Below are positions 1 through 51,986 of a stretch of 51,986 nucleotides of DNA, piece by piece. Each line of letters begins with the position of its first letter. Position 1 is the stretch's first letter. The notes under the pieces were generated by a model. That model was not told the origin of the DNA, did no database searches, and saw nothing but the letters and a program-made list of their open reading frames with translations. The stretch comes from Pseudomonadota bacterium (GTDB lineage Bacteria; Pseudomonadota; Alphaproteobacteria; Acetobacterales; Acetobacteraceae), in assembly GCA_021805665.1 (NCBI GenBank), contig JAJZEV010000115.1:1-51986 (forward strand), read 5' to 3'. The translations under genes and the position numbers were made by a program.

Positions 1-167
1 TGGTTTCGGGCCCTGTCGATGGCAGAAGTCCGCTTATTAAGCGGTTGGGGCCGGTGCGTCCAATATCAACGCCGAAGCAGACCTTTCGCATTGGCCGGGT
101 GAGCGTTAGCTATAGGCTTCCAACCACACGAGATCCGTTGGATCTTCCACCGCCGATCGGGATTAGA

Positions 168-1184
168 ATGAGTAGATTTGTCGATCTCAGTGCGCTCCGG
201 GCCGCATGCCTGATCCTGCCAGCGGGCAGCGACACCGCAGCCGCGGCGGTGCGCGAACGACAGCAGATACTGACCAAGCCCCTGGGGAGTCTTGGCCGTC
301 TCGAAGACCTGGCGGCATGGCTGGCCAAATGGCAAAGTTGCCCCATGCCGCGCCTCGACCGGGTCGATGTCCTGGTGTTCGCCGGCAATCACGGGGTCAC
401 CCGCCAGGGCATTTCACCCTATCCCGCGACAGTGACCGCGCAGATGGTCGCCAATTTTTCCAGCGGCGGCGCGGCTATCAATCAGATCGCGCGCATTGCG
501 GACGCGGTCCTGCGGGTTATTCCGCTGGAACTCGACAATCCGACACAAGACTTCACTCAAGCGCCAGCGATGACAGAGGCCGAATTTCTGCGCGCGGTTT
601 CCACCGGCTACGATGCCGTTTCAGCGGACGCGAATTTGCTGTGCCTGGGGGAAATGGGCATCGGCAACACCACCGCCGCCGCTGCGATCGCTGCTGCTTT
701 GTTTGGCGGTGATGGCAGCCGTTGGGCTGGCCGCGGTACCGGGATCGACGATGCGGGGCTGGCACGCAAGTGCCGCGTGATCGACGCGGGTCTGAAGCGT
801 CATGCCGGTAGGATCGGCGACCCCTTGCTGATCGCGATGGCATTCGGCGGCAGGGAGCTTGCCGCCATACTCGGCGCGACTTTGGCCGCGCGGCAACTCG
901 GAATCCCGGTGCTGCTGGATGGGTTCGTCTGCACGGCCGCCGCAGCGCCGCTGGCGAGGCTGACACCGGGAGCACTCGACCACACCATGCTCGCCCATCT
1001 GTCGGCGGAGTCCGGCCACCATGCCTTGGCCGGGGCACTCGGGCTCAACCCGTTGCTGGATTTCGGTATGCGGCTTGGCGAAGCGTCGGCGGCGGCGCTG
1101 GCCGTGCCGCTGCTGCGGGCAGCCGTCGCCTGCCATACCGGTATGGCCACCTTTGCCGAGGCGGCAGTCGATAACCGGGCCTGA
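168..1184 (+). CDS. cobT: Nicotinate-nucleotide--dimethylbenzimidazole phosphoribosyltransferase
   Basis: The enzyme transfers the phosphoribosyl group of nicotinate mononucleotide to 5,6-dimethylbenzimidazole, giving alpha-ribazole phosphate for the lower ligand of cobalamin. From ATG 168 the protein has 338 residues, the usual family length. An upstream in-frame start at 45 would add 41 residues without family character. Visible landmarks are TKPLGSLGRLE (36-46), AGNHGV (72-77), GEMGIGNTT (161-169) and RLGEASAA near the C-terminus, whose Glu305 matches the catalytic glutamate position of Salmonella CobT. The Shine-Dalgarno sequence is weak. cobS starts 3 nt after the stop, so the two are almost certainly cotranscribed. 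No cobalamin riboswitch is visible in the 167 bases before the start; it could lie outside the window. Confidence 0.96.
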   Translation: MSRFVDLSALRAACLILPAGSDTAAAAVRERQQILTKPLGSLGRLEDLAAWLAKWQSCPMPRLDRVDVLVFAGNHGVTRQGISPYPATVTAQMVANFSSGGAAINQIARIADAVLRVIPLELDNPTQDFTQAPAMTEAEFLRAVSTGYDAVSADANLLCLGEMGIGNTTAAAAIAAALFGGDGSRWAGRGTGIDDAGLARKCRVIDAGLKRHAGRIGDPLLIAMAFGGRELAAILGATLAARQLGIPVLLDGFVCTAAAAPLARLTPGALDHTMLAHLSAESGHHALAGALGLNPLLDFGMRLGEASAAALAVPLLRAAVACHTGMATFAEAAVDNRA

Positions 1185-1187
1185 CCG

Positions 1188-1943
1188 GTGCTGCTGGCCG
1201 ATCTGCTGGCAGCCTTCATGCTGCTCACCCGGCTGCCGGTCGGGCGCTTCGCGCGGGGCGACGCACCGTCCGATCTCGGCCGCTGCGTCTGGGTCTTTCC
1301 CCTCGTCGGTCTGACTGTCGGGGCGCTGGGCGGGTTGCTCTACTGGCTGATGAACAAAGCGGGCGCTCCGCCGCTGCTCGCCGCGGCGTGGACTTTGGCG
1401 GGAACAATGGCTGTCACGGGGGCGCTCCACGAAGATGGTCTCGCCGATACGGCTGACGGCTTCGGCGGTGGTGCCACGCCGGCCAGGAAGATGGAGATCA
1501 TGCGTGATAGCCGCATCGGCAGTTACGGTGCGCTGGCACTTCTCCTGTCGGTCATCGTTAGGGTGGCGGCTATCGCGGCGCTCGGCCATCCCCTGCTTGT
1601 GATGAAGGCTTTGGTTGTTGCCGGGATGCTCGGGCGAAGCGGGATGATCGTGCTGCTGCTGGGGCTTGCGCCGGCGCGGAACAACGGGATGGGTGCTTCC
1701 GTGGGTAAGCCGGGGGCTTGGCGTGCCGCGCTGGGGGCAGGGCTGGCAATAGCCGCGCCGCTACTGTTCTTGCCGTTACTGCCGGCGGTTGCGACCATCG
1801 TTCTGGGGCTTGGGTGTTCAGTTGTGGTGATGAAATTCGCCCACAGGCAGATCGGAGGATACACCGGGGATGTCCTTGGCGCCTGTGAGGTGGTCATCGA
1901 ATGCGTCGTCCTGACAGTAACTGCTAGCGCGTTCGGCCGGTGA
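1188..1943 (+). CDS. cobS: Adenosylcobinamide-GDP ribazoletransferase (cobalamin synthase)
   Basis: This integral membrane enzyme joins adenosylcobinamide-GDP to alpha-ribazole (phosphate), completing the nucleotide loop of cobalamin. The start is GTG at 1188, 3 nt after the cobT stop, giving 251 residues, normal for the family. The protein is rich in hydrophobic helices and carries the polar family motifs HEDGLADTADGFGGG (81-95) and KMEIMRDSRIGSYG (101-114), which hold the metal- and substrate-binding acidic residues. CobT makes its second substrate, so the pair forms a biochemical unit. No alpha-ribazole phosphatase (cobC) follows: the next gene is convergent, and the 147-base gap between them holds nothing recognisable. 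Confidence 0.95.
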   Translation: MLLADLLAAFMLLTRLPVGRFARGDAPSDLGRCVWVFPLVGLTVGALGGLLYWLMNKAGAPPLLAAAWTLAGTMAVTGALHEDGLADTADGFGGGATPARKMEIMRDSRIGSYGALALLLSVIVRVAAIAALGHPLLVMKALVVAGMLGRSGMIVLLLGLAPARNNGMGASVGKPGAWRAALGAGLAIAAPLLFLPLLPAVATIVLGLGCSVVVMKFAHRQIGGYTGDVLGACEVVIECVVLTVTASAFGR

Positions 1944-2090
1944 AGCCTGACGGCGCCTTCGATGACCCCTCCTGAAGGTCGGCGAGGGTGTTCATCCGTC
2001 CTTCCGCCTTCTGGCATTCATGGGCAGCATCCAAAGACAAGAGCATTACGAGCCCGATTTCGGCATCAACGTCAGCCAGGGCAATGATCC

Positions 2091-4436
2091 CTACCCACAC
2101 AGCTTGCTCTCCAGCAGGGCGCGAATGGCGCCAGATGTCAGCGGCTGTCGTTCGGCGACCACCCCGAACGGTGCCAGCGCATCGTTCACTGCAAGCGCCA
2201 CAGCGCCGCTCGCCCCCATCACGCCCCCTTCGGACATGCCCTTGCTGCCGGTGGGCGTACGGGAACTCGGTGTGTGGCACGCGATTATCTCAATCGGCGG
2301 CAGGTCGGCCGCGGTGGACATGGCGTAGTCCATGAAGCTGCCGGTCAGGTTATGGCCGTCCTTATCGTAAACCACCTGCTCGTGCAGCGCCCCCCCCAGC
2401 CCCAGCGCCACCGCGCCGTGCTGCTGACCCGCGACAATGGCCGGGTTGAGCACGGTGCCGCAATCCTCGGCCACCAGATAACGCACCGGCGTGACCCTCC
2501 CGGTTTCGATATCGACCACGACCTCGCACAGATGCGTTGCGTTGGAATAGGTCATCGCCGGCGGATCGTAGGCGCGATGTGCCTCCAGGCCCGGCTCCAT
2601 GCACGGCGGCAGGCTCAGCGGATCGAGATAGGCGATGCGGGCGATGTCCCGCAGGCCAAGACCGGTCTCCTCCCACTCGCCGCCGATCTGCCGCTGGATG
2701 ACACCGTCATGCAGGCGCAATTCATCGCCGGAGTTAAGACCGAGCTGGTGCGCCGCGATGGCGCAGATTTTGCGCTGGAGGGTCTGCCCGGCCAGGAACA
2801 GCACCGACCCGCCAGCGGTGCCGCCACGGGCGCCGCGGCTGCCCATGCCATAGGGTGCGGTATCGGTGTTGCCGAACCGCATGCGCACGGATTCGGCCGG
2901 AACGCCCAGCCCCTGCGCCACGGCCTGTGCCAGTGCCGTCTCATAGCCCTGGCCGGAGCCCATCAGCCCCACCGACGCATCCACGGAGCCGGAAGGCGCC
3001 ACCTTTACCCAGCCGGCCTCGTGGCCGGAGCCGGCGATGCCCGCCGCCTTGTAGAACGCCGAACCATAGGTGGTCGGTTCTATCACCGAACATATCCCCA
3101 GCCCGCGGTACACGCCCGCCGCGCGGTCTGCTATCTGGCGGGTCCGGAAGGCCTCGACATCGAATCCGTCGATCGCGGCCTCGAATGTCTCGCGCGGGGT
3201 GACGTCGTCCAGTATCTCTCCTGTCGGCATCAGGAACGGCAGATCGGTTCGGGAGAGCATATTGCGCCGTCGCACGGCGATCGGATCGAGCGTCAGCGCA
3301 CGAGCGATGGCGTCGATGGTGCCCTCCATGACCCGGGAGGCGATCGCCATTGGCGCGCGCATCGGCCCGGAGCCACATTTGTTGGTCAGCACCACCTGCA
3401 CATCGAAGGCATAGTCGGCGATGCGATAGGGACCGGTTGCGATCATCGCCACCACGCGGGCCATGTAGTTGGCCGGGTAGAAGCAATAGGCGCCGAAATC
3501 CTCGACCAGATTCAGCTCGAGCGCCAGGATGCGCCCATCGGTATCGACGGCGGCGCGTGTCTGCACCGTTTGCTCGCGGGCGTGCGCGGCGGCAAGCAGG
3601 TTCTCGCCCCGCTCCTCGCGCCAGCGCACCGGCCGCTTGAGTGCGCGCGACAAGGCCGCGACGGCCAACTCCTCGCGGTAGAGCGCGATCTTCTGGCCAA
3701 ACGCGCCGCCGATATCGGGGCAGATGACCGTCACCTGCGATTCCGCCAGCCCCAGCCGCGCCGCGATCGCCGTGCGCAGCGGATGCGGCGCCTGGTTGCC
3801 GATATGCAGCGTCAGGTGCTCGCGGCCTTCGTCCCACACGGCACAGCAGCCGCGCGGCTCCATCGGAGCATGGGTCTGGCGATGCTGGTGGAACCGTGCC
3901 TCTACCACGCGATGCGCCGTGCGGAAGTGCTGCTCCGGATCCCCGGCGGAGAAGCTCTGGTGAGAGACGAGGTTGCTGTCCAGATCCTCATCGACCAGAA
4001 CCGCGTCCGGCGCGAGTGCCGCCGCGGCGGTGACCACGGCGGGAAGGCTTTCGTACTCGACGGCGACCAGTTCGGCGGCATCCTCCGCCGCCATCCGGCC
4101 GCGGGCCACGACGACAGCGACCAGGTCCCCATCGAAGCGGATCTTCCGCGTGGGCATCGGCTCCATGCTGACCGGCTTTAGCCCATCGATTGGCGGCGCC
4201 AGGCGCAACGGCGCGGCGAGGCGGGCCAGATCGGTGCCGGTTGCGACCATCTCCACGCCGGGCACCGCCAGTGCCGCTGCCGTTTCGATCGAGAGTATGC
4301 GGGCATGGGCCAGCGGCGCGCGGACGAACCTGGCGAACAGGGCGCCGGGGAAAACCATGCCATCGAGAAACCGCGCGTGGCCGGTCAGATGCCGCACATC
4401 CTCGCGCCGCCGCAGCGGCCGGCCGATCTGACTCAT
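2091..4436 (-). CDS. Molybdenum hydroxylase large subunit, CoxL/XdhB-like (orphan)
   Basis: A 781-residue protein of the xanthine dehydrogenase/CO dehydrogenase large-subunit family, which binds molybdopterin cytosine dinucleotide and hydroxylates aromatic or other substrates. The N-terminal a/b-hammerhead region (about 15-130) is followed by the cofactor-binding domain with GGAFGQK (243-249). The active-site loop reads GPMRAP (357-362), unlike the CSFR loop of true CO dehydrogenase. The C-terminal SEGG places the probable catalytic base at Glu736. The ATG overlaps the stop of the upstream ABC ATPase by 4 nt. Family members normally work with a 2Fe-2S small subunit and an FAD subunit; neither is present in the window. 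Substrate unknown; CO oxidation is unlikely. Confidence 0.88.
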   Translation of the reverse strand: MSQIGRPLRRREDVRHLTGHARFLDGMVFPGALFARFVRAPLAHARILSIETAAALAVPGVEMVATGTDLARLAAPLRLAPPIDGLKPVSMEPMPTRKIRFDGDLVAVVVARGRMAAEDAAELVAVEYESLPAVVTAAAALAPDAVLVDEDLDSNLVSHQSFSAGDPEQHFRTAHRVVEARFHQHRQTHAPMEPRGCCAVWDEGREHLTLHIGNQAPHPLRTAIAARLGLAESQVTVICPDIGGAFGQKIALYREELAVAALSRALKRPVRWREERGENLLAAAHAREQTVQTRAAVDTDGRILALELNLVEDFGAYCFYPANYMARVVAMIATGPYRIADYAFDVQVVLTNKCGSGPMRAPMAIASRVMEGTIDAIARALTLDPIAVRRRNMLSRTDLPFLMPTGEILDDVTPRETFEAAIDGFDVEAFRTRQIADRAAGVYRGLGICSVIEPTTYGSAFYKAAGIAGSGHEAGWVKVAPSGSVDASVGLMGSGQGYETALAQAVAQGLGVPAESVRMRFGNTDTAPYGMGSRGARGGTAGGSVLFLAGQTLQRKICAIAAHQLGLNSGDELRLHDGVIQRQIGGEWEETGLGLRDIARIAYLDPLSLPPCMEPGLEAHRAYDPPAMTYSNATHLCEVVVDIETGRVTPVRYLVAEDCGTVLNPAIVAGQQHGAVALGLGGALHEQVVYDKDGHNLTGSFMDYAMSTAADLPPIEIIACHTPSSRTPTGSKGMSEGGVMGASGAVALAVNDALAPFGVVAERQPLTSGAIRALLESKLCG

Positions 4437-5515
4437 GCGGCCCTCCGCAGCGAGCGGCCGGTCGTTCGGTCGAACAGGTGCAGCCTGGATTCGGTCAGCC
4501 CGAAGCCGATCGGTTCGCCCTCGCGCACCCGCACATCCTTGGGTACGCGCAGGAACAGCATCGCCCCCTCCACAGCCACGCCGAGGAACTGGTCGGAGCC
4601 GGCAGGCATCGCCGTGTCCACCACCCCGTGTATCTGGGCGGCTTCCGAAGTCGCCGGGCCGACATCCTCCGGCCGCAGTCCCAGCACGACCTCGCGCGCA
4701 TCGCCGCGAAAGCAGGCGGGCAGCGGCACGGTAAGCGCGCCGCGGCGGAAGCAGAGCGTGCCGCCGATGGTTTCCAGCGCACCTTCCAGCAGGTTGATGG
4801 CCGGGCTGCCCAGGAACGAGGCGACGAACAGATTGGCCGGGCGCTCGTAGATATCGTCCGGCGAGCCAATTTGTTGGATGGTGCCATCGCGCATCACCAC
4901 GATGCGGTCGGCCAGGGTCAGGGCCTCGGCCTGATCGTGGGTGACATAGACGAAGGTGCTGTGCATCTGCGCATGCAGATGACGGATCTGCGCGCGCATG
5001 GAGATGCGCAACGAGGCGTCCAGGTTGGACAGCGGCTCGTCCATCAGGAACACCGACGGCTCACGCACCATCGCTCGGCCAAGCGCCACGCGCTGGCGCT
5101 GGCCACCGGAAAGCTGGCTGGGGCGGCGTTCCAGCAGATGGGCGATCTCCAGCTTCGCGGCCGCGTCCATCACGCGGCGGCGCAGTTCGGGCTCTGGCAC
5201 GCGGCGCATGCGCAGGCCGAAGGCGATGTTCTCGAATACCGATTTGTGCGGATAAAGCGCATAGCTCTGGAACACCATCGCAACATCGCGCCGATGCGCG
5301 GGCACGTTGTTCATCGTCCGGTCGTCGAACAGCAGCGCGCCTTCGCTGATCTCCTCCAGCCCCGCGATCATGTTCAGCGTGGTTGACTTGCCGCAGCCGG
5401 ATGGACCGAGCAGCACCAGGAACTCCTGGTCGGCGATGTCGAGATCGAGGCCGGCGACGGCGGTGGCGCCGTTGGCATAGCGCTTGGTGACGGATTGGAA
5501 GCGGATGCGGGCCAT
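4433..5515 (-). CDS. ABC transporter ATP-binding protein, UgpC/MalK family
   Basis: ATPase subunit of a CUT1-type (carbohydrate/polyol/glycerol-phosphate) importer, 360 residues. It shows Walker A GPSGCGKST (37-45), the Q-loop in FQSYALYPH (Gln83), signature LSGGQ (135-139), Walker B with DEP (159-161), and an H-loop THD near 197. The C-terminal third is the TOBE-type regulatory extension seen in MalK and UgpC. It starts 3 nt after the stop of the second permease and overlaps the CoxL-like gene by 4 nt (ATGA), so it is translated as part of a five-gene unit. The substrate cannot be read from this subunit. A full-length TOBE region allows, but does not prove, regulatory partners. Confidence 0.94.
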   Translation of the reverse strand: MARIRFQSVTKRYANGATAVAGLDLDIADQEFLVLLGPSGCGKSTTLNMIAGLEEISEGALLFDDRTMNNVPAHRRDVAMVFQSYALYPHKSVFENIAFGLRMRRVPEPELRRRVMDAAAKLEIAHLLERRPSQLSGGQRQRVALGRAMVREPSVFLMDEPLSNLDASLRISMRAQIRHLHAQMHSTFVYVTHDQAEALTLADRIVVMRDGTIQQIGSPDDIYERPANLFVASFLGSPAINLLEGALETIGGTLCFRRGALTVPLPACFRGDAREVVLGLRPEDVGPATSEAAQIHGVVDTAMPAGSDQFLGVAVEGAMLFLRVPKDVRVREGEPIGFGLTESRLHLFDRTTGRSLRRAA

Positions 5516-5518
5516 GGT

Positions 5519-6439
5519 TCAGCCTTTGACTGCGCCGGCGGTTAGGCCGGAAACGATGTAACGCTCGAAAATGACCGCCAGCAGCACCGGCGGGACGACG
5601 GCCAGAACGCCCGCGGCATTGAGAAAGGAGAAGCTGACGGTGAAGTCGGAGGTGATGCCCGCGACGACGATCGGCAGCGTCTGCGAGGCGGCGGTTTGCG
5701 TGAACATCAGCGCCAGCAGGAACTCGTTCCAGCTTGCGAGAAAGGCGAACAATCCGACCGCGACCAGGGCGGGCCGCGCGAGCGGCAGATACACATGCGT
5801 GAGAACCCGCAGGCGCGAACAGCCATCGACCCTGGCGGCGCGATCCAGGTCGTCCGGCATCTGCTCGAAGAAGCTGGCCAGCACGAACACCGAGAACGGC
5901 ACGGTGATGGCGAGATAAGCGATTATGAGCGACGCGAGGCTGTCGAGCATGCCGAGTTTGCGCACGACGAGGAACAACGGCACGACGAGGGCGATGTCGG
6001 GGATCACCCGCGTGGCAAGGATGGCATAGAGCGTCAGGCCGCGGCCGCGAAACCGGATCTTGCCGATGGCATAGGCGGCGGGCACACCGATCAGCAGGTT
6101 GAGGATCGTCACGGTCACGGCCACGATGAAGCTGTTCGCCATGGCCGGCAGTAAATTGGCCGCGACCGAGGGGATGAATCCGCCGCTGGACGGGTCGGTG
6201 CCGGCGGGCGATGGCCGGGCAAGACCGAGACCGGTTGCGAAGATCGCTTTGAAATTGGCCAAGGTCGGGGATTCGGGGATCCAGTGCGGCGGGATCGAAA
6301 CGATTTCGCGTTCCGTCTGCAGCGAGGATGACAGCAGCCACATCACCGGCCCCAGCACATAGGCCAACAGCAGCAGCGAGGCGAGGCCAAGCGCCGCGAG
6401 CCGCAGCATGCGCGGTGCGATCGGGCGCGGAACGATCAT
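5519..6439 (-). CDS. ABC transporter permease, MalG/UgpE-like
   Basis: Second inner-membrane permease of the CUT1-type importer, 306 residues from ATG 6439. A longer open frame continues upstream, but that part is only the shadow of the preceding permease. A hydrophobic helix at 15-37 is followed by a long periplasmic loop, then a core of five helices. The cytoplasmic EAA coupling loop that contacts the ATPase is at about 198-223 (DLDRAARVDG then LPLARP). The start overlaps the stop of the first permease by 4 nt (ATGA), and the ATPase gene follows 3 nt after its own stop. The loop at 70-90 (rich in Pro, Ser and Gly) is somewhat long for the family. Confidence 0.93.
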   Translation of the reverse strand: MIVPRPIAPRMLRLAALGLASLLLLAYVLGPVMWLLSSSLQTEREIVSIPPHWIPESPTLANFKAIFATGLGLARPSPAGTDPSSGGFIPSVAANLLPAMANSFIVAVTVTILNLLIGVPAAYAIGKIRFRGRGLTLYAILATRVIPDIALVVPLFLVVRKLGMLDSLASLIIAYLAITVPFSVFVLASFFEQMPDDLDRAARVDGCSRLRVLTHVYLPLARPALVAVGLFAFLASWNEFLLALMFTQTAASQTLPIVVAGITSDFTVSFSFLNAAGVLAVVPPVLLAVIFERYIVSGLTAGAVKG

Positions 6440-7314
6440 AGCGTCCGCGCCATGCCGCGGATCAGCGCGTAGGACATCAGCAGCGTGGCGATGGCCAGGA
6501 TGTAGGACATGGCGGCGCCCGTGCCGAAGGACAGGTTGCGGAAGGTTTCCACGTAGATACGCCAGGCCACCACGTCGCTCGCCCCGCCGGGGCCGCCTTC
6601 GGTCAGCAGGAAGAACAGGTCGAAGTGCCGCACCGCCATCATCGCCTCGTACAGCGTGACCAGCAGAAAGCCGGGCCGCAGCGCCGGCAGGGTGATGGCG
6701 AAGAAGCGCCGCCAGGCGGGCGCGCCATCGACGGCGGCGGCACCGTAGAGATCGGCCGGGATCGATTTCAAGGTCACCAGCAGCAGGATCGCCGCCAGCG
6801 GGACCTCCTTCCAGATGAAAGCGTTGGCGATCAGCGGCAGGGTTCGGTTGCTGTCCCCGAGCCAGATCGTGGCCGAACCGATGAAGCCGAGTTGCAGCAA
6901 CAGCCCGTTCAGCGCGCCATAGTTGGAATCGTAGATCCATTTCCACATCAAGCCGTTGACAACCGATGGGATCGCCCACGGGATCAGCAGGCAGGCGCTG
7001 AGGATTCGGCGGCCGGGAAACTCCTGGTCCAGCAGCAGGGCGACAAGCGTTGCGATAACCAGTATCGCGGCGACCGCCAAGGCGGAGAACAACGCGGTAC
7101 GGCCGACAGAGCCCCAGAACGCCGGGCTGGACAACACGGCGATATAGTTGTCCAGCCCCACGAATGGCATGCGGTTGGGCCGGCGGAGGTTGACCGCGAA
7201 CAGGCTGATCCACAGCGAATAGAGGATCGGAAACGCCGTCACCGCCATCAGTACCGCCACAAGCCCGGCAAGCAGCCCCGCGGCTGCCCGTTCGTCGTGT
7301 GTCACCGCGCGCAT
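6436..7314 (-). CDS. ABC transporter permease, MalF/UgpA-like
   Basis: First permease of the CUT1-type importer. About six hydrophobic helices begin at residue 12. An FVGLDNY-type motif, typical of UgpA/MalF-like permeases, sits near residue 53, and the EAA loop reads DLYGAAAVDGAPAWRRFF, ending in LPAL. ATG 7314 gives 292 residues; a GTG two codons upstream at 7320 is equally possible because neither has a clear Shine-Dalgarno sequence. The solute-binding protein gene ends at 7325, so the gap is only a few bases. The gene overlaps the next permease by 4 nt. Together the four transporter subunits form a complete importer. Confidence 0.92.
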   Translation of the reverse strand: MRAVTHDERAAAGLLAGLVAVLMAVTAFPILYSLWISLFAVNLRRPNRMPFVGLDNYIAVLSSPAFWGSVGRTALFSALAVAAILVIATLVALLLDQEFPGRRILSACLLIPWAIPSVVNGLMWKWIYDSNYGALNGLLLQLGFIGSATIWLGDSNRTLPLIANAFIWKEVPLAAILLLVTLKSIPADLYGAAAVDGAPAWRRFFAITLPALRPGFLLVTLYEAMMAVRHFDLFFLLTEGGPGGASDVVAWRIYVETFRNLSFGTGAAMSYILAIATLLMSYALIRGMARTL

Positions 7315-7324
7315 GGCCACGGGG

Positions 7325-8632
7325 TCAGCCGGCCTTCTTCAACGCCGTCCATGTCTCGGCCGAAGTCCGGAGCGCGGCTTCGACCGAGATTTTGCCGACG
7401 ATGGCCTGCTGCCAGGCGGTGCCGTGGGCATCGTTCCATTCGCCGAACCAGGGCGATATGGTGTCCTTCTTGCGTGCTAACGCCTGCTGCCGCGCCATCA
7501 GGTCCACATCGCCATAGGCGCCGAGATCGGCACGCACCTCCGGATCCTTGTACAGTTCGGTGATTCCGAAGCCCAGGCCGAGATCCTTGAGGATGGTCTT
7601 CTGGAAAACATACTCGCCATCGGCCTTTCCGCCGAACCATTCCATGAGCATGACGAGCCCCTCGGCCCGCCCGCCGGACAGGCCGCGGGGCGTCGCCCCG
7701 AAGAAGCGCATCCAGCCGACCGTGCTGTGCGAACCGCGGTTCCCCGCGGGCATCAATGACTGTTTGAAATGACCGGCGGCCTGACTCTGTGCGGGATCGT
7801 TTAGCACTTTGAGCCGGTATTTCGGCAGCAGCACGAAGGCGGCGCGCCCGGCGGAGGCGGTCTTGAGCACCTCCAGTTCGCCGGTGGCGACACAGCCGGG
7901 CGACAGCACTTTGTGAGTCTGCACTGCATCGGCCAGCCAGGTGAGGGCTGCGACGGCACCGGTCTTCGGGTCCTGCATCGTTGCGTTGCCGGCATCGTCG
8001 ATAAAGCGGCCGCCGGTGGAATAGACCATCGCCGATATGAATTCGATCATCCAGCTTTCCTGCGTCATCCCGAACACGACGGGATAGTCGAGCAGGCCCT
8101 TGGACTTGATCGTCAGCGCCTGGGAGACGACTTCGTCCCAGGTGGCGGGCGGCGCGGGAATGCCGGCCTTGGCGAGAATATCGGCGTTGTACAAGAAGCT
8201 CATGTAGTCGGTGTAGTAAGTCAGACCGTATTGCTTGCCTTCGAACACAGTGGACTGGACGCAGAAATCCGAGGTGACCGCATCATAGGCGGTTAGTTGC
8301 TTGTAGGCATCGATCGGTGCCAGCCAGCCGGCCATCGCGAATTCCGGCAGCCATGCGTCCGATACCCACAGCATGTCCAGCGGTGCGCCGCCGGTGAACT
8401 TGGCGATCATGGTTTCGCGGTACTGCGCGAACGGCGAATTGGAATAGGCCACCGGCAGACCGGTCTGCTTCTCGAACCCCGCCACATGCGCCTTCACCTG
8501 GGCGACGGCGGCCGACCATGTTGCATAGCCGATCGGATCGGCGGCGCGCGCGCCTCGTACGAAGGGGAGTGAAAGAGCAGCAGCGCCCGCGGAGAGTGCA
8601 GCGCGGCGGCACAGCGTGGGACGGGATCGCAT
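7325..8632 (-). CDS. Extracellular solute-binding protein, family 1, Tat-exported
   Basis: Periplasmic receptor of the adjacent importer, 435 residues. ATG 8632 is preceded by AGGAG at suitable spacing; the open frame runs further upstream without family character. The N-terminus carries twin arginines (Arg9-Arg10 in CRRAALSAG), a hydrophobic stretch and a cleavage-like ARAADP near residue 29, so export is probably by the Tat route. The mature part has family-1 binding-protein features, including MIAKFTGGAPLDMLWVSD and repeated aromatic residues of a sugar-type pocket. It is the first gene of the five-gene operon ending with the CoxL-like subunit. A 7-bp perfect inverted repeat sits about 20 nt before the start and may regulate it. 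Ligand not predictable from sequence alone. Confidence 0.92.
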   Translation of the reverse strand: MRSRPTLCRRAALSAGAAALSLPFVRGARAADPIGYATWSAAVAQVKAHVAGFEKQTGLPVAYSNSPFAQYRETMIAKFTGGAPLDMLWVSDAWLPEFAMAGWLAPIDAYKQLTAYDAVTSDFCVQSTVFEGKQYGLTYYTDYMSFLYNADILAKAGIPAPPATWDEVVSQALTIKSKGLLDYPVVFGMTQESWMIEFISAMVYSTGGRFIDDAGNATMQDPKTGAVAALTWLADAVQTHKVLSPGCVATGELEVLKTASAGRAAFVLLPKYRLKVLNDPAQSQAAGHFKQSLMPAGNRGSHSTVGWMRFFGATPRGLSGGRAEGLVMLMEWFGGKADGEYVFQKTILKDLGLGFGITELYKDPEVRADLGAYGDVDLMARQQALARKKDTISPWFGEWNDAHGTAWQQAIVGKISVEAALRTSAETWTALKKAG

Positions 8633-8651
8633 GGCGGACTCCTGCGGCGCG

Positions 8652-8669
8652 GTTACGCAAAAGCGTAAC
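8652..8669. promoter_or_regulatory. Candidate operator: 7-4-7 inverted repeat before the solute-binding protein gene
   Basis: GTTACGC and GCGTAAC form a perfect inverted repeat separated by AAAA. It lies 19 bases upstream of the ATG at 8632, just ahead of the AGGAG ribosome-binding site. The size and symmetry suit a dimeric repressor site (LacI- or GntR-like) or a short leader hairpin. No regulator gene for the importer is present nearby, so the binding protein is unknown. Confidence 0.45.
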
Positions 8670-8722
8670 ATCGGCGTCGTCCAATCGTAAACCGACGACG
8701 CAGCCGCTGCGTTATATTCCCG

Positions 8723-8748
8723 CACCCCGGGGTCTAACCCCCGGGGTG
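8723..8748. terminator. Strong GC hairpin between acoC and the importer operon
   Basis: CACCCCGGGG (8723-8732) and CCCCGGGGTG (8739-8748) form a perfect 10-bp stem with a 6-nt loop. It lies about 105 nt past the acoC stop in the direction of acoC transcription and about 90 nt upstream of the solute-binding protein start. There is no U-tract on either strand, so it is at best an atypical terminator or an RNA-stabilising element. It does separate two functionally different minus-strand operons. Confidence 0.4.
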
Positions 8749-8853
8749 GGTGTCTCATTGTTGTTCGCACAGAGGGGCCTTTCACCCCGAAGATATTTTG
8801 GAATCGCGATGGTCCAGCGCGTCGCGCAGTCACTCAGGCAGAAGCAAGCTAAA

Positions 8854-10005
8854 TCAGGTGGGCTGGAATCGTGCGTCGGCGGTGGCAACCAGATCCGCGA
8901 TCAGCCGGTTGACTTCCGCCGCCTTCTCCATTTGCGGCATGTGCCCGGAATCGGGCAGGATGTGCGTGGCGATCCCGGCCGGCAGATTCGCGGCATGGGC
9001 GACAGGAAGTATTTCATCCGCGTCGCCCCAGACAATTTGCACGGGCAGCCCGCGGAGTTCCGTCAGCCGGCCGCTCAGAATTTCCTGTTGCCGGCCGTTG
9101 GCGAAGTTGGTCGCCGCTATCGTGCCGAGTGCGGCCGCGACACCGTCGAGGCGTTTGTATTTCAGAAGGTCATCGGCCATGTCGCGGCTGACCAGGCTCT
9201 TGTCCTTGAACAGCTTCTCCAGAACGGGTTGCATCTGTTTGCGCCGGCTCGCCTCGATGAACCCGGCGATGAAGCCGCCGTCGATCTCCTCCCCGAACGA
9301 AGCCGGCGCGATAAGGCTGAGCGACGCCACCCGGTTCGGCGTATCGAGCGCCATCCGCAGCGCCACCGCCCCCCCGAGCGAATGCCCGACCAGATGGGCT
9401 TTGGGGATATCCAGCGCGGCGAGCAGCCCGGTCACCGCGCGGGACAGCGTGGTCAGATCGCCGGCACCGACATCCTTGCTGGAACCGCCGTGCCCGGGCA
9501 GGTCCAAAGCGATCGTTCGGCGATCCGCGGCAAGCACCGGCTGAGTGAACATCCAGTTGTTCAGATCGCCGCCGAAGCCGTGGATCAGCACGATCGGCGT
9601 TCCCGCATGTTCGCGGCCGGTTTCCAGGTAGCGGATCGCACGCCCGCCCACGTCGAGGGTCAGCGGCTCCGGCGCGGTTTCGGCCTGCTCCCCGGTATGA
9701 CCGGTTGCGAACTCCGCCTCGAACGCGGCGATGAAGGCGTCTATATCGCTGTCGGGGACCGATGCATCGGCGACTACCGCGATCAGCGCGCCGACCGGCA
9801 GATCTTGTTGCTCCGCCGCAACGCGGCGGCGGAGTATGCCCTTTACCGGGCTCTCATAGCCGTTGGTGATCTTGGTCGTTTCGATGTCGGCGATTTCCTG
9901 CCCGGTCTCGATCCTGGCACCTTCGGGCACGGTCCAGGACGCGATCTTGCCCTCGGTCATCGCCAGACCGAATTTCGGCATGGTCAACGGGATGATGCCG
10001 GCCAT
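8854..10005 (-). CDS. acoC: Acetoin dehydrogenase E2: lipoyl domain fused to alpha/beta hydrolase
   Basis: Dihydrolipoyl acetyltransferase component of an acetoin-type dehydrogenase, 383 residues. The lipoyl domain (about 5-80) has the modified lysine in DIETTKITNGY (Lys45). A short linker leads to an alpha/beta hydrolase domain (about 115-375) with IHGFGG (141-146), the nucleophile elbow GHSLGG (Ser209) and a C-terminal DSGH. This architecture is that of AcoC in Cupriavidus and Pseudomonas; ordinary E2 proteins have a CoA-dependent acyltransferase core instead. ATG 10005 lies 1 nt after the acoB stop with GGGAG upstream; a TTG at 10014 is an alternative. No E3 (lipoamide dehydrogenase) gene follows, so E3 is presumably shared with another complex. 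Confidence 0.93.
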   Translation of the reverse strand: MAGIIPLTMPKFGLAMTEGKIASWTVPEGARIETGQEIADIETTKITNGYESPVKGILRRRVAAEQQDLPVGALIAVVADASVPDSDIDAFIAAFEAEFATGHTGEQAETAPEPLTLDVGGRAIRYLETGREHAGTPIVLIHGFGGDLNNWMFTQPVLAADRRTIALDLPGHGGSSKDVGAGDLTTLSRAVTGLLAALDIPKAHLVGHSLGGAVALRMALDTPNRVASLSLIAPASFGEEIDGGFIAGFIEASRRKQMQPVLEKLFKDKSLVSRDMADDLLKYKRLDGVAAALGTIAATNFANGRQQEILSGRLTELRGLPVQIVWGDADEILPVAHAANLPAGIATHILPDSGHMPQMEKAAEVNRLIADLVATADARFQPT

Positions 10006-10006
10006 G

Positions 10007-11032
10007 TCAGGCAAGCTCCCTGGCCTTGAACCCCATTACGGCACGTACCGCCGCTTCCACGCGATCGGCGTTCGGCACGTAGAGATCCTCCAGGTTCGGC
10101 GCGAACGGCACCGGCACATGCGGCGGGCAGACCATCCGGATCGGCGCCTTGAGTGCGCCGAACGCTTCCTGCGCCACCAGCGCCGACACGTCCGTTGCCA
10201 TATTGCAACGGGGGCTCGCCTCATCGACGATCACCAGCCGCCCGGTCTCCTGCACACAGTCCAGGATGGTGCCGGTGTCGAGCGGGGAGACCGTGCGCGG
10301 ATCCAACACGGTGCAGGAGATGCCCTGTTTTAGCAGCCGGTCGGCGGCTTCGTTGGCGATTTTGACCATGCGTCCGAACGCGACGATGGTGACGTCGCGG
10401 CCCTCGCGCGTCAGGTTGGCCTCACCGAACGGGATGGTATAAGCCTCGTCCGGAACGTCTTCCTCTTCGTCGTACTGCACCTTGTTTTCGAGGAAGATCA
10501 CCGGATCGTCGTCGCGGATCGACTGGATCAGCAGGCCCTTTGCCTCATAGGCGGACGACGGCAGCACGACCTTCAGGCCGGGGATATGGGTGAACAGCGG
10601 ATACAGGCACTGGCTGTGTTGGCTCGCGGCGCGGAATCCGGCCCCGTACATCGCTCGGATCACCAAGGGCGTGCGTGCATTGCCGCCGAACATATAGCGG
10701 AACTTGGCGGCCTGATTGAATATCTGATCGAAGCAGACACCGACGAAATCGACGAACATAAGCTCCGCGACGGGGCGCAGTCCGGTCGCCGCGGCGCCCG
10801 CCGCCGCACCGATATAGGCACTTTCGCTCAATGGCGTATCCAGCACGCGCTCACGGCCGAACTCACCGACCAGACCCTTGGTGACGCCGAGGACACCGCC
10901 CCATGCATCCTGCTCGCCCGGCGCACCCGCGCCGCCAGCAATGTCCTCACCCATGAGGATGACCGCCGGATCCCGGCGCATTTCCTGGCGCAGCGCCTCA
11001 TTGATCGCCGTGCGATAGCTTTTCTTGCTCAT
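10007..11032 (-). CDS. acoB: Acetoin dehydrogenase E1 component, beta subunit
   Basis: Beta chain of the thiamine-diphosphate-dependent E1 heterotetramer, 341 residues. ATG 11032 is preceded by AGAGGAA. The N-terminal pyrimidine-binding half starts with YRTAINEALRQEM and contains MGEDIAGGAGAPGEQDAWGG, a sequence style typical of AcoB and PdhB-like proteins. The C-terminal transketolase domain includes EASPRCNMATDVSALV and ends with the CPPHVPVPFA stretch common to E1 beta chains. It starts 14 nt after the acoA stop and is followed 1 nt later by acoC. The AcoC-type E2 next to it makes acetoin or a similar methylcarbinol the best guess for substrate rather than pyruvate. Confidence 0.93.
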   Translation of the reverse strand: MSKKSYRTAINEALRQEMRRDPAVILMGEDIAGGAGAPGEQDAWGGVLGVTKGLVGEFGRERVLDTPLSESAYIGAAAGAAATGLRPVAELMFVDFVGVCFDQIFNQAAKFRYMFGGNARTPLVIRAMYGAGFRAASQHSQCLYPLFTHIPGLKVVLPSSAYEAKGLLIQSIRDDDPVIFLENKVQYDEEEDVPDEAYTIPFGEANLTREGRDVTIVAFGRMVKIANEAADRLLKQGISCTVLDPRTVSPLDTGTILDCVQETGRLVIVDEASPRCNMATDVSALVAQEAFGALKAPIRMVCPPHVPVPFAPNLEDLYVPNADRVEAAVRAVMGFKARELA

Positions 11033-11046
11033 GCCACGTTCCTCTC

Positions 11047-12012
11047 TCAGTACGCTACGTAAACGTCGGTCAGAAGGTCTGCCTCGGTCGGTGGCGCGCC
11101 GGCCTTGGCGCCGCGAACGGACAGTTCCACCGCCTCCGCGGCCTCACGATCCACGACATCGAGTTCGCCGCTGTCCAGCAGCGCCGCGTCGCTCACCTGT
11201 TGGCGGAACCGGCGCAGGCAGTCCTGCTCGTTGCGGATACGTTCAACCTCGCCCGGCGCCCGGTAGGTTGTTGCATCTCCTTCGAAATGACCGAAGTAAC
11301 GGGCCAGCCGGACATGCAGCATGCTGGGGCCACCGCCATTGCGTGCCCGTTCGATCGCCACGCGCGCGGCCTCATGCACGGCGAAGAAATCGAATCCGTC
11401 CACTTCCTGGCAGGGTATCCCGAATCCTTCGGCGCGCTTGGCCTGACTGCCGCCGACCGAATAGGACGACGCGGTGGACTCGGCATAGCCGTTGTCCTCA
11501 CAGACGAAGATGGCGGGCAGCTTCCAGATCGAGGCGAGGTTAAGGCTTTCGAGCGTTGTTCCCTGGTTCGAAGCGCCATCCCCGTAGAAAGCGACCGCGA
11601 CGCCGCCGGTCTTCAGCGTCTTGGCGGTCAGCGCCGCGCCGCAAATCAGCGGTGGCCCGCCCCCCACGATGCCGTTGGCCCCCAGCATGCCCTTGGATAG
11701 GTCGGCGATGTGCATGGAGCCGCCCTTGCCACCGCAAACCCCGTCCTTGCGGCCGTAGATCTCGCTCATCATGCCTTGCACCTCGACGCCCTTGGCGATG
11801 CAATGGCCGTGGCCGCGATGAGTGCTGGCGATTTTGTCGCGATCCGTCAGATGCATGCAGACGCCGACCGCCGAGGCTTCCTCGCCGGCATACAGATGCA
11901 CGAAACCCGGGATTTCGCCGGTTGCGAACTCCAAATGGAGCCGCTCCTCGAACTCCCGGATCGTGCGCATCGTCCGATAGGCGTGCAACAGGTCTGCTCG
12001 ATTCATCTGCAT
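11047..12012 (-). CDS. acoA: Acetoin dehydrogenase E1 component, alpha subunit
   Basis: Alpha chain of the ThDP-dependent E1, 321 residues. ATG 12012 has a clear GGAGGG 8 nt upstream; the frame extends 8 codons further to an unsupported start at 12036. The ThDP/Mg motif begins GDGASNQG (144-151) and ends at Asn174, the usual 30-residue spacing. The HRGHGHCIAKG loop (66-76) and the KGGSMH segment (97-102) match the acetoin/pyruvate E1 alpha family. It is first in acoABC. The product cleaves acetoin oxidatively, passing an acetyl group to the lipoyl arm of AcoC and releasing acetaldehyde. A divergent AcoR-like regulator lies 262 bp away. Confidence 0.94.
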   Translation of the reverse strand: MQMNRADLLHAYRTMRTIREFEERLHLEFATGEIPGFVHLYAGEEASAVGVCMHLTDRDKIASTHRGHGHCIAKGVEVQGMMSEIYGRKDGVCGGKGGSMHIADLSKGMLGANGIVGGGPPLICGAALTAKTLKTGGVAVAFYGDGASNQGTTLESLNLASIWKLPAIFVCEDNGYAESTASSYSVGGSQAKRAEGFGIPCQEVDGFDFFAVHEAARVAIERARNGGGPSMLHVRLARYFGHFEGDATTYRAPGEVERIRNEQDCLRRFRQQVSDAALLDSGELDVVDREAAEAVELSVRGAKAGAPPTEADLLTDVYVAY

Positions 12013-12169
12013 TGTCTGTTCCCTCCAATTCACCAAGTCGCACGACGACGCTTCGTGGCGCCGCCGGATTTCGATCGGCGTTCATCGATATCTACGGGCG
12101 GCGGCGAGCGGACTTCAAAGCACGATCGGGCTGAAATCGGCATTTTTCGCCGTCGGCCGGGCGATGTGT

Positions 12170-12181
12170 CGCAGAACTGCG
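12170..12181. promoter_or_regulatory. Short palindrome in the acoA/regulator divergent region
   Basis: CGCAG-AA-CTGCG is a perfect 5-2-5 palindrome about midway between the divergent starts of acoA (12012) and the GAF/Fis regulator (12275). It could be an operator for that regulator. A 12-base palindrome in GC-rich DNA can arise by chance, so this is only a candidate. No correctly spaced sigma-54 -24/-12 pair was found in the region. Confidence 0.25.
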
Positions 12182-12274
12182 CCAGATGGTGCTGTTTCGC
12201 GACGCGACGGCGGCATGGCACCGGGTGGCGCGCCGTGTTATGTTCCAGCGAACAACGACGGCAAGGGGGAAGCC

Positions 12275-13276
12275 TTGGCCAACAATGCTGTGCCGCACCA
12301 TGCGGATCGTGTGTTCTCCGTCCTGCGGGAAGCTGAAACGTCCGCGGCCGCCGAGCCGTCCGAAATCGCCGCTTCATGGCGGCGGTGCCTTGTGAATCAT
12401 CATATCGATCCAGAAAAGACCGAACCTCCGGCGGTGCTGAGCGGGATGGAATTGCGTCACGCGCGGGATTATGCCGGCCGTCTGCTGCGTGCCGCCGATC
12501 CGGAGTTGGATCGTCTGTACGGGCTGGTGCGCGGTCTCGACTACTCTGTTTTGCTGGCGGACAGGTCGGGCGCCATCGTCGCGCGGCGCGTGCGCGATAG
12601 CGATGAGGATGGCTGCCGGAACTGGCGGCTGTGGACCGGGGCGCTATGGAGCGAAGACATCGAAGGGACAAACGGTGTCGGCACGTGCCTGGCGGAGCGG
12701 CGTCCGGTGACGATCCATCGTGATCAGCACTTCCGGCGGCGGCATACGCAACTGACCTGCACGGTGGCACCCGTGTTCAATGCCATGGGCGAGGTAGCAG
12801 GCGCACTGGATATCTCTTCGTTTCGCCCGGACCCGACCGGGCGGGTGCTGCCGATGGTCATGGCATCGGTTCGCGATACCGCGCGGCGCATCGAGCAATC
12901 GTGTTTTCATGCCTTCTTCGCGCGTCATCTGATCGTAGCGTTGCCGGAAGCCGGGGACACCTATTCCACGCCCCTGCTCGCGGTCGACTCGGATCGCCGG
13001 ATTGTCGGGGCGACACACGCGGCGCGGATTGCCCTGCACCTGGACGATGCGGCACTGGCCGGATCCCTGGCCGCAGGCGATCTGCTCGAGACCGCCCCCG
13101 GATCGGAGTCAGGCTCCTTTGCCGAAGCGGAGCGTGCGGTGGTAACCGGTGCGCTGGCGCAATCGCAAGGCAATGTGAAGGCCGCGGCCGCATCGCTGGG
13201 CATTAGCCGGGCCACACTGCACCGTAAAATCAGAAGCCTGCGGCTCCAACGTCAGCATCGCACCGCTTCGGTCTGA
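12275..13276 (+). CDS. AcoR-like GAF/Fis-type transcriptional regulator without AAA+ domain
   Basis: A probable regulator of the divergent aco operon, 333 residues from TTG 12275, which follows AAGGGGGA closely. The frame is open further upstream to 12164 but without a better start. The N-terminal part (about 10-185) matches the sensory half of AcoR: IAASWRRCL (31-39), a GAF-like fold, and the family motif WSEDIEGTNGVGTCL (125-139). The C-terminus (about 285-325) is a Fis-type helix-turn-helix with NVKAAAASLGISRATLHRK. The roughly 240-residue sigma-54-interacting AAA+ module between these in AcoR is absent, with no Walker A or GAFTGA. It may therefore act on sigma-70 promoters. Such short forms exist in other Proteobacteria, so this need not be a decayed gene. 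Confidence 0.8.
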   Translation: MANNAVPHHADRVFSVLREAETSAAAEPSEIAASWRRCLVNHHIDPEKTEPPAVLSGMELRHARDYAGRLLRAADPELDRLYGLVRGLDYSVLLADRSGAIVARRVRDSDEDGCRNWRLWTGALWSEDIEGTNGVGTCLAERRPVTIHRDQHFRRRHTQLTCTVAPVFNAMGEVAGALDISSFRPDPTGRVLPMVMASVRDTARRIEQSCFHAFFARHLIVALPEAGDTYSTPLLAVDSDRRIVGATHAARIALHLDDAALAGSLAAGDLLETAPGSESGSFAEAERAVVTGALAQSQGNVKAAAASLGISRATLHRKIRSLRLQRQHRTASV

Positions 13277-13533
13277 TGGCCAGCGCCATGGCCGGCTGGG
13301 CGGTTGCCCCGGCGCGGCACAGACTTTTCCCGGCCTGCCCGGGCCATTCATTTTCGTATAGCCAAACTGTCGCTTGCGAAGCGGGAACGGATGCACCGCC
13401 GCTGAACGATTCAGGGTCCGCTCCTCCGGTATCCTCGTCGCATGGGCGATTCCGCGAGCCAAAGCCGGGAAATCATAACGAAATCGCATGGTAACGAGGC
13501 TTTTCGGAGTTTCCCTGGCTGGCTGGATGCGGG

Positions 13534-13562
13534 CAGGAAGGCCCCCGGGGCACGCCTTCCTG
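13534..13562. terminator. Hairpin between convergent genes
   Basis: CAGGAAGGC (13534-13542) pairs perfectly with GCCTTCCTG (13554-13562) across an 11-nt loop. It lies beyond the stops of both the GAF/Fis regulator (+) and the 52-aa gene (-). No U-tract follows on either strand, so intrinsic termination would be inefficient; position alone supports the call. Confidence 0.35.
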
Positions 13563-13575
13563 TATCGCGCGGCCG

Positions 13576-13611
13576 GTGGGGGCGCGTGTTCCCGTGGGGG
13601 CGCGTGTTCCC
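13576..13611. repeat. Tandem repeat, 2 x 18 bp plus a degenerate third copy
   Basis: The 18-bp unit GTGGGGGCGCGTGTTCCC occurs at 13576-13593 and again without gap at 13594-13611. A degenerate third copy runs into the stop codon of the 52-aa minus-strand gene (13625-13627). The unit is G-rich on the plus strand and could vary in copy number between strains. Confidence 0.85.
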
Positions 13612-13624
13612 ATGGCGGCGCGTG

Positions 13625-13783
13625 TCAGGCGTAGCCGCCCAGCCAGCCGCGTTGATGCATGTTCGTGGCGACGCTGGCGCCCGCCACCGCGCTTGCGGTT
13701 TTGAACACGACGGCGTGATCCGAGGGGGCGGTCGCCATCGTCAGACGCAGTGCGGTGATGGCGGCGAGGATCGGGTTAGTCAT
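13625..13783 (-). CDS. Small hypothetical protein, 52 aa
   Basis: Not a recognised family. ATG 13783 is preceded by GGAGAA at 5-6 nt spacing, and the codons favour G or C in third position like the neighbours. The product begins MTNPILAAITALRLTMA, a moderately hydrophobic amphipathic helix, continues through DHAVVFKTASAVAGASVATN and ends HQRGWLGGYA. The GGY and Trp-rich tail and absence of cysteines give no functional clue. It lies divergent from phaC, with a perfect FNR/FixK box 148 bp upstream of its start. In class I geometry (box centred near -61.5), a CATAAA -10-like element on the minus strand falls at about the right place. It may be a low-oxygen-induced small protein. Confidence 0.55.
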   Translation of the reverse strand: MTNPILAAITALRLTMATAPSDHAVVFKTASAVAGASVATNMHQRGWLGGYA

Positions 13784-14418
13784 CGAAATTCTCCGTGCTT
13801 CGGCCGGGGGATGTGTCCGGCATCGTTGGGCCGTTTATTAGGTCCATGCCGAAGACTCGATAATGCTGCATTGCGGCATTGGATTTATGCGCAGAACGGG
13901 GAAATGGCCAAAACCGGCGACCAGGGCCGTTTGATCCCGATCAAGGAAGCGGCTTGGCTTTGCGCCTAACCAGGGTGCGGGACCACTGACGGCGCCAAGG
14001 GATGTGTCCGCGACAGGCGCCATGCACGACTATCGGCTTCCGGTACCGCGAAGGAGGGCGTGGCAGCCATCGGGCGGAGAGACCCTGACTGAAGTTCGTC
14101 CTGGATGGAAAGTAAATGACCATGGCACCCGGCATCGCTGCCGGCAGCGTGCATTGTATCGTCGTGTGAATAGACATCTGTGTGCCCGATTGGATGCGAT
14201 ATGTGCTGTTTTTAATATATTTGTAATATGGTCAGTGGAGTGCGAATGTTAGACATATATCTACTGGATATCCTGCAATTCGGAACCTCTTTGTTCTTTA
14301 ATTCTTGTTCGAACCGGCGTTCGATCCCGTCGGCGCGGATGCCGGATCTGGCAGGTTCTGTCTCACATGCAACGAACATAAGCCGCCCGAACCCATACCC
14401 CTTCCAAGGAGCCCGATC
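13784..14418. other. 635-bp intergenic region upstream of phaC
   Basis: No gene larger than a few dozen codons is convincing here; a frame at 14004-14252 has unusual composition and no clear start. The region holds a perfect FNR/FixK box at 13931-13944. It also contains an AT-rich stretch at about 14190-14310 with several TATA-like runs, in sharp contrast to the GC-rich surroundings. The AT-rich part, ending about 110 bp before phaC, is the most likely phaC promoter region. If the box controls phaC directly in class II geometry, the leader would be about 440 nt. Confidence 0.6.
13931..13944. promoter_or_regulatory. Perfect FNR/FixK-type box
   Basis: TTGATCCCGATCAA matches the FNR/FixK/Anr consensus TTGAT-N4-ATCAA at every specified position. 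It lies between the 52-aa minus-strand gene (start 13783) and phaC (start 14419). Related phaC/pta/ack/fabI-type genes are low-oxygen-regulated in some rhizobia (family knowledge), which supports a functional site. Which direction it drives cannot be decided from sequence. Confidence 0.7.
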
Positions 14419-16155
14419 ATGCCGGCCATGACCACGCCTGTTCAGCCATCCGTCGCCGAACCCGAGGCAGAGACACCCCGCCTGACCAGCCCGGCCGACC
14501 TCGATCGCCAGTTGCACGCCTGGCAGAACAGGTTCACGGGTGGCCGCTCCCCCAGTACCATTGCTTTGGCTTGTCTCGACTGGGCCGCCCATGCGGCGAA
14601 CGCGCCGTTTCAGACAGCGTATCTGGGGCGCATCGCGCTCGATCAATGGGCCCGCCTGTTCCGATCCGCGATGGGACAGGACGAGCCGATCGCCCCGAAG
14701 CCCGGGGATCGCCGGTTCGCCGACCCGGCCTGGCAGCAGCGTCCGTTCAGCCTGATGACCCGGGCGGTGCTGCTGGGCGAGGAATGGTGGGATCAGGTTG
14801 CCCGCAGCCCCGGTGGGGTGGACCCGCACAACCGGCGGTTGGTCGCATTCACCCTGCGGCAGTGGCTGGACATGATTTCCCCCTCCAATATTCCGTGGCT
14901 CAATCCCGAGGTTGTGGACGCAACCCTGAAGACCGGGGGCCGCAATCTGCTGGCTGGCTTTAGCAATTACCTGCACGACCGGACGGGGGAGGCCCCGACA
15001 GGATTCACTGTCGGCGGCAATCTCGCGGTGACGCCGGGCAAGGTCGTGTTCCGCAATACGCTGATGGAATTGATTCAGTACAGCCCGTCCACACCGCAAG
15101 TCGGCGCCGAACCGGTGCTGATCGTGCCGGCGTGGATCATGAAATATTACATTCTGGACCTGTCGCCGGGTAATTCGATGATCCGCTGGCTGGTGAGCCA
15201 GGGACGCACCGTGTTCGCGATTTCCTGGCGGAACCCCGGTGAGGAACTGAGGGATACGACACTGGACGACTACCGCACACAGGGCGTGATGGCGGCGATC
15301 GACGCTGTTCGCGCGATCTGCGGCGATACGAAAATCCATGCCACCGGCTATTGCCTGGGCGGCACATTGCTGACCATCGCAGCGGCCGCGATGGCCCGGG
15401 ACGGCGACGACCGTCTTGCCAGCCTGTCGCTGTTCGCCGCGCAGACCGACTTCACCGAAGCTGGCGAGCTGCAATTGTTTATCACCGAGGATCAGCTCGA
15501 TTTCCTGGGCGATATCGTGAAAACGCAAGGCTATCTGAGCAGCGAGCAAATGAGCGGCGCATTTCAGATGCTGCAATCCAACGATCTGATCTGGTCGCGG
15601 GCGGTGCGCGACTACTTGCTGGGCGAACACGAAACGCCGTTCGACCTGATGGCCTGGGACGCCGACGGCACGCGCCTGCCGGCACGTATGCACATAGAGT
15701 ATCTACGCAGACTTTACCTCCGCAACGAACTCGCCGAGGGCCGGTTTCCGGTTGCCGGCCGTCCACTGGCACTCGATGACATCAAGCTGCCGGTTTTCCT
15801 GGTGGGAACCGAACGCGACCATATCGCGCCGTGGCAATCGGTGTTTAAGCTCCACCTGCTGAACGACGGCGAACTGACATTCGTGCTGACATCCGGTGGC
15901 CATAATGCGGGTATCGTCAGCGAACCCGGGCATCCGCACCGCCATTTCCGTATTCGCACCCGCGCGGCCGGGGGCCGTACCCCGGGGCCGGACGAGTGGG
16001 AACAGACCACCACCCCCCGCGACGGGTCGTGGTGGGAGGAATGGAGCGCCTGGCTCGCTCAGCGCTCCGGCGGTCCGATCGATCCTCCGAGCATGGGTGC
16101 GCCGGGGTACCGGCCGCTTTGCGATGCGCCTGGACAGTATGTGCTTGAAGGATAG
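14419..16155 (+). CDS. phaC: Class I poly(3-hydroxyalkanoate) synthase
   Basis: Polymerises (R)-3-hydroxyacyl-CoA, typically 3-hydroxybutyryl-CoA, into PHA granules with release of CoA. ATG 14419 has AAGGAG 8 nt upstream; the 578 residues fit class I synthases. The N-terminal PhaC domain (about 60-240) includes PSNIPWLNPE and the GGRNLL segment. The catalytic domain shows the lipase-like box GYCLGG with nucleophile Cys312, and the triad is completed by Asp467 (GTERDHIAPW) and His495 (SGGHNAGIVSEP). It is followed 5 nt later by the MaoC-Pta fusion. phaA, phaB and phasin genes are not in the window, so this may be a second, condition-specific synthase. Confidence 0.95.
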   Translation: MPAMTTPVQPSVAEPEAETPRLTSPADLDRQLHAWQNRFTGGRSPSTIALACLDWAAHAANAPFQTAYLGRIALDQWARLFRSAMGQDEPIAPKPGDRRFADPAWQQRPFSLMTRAVLLGEEWWDQVARSPGGVDPHNRRLVAFTLRQWLDMISPSNIPWLNPEVVDATLKTGGRNLLAGFSNYLHDRTGEAPTGFTVGGNLAVTPGKVVFRNTLMELIQYSPSTPQVGAEPVLIVPAWIMKYYILDLSPGNSMIRWLVSQGRTVFAISWRNPGEELRDTTLDDYRTQGVMAAIDAVRAICGDTKIHATGYCLGGTLLTIAAAAMARDGDDRLASLSLFAAQTDFTEAGELQLFITEDQLDFLGDIVKTQGYLSSEQMSGAFQMLQSNDLIWSRAVRDYLLGEHETPFDLMAWDADGTRLPARMHIEYLRRLYLRNELAEGRFPVAGRPLALDDIKLPVFLVGTERDHIAPWQSVFKLHLLNDGELTFVLTSGGHNAGIVSEPGHPHRHFRIRTRAAGGRTPGPDEWEQTTTPRDGSWWEEWSAWLAQRSGGPIDPPSMGAPGYRPLCDAPGQYVLEG

Positions 16156-16160
16156 AGACC

Positions 16161-17564
16161 ATGACTGAAGCAATCGGCGGCCAGTTCATTGAAAACCGGA
16201 CATTCGAGGAATTGTCCCCGGGTGACGCCGCCAGCCTGTCGCATACCGTTACGCAACGCGATATCGATCTGTTCGCAACGGTCACCGGCGACGTGAACCC
16301 CGCCCATGTCGATCCTGCGTATGCGGCCACCGATATGTTCCACCACATCATCATCCAGGGGATGTGGGGTGCGGGGCTGATCTCGGCTGTGCTGGGCACG
16401 GAATTGCCCGGGCCAGGGACGATTTATCTGGGCCAGGACCTGCGCTTTACCCATCCCGTCAGTATCGGCGACACCATTACGGCCACGGTGACCGTGCGCG
16501 AGAAAAAGCCGGCGAAGGGCGACGTGGTACTGGACTGCGTCTGCACCAACCAGACGGGCCAGACCGTGATCGCGGGCAACGCCTTCGTTCGCGCGCCGAC
16601 CTCCAAAATCCGGGTCAAGCGCGTCAGGTTGCCCGATGTGCGCGTGCTGCGCCATGACCGGATGCAGGCGATGATGGCGCGCGCCGCTGCCGGTGCGGCG
16701 ATCCCCACAGCAGCGGTGTATCCGGTGGATGCGGCGTCCCTGCTTGCTGCGCTCGACGGCGCGAAAGCCGGCCTGATCGTGCCGATCCTGATCGGGCCGG
16801 CCGCCCGGATTCAAGCGGTCGCGCACGATGTTGGCGCCGATATCGGCGGGCTGAGGCTGATCGACGTCGCCGATGCAGCCGATGCCGCGGCGCGCGGGGT
16901 GGCACTCGTGCGGTCCGGCGAGGCGGGTTTGCTGATGAAGGGGGATCTGCACACCTCGGACCTGATGCATGCGGTAGTCGCCGCCGATACCGGGCTTCGC
17001 ACCGCCTGCCGGATCAGCCATGTCTATCTGATGGACGTGCCTGACTATCCGCGTCCGCTGCTGGTCACCGACGCTGCCATCAACATCGCCCCGGACCTGA
17101 TGGACAAGGCCGGCATCGTGCAGAACGCGATCGATCTGGCGCATGCGATCGGCATTGCGCAGCCGCGCGTGGCGATCCTGGCGGCGGTGGAAACGATCAA
17201 CGACCGGATGCAATCGACGCTGCATGCCGCGGCGCTGTGCAAGATGGCCGACCGGGGGCAGATTACCGGAGCGCTGCTGGATGGCCCGCTGGCGTTCGAC
17301 AATGCCATCAACGAAGCCGCGTCGGCCGAAAAGGGGATCGTTTCTCCTGTGGCCGGCCGGGCGGACATCCTGCTGGTGCCCGATCTCGAAGCCGGCAACA
17401 TGCTTGCCAAGCAACTGACGTTCATGGCCGGGGCCGAGGCCGCGGGGTTGGTGCTGGGCGCGCGCGTTCCCATCATCCTGACCAGCCGGGCGGACAGCGC
17501 GGCGACGCGGCTGGCATCGTGCGCGTTGGCGGTACTGATGGCGCGAGCGGGGATGACAGCATGA
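16161..17564 (+). CDS. Bifunctional enoyl-CoA hydratase (MaoC) / phosphate acetyl- or butyryltransferase
   Basis: A two-domain enzyme, 467 residues. The N-terminal hot-dog domain (about 10-150) is a MaoC-type R-specific enoyl-CoA hydratase with the D-x4-H catalytic pair Asp44 and His49 (GDVNPAHVDP). The C-terminal domain (about 160-467) is of the phosphate acetyl/butyryltransferase family and interconverts acyl-CoA and acyl-phosphate. The start is ATG 16161, 5 nt after the phaC stop. The stop overlaps the kinase ATG by 4 nt. This fusion is a known family in alphaproteobacteria. Hydratase and acyl transfer in one chain suggests a C4 substrate handed between 3-hydroxybutyryl-, crotonyl- and butyryl-CoA, though acetyl-CoA cannot be excluded. 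Confidence 0.92.
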   Translation: MTEAIGGQFIENRTFEELSPGDAASLSHTVTQRDIDLFATVTGDVNPAHVDPAYAATDMFHHIIIQGMWGAGLISAVLGTELPGPGTIYLGQDLRFTHPVSIGDTITATVTVREKKPAKGDVVLDCVCTNQTGQTVIAGNAFVRAPTSKIRVKRVRLPDVRVLRHDRMQAMMARAAAGAAIPTAAVYPVDAASLLAALDGAKAGLIVPILIGPAARIQAVAHDVGADIGGLRLIDVADAADAAARGVALVRSGEAGLLMKGDLHTSDLMHAVVAADTGLRTACRISHVYLMDVPDYPRPLLVTDAAINIAPDLMDKAGIVQNAIDLAHAIGIAQPRVAILAAVETINDRMQSTLHAAALCKMADRGQITGALLDGPLAFDNAINEAASAEKGIVSPVAGRADILLVPDLEAGNMLAKQLTFMAGAEAAGLVLGARVPIILTSRADSAATRLASCALAVLMARAGMTA

Positions 17565-18733
17565 AGGGATCTATACTTAGCCTGAACGCGGGCTCGTCCA
17601 GTCTAAAATTCGCCTTGTTCGATACCGAAGCCGATCTGAAGGCCACGGTGCGGGGCGAAATCGAGAACCTGGAATCCGAACCGCACATGATCGCACGCGA
17701 CGAAGCGGGCAGGGTGCTGATAGAAAAGCACCTGTCGGCCGGGTTCGATTTGGCGCTGCATACGCTGCTGGATTTCGCCGACGCCCATCTCGGCCGCGAT
17801 GGCTTGATAGCGGTTGGGCACCGGGTTGTGCATGGCGGCGCCGATCATATTGGACCCGAACCGATCACGCCGGCGTTGCTGACGGCCCTGGAACGGCTGA
17901 CGCCGCTGGATCCGCTGCATATGCCGGAAAACCTGGCGCCGATGCGCCTTGTCGCCGCTGCTCGGCCCGGTCTGATGCAGGTAGCTTGTTTCGACACCGC
18001 GTTCCATCACACGATGCCCGCGGTGGCGACCCGGTTCGCGCTGCCTCGTGCGGTCTCGGCCGATGGCGTGCGCCGTTACGGTTTCCATGGTCTTTCCTAC
18101 GAATACATCGCCTCCTGCCTCGCGGAGGTTGCGCCGGCTTTGGCGGGCGGGCGGACGATCGTTGCCCATCTTGGGTCGGGGGCCAGCCTGTGCGCCTTGA
18201 AGAACGGTGTCAGTGTCGAAACGACCACCGGATTCAGCGCGCTGGATGGCCTGATGATGGCCACACGATGCGGCCTGCTGGATCCAGGGGTGTTGCTGTA
18301 TCTCGGCCGGCAGTGGTACAGCTTCGCCGATATCGAGGCGATGCTGTACCACCAATCCGGACTGCTGGGCGTGTCCGGAATCAGCGGCGATGTCCGCACG
18401 CTGCTGGCGAGTAACGATCCGCATGCCGTGGAAGCCATCGATCTGTTCACCTATCGCATCGCGAGCCAGGCCGGCGCCCTGATCGCGGCGCTGGGCGGGT
18501 TGGACGGTCTGATTTTCACCGCCGGCATCGGCGAGCACGCGCCACCCATCCGCGCCGCCGTCTGTCAGCGCCTCGGCTGGCTTGGCCTTCGGCTCGATCC
18601 GGTGGCCAATGCGGCCGGGGCGGGGCGGATCAGCACACCGGACAGCGCGATCGACGTGCGTGTGATCGCAACGAACGAGGAAGTCACGATCGCCCGCCAT
18701 ACCCGGGCGGCGATGCTTAATTCCCTTACCTGA
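17561..18733 (+). CDS. ackA: Acetate/propionate-family kinase
   Basis: Transfers phosphate from acyl-phosphate to ADP, yielding ATP and a carboxylate, 390 residues. ATG 17561 overlaps the preceding stop (ATGA). An upstream extension of the same frame is the shadow of the previous gene. It shows NAGSSSLKF (9-17), GHRVVHGG, GFHGLSYEYI and AHLGSGASLCA, the nucleotide- and acetate-binding motifs of the ASKHA kinases, and the C-terminal FTAGIGEHA. Paired with the Pta/Ptb domain it makes a substrate-level phosphorylation route. Sequence alone does not separate acetate from propionate or butyrate preference. fabI-like follows 14 nt later. Confidence 0.93.
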   Translation: MKGSILSLNAGSSSLKFALFDTEADLKATVRGEIENLESEPHMIARDEAGRVLIEKHLSAGFDLALHTLLDFADAHLGRDGLIAVGHRVVHGGADHIGPEPITPALLTALERLTPLDPLHMPENLAPMRLVAAARPGLMQVACFDTAFHHTMPAVATRFALPRAVSADGVRRYGFHGLSYEYIASCLAEVAPALAGGRTIVAHLGSGASLCALKNGVSVETTTGFSALDGLMMATRCGLLDPGVLLYLGRQWYSFADIEAMLYHQSGLLGVSGISGDVRTLLASNDPHAVEAIDLFTYRIASQAGALIAALGGLDGLIFTAGIGEHAPPIRAAVCQRLGWLGLRLDPVANAAGAGRISTPDSAIDVRVIATNEEVTIARHTRAAMLNSLT

Positions 18734-18747
18734 ACGGAGATCCGAAC

Positions 18748-19527
18748 ATGTCGCCGCCCTTTACAACCAGCCTGCGCGGCAAGCGCGGCCTGGTCGTCGG
18801 TATTGCCAATGACTCCAGTATCGCGGCCGGATGTGCGCGCGCCTTCGCGGCGCAGGGTGCCACCCTGGCGGCGACTTATCTGAACGAAAAGGCCCTGCCG
18901 CATGTGCGTCCGGTCACCGACGCACTGGGTTGCGAGCTGCTGCTGCCGTGCGATGTCGGTGTTGCGGGCCAGTTGGAGGCGGTGTTCGACAAGGTTCGCA
19001 CGACCTGGGGGCGGCTCGATTTCCTGTTGCATGCCATCGCTTTTGCACCAGCGGCCGATCTGCATGGCCGGGTGGTGGATTGCAGCGCGGCGGGGTTCGC
19101 GCTGGCGATGGATGTATCATGCCACTCGTTTCTTCGCATGGCACATTTGGCGGAACCGCTGATGCCGGACGGAGGTTGTCTGCTGACCGTCACGTTCTAT
19201 GGGTCCGAACGGGTGGTCGCGAACTACAATTTGATGGGACCGGTCAAAGCTGCTTTGGAAAGCGCGGTTCGTTACACCGCCGCCGAACTGGGACCGCAAC
19301 AAATCCGAGCGCATGCGATATCTCCGGGGCCGATCAGTACCCGGGCGGCGAGCGGGATCGCCCATTTCGATGCACTTCTGGTCGCCGAGGCTGCCGCGGC
19401 CCCGGAACACCAGTTGGTGGATATCGAAGACGTGGGCGCGCTGGCGGCATTCCTGGTGAGCGACGCGGCCCGTCACATCACCGGTACAATCGTCCCCGTG
19501 GACAGCGGCCAGCATCTTTTGGCCTGA
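18748..19527 (+). CDS. fabI: FabI-like enoyl-ACP/enoyl-CoA reductase, atypical active site
   Basis: NADH-dependent reductase of the SDR superfamily related to FabI, 259 residues from ATG 18748 with a GGAG just upstream. The cofactor loop reads VGIANDSSIAAG (17-28), typical of FabI, and the Y-x6-K pair is present as Tyr160 and Lys167 (ANYNLMGPVK). The position aligning with the second, outer tyrosine of FabI (Tyr146 in E. coli) is Phe150 in TFYGSER, with a Tyr at the next residue. Sited after phaC, MaoC-Pta and the kinase, it is probably not the housekeeping FabI. Reduction of crotonyl-CoA or another enoyl-CoA is the attractive alternative. Its stop is 92 nt before the H+-ATPase gene. Confidence 0.85.
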   Translation: MSPPFTTSLRGKRGLVVGIANDSSIAAGCARAFAAQGATLAATYLNEKALPHVRPVTDALGCELLLPCDVGVAGQLEAVFDKVRTTWGRLDFLLHAIAFAPAADLHGRVVDCSAAGFALAMDVSCHSFLRMAHLAEPLMPDGGCLLTVTFYGSERVVANYNLMGPVKAALESAVRYTAAELGPQQIRAHAISPGPISTRAASGIAHFDALLVAEAAAAPEHQLVDIEDVGALAAFLVSDAARHITGTIVPVDSGQHLLA

Positions 19528-19619
19528 ATATTGGTTCGGCGGGGTTGTTTCGGGTCGGCCCCGGCCTAAAGTCACTCGACCGGCCGACGGTCAGCCAGTT
19601 CCCGAAAGTAACACAGACC

Positions 19620-21974
19620 ATGGCAATGCCGTCCCCGGCCGTCCCGGTTCCCGTCGTGAACGATCAGGCGCCGCAAGGGCTGACAACCCGGGAGGCTCAG
19701 CGCCGCCTGTTGGCGACCGGTGCCAACGCGATGCCCGATACCAGCATGCATCCGTTGCGGATGGCGCTGGAAAAATTCTGGGCGCCGGTGCCTTGGATGC
19801 TGGAGGCCGCGGTCGTGCTGGAAGTCGTCCTCGGCGACTACGTTCAGGCCGCGATCATCGCTGGTCTGTTGATATTCAACGCGGTTCTTGGGCTGGTGCA
19901 GGAAAGCCGGGCGCAGGCGACGCTGGAGGCTTTGAAGTCGCGGTTGGCGCTGAATGCGTCGGTTCGGCGCGACGGCGCCTGGAAGACCATACCGGCGGCG
20001 GACCTGGTACCTGGCGACGTGGTGAAGCTGTCGCTGGGCGGCGTGGTGGCGGCCGATGTGCATATTACCGGCGGCGAGGTGCTGCTGGACCAGTCCATGT
20101 TGACCGGCGAATCGATACCTGTGGAGGCTGGGGCCGGCGTGGCGGCCTATGCCGGGGCTTTGGTGCGGCGCGGCGAGGCGGTGGCCGAGGTGACGGCAAC
20201 CGGGGTTCGCACCAAGTTTGGTCGAACGGCGGAGCTTGTGCGCACCGCCCGGGTGGTCAGTTCGCAGCAAAAGGCGGTGCTGCGGGTGGTCCGCAACCTT
20301 GCCGGTTTCAGCGGTGCGGTGATCCTGATGCTGTTGGTCTGTGCCTACTTCCTGAAACTGCCGCTGACCGAGATGGTGCCGCTAATCCTGACCGCGATCC
20401 TGGCGTCGATCCCGGTCGCGCTGCCTGCCACCTTTACACTGGCATCCGCGCTGGGTGCCCGGGCGCTGGCGAAACTGAACGTCCTGCCGACGCGCCTGTC
20501 GGCGGTGGATGAAGCGGCCACGATGGACGTTTTGTGCGCCGACAAGACCGGCACGCTGACGCGCAACGAATTAAGGGTGACGACGGTTCAGCCGATGTTG
20601 GGCTTCGATGCGGCGCATGTTCTGGCGCTGGCGGCGCTGGCGAGTTCCGACGGCGGGCAGGATCCGGTGGATGCCGCGATCCGAACGGCGGCGGGAGCGG
20701 CGAAAGCGGTGAATGCGCCGCATCTGGTAAAGTTCATCCCGTTCGACCCGGCAACGAAAATGTCGGAGGCTTGCGTGCTGGATGCGGCATCCGGCCCGCA
20801 ACGTGTGGTAAAGGGCGCGTTCGCCGTGGTCGCAGCACTGGCTGCCCCGTCGGACACCGCGGCGGCAGCGGCGAGCAACGCCCAGGGGCAGGGCTTCAGG
20901 GTGCTGGCGGTCGCGGCGGGGGCGCCCGGTGCGATGAAACTGGCGGGGCTTATCGCGCTCAGCGACCCACCCCGAGCGGATTCGGCGGCATTGGTGAGTG
21001 AGTTGCACGGGCTGGGGGTGCGAACCGTGATGGTGACGGGCGATGCGCCGCAAACAGCGGCGATCGTCGCGCATGCGGTGGGTCTGGATGGCGCCGTCTG
21101 TCCGCCGGGGCCGATCCCGGACGGGGTGCGCCCGGAGGCGTTCGCGGTATTTGCCGGCGTGCTGCCCGAGGACAAGTATAAGCTGGTCAAGGCATTCCAG
21201 GCCGGTGGCCATACAGTGGGAATGTGCGGCGACGGTGCCAACGACGCGCCGGCGCTGCGCCAGGCCCAGATCGGCATCGCGGTTTCGACCGCGACCGACG
21301 TGGCAAAATCGGCTGCCGGCATGGTGCTGACCGAACCCGGACTGGCCGGCATCGTCGCCGCGGTGAAGGAAGGGCGGCTGACGTTTCAGCGCATCCTGAC
21401 CTATACGCTGAATTCGATCATCAAGAAGATCGTGACGGTGTTGCTGCTGATTGTCGGCCTGATCATGACCGGTCACGCGATCCTGACCCCGCTGCTGATG
21501 GTAATACTGCTGATCGCGGGCGACTTTCTGGCTATGTCGTTAACCACCGACAACGTCCGGGCCTCCCCTGAACCGAACGTCTGGCGGATCGGTGGTTTGA
21601 CGCTGGCGGGGACCGTGCTGGGGGTTTGCATGCTGGCGTTCTGTGCCGCCGTGCTGGCGTGCGGCACCTTCCTGCTGCATCTGGATATCGGTGCGCTGCG
21701 GACCCTGGTTTTCGTCGCGTTGGTGTTCGCCAGTCAGGCAACGATTTATGCCATTCGCCAGCGCCGCCATTTGTGGGGACTGCGCCCCAGCGCGTGGCTT
21801 ATCGCCTCGTCGGTGGCAGATGTGCTGATTGCCGCGGTGCTCGCTGGCGCCGGCATCGCGATGGCACCGTTGCCGCCGCTGACGATAGCCGCGGTTCTGG
21901 CGGCGGCAGTCATCTTCGCGTTTGTCCTGGACGCGGTGAAGGTTCCGCTGTTCGCTTATCTGCGGATCGTCTAA
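19620..21974 (+). CDS. Plasma-membrane-type proton-exporting P-type ATPase (P3A)
   Basis: ATP-driven H+ pump of the plant/fungal plasma-membrane type, 784 residues from ATG 19620. Motifs in order: TGES (162-165) in the actuator domain, DKTGTLT with phosphorylated Asp308, PEDK near 516 and GDGANDAP (537-544). Membrane segments lie at about 58-92, 228-275 and in a C-terminal cluster from about 600. The M6-region [12 protein letters not shown] is typical of bacterial members of this class rather than Ca2+ or K+ pumps. The large regulatory C-terminus of plant pumps is absent. Downstream of the acyl-kinase it could spend fermentative ATP to keep pH or membrane potential when respiration stops. Proton specificity is by family resemblance. 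Confidence 0.9.
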
Positions 21975-22057
21975 TGGAATTATCCGGCGAACCGGTTCGG
22001 TTTCTTGGTGCCGTGAAAGCCGCCGGTTCGTTGTCCGGCCGGGGGGATGTGCGATGA
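21974..22057 (+). CDS. Possible 27-aa coupling ORF between H+-ATPase and PPK2
   Basis: A 27-codon frame whose ATG overlaps the ATPase stop (TAATG) and whose TGA overlaps the PPK2 start (ATGA). The product begins [15 protein letters not shown] and ends RGDVR; no family is recognisable and third-position composition is less biased than in the neighbours. The perfect fit between stop and start suggests it carries ribosomes from one gene to the next rather than making a functional peptide. It may equally be chance. Confidence 0.3.
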
Positions 22058-22923
22058 AAATAAAGTCGGACGACTTTCGGGTCGAAGCGGGCGACAAGGT
22101 CGATCTGTCCAAGTGGCCCACGCGGGTTAAGCCCGTGTATAAATCGAAGAAAAACTACAAGGAAATACTGGAAAACCATGTCGAACGGCTGAGTGCGTTG
22201 CAGCAGCTTTTGTATGCGTCCAACCGCCATGCGGTTCTGCTGATTTTTCAGGCGATGGATGCGGCGGGCAAGGACGGTGCGATCCGGCATGTGATGTCCG
22301 GGGTCAATCCGCAAGGCTGCCAGGTGTTCAGCTTCAAGCATCCCAGCGCGATGGAATTGCAGCACGATTTCCTGTGGCGGACCACGCGCGACCTGCCGGA
22401 ACGGGGCCGGATCGGAATCTTCAACCGCTCGTACTACGAGGAGGTGCTGATCGCACGGGTGCATCCGGAAATTCTGCGCAACGAAGGACTTGCCGATGCT
22501 CCGGCGCACGAGGCGGCAATCTGGCGTGACCGTTACCAGTCGATCACCGATCTCGAGAGCCATCTGCATCGTAATGGAACCCGAATCGTCAAATTCTTCC
22601 TCCATCTTTCCAAAGACGAACAGCGCAAACGCTTCCTTGCCCGGATCGACGACCCCGAAAAGAACTGGAAGTTCAGCCTCGCTGATATCGAGGAACGGAA
22701 ATTCTGGAACCATTACATGACGGCCTACCAGGAGTGCCTGGCAGCGACGAGCACCAACCATGTGCCCTGGTATGTCGTGCCCGCCGACGACAAGGAAAAT
22801 GCGAGGCTGATCGTGTCCCGGATCGTCCTGGATACGCTTGAGGGATTGGATATGAGCTTCCCGAAAACCAGCCGGGAGCGGCACCAGGAATTACTGGCAA
22901 TCCGGGAGAAGCTGGTAAAATGA
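22054..22923 (+). CDS. ppk2: Polyphosphate kinase 2 family protein (polyP:nucleotide phosphotransferase)
   Basis: Transfers phosphate between polyphosphate and nucleoside mono- or diphosphates, 289 residues. ATG 22054 follows a GGGGGG-rich ribosome site. The PPK2 Walker A-like motif is in [19 protein letters not shown] (about 66-84); [10 protein letters not shown] gives the Walker B/lid region, and [11 protein letters not shown] with [16 protein letters not shown] completes the family pattern. One PPK2 domain of this length resembles class I or III enzymes, so regeneration of ATP from ADP or AMP is likely. Coming after a H+-ATPase in a putative low-oxygen operon, it fits an emergency ATP-buffering role. 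Direction and nucleotide preference need assay. Confidence 0.9.
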
Positions 22924-23002
22924 CGCCGCAAGCCATTCAGTTCGGCCCGCGGCAACTGTTATTGCATCGCCGGCCGCGCACCGCGGTGGTTCGGCCGGTC
23001 AC

Positions 23003-23197
23003 ATGAACCAGCCACCCGAGAGCAAGCTGCACCCGATCGAAAGCAAATACGTGGCGGCAGCGGCCGTGGCGGCATTCCTGCTGGCACTGTTGTTGACCGG
23101 CGGCAGTTTGATGGCCGGTTTCGGCGCGATGGCGCTGATCGCCGGAATCGGATGGGCGGTTCGCCGGCTTCGGGCAAAAGCCGCCCGGTCACCGTAA
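23003..23197 (+). CDS. Small hypothetical membrane protein, 64 aa
   Basis: A 64-residue protein with a polar N-terminus (MNQPPESKLHPIESKY), one long or two short hydrophobic stretches at about 17-52 broken by GGSL, and a basic tail (RRLRAKAARSP) that should sit in the cytoplasm. Codon composition matches neighbouring genes. There is no clear Shine-Dalgarno sequence. It lies 79 nt after ppk2 and is probably the last gene of the phaC-to-ppk2 unit. No family recognised; a small membrane modulator of the ATPase is conceivable but unsupported. Confidence 0.6.
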   Translation: MNQPPESKLHPIESKYVAAAAVAAFLLALLLTGGSLMAGFGAMALIAGIGWAVRRLRAKAARSP

Positions 23198-23302
23198 GAA
23201 GCAGGTCATCGCGACGACCCTTCGATCGCCAAAGCGCGTAATGACGAACGGGGCATCCGTGACAACGCCCCTGCCGCGGGCGTCGAAGCATCGAACCCGA
23301 AG

Positions 23303-23866
23303 TCAGCGTTCAGTGGCCTCATGCGAACGCAAATCATTATTTGTCCTGTGATCGCCGGCCATCCATCGCGCCAGTTCGGCATGCGCGTCCTTTCGGCGGA
23401 TCGCGTCGATACGCGCGGCATCCGGCGGATCGACCGTGAATTCCACGATCAGTCCATCGGGCGACGTGCAGTAGATCGAGCGGCAGTAACCATGCTCGAT
23501 TTCCCGAACCGTTTCGCCAACGTCAGAAATGCGGCTGACCAGCTCCTCATACGTCGTGTCGTCCACCTTAAACGCCACATGGTCGAAATTCGGTATTTCC
23601 GGCGGCCTTTCCGCTCGGCATTTTCGATAAACGTCCTCATCGGCGAACGAAAAAAACGCCAGCGCGCCACCATCGCCCAGACTGTAGAACGTGTGGCAGA
23701 AATCCACCTCGCGGTTCACCCATGGGCTGAAATGCCGTTCGCACCAGGTCGCGGTCAATGGAATGCCAAGAATATCCTCGAAGAACCGGCGATTCACTTC
23801 CTGGTCTTTCACAACATAGGCGTGATGGTGCAGGCGTTCGGGCGGGCGGGACAACAAGCCGGGCAT
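23303..23866 (-). CDS. VOC family protein (glyoxalase/extradiol dioxygenase-like)
   Basis: A 187-residue vicinal-oxygen-chelate protein. ATG 23866 has AGGAGG 6 nt upstream; the frame continues 41 codons further without support. Two beta-alpha-beta-beta-beta modules are suggested by the paired motifs LHHHAYVVKD (His14/15) and FDHVAFKV (His96), with GLIVEFT giving Glu142, the usual metal-ligand set. It is the last gene of a three-gene minus-strand unit after a flavin oxidoreductase and an alpha/beta hydrolase. That points to breakdown of an aromatic or heterocyclic compound, with this protein as ring-cleavage or isomerising enzyme. The substrate is unknown. Confidence 0.85.
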   Translation of the reverse strand: MPGLLSRPPERLHHHAYVVKDQEVNRRFFEDILGIPLTATWCERHFSPWVNREVDFCHTFYSLGDGGALAFFSFADEDVYRKCRAERPPEIPNFDHVAFKVDDTTYEELVSRISDVGETVREIEHGYCRSIYCTSPDGLIVEFTVDPPDAARIDAIRRKDAHAELARWMAGDHRTNNDLRSHEATER

Positions 23867-23927
23867 TGCAATCCTCCTGACATGCGGCGAATCAAGGCAG
23901 CGGGCTGCCCTGATTCGGAATACGCCT

Positions 23928-25169
23928 TTATTCGGCGGCAACCTTCTGGCTTGCCAGGTCGGTCGAATACCGCAGATGCACCGGGGCATTCGCTTCCCAC
24001 GGGTCGTTCAGGCCCAGGGTCGCACCGTATTCCTTGATCGCCGGCATGACCTCCCCGCACAGCAACTGGATGCAGCGGCGGCGGTCCTCCTTGCTGACAT
24101 TCCCGTCATTCGCCCAGATGCCCATGATGCCGGGTCTGGTCTCGCGCACCAGATACTTCAGCCGCTCGATCACCTGGTCCGGCGTGCCGGCGATGATCAT
24201 CGTGTCGGCGACCTGCTGCTCGAACGTCGGGTTGCCGCGGGGGTTTTTGGCCCGCCCGGTAGAGAACTCGACAAACGCCCGCCGCCCCGACGGAGAGAAA
24301 TACCCCGCCGGGTTGGCCCAGACCGGGTTCGCCAAACCAGTGAATTCGCCCTGCATCCACATGAACTGACGCGCGTTTTCCATCGCCTTTTCTTCGGTGT
24401 CCTGCACATGCACCCGGATCAGGTAGCCGAAGTTTTCCGGGCCGGCGGTGTAACCAACCTCCGCGGCGGCCTTGTCATAGGTTTCGTGGATCTGCTTGGT
24501 CGCCTCGATCGACGTATTCAGCGCGATGTAGGGATACCGCTGCTGCGCCGTCCAGATCACGGTTTCCTTCGACAGCACGCCGGGTATCCACACCCGTGGA
24601 TACGGCTTCTGCATCGGGATCGCCCACGGGTTCACCACCCGTTGCTGGTAATGCGTGCCCTCCCACCGGAACGGCCCCGGCTGGGTCCAGGTCTTTTGCA
24701 CCAGATCGTGCGCTTCCATGAACCGCTCGCGGTTGAACGCGGGATTCACCCCGTTCGCCAACTGCTCCTGCCCACCGCCGCGCACGAAGCCCGAAACCAG
24801 CCGGCCCTTGGATATCATGTCGATCATCGCCAGTTCTTCGGCGAGTTGGACCGGATTTTCCGTCAGCGGCAACGGGTTGCCCAGGATGACGATCTTCACC
24901 CGCTTGGTGACCGCGGCCAGGATAGAGGCGAACATATTGGTGCGGGCCTGCATGCAGAACGGGGCATTATGGTGCTCGTTCAGCATGATACCGTCGGCAC
25001 CGTACTCTTCCGCCATGATGTATTCTTCAAGATACTCGTTATACAGCCGGCTTCCCTCGTTGGGATCGAAGTGGCTGTTGGAAAAAGTCAGTGCGGTGGC
25101 GCCATAGTCCAGGCCCGCTTGGGCATCGTAGGCGGACATCGGCTGTTCGGTGAAATACATCATATGCAT
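23928..25169 (-). CDS. LLM-class flavin-dependent oxidoreductase (monooxygenase)
   Basis: Bacterial luciferase-like flavin monooxygenase, 413 residues. ATG 25169 is preceded by GGAGG with 8-nt spacing. The family pattern is clear: YGADGIMLNEHHNAPF near 57, an ILGNPLPLTENPVQLAEELAMID segment, ISKGRLVSGFVRGGG, and a C-terminal IAGTPDQVIERL. Such enzymes use reduced FMN supplied by a separate reductase to hydroxylate, desulfonate or cleave substrates; no reductase gene is adjacent. It starts 14 nt after the hydrolase stop and is followed 61 nt later by the VOC gene, so the three are likely cotranscribed. Confidence 0.9.
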   Translation of the reverse strand: MHMMYFTEQPMSAYDAQAGLDYGATALTFSNSHFDPNEGSRLYNEYLEEYIMAEEYGADGIMLNEHHNAPFCMQARTNMFASILAAVTKRVKIVILGNPLPLTENPVQLAEELAMIDMISKGRLVSGFVRGGGQEQLANGVNPAFNRERFMEAHDLVQKTWTQPGPFRWEGTHYQQRVVNPWAIPMQKPYPRVWIPGVLSKETVIWTAQQRYPYIALNTSIEATKQIHETYDKAAAEVGYTAGPENFGYLIRVHVQDTEEKAMENARQFMWMQGEFTGLANPVWANPAGYFSPSGRRAFVEFSTGRAKNPRGNPTFEQQVADTMIIAGTPDQVIERLKYLVRETRPGIMGIWANDGNVSKEDRRRCIQLLCGEVMPAIKEYGATLGLNDPWEANAPVHLRYSTDLASQKVAAE

Positions 25170-25183
25170 GGGACAAGCCTCCG

Positions 25184-25966
25184 TTATTTCCGCGACAGGA
25201 AATCGATCGCCAGTTTGGCGAGCGCATCGGGTTTTTCCATTTCAGCGAAATGTCCGCAGTCCGGAACGACCGTCATGGCCGCACCCGGCAGCGCCCTGGC
25301 ATAGGCTCGGCCTGCGCTCAGCGGAACGATCCGGTCGTCGTCGCCCCACACGATCAGCGCCGGCGCGCGCACGCCGCCCAGCAGGTGTGGCAAGGTCTGC
25401 GAATACATATAGGGTTTCCAGGCGGTGCGGAAACTCATTTCGCGGGCGATATCCCAGGCTTCCAGTTGATCCGTGCTGACGCCGCCGTAAATCCGTGCGA
25501 ACGCCGCCTCGTCATGGAAGCCGGACTTGGGGTAGTCGATGTACGACACGATGGCCTGATCGGCGATATATTCGCCCTCGTCCGGTTTGATGCCGGCCGC
25601 GCCGACCAGCACCAGCGCGGTATAATCGCGCGGTGCCAGACTGGCCATCTCCGCGGCGATCCATCCGCCGAACCCCAGCCCGATCAGCGACACGCCGGAC
25701 ACCTCCAGATCGGCCAGCAGCCAGGCATAGATCGCGGCGATGTCGCGCGGGGAGCGCAGCCACTGCGGCCGTTGCGACTTGCCCCAGCCCGGGTGGTGCG
25801 GGATCAGTACGTCGAATTTCTCCGCCAGGGCATCGTAGAAGGGTAAACGATCCACCGACCCGATATCGTGATGCAGGACCAGAACGGCCGGTCCCGATCC
25901 TCCGCGGGTAAGATGCAGTTCGACGCCGGCGATCTGCTTGACCGTATCCGTCCAGACGATGCTCAT
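25184..25966 (-). CDS. Alpha/beta hydrolase-fold protein lacking the nucleophilic serine
   Basis: A 260-residue alpha/beta hydrolase-fold protein, first in a unit with the LLM and VOC genes. The fold motifs are present: LVLHHDIGS (29-37), HHPGWGKS, and WGDDDRIVP and CGHFAEME for the acid and histidine near the C-terminus. The nucleophile elbow, however, reads GLGFGG (96-101), so Gly98 occupies the position of the catalytic Ser in G-x-S-x-G. Standard serine-hydrolase chemistry is therefore not expected. It may use another mechanism, such as C-C hydrolysis or decarboxylation through the His-Asp pair, or only bind substrate. An AT-rich promoter and an inverted repeat lie just upstream. Confidence 0.85.
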   Translation of the reverse strand: MSIVWTDTVKQIAGVELHLTRGGSGPAVLVLHHDIGSVDRLPFYDALAEKFDVLIPHHPGWGKSQRPQWLRSPRDIAAIYAWLLADLEVSGVSLIGLGFGGWIAAEMASLAPRDYTALVLVGAAGIKPDEGEYIADQAIVSYIDYPKSGFHDEAAFARIYGGVSTDQLEAWDIAREMSFRTAWKPYMYSQTLPHLLGGVRAPALIVWGDDDRIVPLSAGRAYARALPGAAMTVVPDCGHFAEMEKPDALAKLAIDFLSRK

Positions 25967-25996
25967 TCCTGGCTTCCCTGTATTTATTTATCCTGA

Positions 25997-26014
25997 CGCT
26001 ACCCACAAGTAGCG
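25997..26014. promoter_or_regulatory. Candidate operator overlapping the hydrolase-LLM-VOC promoter
   Basis: CGCTAC (25997-26002) and GTAGCG (26009-26014) are perfect inverted arms around CCACAA. Read on the minus strand, TTGTGG inside the repeat could act as a -35 element with the following AT-rich GATAAATAAATA as -10. The repeat would then cover the promoter of the 25966-23303 operon. The cognate regulator is not nearby. Confidence 0.4.
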
Positions 26015-26125
26015 CCGCTTGTCCACTTCGCGCCCCGGCGAAAGCCCCCCCTTGCCGCCGTTCGGCCGGGGTTTTCGCCGTCCCGGACGTATGCAATGAA
26101 CATGGTTCAACTCCAGCAACAGCGG

Positions 26126-26142
26126 TCGATCCGCCGGATCGA
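26126..26142 (+). repeat. 7-3-7 inverted repeat abutting a ribosome-binding site
   Basis: TCGATCC (26126-26132), loop GCC, and GGATCGA (26136-26142) lie directly before the GAGGAGG ribosome-binding site of the gene at 26156. The hairpin does not include the Shine-Dalgarno bases, so it more likely stabilises the mRNA 5' end or serves as an operator than blocks translation. Confidence 0.4.
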
Positions 26143-26155
26143 GAGGAGGACAGTC

Positions 26156-26476
26156 ATGGAACCGCCGGAGATCGAGGAATTGATTGCGACCGCCGCGTGG
26201 CGGATGCGCAAGGTGGATGCCGATCCGGCCGACACCGCGAGTTCGGCCGCGGCGGTGTTGCTGGAACACCTGGCGGACGATCTTCGGCGCAATGATTATT
26301 CCGCCGCCCGGGCGGAGTTGCGCGCCATCGCCAACTGGCTGGCGGAATCGGATGTCATTTCGGATTATGCGGTGCTCGCGATGGAATACCGCGCCCGCAT
26401 CGGCGCGGGCGAACATCCGCGTGACGGGGCGGATTATCTGGCGGGTTTACTGGCCATCGCCCGATCCCTGGTGTAA
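26156..26476 (+). CDS. Hypothetical protein, 106 aa, mainly helical
   Basis: ATG 26156 is preceded by a strong GAGGAGG at 7-nt spacing; the open frame extends upstream to 26096 without a ribosome site. The product is acidic and rich in Ala, Glu, Asp and Arg, with no signal peptide or membrane helix. It appears fully alpha-helical: EIEELIATAAWRMRKV, then AAVLLEHLADDLRR, ARAELRAIANWLAESD, and YAVLAMEYRARI. No family is recognised. Helical repeats of this kind often mediate protein-protein contacts, but that is inference. It lies 80 bp before uppP with the same orientation. Confidence 0.75.
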   Translation: MEPPEIEELIATAAWRMRKVDADPADTASSAAAVLLEHLADDLRRNDYSAARAELRAIANWLAESDVISDYAVLAMEYRARIGAGEHPRDGADYLAGLLAIARSLV

Positions 26477-26556
26477 CCACCCGCGTCGCGCGGCCATGGC
26501 GGTGCGGTCTGTGCCCCAATCATCTAACTTACGCATCGAATCGGCCGGAGCCTCCT

Positions 26557-27396
26557 ATGGACACTATCCAAGCCCTCGTGATCGCGATCCTTCAGGGGGC
26601 GACCGAGTTGTTTCCAGTCAGCAGCCTTGGGCACGCGGTCGTACTGCCGGCTTTGCTGCATTGGGGACTCGACCAGCACTCGCCGGAGTTCCTGCCGTTT
26701 CTGGTGATGCTGCATCTTGGGACCGCGACGGCGTTGCTGGCATACTTCTGGCAAGACTGGTGGGCAATCCTGACCGGGCTGCTGGGGATCGGCGGGGTGC
26801 ATCAGGTCAAGGAAAGCCGGCGCGTCTTCGCCCTGGTGGTGATCGCCACGGTCCCGGCGGTGATCCTGGGCTTTCTGCTGGAGAAATTCGTCCGCGGCCT
26901 GTTCGGTTCGCCGGCCGTCGCGGCCGGATTCCTGATCGTGAACGGGCTGTTGCTGTTATTCGGGGAGAGACTGCGCGGAGGCGGCAATGCGCAACGGCAT
27001 TTGTCCACGCTGACCAGGATGGATGCGTTCAGCATCGGCTGCTGGCAATGCACCGCGTTGATCCCGGGTATCTCCCGTTCGGGGGCGACCATCGTCGGTG
27101 GCCTGCTGCGCGGCATCAACCATGAGGGAGCGGCGCATTTCTCGTTCCTGATCGCCACCCCGATCATTCTGGGCGCAACGGTTCTGGAGGTGCCTAAGCT
27201 GCTCCGCGAACATGTGCCGGCCGGCGTCGCGGGAATGTCGTTGCTGGCGGCCGTGGTAGCCGGGTTTACCGCCTTGCTGAGCACTTGGTTTCTGATGCGT
27301 TATTTCCGCAACCATGACAGTTGGGCGTTAAATCCGTTTGCCTACTACTGTGTAGCGGCGGGAGCGGTTAGCCTGGGCGTATTGTTGTTCATTTAA
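26557..27396 (+). CDS. uppP: Undecaprenyl-diphosphate phosphatase (BacA/UppP family)
   Basis: Inner-membrane enzyme that converts undecaprenyl diphosphate to the monophosphate carrier for peptidoglycan and other envelope polymers, 279 residues. It has about seven or eight hydrophobic helices. The two catalytic motifs are present: QGATELFPVSSLGH (13-26), with Glu17 and His26, and PGISRSGATI near 173, with the conserved Arg. Gln13 stands where E. coli has its first motif glutamate; Gln at this position is seen in other members. A cytochrome b561 gene starts 13 nt downstream with its own GGGAGG, so the two are cotranscribed. Confidence 0.92.
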   Translation: MDTIQALVIAILQGATELFPVSSLGHAVVLPALLHWGLDQHSPEFLPFLVMLHLGTATALLAYFWQDWWAILTGLLGIGGVHQVKESRRVFALVVIATVPAVILGFLLEKFVRGLFGSPAVAAGFLIVNGLLLLFGERLRGGGNAQRHLSTLTRMDAFSIGCWQCTALIPGISRSGATIVGGLLRGINHEGAAHFSFLIATPIILGATVLEVPKLLREHVPAGVAGMSLLAAVVAGFTALLSTWFLMRYFRNHDSWALNPFAYYCVAAGAVSLGVLLFI

Positions 27397-27409
27397 CGGG
27401 AGGCTGCCT

Positions 27410-27946
27410 ATGCCCAACGACAGGTTTAACGGATTCGCGAAACTGCTGCATTGGCTGGTGGTCGTATTGCTGGTGGCGCAGTTCGCGATCGCCTGGACGA
27501 TGCCGGATATCCATCGCGATACCAAACCGGTCGATCTGATCGCCTGGCATCTGTCGGTCGGCATGACGATCCTGCTGGTCATGGTGGTCCGGTTGGGATG
27601 GCGTACGGTTTCCACTGTGCCGCCGACGCCCGCCGGACTGGCCGTGCCGCTGGCGATCCTGTCCCGGGTCACGCAGTTTTTGCTCTACGCCCTGCTGTTC
27701 GCCCTGCCGGTCCTGGGCTGGATCAATGCCAACGCGCGCGGCTGGACCGTCAGTCTGTTCGGCGGCATCCCGATGCCAGCCCTGGTCGCATCCGGTTCCG
27801 GCTGGGGGCACGATATGGGCGACGTGCATCAGGTGGTGGCGTGGGTTCTGCTAGGCGCCGCCGGCCTGCATGTCACGGGCGCTCTTTTTCACCAGTTCGT
27901 TCTCAAGGACTCCACGCTGCGCCGCATGCTGCCCGGCCGCGGCTGA
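27410..27946 (+). CDS. Cytochrome b561 family protein
   Basis: Four-helix di-haem b membrane protein, 178 residues, homologous to E. coli CybB (a superoxide:ubiquinone oxidoreductase). Helices lie at about 10-30, 45-66, 82-104 and 138-160. Candidate haem ligands are His14, His47, His140 and His154, each inside a helix and placed as expected for two haems. GGGAGG precedes ATG 27410, 13 nt after uppP. Its partner is unknown; it may pass electrons between a periplasmic donor and the quinone pool. Distinct from the second b-type cytochrome at 35484-36131. Confidence 0.88.
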   Translation: MPNDRFNGFAKLLHWLVVVLLVAQFAIAWTMPDIHRDTKPVDLIAWHLSVGMTILLVMVVRLGWRTVSTVPPTPAGLAVPLAILSRVTQFLLYALLFALPVLGWINANARGWTVSLFGGIPMPALVASGSGWGHDMGDVHQVVAWVLLGAAGLHVTGALFHQFVLKDSTLRRMLPGRG

Positions 27947-28028
27947 TATCTGCCCCTCCACGTGGCGGTTCGGTTTTGCGCGATCGCCGATTGCGCACCG
28001 CCCGGGGGGGCGCTAGATTGCCCAAATC

Positions 28029-29105
28029 ATGGGCAACTGTAGTTCAAGCATCACACCTCCTGCCCTCGGATCAATCGATCTGGGGGGGGGCGTTAAAATT
28101 GACACGCCGGTCATCCTCGCGCCCATGTCGGGCGTCACCGACCTGCCGTTCCGGCGCACCGCCAAGCAACTCGGGGCGGGCATGGTCGTCTCGGAGATGA
28201 TCGCCTCCTGGGCGATGATCCGGGAGAACCAGAAAACCCTCGGCATGGCGGAAATCGACGATTGCGGCGGGGTTTCGGCGGTTCAGCTCGCCGGCTGCGA
28301 CCCGGCGGCCATGGCCGGCGCGGCCAGGGTCGCGGTCGATAAAGGCGCCCACCTGATCGACATCAACTTCGGCTGTCCGGTGAAGAAAGTAGCCGTCGGA
28401 CAGGCGGCGGGATCGGCGTTGATGCGCGATGAGGTCGCCGCCGCCGCTATCCTGGAAGCAACCGTCAAAGCGGTAAACGTGCCGGTGACGCTGAAAATGC
28501 GAATGGGCTGGGATCACGCCAGCCTGAACGCCCCGAATCTGGCGCGCATCGCCGCCGAATCGGGGATTCGCATGATCACCGTCCATGGCCGCACCCGCCA
28601 GATGTTCTACACCGGCACCGCCGACTGGGCCTTCGTCCGCAAGGTCAAGGATGCCGTCGCGCTTCCCGTGATCGTCAATGGCGATATCCTGACCGAGGAA
28701 GATGCCGCGGAGGCCTTGGCGCAATCCGGCGCCGACGGGGTCATGATCGGGCGCGGCTGCTATGGTCGCCCGTGGTTCCTGGCACAGGCCGCACATTACC
28801 TGCGAACCGGCGCCAAGCTGCCCGAACCTGCTTTGGCCGACCAAAAGGCAATTCTGTTAGGGCATTACACAGCCATGTTGACCCAGTTCGGCACCGGCCC
28901 GGGAGTTCGCCTCGCGCGCAAGCATGTGTCGTGGTATTCGCGCGGACTGCCCGGGTCCGCCGAGTTTCGTGCCACGATGAACCGGCTGGCGGAGGCCGAT
29001 CAGGTGCTGACGCTGATCGACCGCTTCTACGATCCGCTGATCGAACGCGGCGTGACCCGCGACGCCCCCGAACGCGGCGACACCCTGACGGCTGAAGCCG
29101 CATGA
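28029..29105 (+). CDS. dusB: tRNA-dihydrouridine synthase DusB (NifR3 family)
   Basis: FMN-dependent reduction of uridines in the tRNA D-loop, 358 residues. Key motifs are [16 protein letters not shown] (28-43), the substrate-activating Cys116 in [15 protein letters not shown], and the FMN phosphate-binding NGDI plus [10 protein letters not shown]. The N-terminus before the barrel is about 20 residues longer than usual. It contains a run of nine G (28082-28090) coding for three glycines. dusB heads the ntr operon in many alphaproteobacteria, where it was called nifR3; ntrB overlaps its stop by 4 nt here. The usual upstream ispDF is replaced by cytochrome b561. Confidence 0.95.
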
Positions 29106-30238
29106 GCGCGGTCGTCGCGCGTGCGACCCGCCTGCTGGGCGGTAAAGGCAGCCGCCTGGTCGATCCCGGCACCATCCTCGGCGCCCTGCCGGTACCCGTG
29201 GTGCTACTGGATCACGACAACCGCTTCCGCCACGTCAATCATGCCGCCGAACAGTTTCTGGGTATCTCCGCGGCGGGATTGGCGCAGCTTCGCCTGCAAG
29301 ACCTGCTGCCGCCCGACAATCCGCTGTTCATGCTGATCGAACAGGTCCGCGGCACAGAGGCAACCATCTCCGACCACGACCTGAATCTGGAAAGCCCCCG
29401 GCTGCACAAGCGCGGCATCACCGTCCAGGGCTCGCCGTTGCCGGAGGAGCCGGGGTCCGTGCTTCTGGTGATGCAGGATGCCTCTGCCGCCCGGGCGCTG
29501 GACCGGCAACTGGCGTTTCGCGGCGCGGCGCGCAGCGTCACCGGCATGGCCGCGATCCTGGCCCATGAAGTGAAAAACCCGCTGTCCGGCATTCGCGGTG
29601 CCGCACAGCTTCTGGAAAGCAGTGTCGGCCCGGCGGACCGCGAACTGGCGGAACTGATCCGCGACGAAGCCGATCGCATCCGCGACCTGGTGGATCGCAT
29701 GGAAGCGTTCGGGGAAAAGCCGATCGCCCGCACCGCGGTCAATATCCATCGGGTGCTGGAGCATGTCCGCAAGCTGGCGCAAACCGGTTTCGCCGCGCAC
29801 ATCAAGTTCCAGGAACTGTACGACCCCTCGCTGCCGCCGGTTTGGGCCAATCGGGACCAACTGATCCAGGTGGTGCTGAATCTGGTGAAGAACGCCGCCG
29901 AAGCCGTGACTCAGGAAGGCATCCACCATCCGGAAATCATCCTGACCACCGGCTTTCAGCACGGCATGCGCGTCGCCATCCCCGGCAGCAGCGAACGCCT
30001 GGACCTGCCGCTGTTCGTAGTGGTGCGCGACAACGGTCACGGCATCTCGGAAGATATCCGCCCGCATCTGTTCGAACCCTTCGTTACCTCCAAACCCACC
30101 GGCAGCGGGCTTGGCCTGTCCCTCGTCGCCAAGATCGTCGGCGACCACGGCGGCTTGATCGAGGTCGATAGCCGCCCGGGCCGCACCGAATTTCGACTGC
30201 ACTTGCCGGTCGTCACAGAGAAAGACGCCGACCAATGA
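29102..30238 (+). CDS. ntrB: Nitrogen regulation sensor histidine kinase NtrB
   Basis: Cytoplasmic kinase/phosphatase that controls NtrC in response to nitrogen status through PII, 378 residues. The PAS domain (about 22-130) includes [17 protein letters not shown]. The HisKA box [20 protein letters not shown] carries phospho-acceptor His155. The ATPase domain has LVKNAAEA (N-box) and the [14 protein letters not shown]-box. No membrane helix is present, as expected. It overlaps dusB (ATGA at 29102) and ntrC (ATGA at 30235), giving strict translational coupling of sensor and regulator. Confidence 0.95.
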
Positions 30239-31692
30239 CCCTGCCCACCGTTTTGATCGCGGACGACGACCGCTCCATCCGCACCGTCCTCACCCAGGCG
30301 CTCGGGCGCGCCGGCTACCAGGTGCGCAGCACCGGCAATGCCGCGACGCTGTGGCGCTGGGTGGAGGACGGGGAAGGCGACCTGGTCATCACCGACGTGG
30401 TGATGCCGGACGAAAACGGCCTGGACCTGATCCCGCGGATCAAGAAAATCCGCCCCGAACTGCGCTGCATCGTCATGAGCGCGCAATCCACCCTGATGAC
30501 CGCGGTGAAAGCCACCCAGCGCGGCGCATTCGAATACCTGCCCAAACCGTTCGACCTGCGCGAATTGCTCTCGGTGGTCGGGCGGGCGCTGGCCGCCCCG
30601 TCGGAACCCACGTTCAGCCCGGTCGAGCCGAAGGATACCGAGGAACGCCTGCCGCTGATCGGCCGCAGCCCGGCGATGCAGGAAATCTATCGCACCATCG
30701 CCCGGCTGACGACCGCCGACCTGACCGTGATGATCAACGGCGAATCCGGCACTGGTAAAGAACTCGTGGCCCGGGCGCTGCACGATTACGGGAAACGCCG
30801 GGCCGGCTCGTTCGTTGCCATCAACATGGCAGCGATCCCACGCGAACTGATCGAAAGCGAGTTGTTCGGGCATGAGCGCGGGGCCTTCACCGGCGCCACC
30901 AACCGTTCGCAGGGCCGGTTCGAGCAGGCAAACGGCGGAACGCTGTTCCTGGACGAAATCGGCGACATGCCCCCCGAAGCCCAGACCCGTCTGCTGCGCG
31001 TGCTCCAAGAGGGCGAGTTCACCAGCGTCGGCGGCCGTCAGCCGATCAAGGCCAACGTGCGGATCATCGCCGCCACCCACCGCGATCTGCGCTCCGCGAT
31101 CCGTCAGGGACAGTTCCGCGAGGATCTGTTTTACCGGCTGAACGTGGTGCCGATCCGCCTGCCGCCGCTACGCGAACGCGTCGAGGACATCGCCTTGCTC
31201 GCCCGTCACTTCCTGGAACGGGCAAGGGAGGACGGATTGCCGTCCAAAAGCCTGGATCAGAGCGCTGTGGACCGCCTGAAGCAGCACGGCTGGCCGGGCA
31301 ACGTGCGCGAGTTGGAAAACGTGATGCGCCGGCTGGCCGCCCTGTGCCCGGAGGAAGTCATCAGTGCCGGGATCATCGAAACCGAACTGGCCGATCCGCT
31401 GCCGGCCTCGGGCCCTGCCGCGTCGGAGTCGGCCGGCAACGGGCCGGAGACGCTGACCAGCGCCGTCGAACGCCATATTAGGGAATTTCTGGCTGCCCAT
31501 AACGACGGCATGGGTGTCACCGATGTCTATGACAAAATTATCGCCGAGGTGGAACGGCCGTTGATCCGCCTGACCCTGGCCGCCACCCGCGGCAACCAGA
31601 TCAAGGCCGCGTCCATGCTGGGGCTGAACCGCAACACATTGCGCAAGAAGATACGGGACCTGGAAATCCCGGTCGTGCGCGGTTTGATGTAA
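30235..31692 (+). CDS. ntrC: Nitrogen regulation response regulator NtrC, sigma-54 activator
   Basis: Enhancer-binding activator of nitrogen-scavenging genes, 485 residues. The receiver domain has the acidic pocket ADDD (9-12), phospho-acceptor Asp54 and Lys104. The AAA+ domain shows Walker A GESGTGKE (169-176), a complete GAFTGA loop (216-221) for sigma-54 contact, and Walker [11 protein letters not shown]. The C-terminal Fis-type helix-turn-helix reads [19 protein letters not shown]. All parts needed for phosphorylation-dependent sigma-54 activation are intact, in contrast to NtrX downstream. It is followed by ntrY after a short spacer containing a possible 36-codon frame. Confidence 0.96.
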
Positions 31693-31802
31693 TGACGGAA
31701 CCAGTCTGGCATCGCCGCGGCCGGCCGAACCGGCAGTGGGGACCGGGGCTGGATACGCCGATGACGCCGCGCGGGGCGCCGATGCCATGTCGGGCGGCGT
31801 GA
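31692..31802 (+). CDS. Possible 36-aa ORF linking ntrC and ntrY
   Basis: Its ATG overlaps the ntrC stop (TAATG at 31690-31694) and it ends 13 nt inside ntrY. Third positions are mostly G or C. The product starts [17 protein letters not shown] and is basic, Pro- and Arg-rich, with no family resemblance. A coupling role between ntrC and ntrY translation is possible. It could also be chance in a GC-rich spacer. Confidence 0.3.
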   Translation: MTEPVWHRRGRPNRQWGPGLDTPMTPRGAPMPCRAA

Positions 31803-34048
31803 ACCTCCCCGTTGAAAGCCCCGGCCGGAAGGCGGTGACGGTGGACGTCATCTCCGAACCCAGGTTGTCATTCGCCGGCAGGCTGGGCGACATCATGCTT
31901 GGCAAGGGCATGACCCTGGCCCTGACCGCGATGGCACTGATGGTCGGCCTGGCGACGTTCATCATCCTCGCTCGCGGCTCCCCCTTGGGGTGGCGGCCCG
32001 GCGTTGGCGTGGGCCTGGTGCTGGCCAACCTGTCCGTGCTGCTGCTGCTGGGGGCAATCCTCGCCGGCCGGCTGACGCGGGTGTGGGTAGAGCGTCGGCG
32101 CGGGTCCGCCGGATCGCGGCTGCATGTGCGCCTGGTGTTCCTGTTCAGCGGCGTCGCCGTGGCACCCACAATCGTCGTTGCCTGCTTCGCCGTAGCCTTC
32201 TTCCATTTCGGCATCCAATCCTGGTTCAATGACCCGGTGCGCGAGACCCTGGCCGAATCGTTGCAGGTATCGCGCGGATATCTGGAAGAACATCGAAACA
32301 ATATCCGCGCGGTGGCGCTGGAGATGGCAAACGATCTGGCGCGGGCAGGGCGTTTTCTGTCCGCCGATCCCACGGTCTTCGCCGAGGTGCTGGACACCCA
32401 GACCACGCTGCGCGGTCTGACCGAGGCTGTGATCTACGAGCCGACCACCGGTCAGGTGCTCGCCGCGGCCGGCATCTTCGTCGGTATGGGCGTGGAACCG
32501 CCGCCGCAATCGGCCACCGATCAGGCGATGAACGGCGATGTGGCGATCCTGAATGCCGGCGGTGGCACAAGGGTGCGTGCGGTGGTGCGGCTCGAATCCA
32601 CTCCGGCCCTGATGCTGATGATCGGCAGGCCGATCGACCCGACCATCCTGGGTTACATGCAGCGCACCGAGCAGGCGGTGTCGGAGTATCAGCGCCTCGA
32701 TCAGAACCGGTCGTGGCTGCAGGTCGCGTTTGCCTGGATTTTTGCCATCGTTGCCTTGCTGGTGCTGTTGGCGGCGGGGCTGATCGGTCTTATCATCGCC
32801 AATCAGATCGCCCGTCCGGTGGGCATGCTGATCAGCGCCGCCGAACGGGTGCGTAGCGGCGATTTGTCGGTGCGCGTGCGGGAAGCATCCACCGGCGACG
32901 AACTGGCGGGCCTGTCGCGCGCCTTCAACCGCATGACCGGACAACTTGGCGCCCAACGTGCCGAACTGATGGATGCCTACAGCCAAATCGATGAACGGCG
33001 GCGATTCACCGAAACCGTCCTGGCCGGCGTTTCAGCCGGGGTTATCGGGCTGGATGCGAAGGGCCGCATCGAATTGCCCAACCGCACGGCGGACGAACTG
33101 CTCGGTCTCGATCTTCTGGCCATGACCGGTCATCCACTCGCCGAGATCGTCCCCGAATTCGCAACCCTGTTCAACGAAGTCGCCGCATCGCCCGAAAAGG
33201 CCCGCACGGCGGAAATTCAGACCGGTCCGGCGAACCACCGGCGCATCCTGCTGGTGCGAATCGGGGCGGAACTCTCGGGTGGCCGCACCGACGGATTCGT
33301 GGTCACGTTCGACGATATCACCGAATTGCAATCGGCGCAGCGCAAGGCCGCCTGGGCTGACGTCGCCCGGCGCATCGCGCATGAAATCAAGAACCCGCTG
33401 ACCCCGATCCAGTTGTCGGCGGAACGCTTGAAACGCCGGTTCACCAAAGAGATCCAGTCGGACCCGGAGACGTTCTCCCAGTGTGCCGATACCATCATCC
33501 GCCACGTCGGCGATATTGGCAGAATGGTCGATGAATTCTCGGCTTTTGCCCGCATGCCGCAGCCAGTGATCAAGCCCGAAGACGTTGGCCGCATCGCCCG
33601 CGAGGCACTGGTTCTACAAAAAACCGCACGCCCCGGCATCGCGTGGCTGACAGATATCCCCGAGCGCGGGCCGGTGGCGCCCTGCGACCGGCGGATGATG
33701 CGTCAGGCACTGACAAACTTGTTGCAGAATGCCGCCGATGCCGTGGCCATGCGCGAAGGTGCTGGTCACATCGCACTGACGGTGCAAGACCTGCCTGGCG
33801 AAGTTCGCATCATGGTTGGCGATGACGGAGTCGGCCTGCCAAAAGAAGACCGCGCCCGCTTGACCGAACCATATGTAACGCACAAGCCGAAGGGAACCGG
33901 ATTGGGATTGGCGATCGTGAAAAAGATCATGGAAGACCATGGCGGCAGCCTGCTGCTCGGGGATCAGCCAAACGGGCCAGGCGCGATCGCCAGCCTGGTG
34001 CTGCCGCGGGTGATGGCCACCGCGCCGGAGATACTGCATGACGCATGA
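31787..34048 (+). CDS. ntrY: Membrane sensor histidine kinase NtrY
   Basis: Transmembrane partner of NtrX, implicated in nitrogen and redox/oxygen responses in alphaproteobacteria. ATG 31787 gives 753 residues; an in-frame GTG at 31736 would add 17. Three N-terminal helices precede a periplasmic region of about 150 residues. A fourth helix (WIFAIVALLVLLAAGLIGL) then leads into a HAMP domain, a PAS domain and the HisKA box ARRIAHEIKNPLTPIQL with His532. The ATPase domain has LLQNAADA and KGTGLGLAIVKKI. The domain order matches NtrY/PleC-like kinases of Azorhizobium and Brucella. It overlaps ntrX by 11 nt. Confidence 0.93.
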   Translation: MSGGVNLPVESPGRKAVTVDVISEPRLSFAGRLGDIMLGKGMTLALTAMALMVGLATFIILARGSPLGWRPGVGVGLVLANLSVLLLLGAILAGRLTRVWVERRRGSAGSRLHVRLVFLFSGVAVAPTIVVACFAVAFFHFGIQSWFNDPVRETLAESLQVSRGYLEEHRNNIRAVALEMANDLARAGRFLSADPTVFAEVLDTQTTLRGLTEAVIYEPTTGQVLAAAGIFVGMGVEPPPQSATDQAMNGDVAILNAGGGTRVRAVVRLESTPALMLMIGRPIDPTILGYMQRTEQAVSEYQRLDQNRSWLQVAFAWIFAIVALLVLLAAGLIGLIIANQIARPVGMLISAAERVRSGDLSVRVREASTGDELAGLSRAFNRMTGQLGAQRAELMDAYSQIDERRRFTETVLAGVSAGVIGLDAKGRIELPNRTADELLGLDLLAMTGHPLAEIVPEFATLFNEVAASPEKARTAEIQTGPANHRRILLVRIGAELSGGRTDGFVVTFDDITELQSAQRKAAWADVARRIAHEIKNPLTPIQLSAERLKRRFTKEIQSDPETFSQCADTIIRHVGDIGRMVDEFSAFARMPQPVIKPEDVGRIAREALVLQKTARPGIAWLTDIPERGPVAPCDRRMMRQALTNLLQNAADAVAMREGAGHIALTVQDLPGEVRIMVGDDGVGLPKEDRARLTEPYVTHKPKGTGLGLAIVKKIMEDHGGSLLLGDQPNGPGAIASLVLPRVMATAPEILHDA

Positions 34049-35435
34049 CATCCTGATCGTCGACGACGAGCCCGATATCCGGATGCTGATCGAAGGCATC
34101 CTGCGGGATGAGGGCTACGATACGCGCGGTGCCGGCGACGCGGAGTCTGCGATCGCCGCATTTCGTGCGCGTCGGCCCTCACTGATGATTCTGGACGTGT
34201 GGCTGCAAGGATCCCGTATGGATGGGATCGGCATCCTGGAAACCGTTCATAACGAGGATCCGCATCTGCCGCTGGTGATGATTTCCGGTCACGGCACCAT
34301 CGAAATGGCGGTCGGCGCGATCCAGCAGGGCGCCTACGATTTCATCGAAAAGCCGTTCCAGTCCGACCGCCTGCTGCTGGTTGTGCGGCGGGCGCTGGAA
34401 GCAGCGGCACTGGCACGCGAAAACGCCGAACTGCGGCTGCGCGCCGGACCCGAGGCTACACTGACCGGCGATTCGCCGCTGATCGTACAGCTGCGATCGC
34501 AAGTGGACCGCGTGGCGCCCACCGGATCGCGGGTCATGATCTCCGGTCCCGCCGGCTCCGGCAAGGAAGTCGTCGCGCGGATGATCCATGCACGCTCCCG
34601 CCGGGCCACCGGTCCGTTCGTGGCGATGAACTGCGCGACGCTGAATCCGGCGCGGTTCGAAGAAGAACTGTTCGGCATGGAGGCTGGCAACGATCCCGTC
34701 GCCCACCCCCGCCGGGCGGGCGTGCTGGAACGCGCACACGGCGGCACGCTGGTGTTGGACGAGGTGTCCGACATGCCCATGGAAACCCAAGGCAAAATCG
34801 TCCGGGCGTTGCAGGACCAGACGTTCGAGCGTTTGGGCGGATCGGCGCGTGTGAAGGTCGATGTGCGCGTGCTGTCCACCACCAACCGCGATCTGCAATC
34901 GGAAATCGCCGCCGGGCGGTTCCGCGAGGATCTGTTCTACCGTCTGTCTGTGGTTCCGGTGCGCGTACCGGCCCTGCGGGAACGGCGCGAGGATGTGCCG
35001 TTCCTGGCACTGCATTTCATCGAACGGTCGGCGGAATCGTCTGGCATTCCCGTGCGGGCCTTGTCCGCCGACACGCTGGCGGCGCTACAGGCCTATGACT
35101 GGCCGGGCAATGTCCGTCAGTTACGCAACTTGATGGATTGGCTGCTGATCATGGCGCCGGGTGCGGCCGGCGATCCGATCCGCGCGGATATGCTGCCGCC
35201 GGAAATCGGCTCCAGGGCGCCGGCCCTGCTGAATATCGACCCGACCGCCGACATCATGTCGCTGCCGCTGCGCGAAGCCCGCGATTTGTTCGAAACCCAG
35301 TATTTGCACGCGCAACTGCTGCGCTTCGGCGGCAACATCTCCCGCACCGCGCAATTCGTCGGCATGGAACGGTCTGCCTTGCACCGGAAGCTGAAACAGC
35401 TCGGGGTCAATTCCGACGAACGGGTCGGGGGTTAG
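34038..35435 (+). CDS. ntrX: Nitrogen assimilation response regulator NtrX
   Basis: Response regulator of the NtrYX system, 465 residues. The receiver has VDDE (8-11), phospho-acceptor Asp53 and Lys105. The AAA+ domain keeps Walker A GPAGSGKE (170-177) and Walker B GTLVLDE (236-242). The GAFTGA loop of sigma-54 activators is missing: after LFG (211-213) comes MEAGNDPVAHPRRAG. This loss is known for alphaproteobacterial NtrX and implies sigma-54-independent regulation. The Fis-type helix-turn-helix is NISRTAQFVGMERSALHRK. Its ATG lies 11 nt inside ntrY. hfq, which often follows ntrX, is not present here. Confidence 0.94.
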   Translation: MTHDILIVDDEPDIRMLIEGILRDEGYDTRGAGDAESAIAAFRARRPSLMILDVWLQGSRMDGIGILETVHNEDPHLPLVMISGHGTIEMAVGAIQQGAYDFIEKPFQSDRLLLVVRRALEAAALARENAELRLRAGPEATLTGDSPLIVQLRSQVDRVAPTGSRVMISGPAGSGKEVVARMIHARSRRATGPFVAMNCATLNPARFEEELFGMEAGNDPVAHPRRAGVLERAHGGTLVLDEVSDMPMETQGKIVRALQDQTFERLGGSARVKVDVRVLSTTNRDLQSEIAAGRFREDLFYRLSVVPVRVPALRERREDVPFLALHFIERSAESSGIPVRALSADTLAALQAYDWPGNVRQLRNLMDWLLIMAPGAAGDPIRADMLPPEIGSRAPALLNIDPTADIMSLPLREARDLFETQYLHAQLLRFGGNISRTAQFVGMERSALHRKLKQLGVNSDERVGG

Positions 35436-35483
35436 GGCGCGGGGAAACAACCGCTCTCGCCGACACGGTGCCGGTGGAGGCCG

Positions 35484-36131
35484 CTATCGTGTCCATATCC
35501 AACTGGCCGCCGCCGCAGCCGCGGCCAGCACAACCAGTGCCCAAGCCGGATGGACCAGCCGCGGGGCAGGGATATCCCCCGGCATCGTCTTCCTGCCGGT
35601 CAGCATCGGCCGCACAAGGTTTTGCCGCTTCAGCACCGCATAGGCCACGACCGCCAGAATGTGCAGCAGAACCGCGACCTCGATCAGTTTGAAATTGACC
35701 GAGTGAATGTGGCTCAGCCAATTGCTTCGGTCCTTATCGACAAGGTGCATCAGCGGCCCCTCGGCATCGCCGTCGTCGTTGGCGAACAGGCCCGACCCGC
35801 ACTGCACCGCGATCAGCACCAGCATCGCCAGCACCATCCACCCGCCGGCCGCGTTGTGGCCGACCTCCCGGTCCGGTTCGCGCCGGGGCAGGTGGGCCAG
35901 ATGACGGACGGCCTCCGCCGGATGACGCAGGAAACGGGCAAACCGGGCGGTGTCGCTGCCAACGAAACCCCAGGCCACGCGGAACAGCACCAGGGTCAGA
36001 ATTGCCCAGCCCACCCGCATGTGCCAGTCCATCGAGACGTATTCCTGCGTCACCCACGCGGCGGCGATCAGGACCGCAAGCAGCCAGTGAAACAGCCGCA
36101 CCGGCAGGTCCCACACCGTGATCCGCCGCAT
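35484..36131 (-). CDS. Cytochrome b561-domain protein (Ni/Fe-hydrogenase b-type subunit-like)
   Basis: Membrane b-type cytochrome, 215 residues from ATG 36131, which has AAGGAG 8 nt upstream. The first helix begins VWDLPVRLFHWLLAVL with His15, the hallmark of the hydrogenase-type b561 domain. Other candidate haem ligands are His37, His92, His141 or His143, and His157. A final hydrophobic C-terminal stretch ends the protein. Such proteins often accept electrons from periplasmic dehydrogenases or cytochrome c; no hydrogenase or dehydrogenase is adjacent. It is transcribed divergently from the nitrilase gene, and lies 48 nt from the convergent ntrX end. Confidence 0.87.
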   Translation of the reverse strand: MRRITVWDLPVRLFHWLLAVLIAAAWVTQEYVSMDWHMRVGWAILTLVLFRVAWGFVGSDTARFARFLRHPAEAVRHLAHLPRREPDREVGHNAAGGWMVLAMLVLIAVQCGSGLFANDDGDAEGPLMHLVDKDRSNWLSHIHSVNFKLIEVAVLLHILAVVAYAVLKRQNLVRPMLTGRKTMPGDIPAPRLVHPAWALVVLAAAAAAASWIWTR

Positions 36132-36249
36132 CCGCGCACTCCTTCTTTCGCATCGCAACATTCCACCGCGCCGCCCCGGTTGCGTCCAGCCCCCGGATAC
36201 GCTTCTCTCCCGCCCATATGCTTATGGCCAGTACGAACGGAGCCCGATA

Positions 36250-37086
36250 ATGCGCGTCAGTGCGATGCAGATGAATCCAGGCTCTAACAAGACGGACAAC
36301 ATCGCCCAGGCCCGCCGCCTGATAGAAGCCGCCGCCGAACAGGATCGGCCCGACATCGTCAGCCTGCCCGAAGTCTGGGACTCGCTGGGCGGCGACCGCG
36401 CCACGCGCACCGCCAATGCAGAGGTTCTGCCGCCCAAGGGCTCCAACGAACCCGGCGGGGAGGCTTATGAGTTTCTGCGCGACACCGCGCGCCGGATGAA
36501 CATCCACGTCCACGGCGGCTCGATCATCGAACAGGGGCCGGAGAAGCTGTTCAACACCACCGTGGTATTCGACCCGGCCGGCACGGAGGTCGCGCGCTAT
36601 CGCAAGATGCACCTGTTCGACATCGTCGCCCCGGACGGGACCGGCTACCGCGAAAGCAACAGCTATGGCGCCGGGGAGGAGGTCGTGACCTACGAAGCCG
36701 GCGGCCTGACGGTCGGCTGTGCGATCTGCTACGACATCCGTTTCCCGGACCTGTTCTGGAAGCTGCGCGAACAAGGCGCGGACATCGTCTTCCTGCCCAG
36801 CGCCTTCACCCTCGCGACCGGCAAGGACCACTGGGAAGCACTGCTGCGCGCCCGGGCGATTGAAACGCAATGCTGGATGGTGGCCCCCGCGACGTGGGGC
36901 AAGCATCAGGAGGGCAAGGGCGACCCGCGTTTCACCTACGGTCATTCCATGGTCGTCAATCCATGGGGTCACGTCGTCGCCCTCGCCTCCGACGGTGTCG
37001 GCTGGACCACCGCCCGGATTGACTCCGATCTGACCAGGAAGATTCGCGGCGATATGCCCGTGCTGGAACACAGGAAACGCATTTGA
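36250..37086 (+). CDS. Carbon-nitrogen hydrolase (nitrilase superfamily, Nit-like)
   Basis: Amidase of the nitrilase superfamily, 278 residues from ATG 36250. The Glu-Lys-Cys triad is visible: Glu41 in SLPEVW, Lys119 in RYRKMHLFD and Cys160 in [14 protein letters not shown]. The RKMHLFD and CYDIRFP sequences resemble Nit1/Nit2, so deaminated glutathione amidase or omega-amidase repair activity is the best guess. An open frame upstream to 36118 lacks support; CGGAG precedes the chosen start. The stop overlaps the NAD kinase start (TTGA). This conserved-looking pairing may link two metabolite-maintenance enzymes only by operon economy. Confidence 0.9.
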
Positions 37087-37910
37087 CCGACCGCCCGGGC
37101 GGTTTGGTGCCGTTGGGTCCCCCGGCAGCCGAGGACCGCGGCATCCTGGCCGATCAGATCGCCTTCGTCGCTGCCCCCACGTCCATTGCCAATGAGGCCA
37201 GGAACGCGCTGATCGCCCGCTATGGCGAATGTCCGCTGGATCGGGCGAAAATCGTGGTCGCGCTCGGTGGCGACGGCTTCATGCTGGAAACCATCCATCA
37301 GGTGCTGGTGCTGAACGTGCCGGTTTACGGCATGAACCGCGGATCGGTCGGCTTTCTGATGAATGCCTACAGCGAGGACGATCTGCCCGCCCGGCTGTCC
37401 AGGGCGCAGGCCGCCGACCTGCATCCGTTGCGGATGCACGCGGTCACCGCGACCGGATCGGTCGAGGAAGCCCTTGCGTTCAACGAAGTCAGCCTGCTGC
37501 GCCAGCTTCGGCAAGCCTCCAAAATCCGTATATCGGTCGATGGTCGGGTGCGGCTGGAGGAATTGTCGTGCGACGGCGTGCTGATCTCCACCCCCGCCGG
37601 ATCGACCGCATATAACCTGTCCGCGCATGGGCCGATCGTGCCGTTGTCTGCCAACCTGCTGCCGCTGACCCCGATCAGCGCCTTCCGCCCCAGGCGTTGG
37701 CGCGGCGCCTTGCTGCCCAGCAGCGCCGATGTGCTGTTCGAGGTGCTGGAAACCGACAAACGCCCCACCGCCGCCGTCGCCGATTTCACCGAGGTCCGCG
37801 ATGTGGTGTCTGTCGCGGTCAGCGAGGACCGGACGGTGACGGTCACTGTGCTGTTCGACCCTGATCAGGGCCTGTCGGAACGGATTATCGCGGAACAGTT
37901 CACGGTGTAG
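37083..37910 (+). CDS. nadK: NAD kinase
   Basis: Phosphorylates NAD to NADP using ATP, 275 residues. Diagnostic motifs are [11 protein letters not shown] (60-70) with catalytic Asp64, [18 protein letters not shown] and [17 protein letters not shown]. The start is TTG at 37083, overlapping the preceding TGA, with AGGAAA upstream. The first 20 residues are atypical, and a downstream start near residue 25 cannot be excluded, since the family fold begins at DQIAFVA. The 3' end overlaps the convergent LLM gene by 11 bp. The essential function makes the coding call secure. Confidence 0.93.
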
Positions 37911-38922
37911 GGGTGCTTGACGGGATCATCGCCCCGGCCAGCAATTCGTAGGATCGCCGGCGCGCCGCCGGATCGTGCAGCGTGGTCAGGATGGCGATCT
38001 CCTCCACCCCATGCTCCGCCGCCAGCGCGGTGAGTTTTCCCGCCACCACGTCCGGCGTGCCATGGAATGCGCCCGCGCGCAGACGTTCCAAACGGGCTCG
38101 ATCGTTATCGGATAATGTCCGTTGGGCGGCTTCCTCCGGCGACAGCAGGGCCGTGAAAATGCCCCGGTCACGGTTCAACCGCCACATTTCGCGGGACCGG
38201 AAGTGATAGGCGGCTTCTTCCTGCGTGTCCGCCGCCATCGCCCACACACAAATCGCGGCATGCGGGGCGGGCAGGTCCGCGCCGGGTCTGAATCCCTCCC
38301 GATACACCGCCATCGCCTGCGCGGCACCTTGGCCGTCGCCGATGAAATGGGCAAAGCAGAACGGCAAGCCGAAATAGGCCGCCACTTGGGCGCCGTAATC
38401 CGAACTGCCCAGAATCCAGACCTGCGGCTTCGTCGGACCGGACGGCTGTGCCCGGATATCGCGGAATGGATGGCCCTCGACGAGTTTTTGCCCCGCCACC
38501 CAGGCGAGCAGATCGCGCACATCGGCCGGGAATTGGTCTGCCGCCGTTTCGGCGCGCGGATTCAGCGCATAGGCCGTGCGGCCATCGGACCCCGGCGCCC
38601 GACCCAGCCCCAGATCGATGCGGCCCGGCGCGATGGCGTCCAGCACCCGGAACTGTTCGGCCACTTTCAACGCCGCGTAATGCGGCAGCATCACCCCCGC
38701 CGACCCGACGCGGATACGCCTGGTGGTGGCGGCGATGGCGGCGATCAGGATTTCCGGCGCCGTCCCGGCCTGACTGTCGGAGTTGTGGTGTTCGGCGCAC
38801 CAATAGCGGTCATAGCCCAACGCCTCGGCATGCGCGGCCAGCGCGATGCTCTCACGGATCGAAGCGTCAGGCGACCGTCCGGAAACGATCGTGGATTGGT
38901 CGAGAACCGACAGCCGAACCAT
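37900..38922 (-). CDS. LLM-class flavin-dependent oxidoreductase (YhbW/MsnO8-like)
   Basis: Luciferase-like flavoprotein, 340 residues. The family signature is strong: [12 protein letters not shown] at the N-terminus, [13 protein letters not shown] near 36-48, [33 protein letters not shown], and [12 protein letters not shown]. These match the group containing E. coli YhbW and MsnO8, whose substrates are mostly unknown. It is not closely similar to the LLM protein at 23928-25169. It ends 11 bp inside the convergent nadK and starts 13 nt after the stop of the DUF445 gene, so it is likely the second gene of that operon. Confidence 0.9.
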
Positions 38923-38935
38923 GCACCCAGCCTTC

Positions 38936-40204
38936 CTAAAATGAAAACCGCGAGCCGATCAGCGTATCCAGCACCGCGTACAGCAGCCCGCCGACCAGGA
39001 ACCCCACGATTGTCCCGTTGACGCGTATATACTGCAAGTCGCTGCCGACCCGAAGCTCCAGCCGGTCCACCACCGTCGCGGTGTCCCAGTTGGCGACCAC
39101 CTGACCGATGAATTCGGCGATGCGGGTCTGTGCGTTGGGCAGCAGCGTGCGGATCAGCCCCTCGGCCGCCGATTGCAGCCGTTCGCGGGCGGCGGGATCG
39201 GCTTCCAGAATCGTCCCCAGATTGCCCAGCGCCGCTTCCACATAGGCGACAATCCGCCCGTTCGGTTTGACGATGTCGGACTCCAGCCCAACGCGGATAC
39301 GCGCCCAGACATCCCACATCCAGGCCTGGATTGTTTCATGCGCGACCACCCGCCTTATCGCCGCCCCCACTTCCGCCGCCCGCGCCGGGTCGGTTTCCAT
39401 GCGGTCGATTTCCCGCCGCACCCACTCATCGAACGCAAGCCGCAGTTCAGACCCGTCGGGGCTCATTTTATCCAGTTCGGCGTTGATCAGCCCCAGCACC
39501 CGGCGCGCGACCGAGGCACCGATCGCCCAGCCGACCAGCCGCCCGCCCTGTTCGCGCACCCGTTCGGCGATGGCCGACCGCAGGGCGTCCTCCCGGCTGG
39601 CCAGCGCGGTCTTCAACTGCGCCAGGATGAAACCGAACACCTCCTGGTGCCGTCCGCCATCGACCAGATTGTGCAGCGCGCGGGCAACCACCCGGCCCGA
39701 CGCTGGCCCCCCCACGATGCGCGGCACCACACGCGCCAGCACCCGCCGGGCTCGGCCATCCTCCACGCTGGCCAGCAGCTTGGGCAGCATGCCCGACAGC
39801 GCCACCGCCGCCGGATGCGCCGCTGCCGGGTCCGCCAGAAACCGATGCACGATGCTGGGCAGATCCAGGCGCCTCAGCACGTTGGAGACCTCCTGCCCGG
39901 TGAACACATGGTTGGCGACGAATCGCCCCAGCGCCTGACCCAGGCGGGCGCGGGAGTTCGGAATGATCGCGGTATGCGGAATTGGTATGCCCAAAGGATG
40001 TCGAAACAGCGCGGTAACCGCGAACCAATCGGCGATGCCGCCGATGAATCCGGCCTTGGCGGCGGCTTGCACCAGTCCGGACCACCAGGTCGGCGGCACG
40101 AAGTAGGTTGCCAGGGTGATGACGGCCATCAGCGCCAGCAGGCCGGTGGCGAATAAGCGGTGATTCCGCAGGCTTCGCCGGGCGAGGATATCGGGATCGA
40201 TCAT
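38936..40204 (-). CDS. DUF445 family membrane protein (YjiN-like)
   Basis: A 422-residue membrane-anchored protein of the DUF445 family. ATG 40204 is chosen; an upstream TTG at 40252 would add 16 residues but would run through the Zur-type site. A hydrophobic helix (LFATGLLALMAVITLATYF) is followed by the family motif GGIADWFAVTALFRHPLG, with IPIPHTAIIPNSR. Long amphipathic helices fill the middle, and a C-terminal hydrophobic hairpin, INGTIVGFLVGGLLYAVLDTL-like, closes it. Function is not known for this family. It is divergent from the zinc-transport genes, sharing a short upstream region with the Zur-type box. Confidence 0.88.
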   Translation of the reverse strand: MIDPDILARRSLRNHRLFATGLLALMAVITLATYFVPPTWWSGLVQAAAKAGFIGGIADWFAVTALFRHPLGIPIPHTAIIPNSRARLGQALGRFVANHVFTGQEVSNVLRRLDLPSIVHRFLADPAAAHPAAVALSGMLPKLLASVEDGRARRVLARVVPRIVGGPASGRVVARALHNLVDGGRHQEVFGFILAQLKTALASREDALRSAIAERVREQGGRLVGWAIGASVARRVLGLINAELDKMSPDGSELRLAFDEWVRREIDRMETDPARAAEVGAAIRRVVAHETIQAWMWDVWARIRVGLESDIVKPNGRIVAYVEAALGNLGTILEADPAARERLQSAAEGLIRTLLPNAQTRIAEFIGQVVANWDTATVVDRLELRVGSDLQYIRVNGTIVGFLVGGLLYAVLDTLIGSRFSF

Positions 40205-40252
40205 CGGGCCAGTGTTTAAGCCCGTCCCGGGCTTCCGTCCAACCGGGTGCAA

Positions 40253-40267
40253 TGTTATACTGTAACC
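40253..40267. promoter_or_regulatory. Zur-type operator overlapping a -10 element
   Basis: TGTTATACTGTAACC closely matches the alphaproteobacterial Zur palindrome GTTATAnTATAAC, with one mismatch in the core 13 bp. A TATACT -10-like hexamer lies inside it (40256-40261). This would place the transcription start at about 40268, the A of the first ATG of the downstream micro-ORF. Zinc-loaded Zur bound here would occlude RNA polymerase, as expected for znuCB control. Confidence 0.7.
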
Positions 40268-40369
40268 ATGATCGACCCTTTATCCCCCACAGCCGGTGCC
40301 GGATCCCGCCTGCTTCTGGCGGCTGCCGTGCTAAGCTGCCTCTGGGCCGCAGTGGTCTGGGCGATATGA
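40268..40369 (+). CDS. 33-aa single-pass membrane peptide, leaderless, coupled to znuC
   Basis: A 33-residue frame that starts directly after the Zur-type box and ends with a TGA overlapping the znuC ATG (ATGA). The product has a short polar start (MIDPLSPTAGAGSR) and one hydrophobic helix (LLLAAAVLSCLWAAVVWAI), so a membrane peptide is predicted. If the -10 at 40256 is used, the mRNA begins at or next to its ATG, making it leaderless. It could be a small ZnuB partner or simply a translational feeder for znuC. It contains one Cys and no His cluster, so direct zinc binding is unlikely. Confidence 0.5.
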   Translation: MIDPLSPTAGAGSRLLLAAAVLSCLWAAVVWAI

Positions 40370-41028
40370 TCGTTCTGGATAACATCGCGCTGCGCCACGG
40401 CACCCGGATCATTCTGTCCGGCCTGTCGGGGCGCTTTGATGCTGGCAGCCAAACCGCGCTGATCGGCGCCAACGGCTCCGGCAAGACCACTCTGCTGCGG
40501 GCCATTGCGGGGCTGCACCCCCTGGCGGCCGGGCGCATCGACTGGGACGGATTCCATCGTCGCGATATCGCGTTGCTCGCCCAGGGCAGCCACCTGGACC
40601 GGTCATTCCCGATCACCTGCCGCGATGTGGTGGCCCTGGCGGCGACCCGTCTCGGCCCGTTCCGTTCCATCGGCAAGGACAAGCTGGCGGCAACCCGCTC
40701 AGCACTGCGGCGTGTCGGTCTGGGCGACATGGAAGACCGGCCGATCCAGGCGCTGTCCGCCGGCCAGTTTCAGCGCGTGCTGTTCGCCCGCACCATCGTC
40801 CAGGATGCCCGTCTGATCCTGCTCGACGAACCGTTCACCGCCGTCGATGCCGATACCACCCATCTGCTGCTGTCCGTCATCCAGGACTGGCACATGCAAG
40901 GCCGCACCGTGATCGCGGTGCTGCACGATATGGAACTGGTGCGCGAGCATTTCCCGCACACCCTGCTGCTGACCAATCAAGCCGGACACTGGGATGCGAT
41001 GCCCGAACCGGGGCTGCGGGCCGCCTGA
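40366..41028 (+). CDS. znuC: Zinc/manganese ABC transporter ATP-binding protein
   Basis: ATPase of a metal importer, 220 residues from ATG 40366. Walker A is GANGSGKTT (34-42), signature LSAGQ (130-134), Walker B LLDEP (152-156), and the H-loop is in VLHDM. It is shorter than many ZnuC proteins, which carry a C-terminal extension. The upstream in-frame sequence to 40252 is not used, because the Zur-type site and micro-ORF lie there. It overlaps both the micro-ORF (ATGA) and znuB (TGATG). Metal specificity rests on the Zur-type box and the permease family. Confidence 0.92.
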   Translation: MIVLDNIALRHGTRIILSGLSGRFDAGSQTALIGANGSGKTTLLRAIAGLHPLAAGRIDWDGFHRRDIALLAQGSHLDRSFPITCRDVVALAATRLGPFRSIGKDKLAATRSALRRVGLGDMEDRPIQALSAGQFQRVLFARTIVQDARLILLDEPFTAVDADTTHLLLSVIQDWHMQGRTVIAVLHDMELVREHFPHTLLLTNQAGHWDAMPEPGLRAA

Positions 41029-41876
41029 TGCTGGATTTCTTGCTGGAGCCGTTCGCGCTGGGCTTCATGCGCCGAGCGCTGGCCGGGTGTCTGGCGTTGT
41101 CGGTTTCGGCGCCGCCGCTGGGGGTTTTCCTGGTGCTGCGCCGCATGAGTCTCATGAGCGACGTTTTGCAGCACGGCGTCCTGCCGGGAATCGCCGTCGG
41201 CGCCATTGCCGCCGGCCTGTCGGTTTGGGCCATGGGACTCGGCGGCGTGGCTGCCGGTTTGGCGGTCGCGGTGGTGGCCGGATGGCTGGCGCGCCGGACC
41301 GGCGGGCGGGAGGACAGTCAGCTTGCGGGTATGTATCTGCTGGCTCTGGCGGCCGGAGTCGCGCTGATCTCCACGCAGCACAGCCTGGACCTGACGCATA
41401 TCCTGTTCGGCAACGTGCTGGCGGTGGACGATGCGGCGTTGTTCGGGATGGCGGGCGTGGCCAGCGTCACGCTGCCGGTGCTGGCGCTGATCTGGCGCCC
41501 GCTGGTGCTGGAAAGCCTTGACCCCGGGTTCATGGCCGCGACCGCGGGCAGGGGCGGGCTCTGGCACCTGCTGTTCCTGGTGCTGGTGGTGCTGTGCGTG
41601 GTGTCCGGCTTCGTCGCCTTGGGCACCCTGATGTCGGTCGGTCTGATGATGTTGCCTGCCATCGCCGCAAGGCATTGGTCCGATTCGCTGGCGGGGCAGG
41701 TGCGGGTGTCGGTGCTGCTGGCTTGCCTGTCGTCGGTCGGAGGACTGATTTTGTCCTACAACCTGGATATTCCCGCCGGCCCGGCGATCGTGCTGTTCGC
41801 AGGCGGGTTATGGGTCGCCAGCCTGCTGGCGGGACCGCGCGGCAGTCTGTGGCGGCAGGCGATTCCCGAAGCCTAA
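41028..41876 (+). CDS. znuB: Zinc/manganese ABC transporter permease
   Basis: ABC-3 family permease, 282 residues, with eight or more hydrophobic helices. The coupling-region motif RRMSLMSDVLQHGVLPGIAVG (about 38-58) is the ABC-3 signature; Gln stands in place of the usual Ala or Ser before His. GNVLAVDDAALFGM and ALGTLMSVGLMMLPAIAAR are further family segments. It begins within the znuC stop (TGATG at 41026-41030). The periplasmic zinc-binding protein ZnuA is not encoded next to it; it may be elsewhere under its own Zur site. Confidence 0.93.
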   Translation: MLDFLLEPFALGFMRRALAGCLALSVSAPPLGVFLVLRRMSLMSDVLQHGVLPGIAVGAIAAGLSVWAMGLGGVAAGLAVAVVAGWLARRTGGREDSQLAGMYLLALAAGVALISTQHSLDLTHILFGNVLAVDDAALFGMAGVASVTLPVLALIWRPLVLESLDPGFMAATAGRGGLWHLLFLVLVVLCVVSGFVALGTLMSVGLMMLPAIAARHWSDSLAGQVRVSVLLACLSSVGGLILSYNLDIPAGPAIVLFAGGLWVASLLAGPRGSLWRQAIPEA

Positions 41877-41974
41877 GCGCGGCCCGGCCGCGTTTGGACA
41901 CGAAACCAGCACCGATCCGCCCGACGGTCGCCACCTGCTGGCTTCAGACCGCACCTCGCGCTAAGGAGGGGTTC

Positions 41975-42946
41975 ATGAACTGGTCTGGTCAAAAAGTCTT
42001 CGTCACTGGCGCCGCGGGATTCCTCGGCTCCAACCTCTGTCACGCCCTTGCCGAACGCGGGGCAAAAGTCACCGCGCTGGACGGGTTCCTGTTCGGCGGC
42101 GGTGCCAACCCGCGCAACCTCGATGGCGCCAACGTTGACTTCATTCGCGGCGACATAAGGGAACTCGACCTGCGCCCGCTGTGCGAGGGGGCGGCCGCTA
42201 TCTTCAATCTGGCCGCGCAGACCAGTCACATGGGCGGTCAGGCCGACCCATTGGCCGACATCGCCGTCAATGCCGTCGCCCAGGTGCGCCTAATCCAGGC
42301 TGCCCGGGAAGCCTCGCCCGACGCCGTCGTCGTCCATGCCTCCACCCGCCAGTTTTATGGCCGGGTCGAAAAACTGCCGGTCGATGAAAATCAGCCGGTC
42401 GCCCCGCCCGACGCCAACGGCGTTTCGAAATTCGCCGGGGAGCAATACTGGATGCTGGAACATCGCGTCCGCAACCGCCCCGTCGTGTCCCTGCGCCTGA
42501 CCAACTGCTATGGGCCGCGTTTGCGGATACGCGATGCACGCCAGACCTTCCTGGGAATATGGATCCGCTGCGTGCTGGAAAACCGCCCGTTCGAAGTATG
42601 GGGCGGCGCCCAGTTGCGCGATCTGACCTATGTGGACGACGTCACCAACGCGTTTCTGGCCGCGGCGGAAAACCCCGCCTGCCACGGGAATATCTATAAC
42701 ATCGGCGGCTCTCCGCCGGCGTCGTTGCAGGAACTGGCGGACATCGTCATCCGGCTGTCGGGTGGAACCGGCCACTACGTCACCAAGGAATTTCCCGCCG
42801 ACCGCGCGCGTATCGACATCGGCAGCTACCACGCCGACGACACCGCGTTCCGCGAGGCGTCGGGATGGCGCCCCGAAACCTCCCTGGAGGAGGGCATCGG
42901 GCGCACCCTGTCATGGTACAAAACCCGTTTGGCGGATTACCTATGA
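41975..42946 (+). CDS. NAD-dependent epimerase/dehydratase with Asn in place of the catalytic Tyr
   Basis: Extended SDR nucleotide-sugar enzyme, 323 residues. ATG 41975 has AGGAGGGG upstream. The Rossmann motif is [11 protein letters not shown] (10-20), NLAAQTSH matches the sugar epimerase family, and RLTNCYGPR is the usual C-terminal substrate motif. The active-site Y-x3-K reads NGVSK: Lys152 is kept but Asn148 replaces the tyrosine. A neighbouring Tyr128 in RQFYG might take part. Either this belongs to a subfamily with a different acid-base residue or it binds rather than converts sugar nucleotides. The aminotransferase gene overlaps its stop by 4 nt, giving a two-gene unit for an amino-sugar or related metabolite. 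Confidence 0.87.
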
Positions 42947-44064
42947 TCCCACAAGCCAATCCAGGCGCCGGATACCGCGCGCTGAAGACCGAAATCGACG
43001 CGGCCGTGGCTCGCGCGCTCGACTCCGGCTGGTATATCCTGGGCACGGAAATCCGAGCGTTCGAGGCCGAGTTCGCCGCGTGGCTGGGGGTGTCCAACGC
43101 TATCGGCTGCGGCAACGGCACCGATGCCATCGCCTTGGCGTTGCGTGGGCTTGGTATCGGTCCTGGTTGCACTGTCGTAACGGTGTCCCATACCGCCGTC
43201 GCCACTGTCGCTGCGATCGAGATGACCGGGGCGACGCCGTTACTGATCGATATCGATCCCGTCTTCTACACGATGGACCCGGCAGCACTGGAAGCCGTGC
43301 TGCGCGGCCCGCCTGCCGGCCTGCCGCCGGTCAAGGCGGTTGTGCCGGTGCATCTGTATGGACAACCCGCCGACCTGGACCGGATCGTCCCGCTGTGCCG
43401 GTCGCACGGCGTCGCCCTGATCGAGGACTGTGCCCAGGCCCATGGCGCCCGCCTGCACGGGCAACGGGTCGGCACCTTCGGCGATGCCGCGACCTTCAGC
43501 TTCTACCCCACCAAGAACCTCGGCGCGCTGGGCGATGGCGGCGCCGTGGCGACCAACGATCCGGCACTGGCGGAGAAAATCGGGGCGTTGCGCCAATACG
43601 GCTGGCATAAGCACTACATCAGCGAGGAGGTCGGGGTGAACAGCCGCCTGGATGAAATTCAGGCTGCGATCCTGCGCGCGAAACTGCCCCATTTGGATGG
43701 CCAGAACGCCCGCCGCCGGGATATCGCGGCGGCTTTCGGGGCAGCGTTGACCGCCAGTCCCCTGGCGCCGCCGCGACAGCGCGACGACACCGCGCACGTC
43801 TTTCATTTGTATGTCACCCGTTCGGCGCAGCGGGATCGGTTGCAGGCGGCACTGCGGGAGGCGGGGGTCGGTAGCGGAATCCACTACCCCGTCCCCGTCC
43901 ACCTACAGCCCGCTTATACCGGCCGCATCGCGCTCGGTCCCGGCGGCTGTCCTCAGACCGAGGCCGCGGCCAAGGAAATCCTCAGCCTGCCGATCTATCC
44001 GGAACTAACAAATACCGATATCGAAACTATTTGCGGCGCGTTGCGGTCACTTCGAAACGGCTGA
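42943..44064 (+). CDS. DegT/DnrJ/EryC1/StrS family aminotransferase
   Basis: PLP-dependent sugar aminotransferase, 373 residues from ATG 42943 (ATGA overlap with the epimerase). The fold-type I pattern is complete: [18 protein letters not shown] binds the PLP phosphate, [10 protein letters not shown] provides the Asp and stacking residue, and Lys191 in [14 protein letters not shown] forms the Schiff base. [21 protein letters not shown] is the conserved substrate-side segment. It would aminate a keto sugar nucleotide made by the upstream SDR enzyme. No glycosyltransferase or carrier gene is nearby, so the end product is open. Its 3' end overlaps a small opposite-strand gene by 38 bp. Confidence 0.93.
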
Positions 44065-44218
44065 ACGGTTCCCGCCCGGGGGATCCGGGCGGCGGGATCG
44101 CCTTGGTCGTCGTGCTGGCTTTGTCGGGCGGTTTCACCATCGAGCCCGACTGCGCCGTCCGCGCGGCCGCCGGGATCGCCGCCATCGGCAGCGCGGTCAT
44201 GCCCAGTGTCCAAGGCAT
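44027..44218 (-). CDS. Small hypothetical protein, 63 aa, possibly exported
   Basis: ATG 44218 is preceded by AAGGA at 6-nt spacing, and most codons end in G or C, as in true genes here. The product starts [20 protein letters not shown], a weak signal-like hydrophobic stretch lacking an initial positive charge. It continues into a Pro-, Thr-, Lys- and Arg-rich basic tail ([20 protein letters not shown]). No family recognised. It lies 61 nt after the 80-aa gene on the same strand, and the two may be cotranscribed. The 3' end overlaps the convergent aminotransferase gene. Confidence 0.45.
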
Positions 44219-44235
44219 CGGTCGTCCTTGCAGCA

Positions 44236-44265
44236 GGGTTCCGGCCCGCTATCGGGCCCGAACCC
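44236..44265. repeat. Hairpin between two small minus-strand genes
   Basis: GGGTT-C-C-GGCCCG and CGGGCC-C-G-AACCC form a stem of 12 paired positions with one mismatch around a CTAT loop. It sits between the 80-aa gene stop (44280) and the 63-aa gene start (44218). It lacks a U-tract, so it could be a processing or stability element rather than a terminator. Confidence 0.5.
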
Positions 44266-44279
44266 TCTCCGTTCCGGAT

Positions 44280-44522
44280 TTACCGAACCGCGGCGTAGTC
44301 CCTGACTACTTCCTCGGCCTGATCGAAGAACGCATCTGTCGCCACATGCAGGCTCGCGGCCTGCCGCGGAGGCTCCGCTTCGATCGCGCTCCTGGCCAGG
44401 GCGAGCCTTGTCCGCACCCAGCGCGGGGGATCGTCGTCGCGAACCGCCATGTGGGTAATCAGTTGTTTTACAATGGTTTCAAGCACAGTCAATCGAGCAG
44501 AGATCTGTTCGTTCTCTGTCAT
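44280..44522 (-). CDS. Hypothetical protein, 80 aa, helical and acidic
   Basis: ATG 44522 follows a GGAGA ribosome-binding site. The protein is soluble and predicted to be mostly helical. It starts MTENEQISARLTVLETIVKQ, a likely short coiled coil, and has a central DDDPPRWVRTRLALARSA and an acidic C-terminal helix, DAFFDQAEEVVRDYAAV. No family is named with confidence. The codon bias and ribosome site make it a likely real gene. It lies upstream of the 63-aa gene on the minus strand and 215 bp from the divergent serC. Confidence 0.7.
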   Translation of the reverse strand: MTENEQISARLTVLETIVKQLITHMAVRDDDPPRWVRTRLALARSAIEAEPPRQAASLHVATDAFFDQAEEVVRDYAAVR

Positions 44523-44737
44523 TACCTATCTCCTGTGTTGCGGTGATGGGTCTTTGCATAGCACTCCCTGCCGGGTCGCGGGACCGTCAATCGGGCCGGA
44601 TGACGGGATCGTGAGCAGCATTAAAAATCGATTACCGCGCAACGAAATGTGTTGACGCGGCCAGGGCAGGGGCCTAATTGCCGGCGCGGGTCACGTCCCC
44701 CCACCGGGACGCTTCTCTTCTGAAAGGGAGAGCCGCA

Positions 44738-45907
44738 ATGGCAAACACGACACCTCACGTTCGTCCTTCCAATCCCAATTTTTCTTCTGGCCCTTGTGCC
44801 AAGCGTCCAGGTTTCATCTTGGATGCTCTTTCCGGCGCCTTCCTGGGCCGCAGCCACAGGGCATCGGCGCCAAAGGCCCGTTTGGCCGAGGTTATCGAAC
44901 TCTCCAAATCTATTTTGGGTATGCCGGCCGATTGGCGCCTGGGGATCGTCCCCGGCTCCGACACCGGCGCCGTCGAAATGGCCATGTGGTCGCTGCTGGG
45001 TGCCCGTGGCGTCGATATCGTAACGTTTGAGAGTTTCGGCGAAGGCTGGGCGACCGACATCGTTAAGCATTTGAAGCTCGCAGACGCCCGCATTCTGTCC
45101 GCCCCGTACGGCACACTGCCCGATCTGGCCTCGGTCGATCCCGCCCGCGACGTTGTCTTTACCTGGAACGGCACGACATCCGGCGTGCGCGTGCCGAACG
45201 CCGACTGGATCGCCGCCGACCGCCAGGGCCTGGCGATCTGCGACGCCACATCGGCAGCATTCGCCATGCCGTTGCAGTGGAACAAGCTGGATGTAGTCAC
45301 CTGGTCCTGGCAGAAAGTGCTGGGCGGGGAGGCCGCGCACGGCATGCTGGCGCTGTCGCCGCGCGCTGTCGAACGGCTGGAAACCTATACACCCGCGTGG
45401 CCGCTGCCGAAGGTGTTTCGCCTGACCTCCAAGGGCAAGATCGCCGAAGGTGTGTTCAAGGGAGAAACGATCAACACGCCGTCCATGCTGTGCGTGGAAG
45501 ACGCGTTCGACGGCCTTCGCTGGGCGCAATCCGTCGGCGGCCTGCCCGCCCTCATCGCGCGGTCGGAGGCAAATCTCGCAGCCGTGGCCGCATGGGTCGC
45601 GAAGTCCGATTGGGCGGCCTTCCTGGCGGAGGATCCGGCCGTCCGATCCTGCACCTCCATCTGCCTGAAGATCGTAGCGCCCTGGTTCACCGCGCTGCCG
45701 GCCGATGGTCAGGCGAAAGCGGCGAAGCAACTGGCATCGCTGCTGGATAAGCAGGGCGTTGCCTACGACATCGCCGCCTATCGCGATGCGCCGCCGGGCC
45801 TGCGTATCTGGGCCGGCGCGACGGTGGAAACCGCCGATATCCAGGCGCTGCTGCCCTGGCTGGACTGGGCCGCATCCAGGGTTGCCGAGTCGGTCGCGAC
45901 CGCCTGA
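44738..45907 (+). CDS. serC: Phosphoserine aminotransferase
   Basis: Converts 3-phosphohydroxypyruvate and glutamate to phosphoserine; it may also act in pyridoxal phosphate synthesis. The protein has 389 residues from ATG 44738, with AAAGGGAG upstream. [14 protein letters not shown] (12-25) is the family N-terminal motif, [16 protein letters not shown] binds [17 protein letters not shown] follows, and Lys193 in [11 protein letters not shown] forms the aldimine. It belongs to the longer SerC type found in alphaproteobacteria and methanogens. serA lies 98 bp downstream with a 16-bp tandem duplication in the gap. The two catalyse consecutive steps of serine synthesis. Confidence 0.95.
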
Positions 45908-45960
45908 ATCCCGCCGGCCATCATCGCGGCGGGCTTGCATGCTCCCCGCGCCAAAATACC

Positions 45961-45992
45961 CCCCGCGTTCAAATGCCCCCGCGTTCAAATGC
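45961..45992. repeat. Perfect tandem duplication, 2 x 16 bp, before serA
   Basis: CCCCGCGTTCAAATGC is repeated directly at 45961-45976 and 45977-45992, ending 14 bp before the serA ATG. Each copy contains an ATG, and the first opens an in-frame alternative start for serA at 45973. It looks like a recent duplication. Copy-number change would alter the leader but, at 16 bp, also the frame of the upstream ATG. Confidence 0.9.
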
Positions 45993-46005
45993 TAAGGATA
46001 CTTTC

Positions 46006-47592
46006 ATGCCTCGCGTCCTGATCAGCGATAAGCTTTCCCCTGCCGCCGTCGAAATCTTCCGCAACCGCGGCATCGATGTCGATCTGAAACCCGGCCTGTC
46101 CCCAGCCGACCTTCGCGCCATTATCGGCGACTACGACGGCCTCGCCATCCGCTCCGCCACCAAAGTAACGAAAGAACTTCTCGACGCCGCCACGAACCTG
46201 AAAGTCGTCGGCCGGGCGGGCATCGGCGTGGACAATGTCGATATAAGGTCCGCGACCGCGCGCGGTGTCGTGGTGATGAACACGCCGCACGGCAACACCA
46301 TCACCACCGCCGAACACGCCATCGCCATGATGTTCGCGCTCGCCCGGCAAATTCCCGAGGCGACGATTTCGACCAAGGCCGGCAAGTGGGAAAAGAACCG
46401 CTTCATGGGCGTGGAACTGACCGCCAAGACCCTCGGCCTGATCGGCTGCGGCAATATCGGCTCCATCGTCGCCGACCGCGCGGTCGGACTAAGGATGCGT
46501 GTTGTCGCCTACGACCCGTATTTGTCGGATAAGAAGGCGCTGGCGCTCGGTGTCGAGAAAGTCGATCTCGATACGCTGCTGGCGCGCGCCGATTTCATTA
46601 CGCTGCATACGCCGCTGACCGATGCGACCCGCAATATCCTGTCGCGGGAAGCTCTGGCGAAGACCAGGAAGGGCGTCCGCATCATCAACTGCGCGCGTGG
46701 CGGGCTGCTGGATGAAGCCGCGTTGGCCGATTCCATCAAGGCCGGTCACGTCGCCGGCGCCGCGCTGGACGTGTTCGAAACCGAACCGGCGGTCGATTCG
46801 CCGCTGTTCGGCCTGGAAAACGTCGTCTGCACCCCGCATCTGGGCGCCGCCACCGCCGAGGCGCAGGAAAACGTCGCCCTGCAGGTCGCCGAACAAATGG
46901 CCGACTTCCTGCTGACCGGCGCGGTCGCCAACGCTATCAACATGGCGTCGGTGTCCGCCGAGGACGCGCCGCGCCTGAAGCCCTATCTGGAACTCTGCCG
47001 CCTGCTTGGTGCCTTCGCCGGCCAGCTGACCCAGGCGCGGGAAGGTGCCATCGCCAAGGTCACCATCGAATACGAAGGCCAGGCCGCCGCGCTGAACCAA
47101 CGTCCGCTGACCGCGGCGATGCTGGCCGGCCTGATGTCGCCGCTGATGGAAGGCGTCAACATGGTCAATGCCTCGGTCGCCGCCCGCGACCACGGCATCG
47201 ACGTGGCGGAGACGGTGCATGACCGCCCGACCGAATACCTGACACTGGTTCGTGTCACCGTGCAGACTGGCGATCTGATCCGGGCCGTCAGCGGCACGCT
47301 GTTCGCCGGTTCCCGCCCGCGTATCGTGGAAATCAAGGGCATCAAGGTAGAGGCCGATTTCGCCCCGCACATGCTGTATGTGACCAACCAGGACAAACCC
47401 GGCTTCATCGGCCGCTTCGGCGCGACGCTGGCCGGGGCGGGGATCAACATCGCCACCTTCCACCTGGGCCGTTCGGAGCAGGGCGGGGATGCGATCTGTC
47501 TGGTATCCGTGGACGAACCGATCCCCGAGGAGGTTCTGGCCATGGTGCGGACCCTGCCGCTGGTGATGCAGGCGACGGCGCTGGCGTTCTAG
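46006..47592 (+). CDS. serA: D-3-phosphoglycerate dehydrogenase
   Basis: First enzyme of serine synthesis, oxidising 3-phosphoglycerate with NAD, 528 residues. ATG 46006 has AAGGATA upstream; an in-frame ATG at 45973 within the tandem duplication lacks a ribosome site. The Rossmann motif is GCGNIG (147-152). Catalytic Arg, Glu and His are in NCARGG, FETEPA and TPHLGA. The length corresponds to the long type with an allosteric substrate-binding domain (about 320-450) and a C-terminal ACT domain (about 455-528, DKPGFIGRFGATLAGAGINI), so serine feedback is likely. serB is not in the window. Confidence 0.96.
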   Translation: MPRVLISDKLSPAAVEIFRNRGIDVDLKPGLSPADLRAIIGDYDGLAIRSATKVTKELLDAATNLKVVGRAGIGVDNVDIRSATARGVVVMNTPHGNTITTAEHAIAMMFALARQIPEATISTKAGKWEKNRFMGVELTAKTLGLIGCGNIGSIVADRAVGLRMRVVAYDPYLSDKKALALGVEKVDLDTLLARADFITLHTPLTDATRNILSREALAKTRKGVRIINCARGGLLDEAALADSIKAGHVAGAALDVFETEPAVDSPLFGLENVVCTPHLGAATAEAQENVALQVAEQMADFLLTGAVANAINMASVSAEDAPRLKPYLELCRLLGAFAGQLTQAREGAIAKVTIEYEGQAAALNQRPLTAAMLAGLMSPLMEGVNMVNASVAARDHGIDVAETVHDRPTEYLTLVRVTVQTGDLIRAVSGTLFAGSRPRIVEIKGIKVEADFAPHMLYVTNQDKPGFIGRFGATLAGAGINIATFHLGRSEQGGDAICLVSVDEPIPEEVLAMVRTLPLVMQATALAF

Positions 47593-47700
47593 GTCCGGCT
47601 GTCGCGCAACACCCTGAAGAAGGCGGTCGGCAGGTCGCATCGGCGTGGGCGTCCGGTGCGCCTCGTTAGACGCCGAAGCCGCTGTCGGTTGAGGTGATTT

Positions 47701-47790
47701 GCTTGGAAGAGCGGGAAGGGCCGCTGCGGGCCGCGATGGGTGCCGCGTCCCAGCTTCGCGGGCCTTCCCGCCCTTCGCGCTCTTCCAAGC
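47701..47790. repeat. 90-bp element with 13-bp perfect terminal inverted repeats
   Basis: GCTTGGAAGAGCG (47701-47713) is the exact reverse complement of CGCTCTTCCAAGC (47778-47790). Just inside, GGGAAGGGCC and GGCCTTCCC extend pairing with one bulge, so the transcript could fold into a long hairpin. It begins 108 bp after the serA stop. It may be a miniature mobile element, a REP-like repeat or the terminator region of serA; no U-tract follows. Confidence 0.65.
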
Positions 47791-48071
47791 TAAATGAAGA
47801 CAGAATAACCAGCCGCGCTGGCGGTCCCGTCGCACGATCCTCTCATGCCGCCAGCCGGTTCTGCATCGAAATGCTGGCGTGAATCGCCCGGAGCCGGACA
47901 GGCCCGGGACCTTGCCGCGGCAGAAGCATTTGTGTCCGGGATGGAAGCCAAAGCCTTGCTCGCGGACAAGCGGGTCACCGGCCCCCCCCGGAACAGCAGG
48001 AAAAACCGTCGCCATCCCGCCGACAAAGACCGGAAGGCCCCTGGAATATAGGGTGCAGCACTTTATGCGGC

Positions 48072-48119
48072 AGCCCGTGTCACCTGAACCCGGTGACATA
48101 AGCAACTTACTGACGGGCT
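48072..48119. repeat. Nested hairpin upstream of the rplU promoter
   Basis: An inner perfect repeat, TGTCACC (48078-48084) and GGTGACA (48092-48098), sits within an outer pair, AGCCCGT (48072-48078) and ACGGGCT (48113-48119). The outer arm is followed by TGATATTTT, so it could stop transcription entering from serA, 14 bp before the rplU -35 element. Alternatively the inner repeat is a protein-binding site. Confidence 0.45.
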
Positions 48120-48133
48120 TGATATTTTCGCGG

Positions 48134-48161
48134 TTGACACCGGCTGAGCCATCGCTATAAG
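48134..48161 (+). promoter_or_regulatory. Sigma-70-type promoter of rplU-rpmA
   Basis: A perfect -35 TTGACA (48134-48139) and a -10 TATAAG (48156-48161, five of six consensus bases) are separated by 16 bp. The predicted start is near 48168, giving a leader of about 66 nt before the rplU ATG. This is the clearest housekeeping promoter in the window and suits a ribosomal-protein operon. Confidence 0.8.
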
Positions 48162-48233
48162 GCGCGCTACCGGCCGCCAGGGCATACGCTCGCCCTTCGC
48201 GGCCCGCATTGTTTAGAACGAAAGTCTGTCACC

Positions 48234-48602
48234 ATGTTCGCTGTCATCCGCACCGGCGGAAAACAGTATCGCGTTACGCCCAACGCGGTTCTGAAGGTCG
48301 AGAAACTGGACGCCGAAGCCGGCGGAACGGTCACATTCAACGACGTGCTCGCCGTTGGCGTCGATGGCAACCTGACGATCGGCTCGCCTAACGTCGCCGA
48401 TGCCTCCGTCACCGCGACCGTGATCGCCCAGGACCGTCTGGACAAGGTCATCATCTTCAAGAAGCGCCGCCGGCAGAACAGCCGCCGCCGCAACGGCCAT
48501 CGCCAGCACGTCACCGTCCTGCGCATCGGCGGCATCAACGCCAACGGCCAGACCTACACGGCCCCGGCCGCTTCCGAATCCGTCGCAGAAACGCAGGAGT
48601 AA
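48234..48602 (+). CDS. rplU: 50S ribosomal protein L21
   Basis: Large-subunit ribosomal protein that binds 23S rRNA, 122 residues. The N-terminus [14 protein letters not shown] is diagnostic, and the basic segment [19 protein letters not shown] (about 74-92) is the rRNA-binding loop. The C-terminus has a short alanine- and glutamate-rich extension beyond the conserved core, common in alphaproteobacteria. It is transcribed from the promoter at 48134 and followed 6 nt later by rpmA, the standard bacterial pairing. Confidence 0.97.
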
Positions 48603-48608
48603 CCCGCA

Positions 48609-48878
48609 ATGGCTCATAAAAAAGCAGGCGGCTCGTCCCGCAACGGCCGCGATACCGAAGGCCGCCGCCTTGGCATCAAGAAGTTCGGTGGCGAGGCTGT
48701 CGTCGCCGGTAACATCCTGGTCCGCCAGCGCGGCACCAAGTGGTATCCCGGCACCAATGTCGGCCTTGGCCGCGATCACACCATCTTCGCTCTGGTGGAC
48801 GGCAAGGTGAAGTTCACCCGCCGGTCCGAAGGCAAGGTGCATATCTCCGTGGAGCCGTTGCCGCTCGCCGCCGAGTAG
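48609..48878 (+). CDS. rpmA: 50S ribosomal protein L27
   Basis: Large-subunit protein whose N-terminus reaches the peptidyl-transferase centre, 89 residues. It begins [15 protein letters not shown], the classic L27 start without the leader peptide found in Firmicutes, and contains [11 protein letters not shown] and [15 protein letters not shown]. The ribosome-binding site AGGAG overlaps the rplU stop region. A terminator with a U-rich tail follows before obgE, so ribosomal protein output can exceed that of the downstream GTPase. Confidence 0.97.
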
Positions 48879-48901
48879 CATCGACCCCATTTAAGTCTGG
48901 C

Positions 48902-48936
48902 CGGGGGTCGGTGCATGCCGGCCCCCGTTCTGTTTT
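48902..48936 (+). terminator. Rho-independent terminator between rpmA and obgE
   Basis: CGGGGGTCGG (48902-48911) pairs with CCGGCCCCCG (48918-48927) over a TGCATG loop, with one G-U pair, and is followed by TTCTGTTTT. It lies 24 nt after the rpmA stop and 12 nt before the obgE ATG. Read-through would still feed obgE-proB, so it probably works as a partial attenuator within the operon. Confidence 0.8.
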
Positions 48937-48941
48937 GGTGA

Positions 48942-51091
<2,150 letters not shown>

Positions 51092-51652
51092 TCACTTCGC
51101 TGGCGTAAACCCCGCTGGTACCGCGAACAATGCCGCCGGCTGATCCTCGAACCGGATATGCGTCAGATACTCCAGGTGGCGCACATTGCTGCCATAGACG
51201 CCATCCTCATACACTCGTTTGATCATCACACCGGTCTGCGTCAGCCAGTAGTCGCCGGCCGCATCCAGCGCCCCGTCCTCGCCGAAGGCGTATTTGGTCG
51301 CCTCCAACCCCTCGATCCGTTCGGTTTTCACCTTGCGTGCGTCTGTGTCCTCGACCGGTTGGGCGACGTAGCGACGGAACAACTCGGCATCCATCGGCAT
51401 CACCAGATAGGTGTGGTTCACCATCAGCAGGCACTGCGACTGTGTCCTGAAATCCAGGATCGTGCTGCTGAACCCTTTCCCGGGGTCGATCCGCAGCTTG
51501 CCGTCGGCGTAATGAATCGTCTCGGTGCTTTTGAACGCCCCGGTTTCATGCACCGCCGTGGCGGTGAACGGCACGCTGGGCAAGACAAAATCCCCCGAAG
51601 CCAGCGCAGGGGTGGCGAGAACAATCGCAAGCAAAGTCAGTAAGCGCTGCAT
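51092..51652 (-). CDS. Exported hypothetical protein (DUF4412-like)
   Basis: A 186-residue protein from ATG 51652. A typical Sec signal peptide, MQRLLTLLAIVLATPALASG, suggests cleavage after residue 19 and periplasmic location. The mature part is rich in beta-strand patterns, with KSTETIHYADGKLRIDPGKG, VNHTYLVMPMDAELFR and an acidic EDTDARKVKTERIEG region. These resemble small periplasmic or outer-membrane-associated proteins annotated DUF4412, but this assignment is tentative. The open frame upstream of the chosen start is arginine-rich noise. It is convergent with proB: the stops abut with no spacer. Confidence 0.75.
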   Translation of the reverse strand: MQRLLTLLAIVLATPALASGDFVLPSVPFTATAVHETGAFKSTETIHYADGKLRIDPGKGFSSTILDFRTQSQCLLMVNHTYLVMPMDAELFRRYVAQPVEDTDARKVKTERIEGLEATKYAFGEDGALDAAGDYWLTQTGVMIKRVYEDGVYGSNVRHLEYLTHIRFEDQPAALFAVPAGFTPAK

Positions 51653-51929
51653 CGGCCCACACCGTTCGGGAGAACGGTCGAAAGATGGTGAAAGTCTCGT
51701 TGCCGGGTCAATATTATCGCGAACTGTTGATCCCCTGCGGCGCCTGCCAGATCCAAAGCCGCACCCGGCAACACGGCGCACGAACAGCCTCGCGCTTGGT
51801 ACCGACGGCGCCATCGGTAGCGGCTCATGGCACGCCGCGGCGATCATAGCCCGCGTTGAGCGCCGCCTCGCCGCGGCCTTGACCCACCGGACGGTCACCG
51901 GCAACGTCATTGTAACAAGGAGGCGGCCC

Positions 51930-51986
51930 ATGAAAAATACCCCCATCGAGGTCTTGCCCATCGCTGGCGCACTGGGTGCGGAAATC
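51930..51986 (+). CDS. TauD/TfdA-type dioxygenase, N-terminal fragment (cut by window edge)
   Basis: ATG 51930 has an excellent AAGGAGG ribosome-binding site. The 19 visible codons give MKNTPIEVLPIAGALGAEI, which fits the N-terminal strand of TauD/TfdA Fe(II)/2-oxoglutarate dioxygenases; these typically read PLTGALGAEI before GVDL. The gene continues beyond the window, so the iron-binding HxD...H residues cannot be checked. The family call rests only on this start. Confidence 0.55.
   Translation, partial: MKNTPIEVLPIAGALGAEI

Follow-up and report, generated by a model that had tools for sequence, protein, structure and literature searches.

A putative PHB-linked, ATP-yielding gene cluster, possibly butyrogenic, in an alphaproteobacterial contig

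What might a PHA synthase (PhaC), a MaoC–phosphotransacylase fusion, an acyl kinase, a FabI paralogue, a P3A-like ATPase and a PPK2 be doing together in one tightly packed series of six plus-strand genes? The series occupies positions 14419–22923 of the window, by which we mean the whole 51,986-nucleotide stretch of DNA analysed here, and its intergenic gaps are, in order, 5, −4, 14, 92 and 79 bp. Families were assigned using NCBIfam and Pfam profiles. The initial annotation had described six consecutive plus-strand enzymes, and their order, strand and families were all confirmed with corrected coordinates; it had also drawn the region out to 23197, which does contain all six genes, but PPK2 ends at 22923 and is followed by a 64-codon frame without a Pfam match.

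Gene content of the locus

The PHA synthase (14419–16155, plus strand; the genome's second copy) starts at an ATG following AAGGAG, carries GYCLGG and matches Pfam PhaC_N (PF07167, 174.5 bits), while its score against the class I profile TIGR01838 is 530.1 bits, under the cut-off of 622.65. The P-type ATPase (19620–21974, plus strand), P3A-like (proton-efflux type), scores 592.2 bits against TIGR01647 (P3A; cut-off 615.5). Since both scores lie under the family cut-offs, both proteins are divergent. PPK2 (22054–22923, plus strand), of the ADP-polyphosphate phosphotransferase type, passes NF042973 with 524.8 bits (cut-off 450). The other PhaC of the genome is located on contig C92, and a PHB depolymerase is also encoded.

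The fusion protein (16161–17564, plus strand) combines an (R)-enoyl-CoA hydratase-like MaoC domain and a phosphotransacylase in one chain, and matches NF006045 with 712.9 bits (cut-off 282) over profile positions 4–459 of 467. Residues 43–49 form the hydratase motif GD-x-NP-x-H, which is intact in 12 of 17 aligned fusions and broken in the other five; the broken-motif fusions at loci L047 and L051 nonetheless have FabI nearby. The transferase half reaches 295.9 bits against the Ptb profile TIGR02706 (cut-off 410.5) and 66.1 bits against the Pta profile TIGR00651 (cut-off 311.2), which leaves it outside the Pta equivalog, and the best PDB match of the fusion is 7vg9, a phosphate butyryltransferase. 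Judged by its profile scores, the transferase half is butyryltransferase-like (Ptb) rather than Pta, so that a domain previously given as Pta/Ptb can be called Ptb-like (296 versus 66 bits).

A butyrate-type kinase is not supported: the kinase (17561–18733, plus strand) belongs to the AckA family (TIGR00016, 317.5 bits, over the 293.4 cut-off), and Buk is ruled out by a score of 40.2 bits against TIGR02707 (cut-off 289.1). In the alignment to E. coli AckA, P234 of the acetate pocket is replaced by A227 and V93 is retained as V90; the equivalents of Val93 and Leu122 are present, with Phe at the fourth pocket position. The available text of PMC5517563 describes Val93 of AckA as limiting substrate length, and that of PMC3475010 states that Salmonella AckA does not use butyrate. 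Across 115 alphaproteobacterial genomes, the acetate-pocket Pro is absent from 19 of 30 kinases, the window's included. Four of the 30 lack Pro and have no Ptb-like neighbour, and two kinases beside standalone Ptb-like genes retain it, so that loss of the Pro is a weaker sign that a kinase is linked to the fusion; we regard the Pro-to-Ala/Thr change as a subfamily trait.

The FabI paralogue (18748–19527, plus strand), a proposed NADH enoyl-CoA reductase, passes NF005717 with 420.2 bits (cut-off 337). It keeps Y160 and K167 and has D208 at the position of E. coli R204, which we take to be an ACP-contacting residue. The catalytic Tyr156 and Lys163 are present in all 39 FabIs from fusion loci. 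At the R204 position, Arg is found in 29 of 31 canonical FabIs versus Asp in 35, Asn in three and Glu in one of the 39, and the mean loop net charge is +3.2 versus −0.03. Asp or Glu also occupies this position in 30/30 copies from a genome-wide search (five of which overlap the 39), so the loop signature is a subfamily-wide trait and its specificity to the cluster was rejected. From these alignments the paralogue belongs to a separate subfamily, and the loss of the loop Arg fits CoA rather than ACP substrates. A canonical FabI is also encoded in 10/10 genomes having an NF005717 FabI (58 genomes examined). According to the available part of PMC9118988, FabI accepts CoA thioesters and is listed alongside TER (trans-enoyl-CoA reductase) as an enzyme for engineering the synthesis of butyrate.

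Recurrence and regulation

The fusion–kinase pair is found repeatedly among members of the alpha-, beta- and gammaproteobacteria. Gene neighbourhoods were compared at 80 loci, the best 80 of at least 592 matches to the window's fusion, which are non-independent and biased towards that fusion because they were chosen as its best matches; 25 are shorter than 20 kb and 55 are at least 20 kb long. With a chain defined as genes on the same strand separated by gaps of at most 500 bp, PhaC, FabI, the fusion and AckA share one chain, in variable gene order, at 16 of these best 80 loci, and chains of fusion and kinase alone are found at 41. Among the 55 longer loci, PhaC and FabI each occur in 23, versus 0/20 control regions for each. 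A chain with all six genes was found at none of the best 80 loci (25 of them under 20 kb), and the six as a conserved unit were rejected; Rhodopseudomonas palustris (L106) has five of them. Recurrence of PhaC, fusion, kinase and FabI in three proteobacterial classes is supported, whereas co-conservation of all six families is not supported at these 80 loci. A second set of 20 fusion loci, chosen by family score among 289 alphaproteobacterial genomes, has AckA beside the fusion in 19, FabI nearby in eight and PhaC within 10 kb in four.

The NF005717 FabIs were also followed in their own right, using the 50 copies scoring at least 363 bits from the same 289 alphaproteobacterial genomes. Sixteen have a Ptb-like gene no more than about 7 kb away, versus about 0.25 expected; the remaining 34 are away from any such gene, with varied neighbours where scanned. 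At the 20 unlinked FabI loci retrieved, 18 lack a PhaC match and two have PhaC directly adjoining FabI.

ATP-driven pumps and PPK2 recur by the fusion loci above chance: N-type F-ATPase genes stand beside nine, a P3A ATPase beside five and PPK2 beside four of the best 80 loci, each against about 0.33 expected for a single-copy gene. The P3A count leaves aside weak P-type ATPase matches (27–31% identity) in L077, L082, L085, L086 and L102. The P3A homologues at L106, L078, L079 and L090 exceed the TIGR01647 cut-off, and the one at L081, a contig-end fragment, is under it.

A perfect FNR/FixK-type palindrome, TTGATCCCGATCAA, lies at 13931–13944. The phaC ATG is 475 bp away, and 148 bp separate the box from the start of a divergent small ORF (13625–13783, minus strand; 52 aa) that is an alternative candidate target; this ORF was read by eye, and a scan of its first 51 codons, all open, gave no Pfam match. 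TTGATcccgATCAA is the sole perfect FNR/FixK match within the window, and 3 of 100 shuffles reach one. The 4.55-Mb assembly contains 15 perfect sites and none for the pattern read backwards, and the same box precedes hemN in this genome. The genome also has, at L069, a putative FixJ–FixK-like pair of reading frames containing the stretch TIETVSR. Upstream of fusion loci, 5 of 96 stretches have a perfect box versus 0.73% of random windows (binomial P 0.0007), and 11 of 96 match at least 9 of 10 box positions versus 2.75% (P 0.00007); the 96 are 100 loci minus four with upstream stretches under 500 bp, and the random windows come from the same loci and are mostly coding, which makes the control lenient. 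Such a box is absent upstream at L077, the closest relative among the matches listed, so that conservation of box and operon together is only partial. The box proposed earlier is perfect and rare and is accompanied by a FixK-like regulator in the genome and by the hemN box, but its link to the operon is only tentative, with 475 bp between them and no such box at L077. Induction of the operon by a FixK/FNR protein is likely.

A possible route from PHB to butyrate and its alternatives

We propose that the cluster is a PHB-linked, NADH-consuming and ATP-yielding substrate-level phosphorylation module, probably butyrogenic, and place this reading at slightly under even odds (about 0.48). When respiration fails, (R)-3-hydroxybutyryl-CoA would come either from acetoacetyl-CoA or, with PhaC working in reverse, from stored PHB. 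The MaoC domain would dehydrate it to crotonyl-CoA, and the FabI paralogue would use NADH to reduce the latter to butyryl-CoA. Conversion to butyryl-phosphate would fall to the Ptb-like domain, and the kinase would release butyrate and ATP, for a net regeneration of NAD+ and one ATP per monomer. The adjoining ATP-driven pump (P3A-like here, an N-type F-ATPase elsewhere) may spend this ATP to hold an ion gradient, and PPK2 may buffer it against polyphosphate. In its favour stand the Ptb-like transferase, the grouping of PhaC, FabI, fusion and AckA, the FabI loop and its linkage to Ptb-like genes, the recurring pumps and PPK2, the acceptance of CoA thioesters by FabI, and the PHB depolymerase, other PhaC and FixJ–FixK-like pair of the genome. 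Several observations count against this reading: the AckA-type kinase with Val93, the failure of Salmonella AckA to use butyrate, the Pro change as a subfamily trait, the 41 of the best 80 chains with fusion and kinase only, the hydratase motif broken in 5/17, the 34/50 unlinked FabIs (18 of 20 such loci lacking a PhaC match), the transferase score under the Ptb cut-off, the acetate interpretation of Bradyrhizobium pta-ackA and the 475 bp between box and phaC.

Some of the same material would suit an acetate (or propionate) branch, a less probable but credible account in which transferase and kinase obtain ATP from acetyl-CoA, MaoC supplies PhaC with (R)-3-hydroxyacyl-CoA, FabI is a spare fatty-acid enzyme, and the genes share a stress regulon instead of one pathway. 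It draws on the AckA-family kinase with its Val93 and Leu122 equivalents and Phe, on the fusion–kinase chains, on the fusions missing the whole hydratase motif, on the NCBI name of the fusion family (phosphate acetyltransferase), and on the authors' interpretation of Bradyrhizobium pta-ackA as an acetate branch in the available part of PMC10888616. Yet the transferase is far nearer the Ptb than the Pta models, the altered FabI loop fits poorly with an ordinary ACP reductase, and the repeated, reordered grouping of PhaC, FabI, fusion and kinase suggests a shared flux.

It is unlikely that the FabI paralogue is itself an ACP enzyme, one that serves fatty-acid synthesis as a backup, in the cold, under stress or in the presence of inhibitors and only happens to sit with the genes of the kinase pathway. 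Its NCBIfam name (enoyl-ACP reductase) and the copies remote from Ptb-like genes would agree with this, but a canonical FabI is co-present in every genome checked, the loop Arg is gone in 39/39, and both the excess of Ptb-linked copies and the two unlinked ones directly adjoined by PhaC count against it. Still less probable is an operon for phosphate and polyphosphate economy, with kinase and PPK2 interconverting acyl-phosphate, ATP and polyphosphate under phosphate stress and oxygen secondary: a pta-ackA operon of Sinorhizobium is reportedly under PhoB control and PPK2 does recur by four loci, but it is missing near most of the best 80, and the boxes enriched upstream are FNR/FixK-like.

Returning to the butyrogenic module, a wider version of it, towards which we lean less, would be an unrecognised PHB-to-butyrate fermentation in many PHB-storing proteobacteria, combining a dedicated crotonyl-CoA reductase that arose from FabI through loss of ACP docking, a hydratase–phosphotransacylase fusion that hands on its acyl-CoA and a kinase of the AckA type adapted to C4, wired to ATP-driven ion pumps and polyphosphate for surviving oxygen loss. 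If true, PHB would be a fermentable reserve of energy and electrons under anoxia in supposed aerobes, a gene annotated as fatty-acid FabI would act as an electron sink at the CoA level, a widespread fusion enzyme annotated by homology would gain a testable role, and the natural conversion of PHB to butyrate would have a named pathway. A search of one literature library, covering titles and the openings of abstracts, did not find the operon described as such a route.

Comparison with known systems

In the clostridial Ptb–Buk butyrate pathway, acyl-CoA is converted to acyl-phosphate and then yields ATP, and the reductase is Bcd-EtfAB. The cluster would share this logic and has a Ptb-like transferase, but differs in its AckA-type kinase, in FabI replacing Bcd-EtfAB, in the fusion of MaoC to the transferase and in the presence of PhaC in the operon. 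With the Pta–AckA acetate pathway it has the kinase family and overall logic in common, whereas its transferase falls outside the Pta family (66.1 versus the 311.2-bit cut-off). The fusion is a clear member of NF006045, bifunctional enoyl-CoA hydratase/phosphate acetyltransferase (712.9 bits), a family name that states domain homology. As far as the available text of PMC9118988 goes, reverse beta-oxidation engineered around the FabI of E. coli likewise uses this enzyme as an enoyl-CoA reductase, a role only proposed here, and has butyrate among its products; that system is engineered and ends in a thioesterase, whereas the window's cluster is natural and would proceed through acyl-phosphate with a gain of ATP.

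Family assignment and genomic context of the six-gene row

The initial annotation proposed a six-gene low-oxygen island, and its six gene families on the plus strand were borne out by NCBIfam and Pfam profiles. They form a compact row at 14419–22923 (+ strand): phaC (14419–16155), a fusion of MaoC with a Ptb-like phosphotransacylase (16161–17564; NF006045, 712.9 bits), an AckA-family kinase (17561–18733), a FabI paralogue (18748–19527; NF005717, 420.2 bits), a P3A-like P-type ATPase slightly below the curated cut-off (19620–21974) and a PPK2 of the ADP-polyphosphate type (22054–22923). Intergenic gaps of 5, −4, 14, 92 and 79 bp, in gene order, suggest that the genes may be read as a single transcript.

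The assembly comprises 347 contigs (4.55 Mb), the window being C230, and the nearest named relative of the fusion among the matches listed comes from an uncultured Rhodopila MAG (82% identity). The same genome encodes a second PhaC, a canonical FabI (contig C240) and an intracellular-type PHB depolymerase, while the window kinase is its single AckA-family match.

The FNR/FixK-type box

Low-oxygen induction had been proposed from a perfect FNR/FixK-type palindrome at 13931–13944. Perfect boxes are rare in the genome (15 sites; control, 0) and such boxes are over-represented upstream of related operons; in one of these (L038) the box precedes the matched PhaC by 92 bp. None was found upstream of the operon in the closest relative (L077), and the window box is closer to a divergent small ORF (52 aa, 13625–13783, − strand, good ribosome site) than to phaC. 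In L077, visual inspection shows a comparable small frame that begins upstream of phaC.

The other 14 sites were fetched and adjacent proteins scanned at 10 of them. One box precedes, by 54 bp, a frame for hemN, the oxygen-independent coproporphyrinogen oxidase (L309), and provides a useful positive control; a further box precedes a gene for a cytochrome c domain protein, and most remaining scanned boxes adjoin genes without an evident oxygen link. This genome also encodes a FixJ-like response regulator and, next to it, a FixK-like regulator of the Crp type whose sequence includes TIETVSR.

Recurrence of the gene neighbourhood

NF006045 matched above cut-off in 49 of 289 alphaproteobacterial genomes, many matches being standalone transferases without MaoC. 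In 20 fusion loci drawn from the top of this search, AckA adjoins the fusion in 19, FabI is nearby in eight and PhaC lies within 10 kb in four. We then considered named alpha-, beta- and gammaproteobacterial genomes, using the best 80 of at least 592 fusion relatives (stretch of at least 20 kb at 55 loci) and defining chains as genes on one strand with gaps of up to 500 bp. Among these 80, fusion-kinase was the chain at 41 loci, PhaC-FabI-fusion-kinase at eight, PhaC-fusion-kinase-FabI at seven (plus one with an extra gene in front), PhaC-fusion-kinase at five, the fusion alone at four, and FabI-fusion-kinase and PhaC-FabI-fusion at two each, with ten patterns seen once. No PhaC, FabI, kinase, pump or PPK2 matched in 20 control regions of 20 kb at equal thresholds. 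A PHB-linked acyl-phosphate module is well supported as a genomic unit.

Co-conservation of all six families fared less well. Around the same best 80 of at least 592 loci, P3A is found beside five (on the opposite strand in L090) and PPK2 beside four, with about 0.33 expected by chance for any single-copy gene. Rhodopseudomonas palustris XCP has five of the six families in an order differing from the window (PPK2-FabI-fusion-kinase-P3A; L106), Rhodopila globiformis has PhaC-fusion-PPK2 (L084), and L078 carries P3A, PPK2, fusion and kinase on the same strand. N-type F-ATPase genes, named by likeness to those of L157 and L158, lie beside nine of the 80 (again with about 0.33 expected), with beta preceding alpha, about 4 kb apart, in seven of the nine, as if this enzyme could stand in for the window's P3A-like pump. 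The alternate (N-type) F-ATPase was seen adjoining the fusion in L157, L158, L082, L083, L088, L110, L112, L116, L135, L145 and L156.

This grouping is found again on annotated plasmids of Sphingobium fuliginis (L157; F-ATPase operon downstream), Legionella anisa (L158; phbB downstream, alternate F-ATPase upstream) and Sphingobium xenophagum (L160; neighbours are universal stress proteins and truncated haemoglobins); in all three, the PhaC position holds a gene known from annotation only, as an alpha/beta hydrolase. In Azospirillum (L159, L104) the fusion-kinase pair has eno and gap among its neighbours, joined in L159 by pgk and a formate/nitrite transporter; this setting points to glycolytic fermentation.

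Acyl substrate and the FabI subfamily

Conversion of the PHB pool to a butyrate-like acid with ATP, as initially proposed, is a good idea overall, and judged from sequence such butyrogenic chemistry would be the best single reading, at slightly under an even chance (about 0.48); an acetate branch is its main rival. The transferase half of the fusion is much nearer to phosphate butyryltransferase (TIGR02706, 295.9 bits, under the model cut-off of 410.5) than to phosphate acetyltransferase (TIGR00651, 66.1 bits), and its top PDB relative is a phosphate butyryltransferase (7vg9). For the kinase, butyrate kinase identity was ruled out (only 40.2 bits versus 317.5 for AckA).

The kinase evidence on the acyl substrate is mixed. 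At the positions given for Salmonella AckA in PMC3475010, E. coli AckA and the window kinase are identical in 15 of 19. Pro234 of the acetate pocket is Ala in the window kinase, and this column holds Ala in 14, Thr in five and Gly in one of 20 fusion-linked kinases (window included). Val93, which restricts acyl length in the Methanosarcina enzyme according to PMC5517563, is retained in the window kinase, and Pro234-type changes also occur in kinases without a Ptb-like neighbour. The hydratase half is a further weak point, alongside the kinase and the all-six claim: GD-x-NP-x-H, the motif that marks (R)-specific hydratases, is intact in the window fusion and in 12 of 17 aligned fusions and broken in those of L047, L050, L051, L054 and L056. 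The dehydration step may therefore be lost in part of the fusion family, and these five fusions may have lost their hydratase function or turned it to another use.

The strongest new support for the initial proposal comes from the FabI subfamily. The window FabI and 38 others from fusion loci, some encoded as much as several kb away from the fusion, were compared by alignment with E. coli FabI and 31 canonical FabIs of alphaproteobacteria. All 39 retain the catalytic residues Tyr156 and Lys163. E. coli FabI contacts ACP through K201, R204 and K205; K201 and K205 also vary among canonical alphaproteobacterial FabIs, which leaves R204 and net charge as the basis of the ACP-contact argument. In the R204 column, 29 of the 31 canonical sequences have R, and the fusion-locus set has D (35), N (3) or E (1); the A208 column is K (30) or R (1) versus E (17) or D (13) of 39, with V in the window; and the L195 column is L in 31/31 versus R in 39/39. 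Mean loop net charge is −0.03 (−3 to 3) in fusion-locus FabIs and +3.2 (2 to 4) in canonical ones (E. coli, +4).

A genome-wide search set this subfamily apart from canonical FabI, giving 50 copies that score at least 363 bits, 16 of which have a Ptb-like gene nearby. D or E occupies the R204 column in all 30 subfamily loci examined, linked or unlinked (five overlap the 39); because unlinked copies carry it too, the change is a trait of the subfamily and not of the operon alone. In L274 and L285 a subfamily FabI directly adjoins PhaC, and the sequence retrieved around it gave no match to a transferase or a kinase. In engineered reverse beta-oxidation, CoA thioesters serve as substrates of FabI (PMC9118988), so a FabI descendant specialised for CoA is chemically reasonable.
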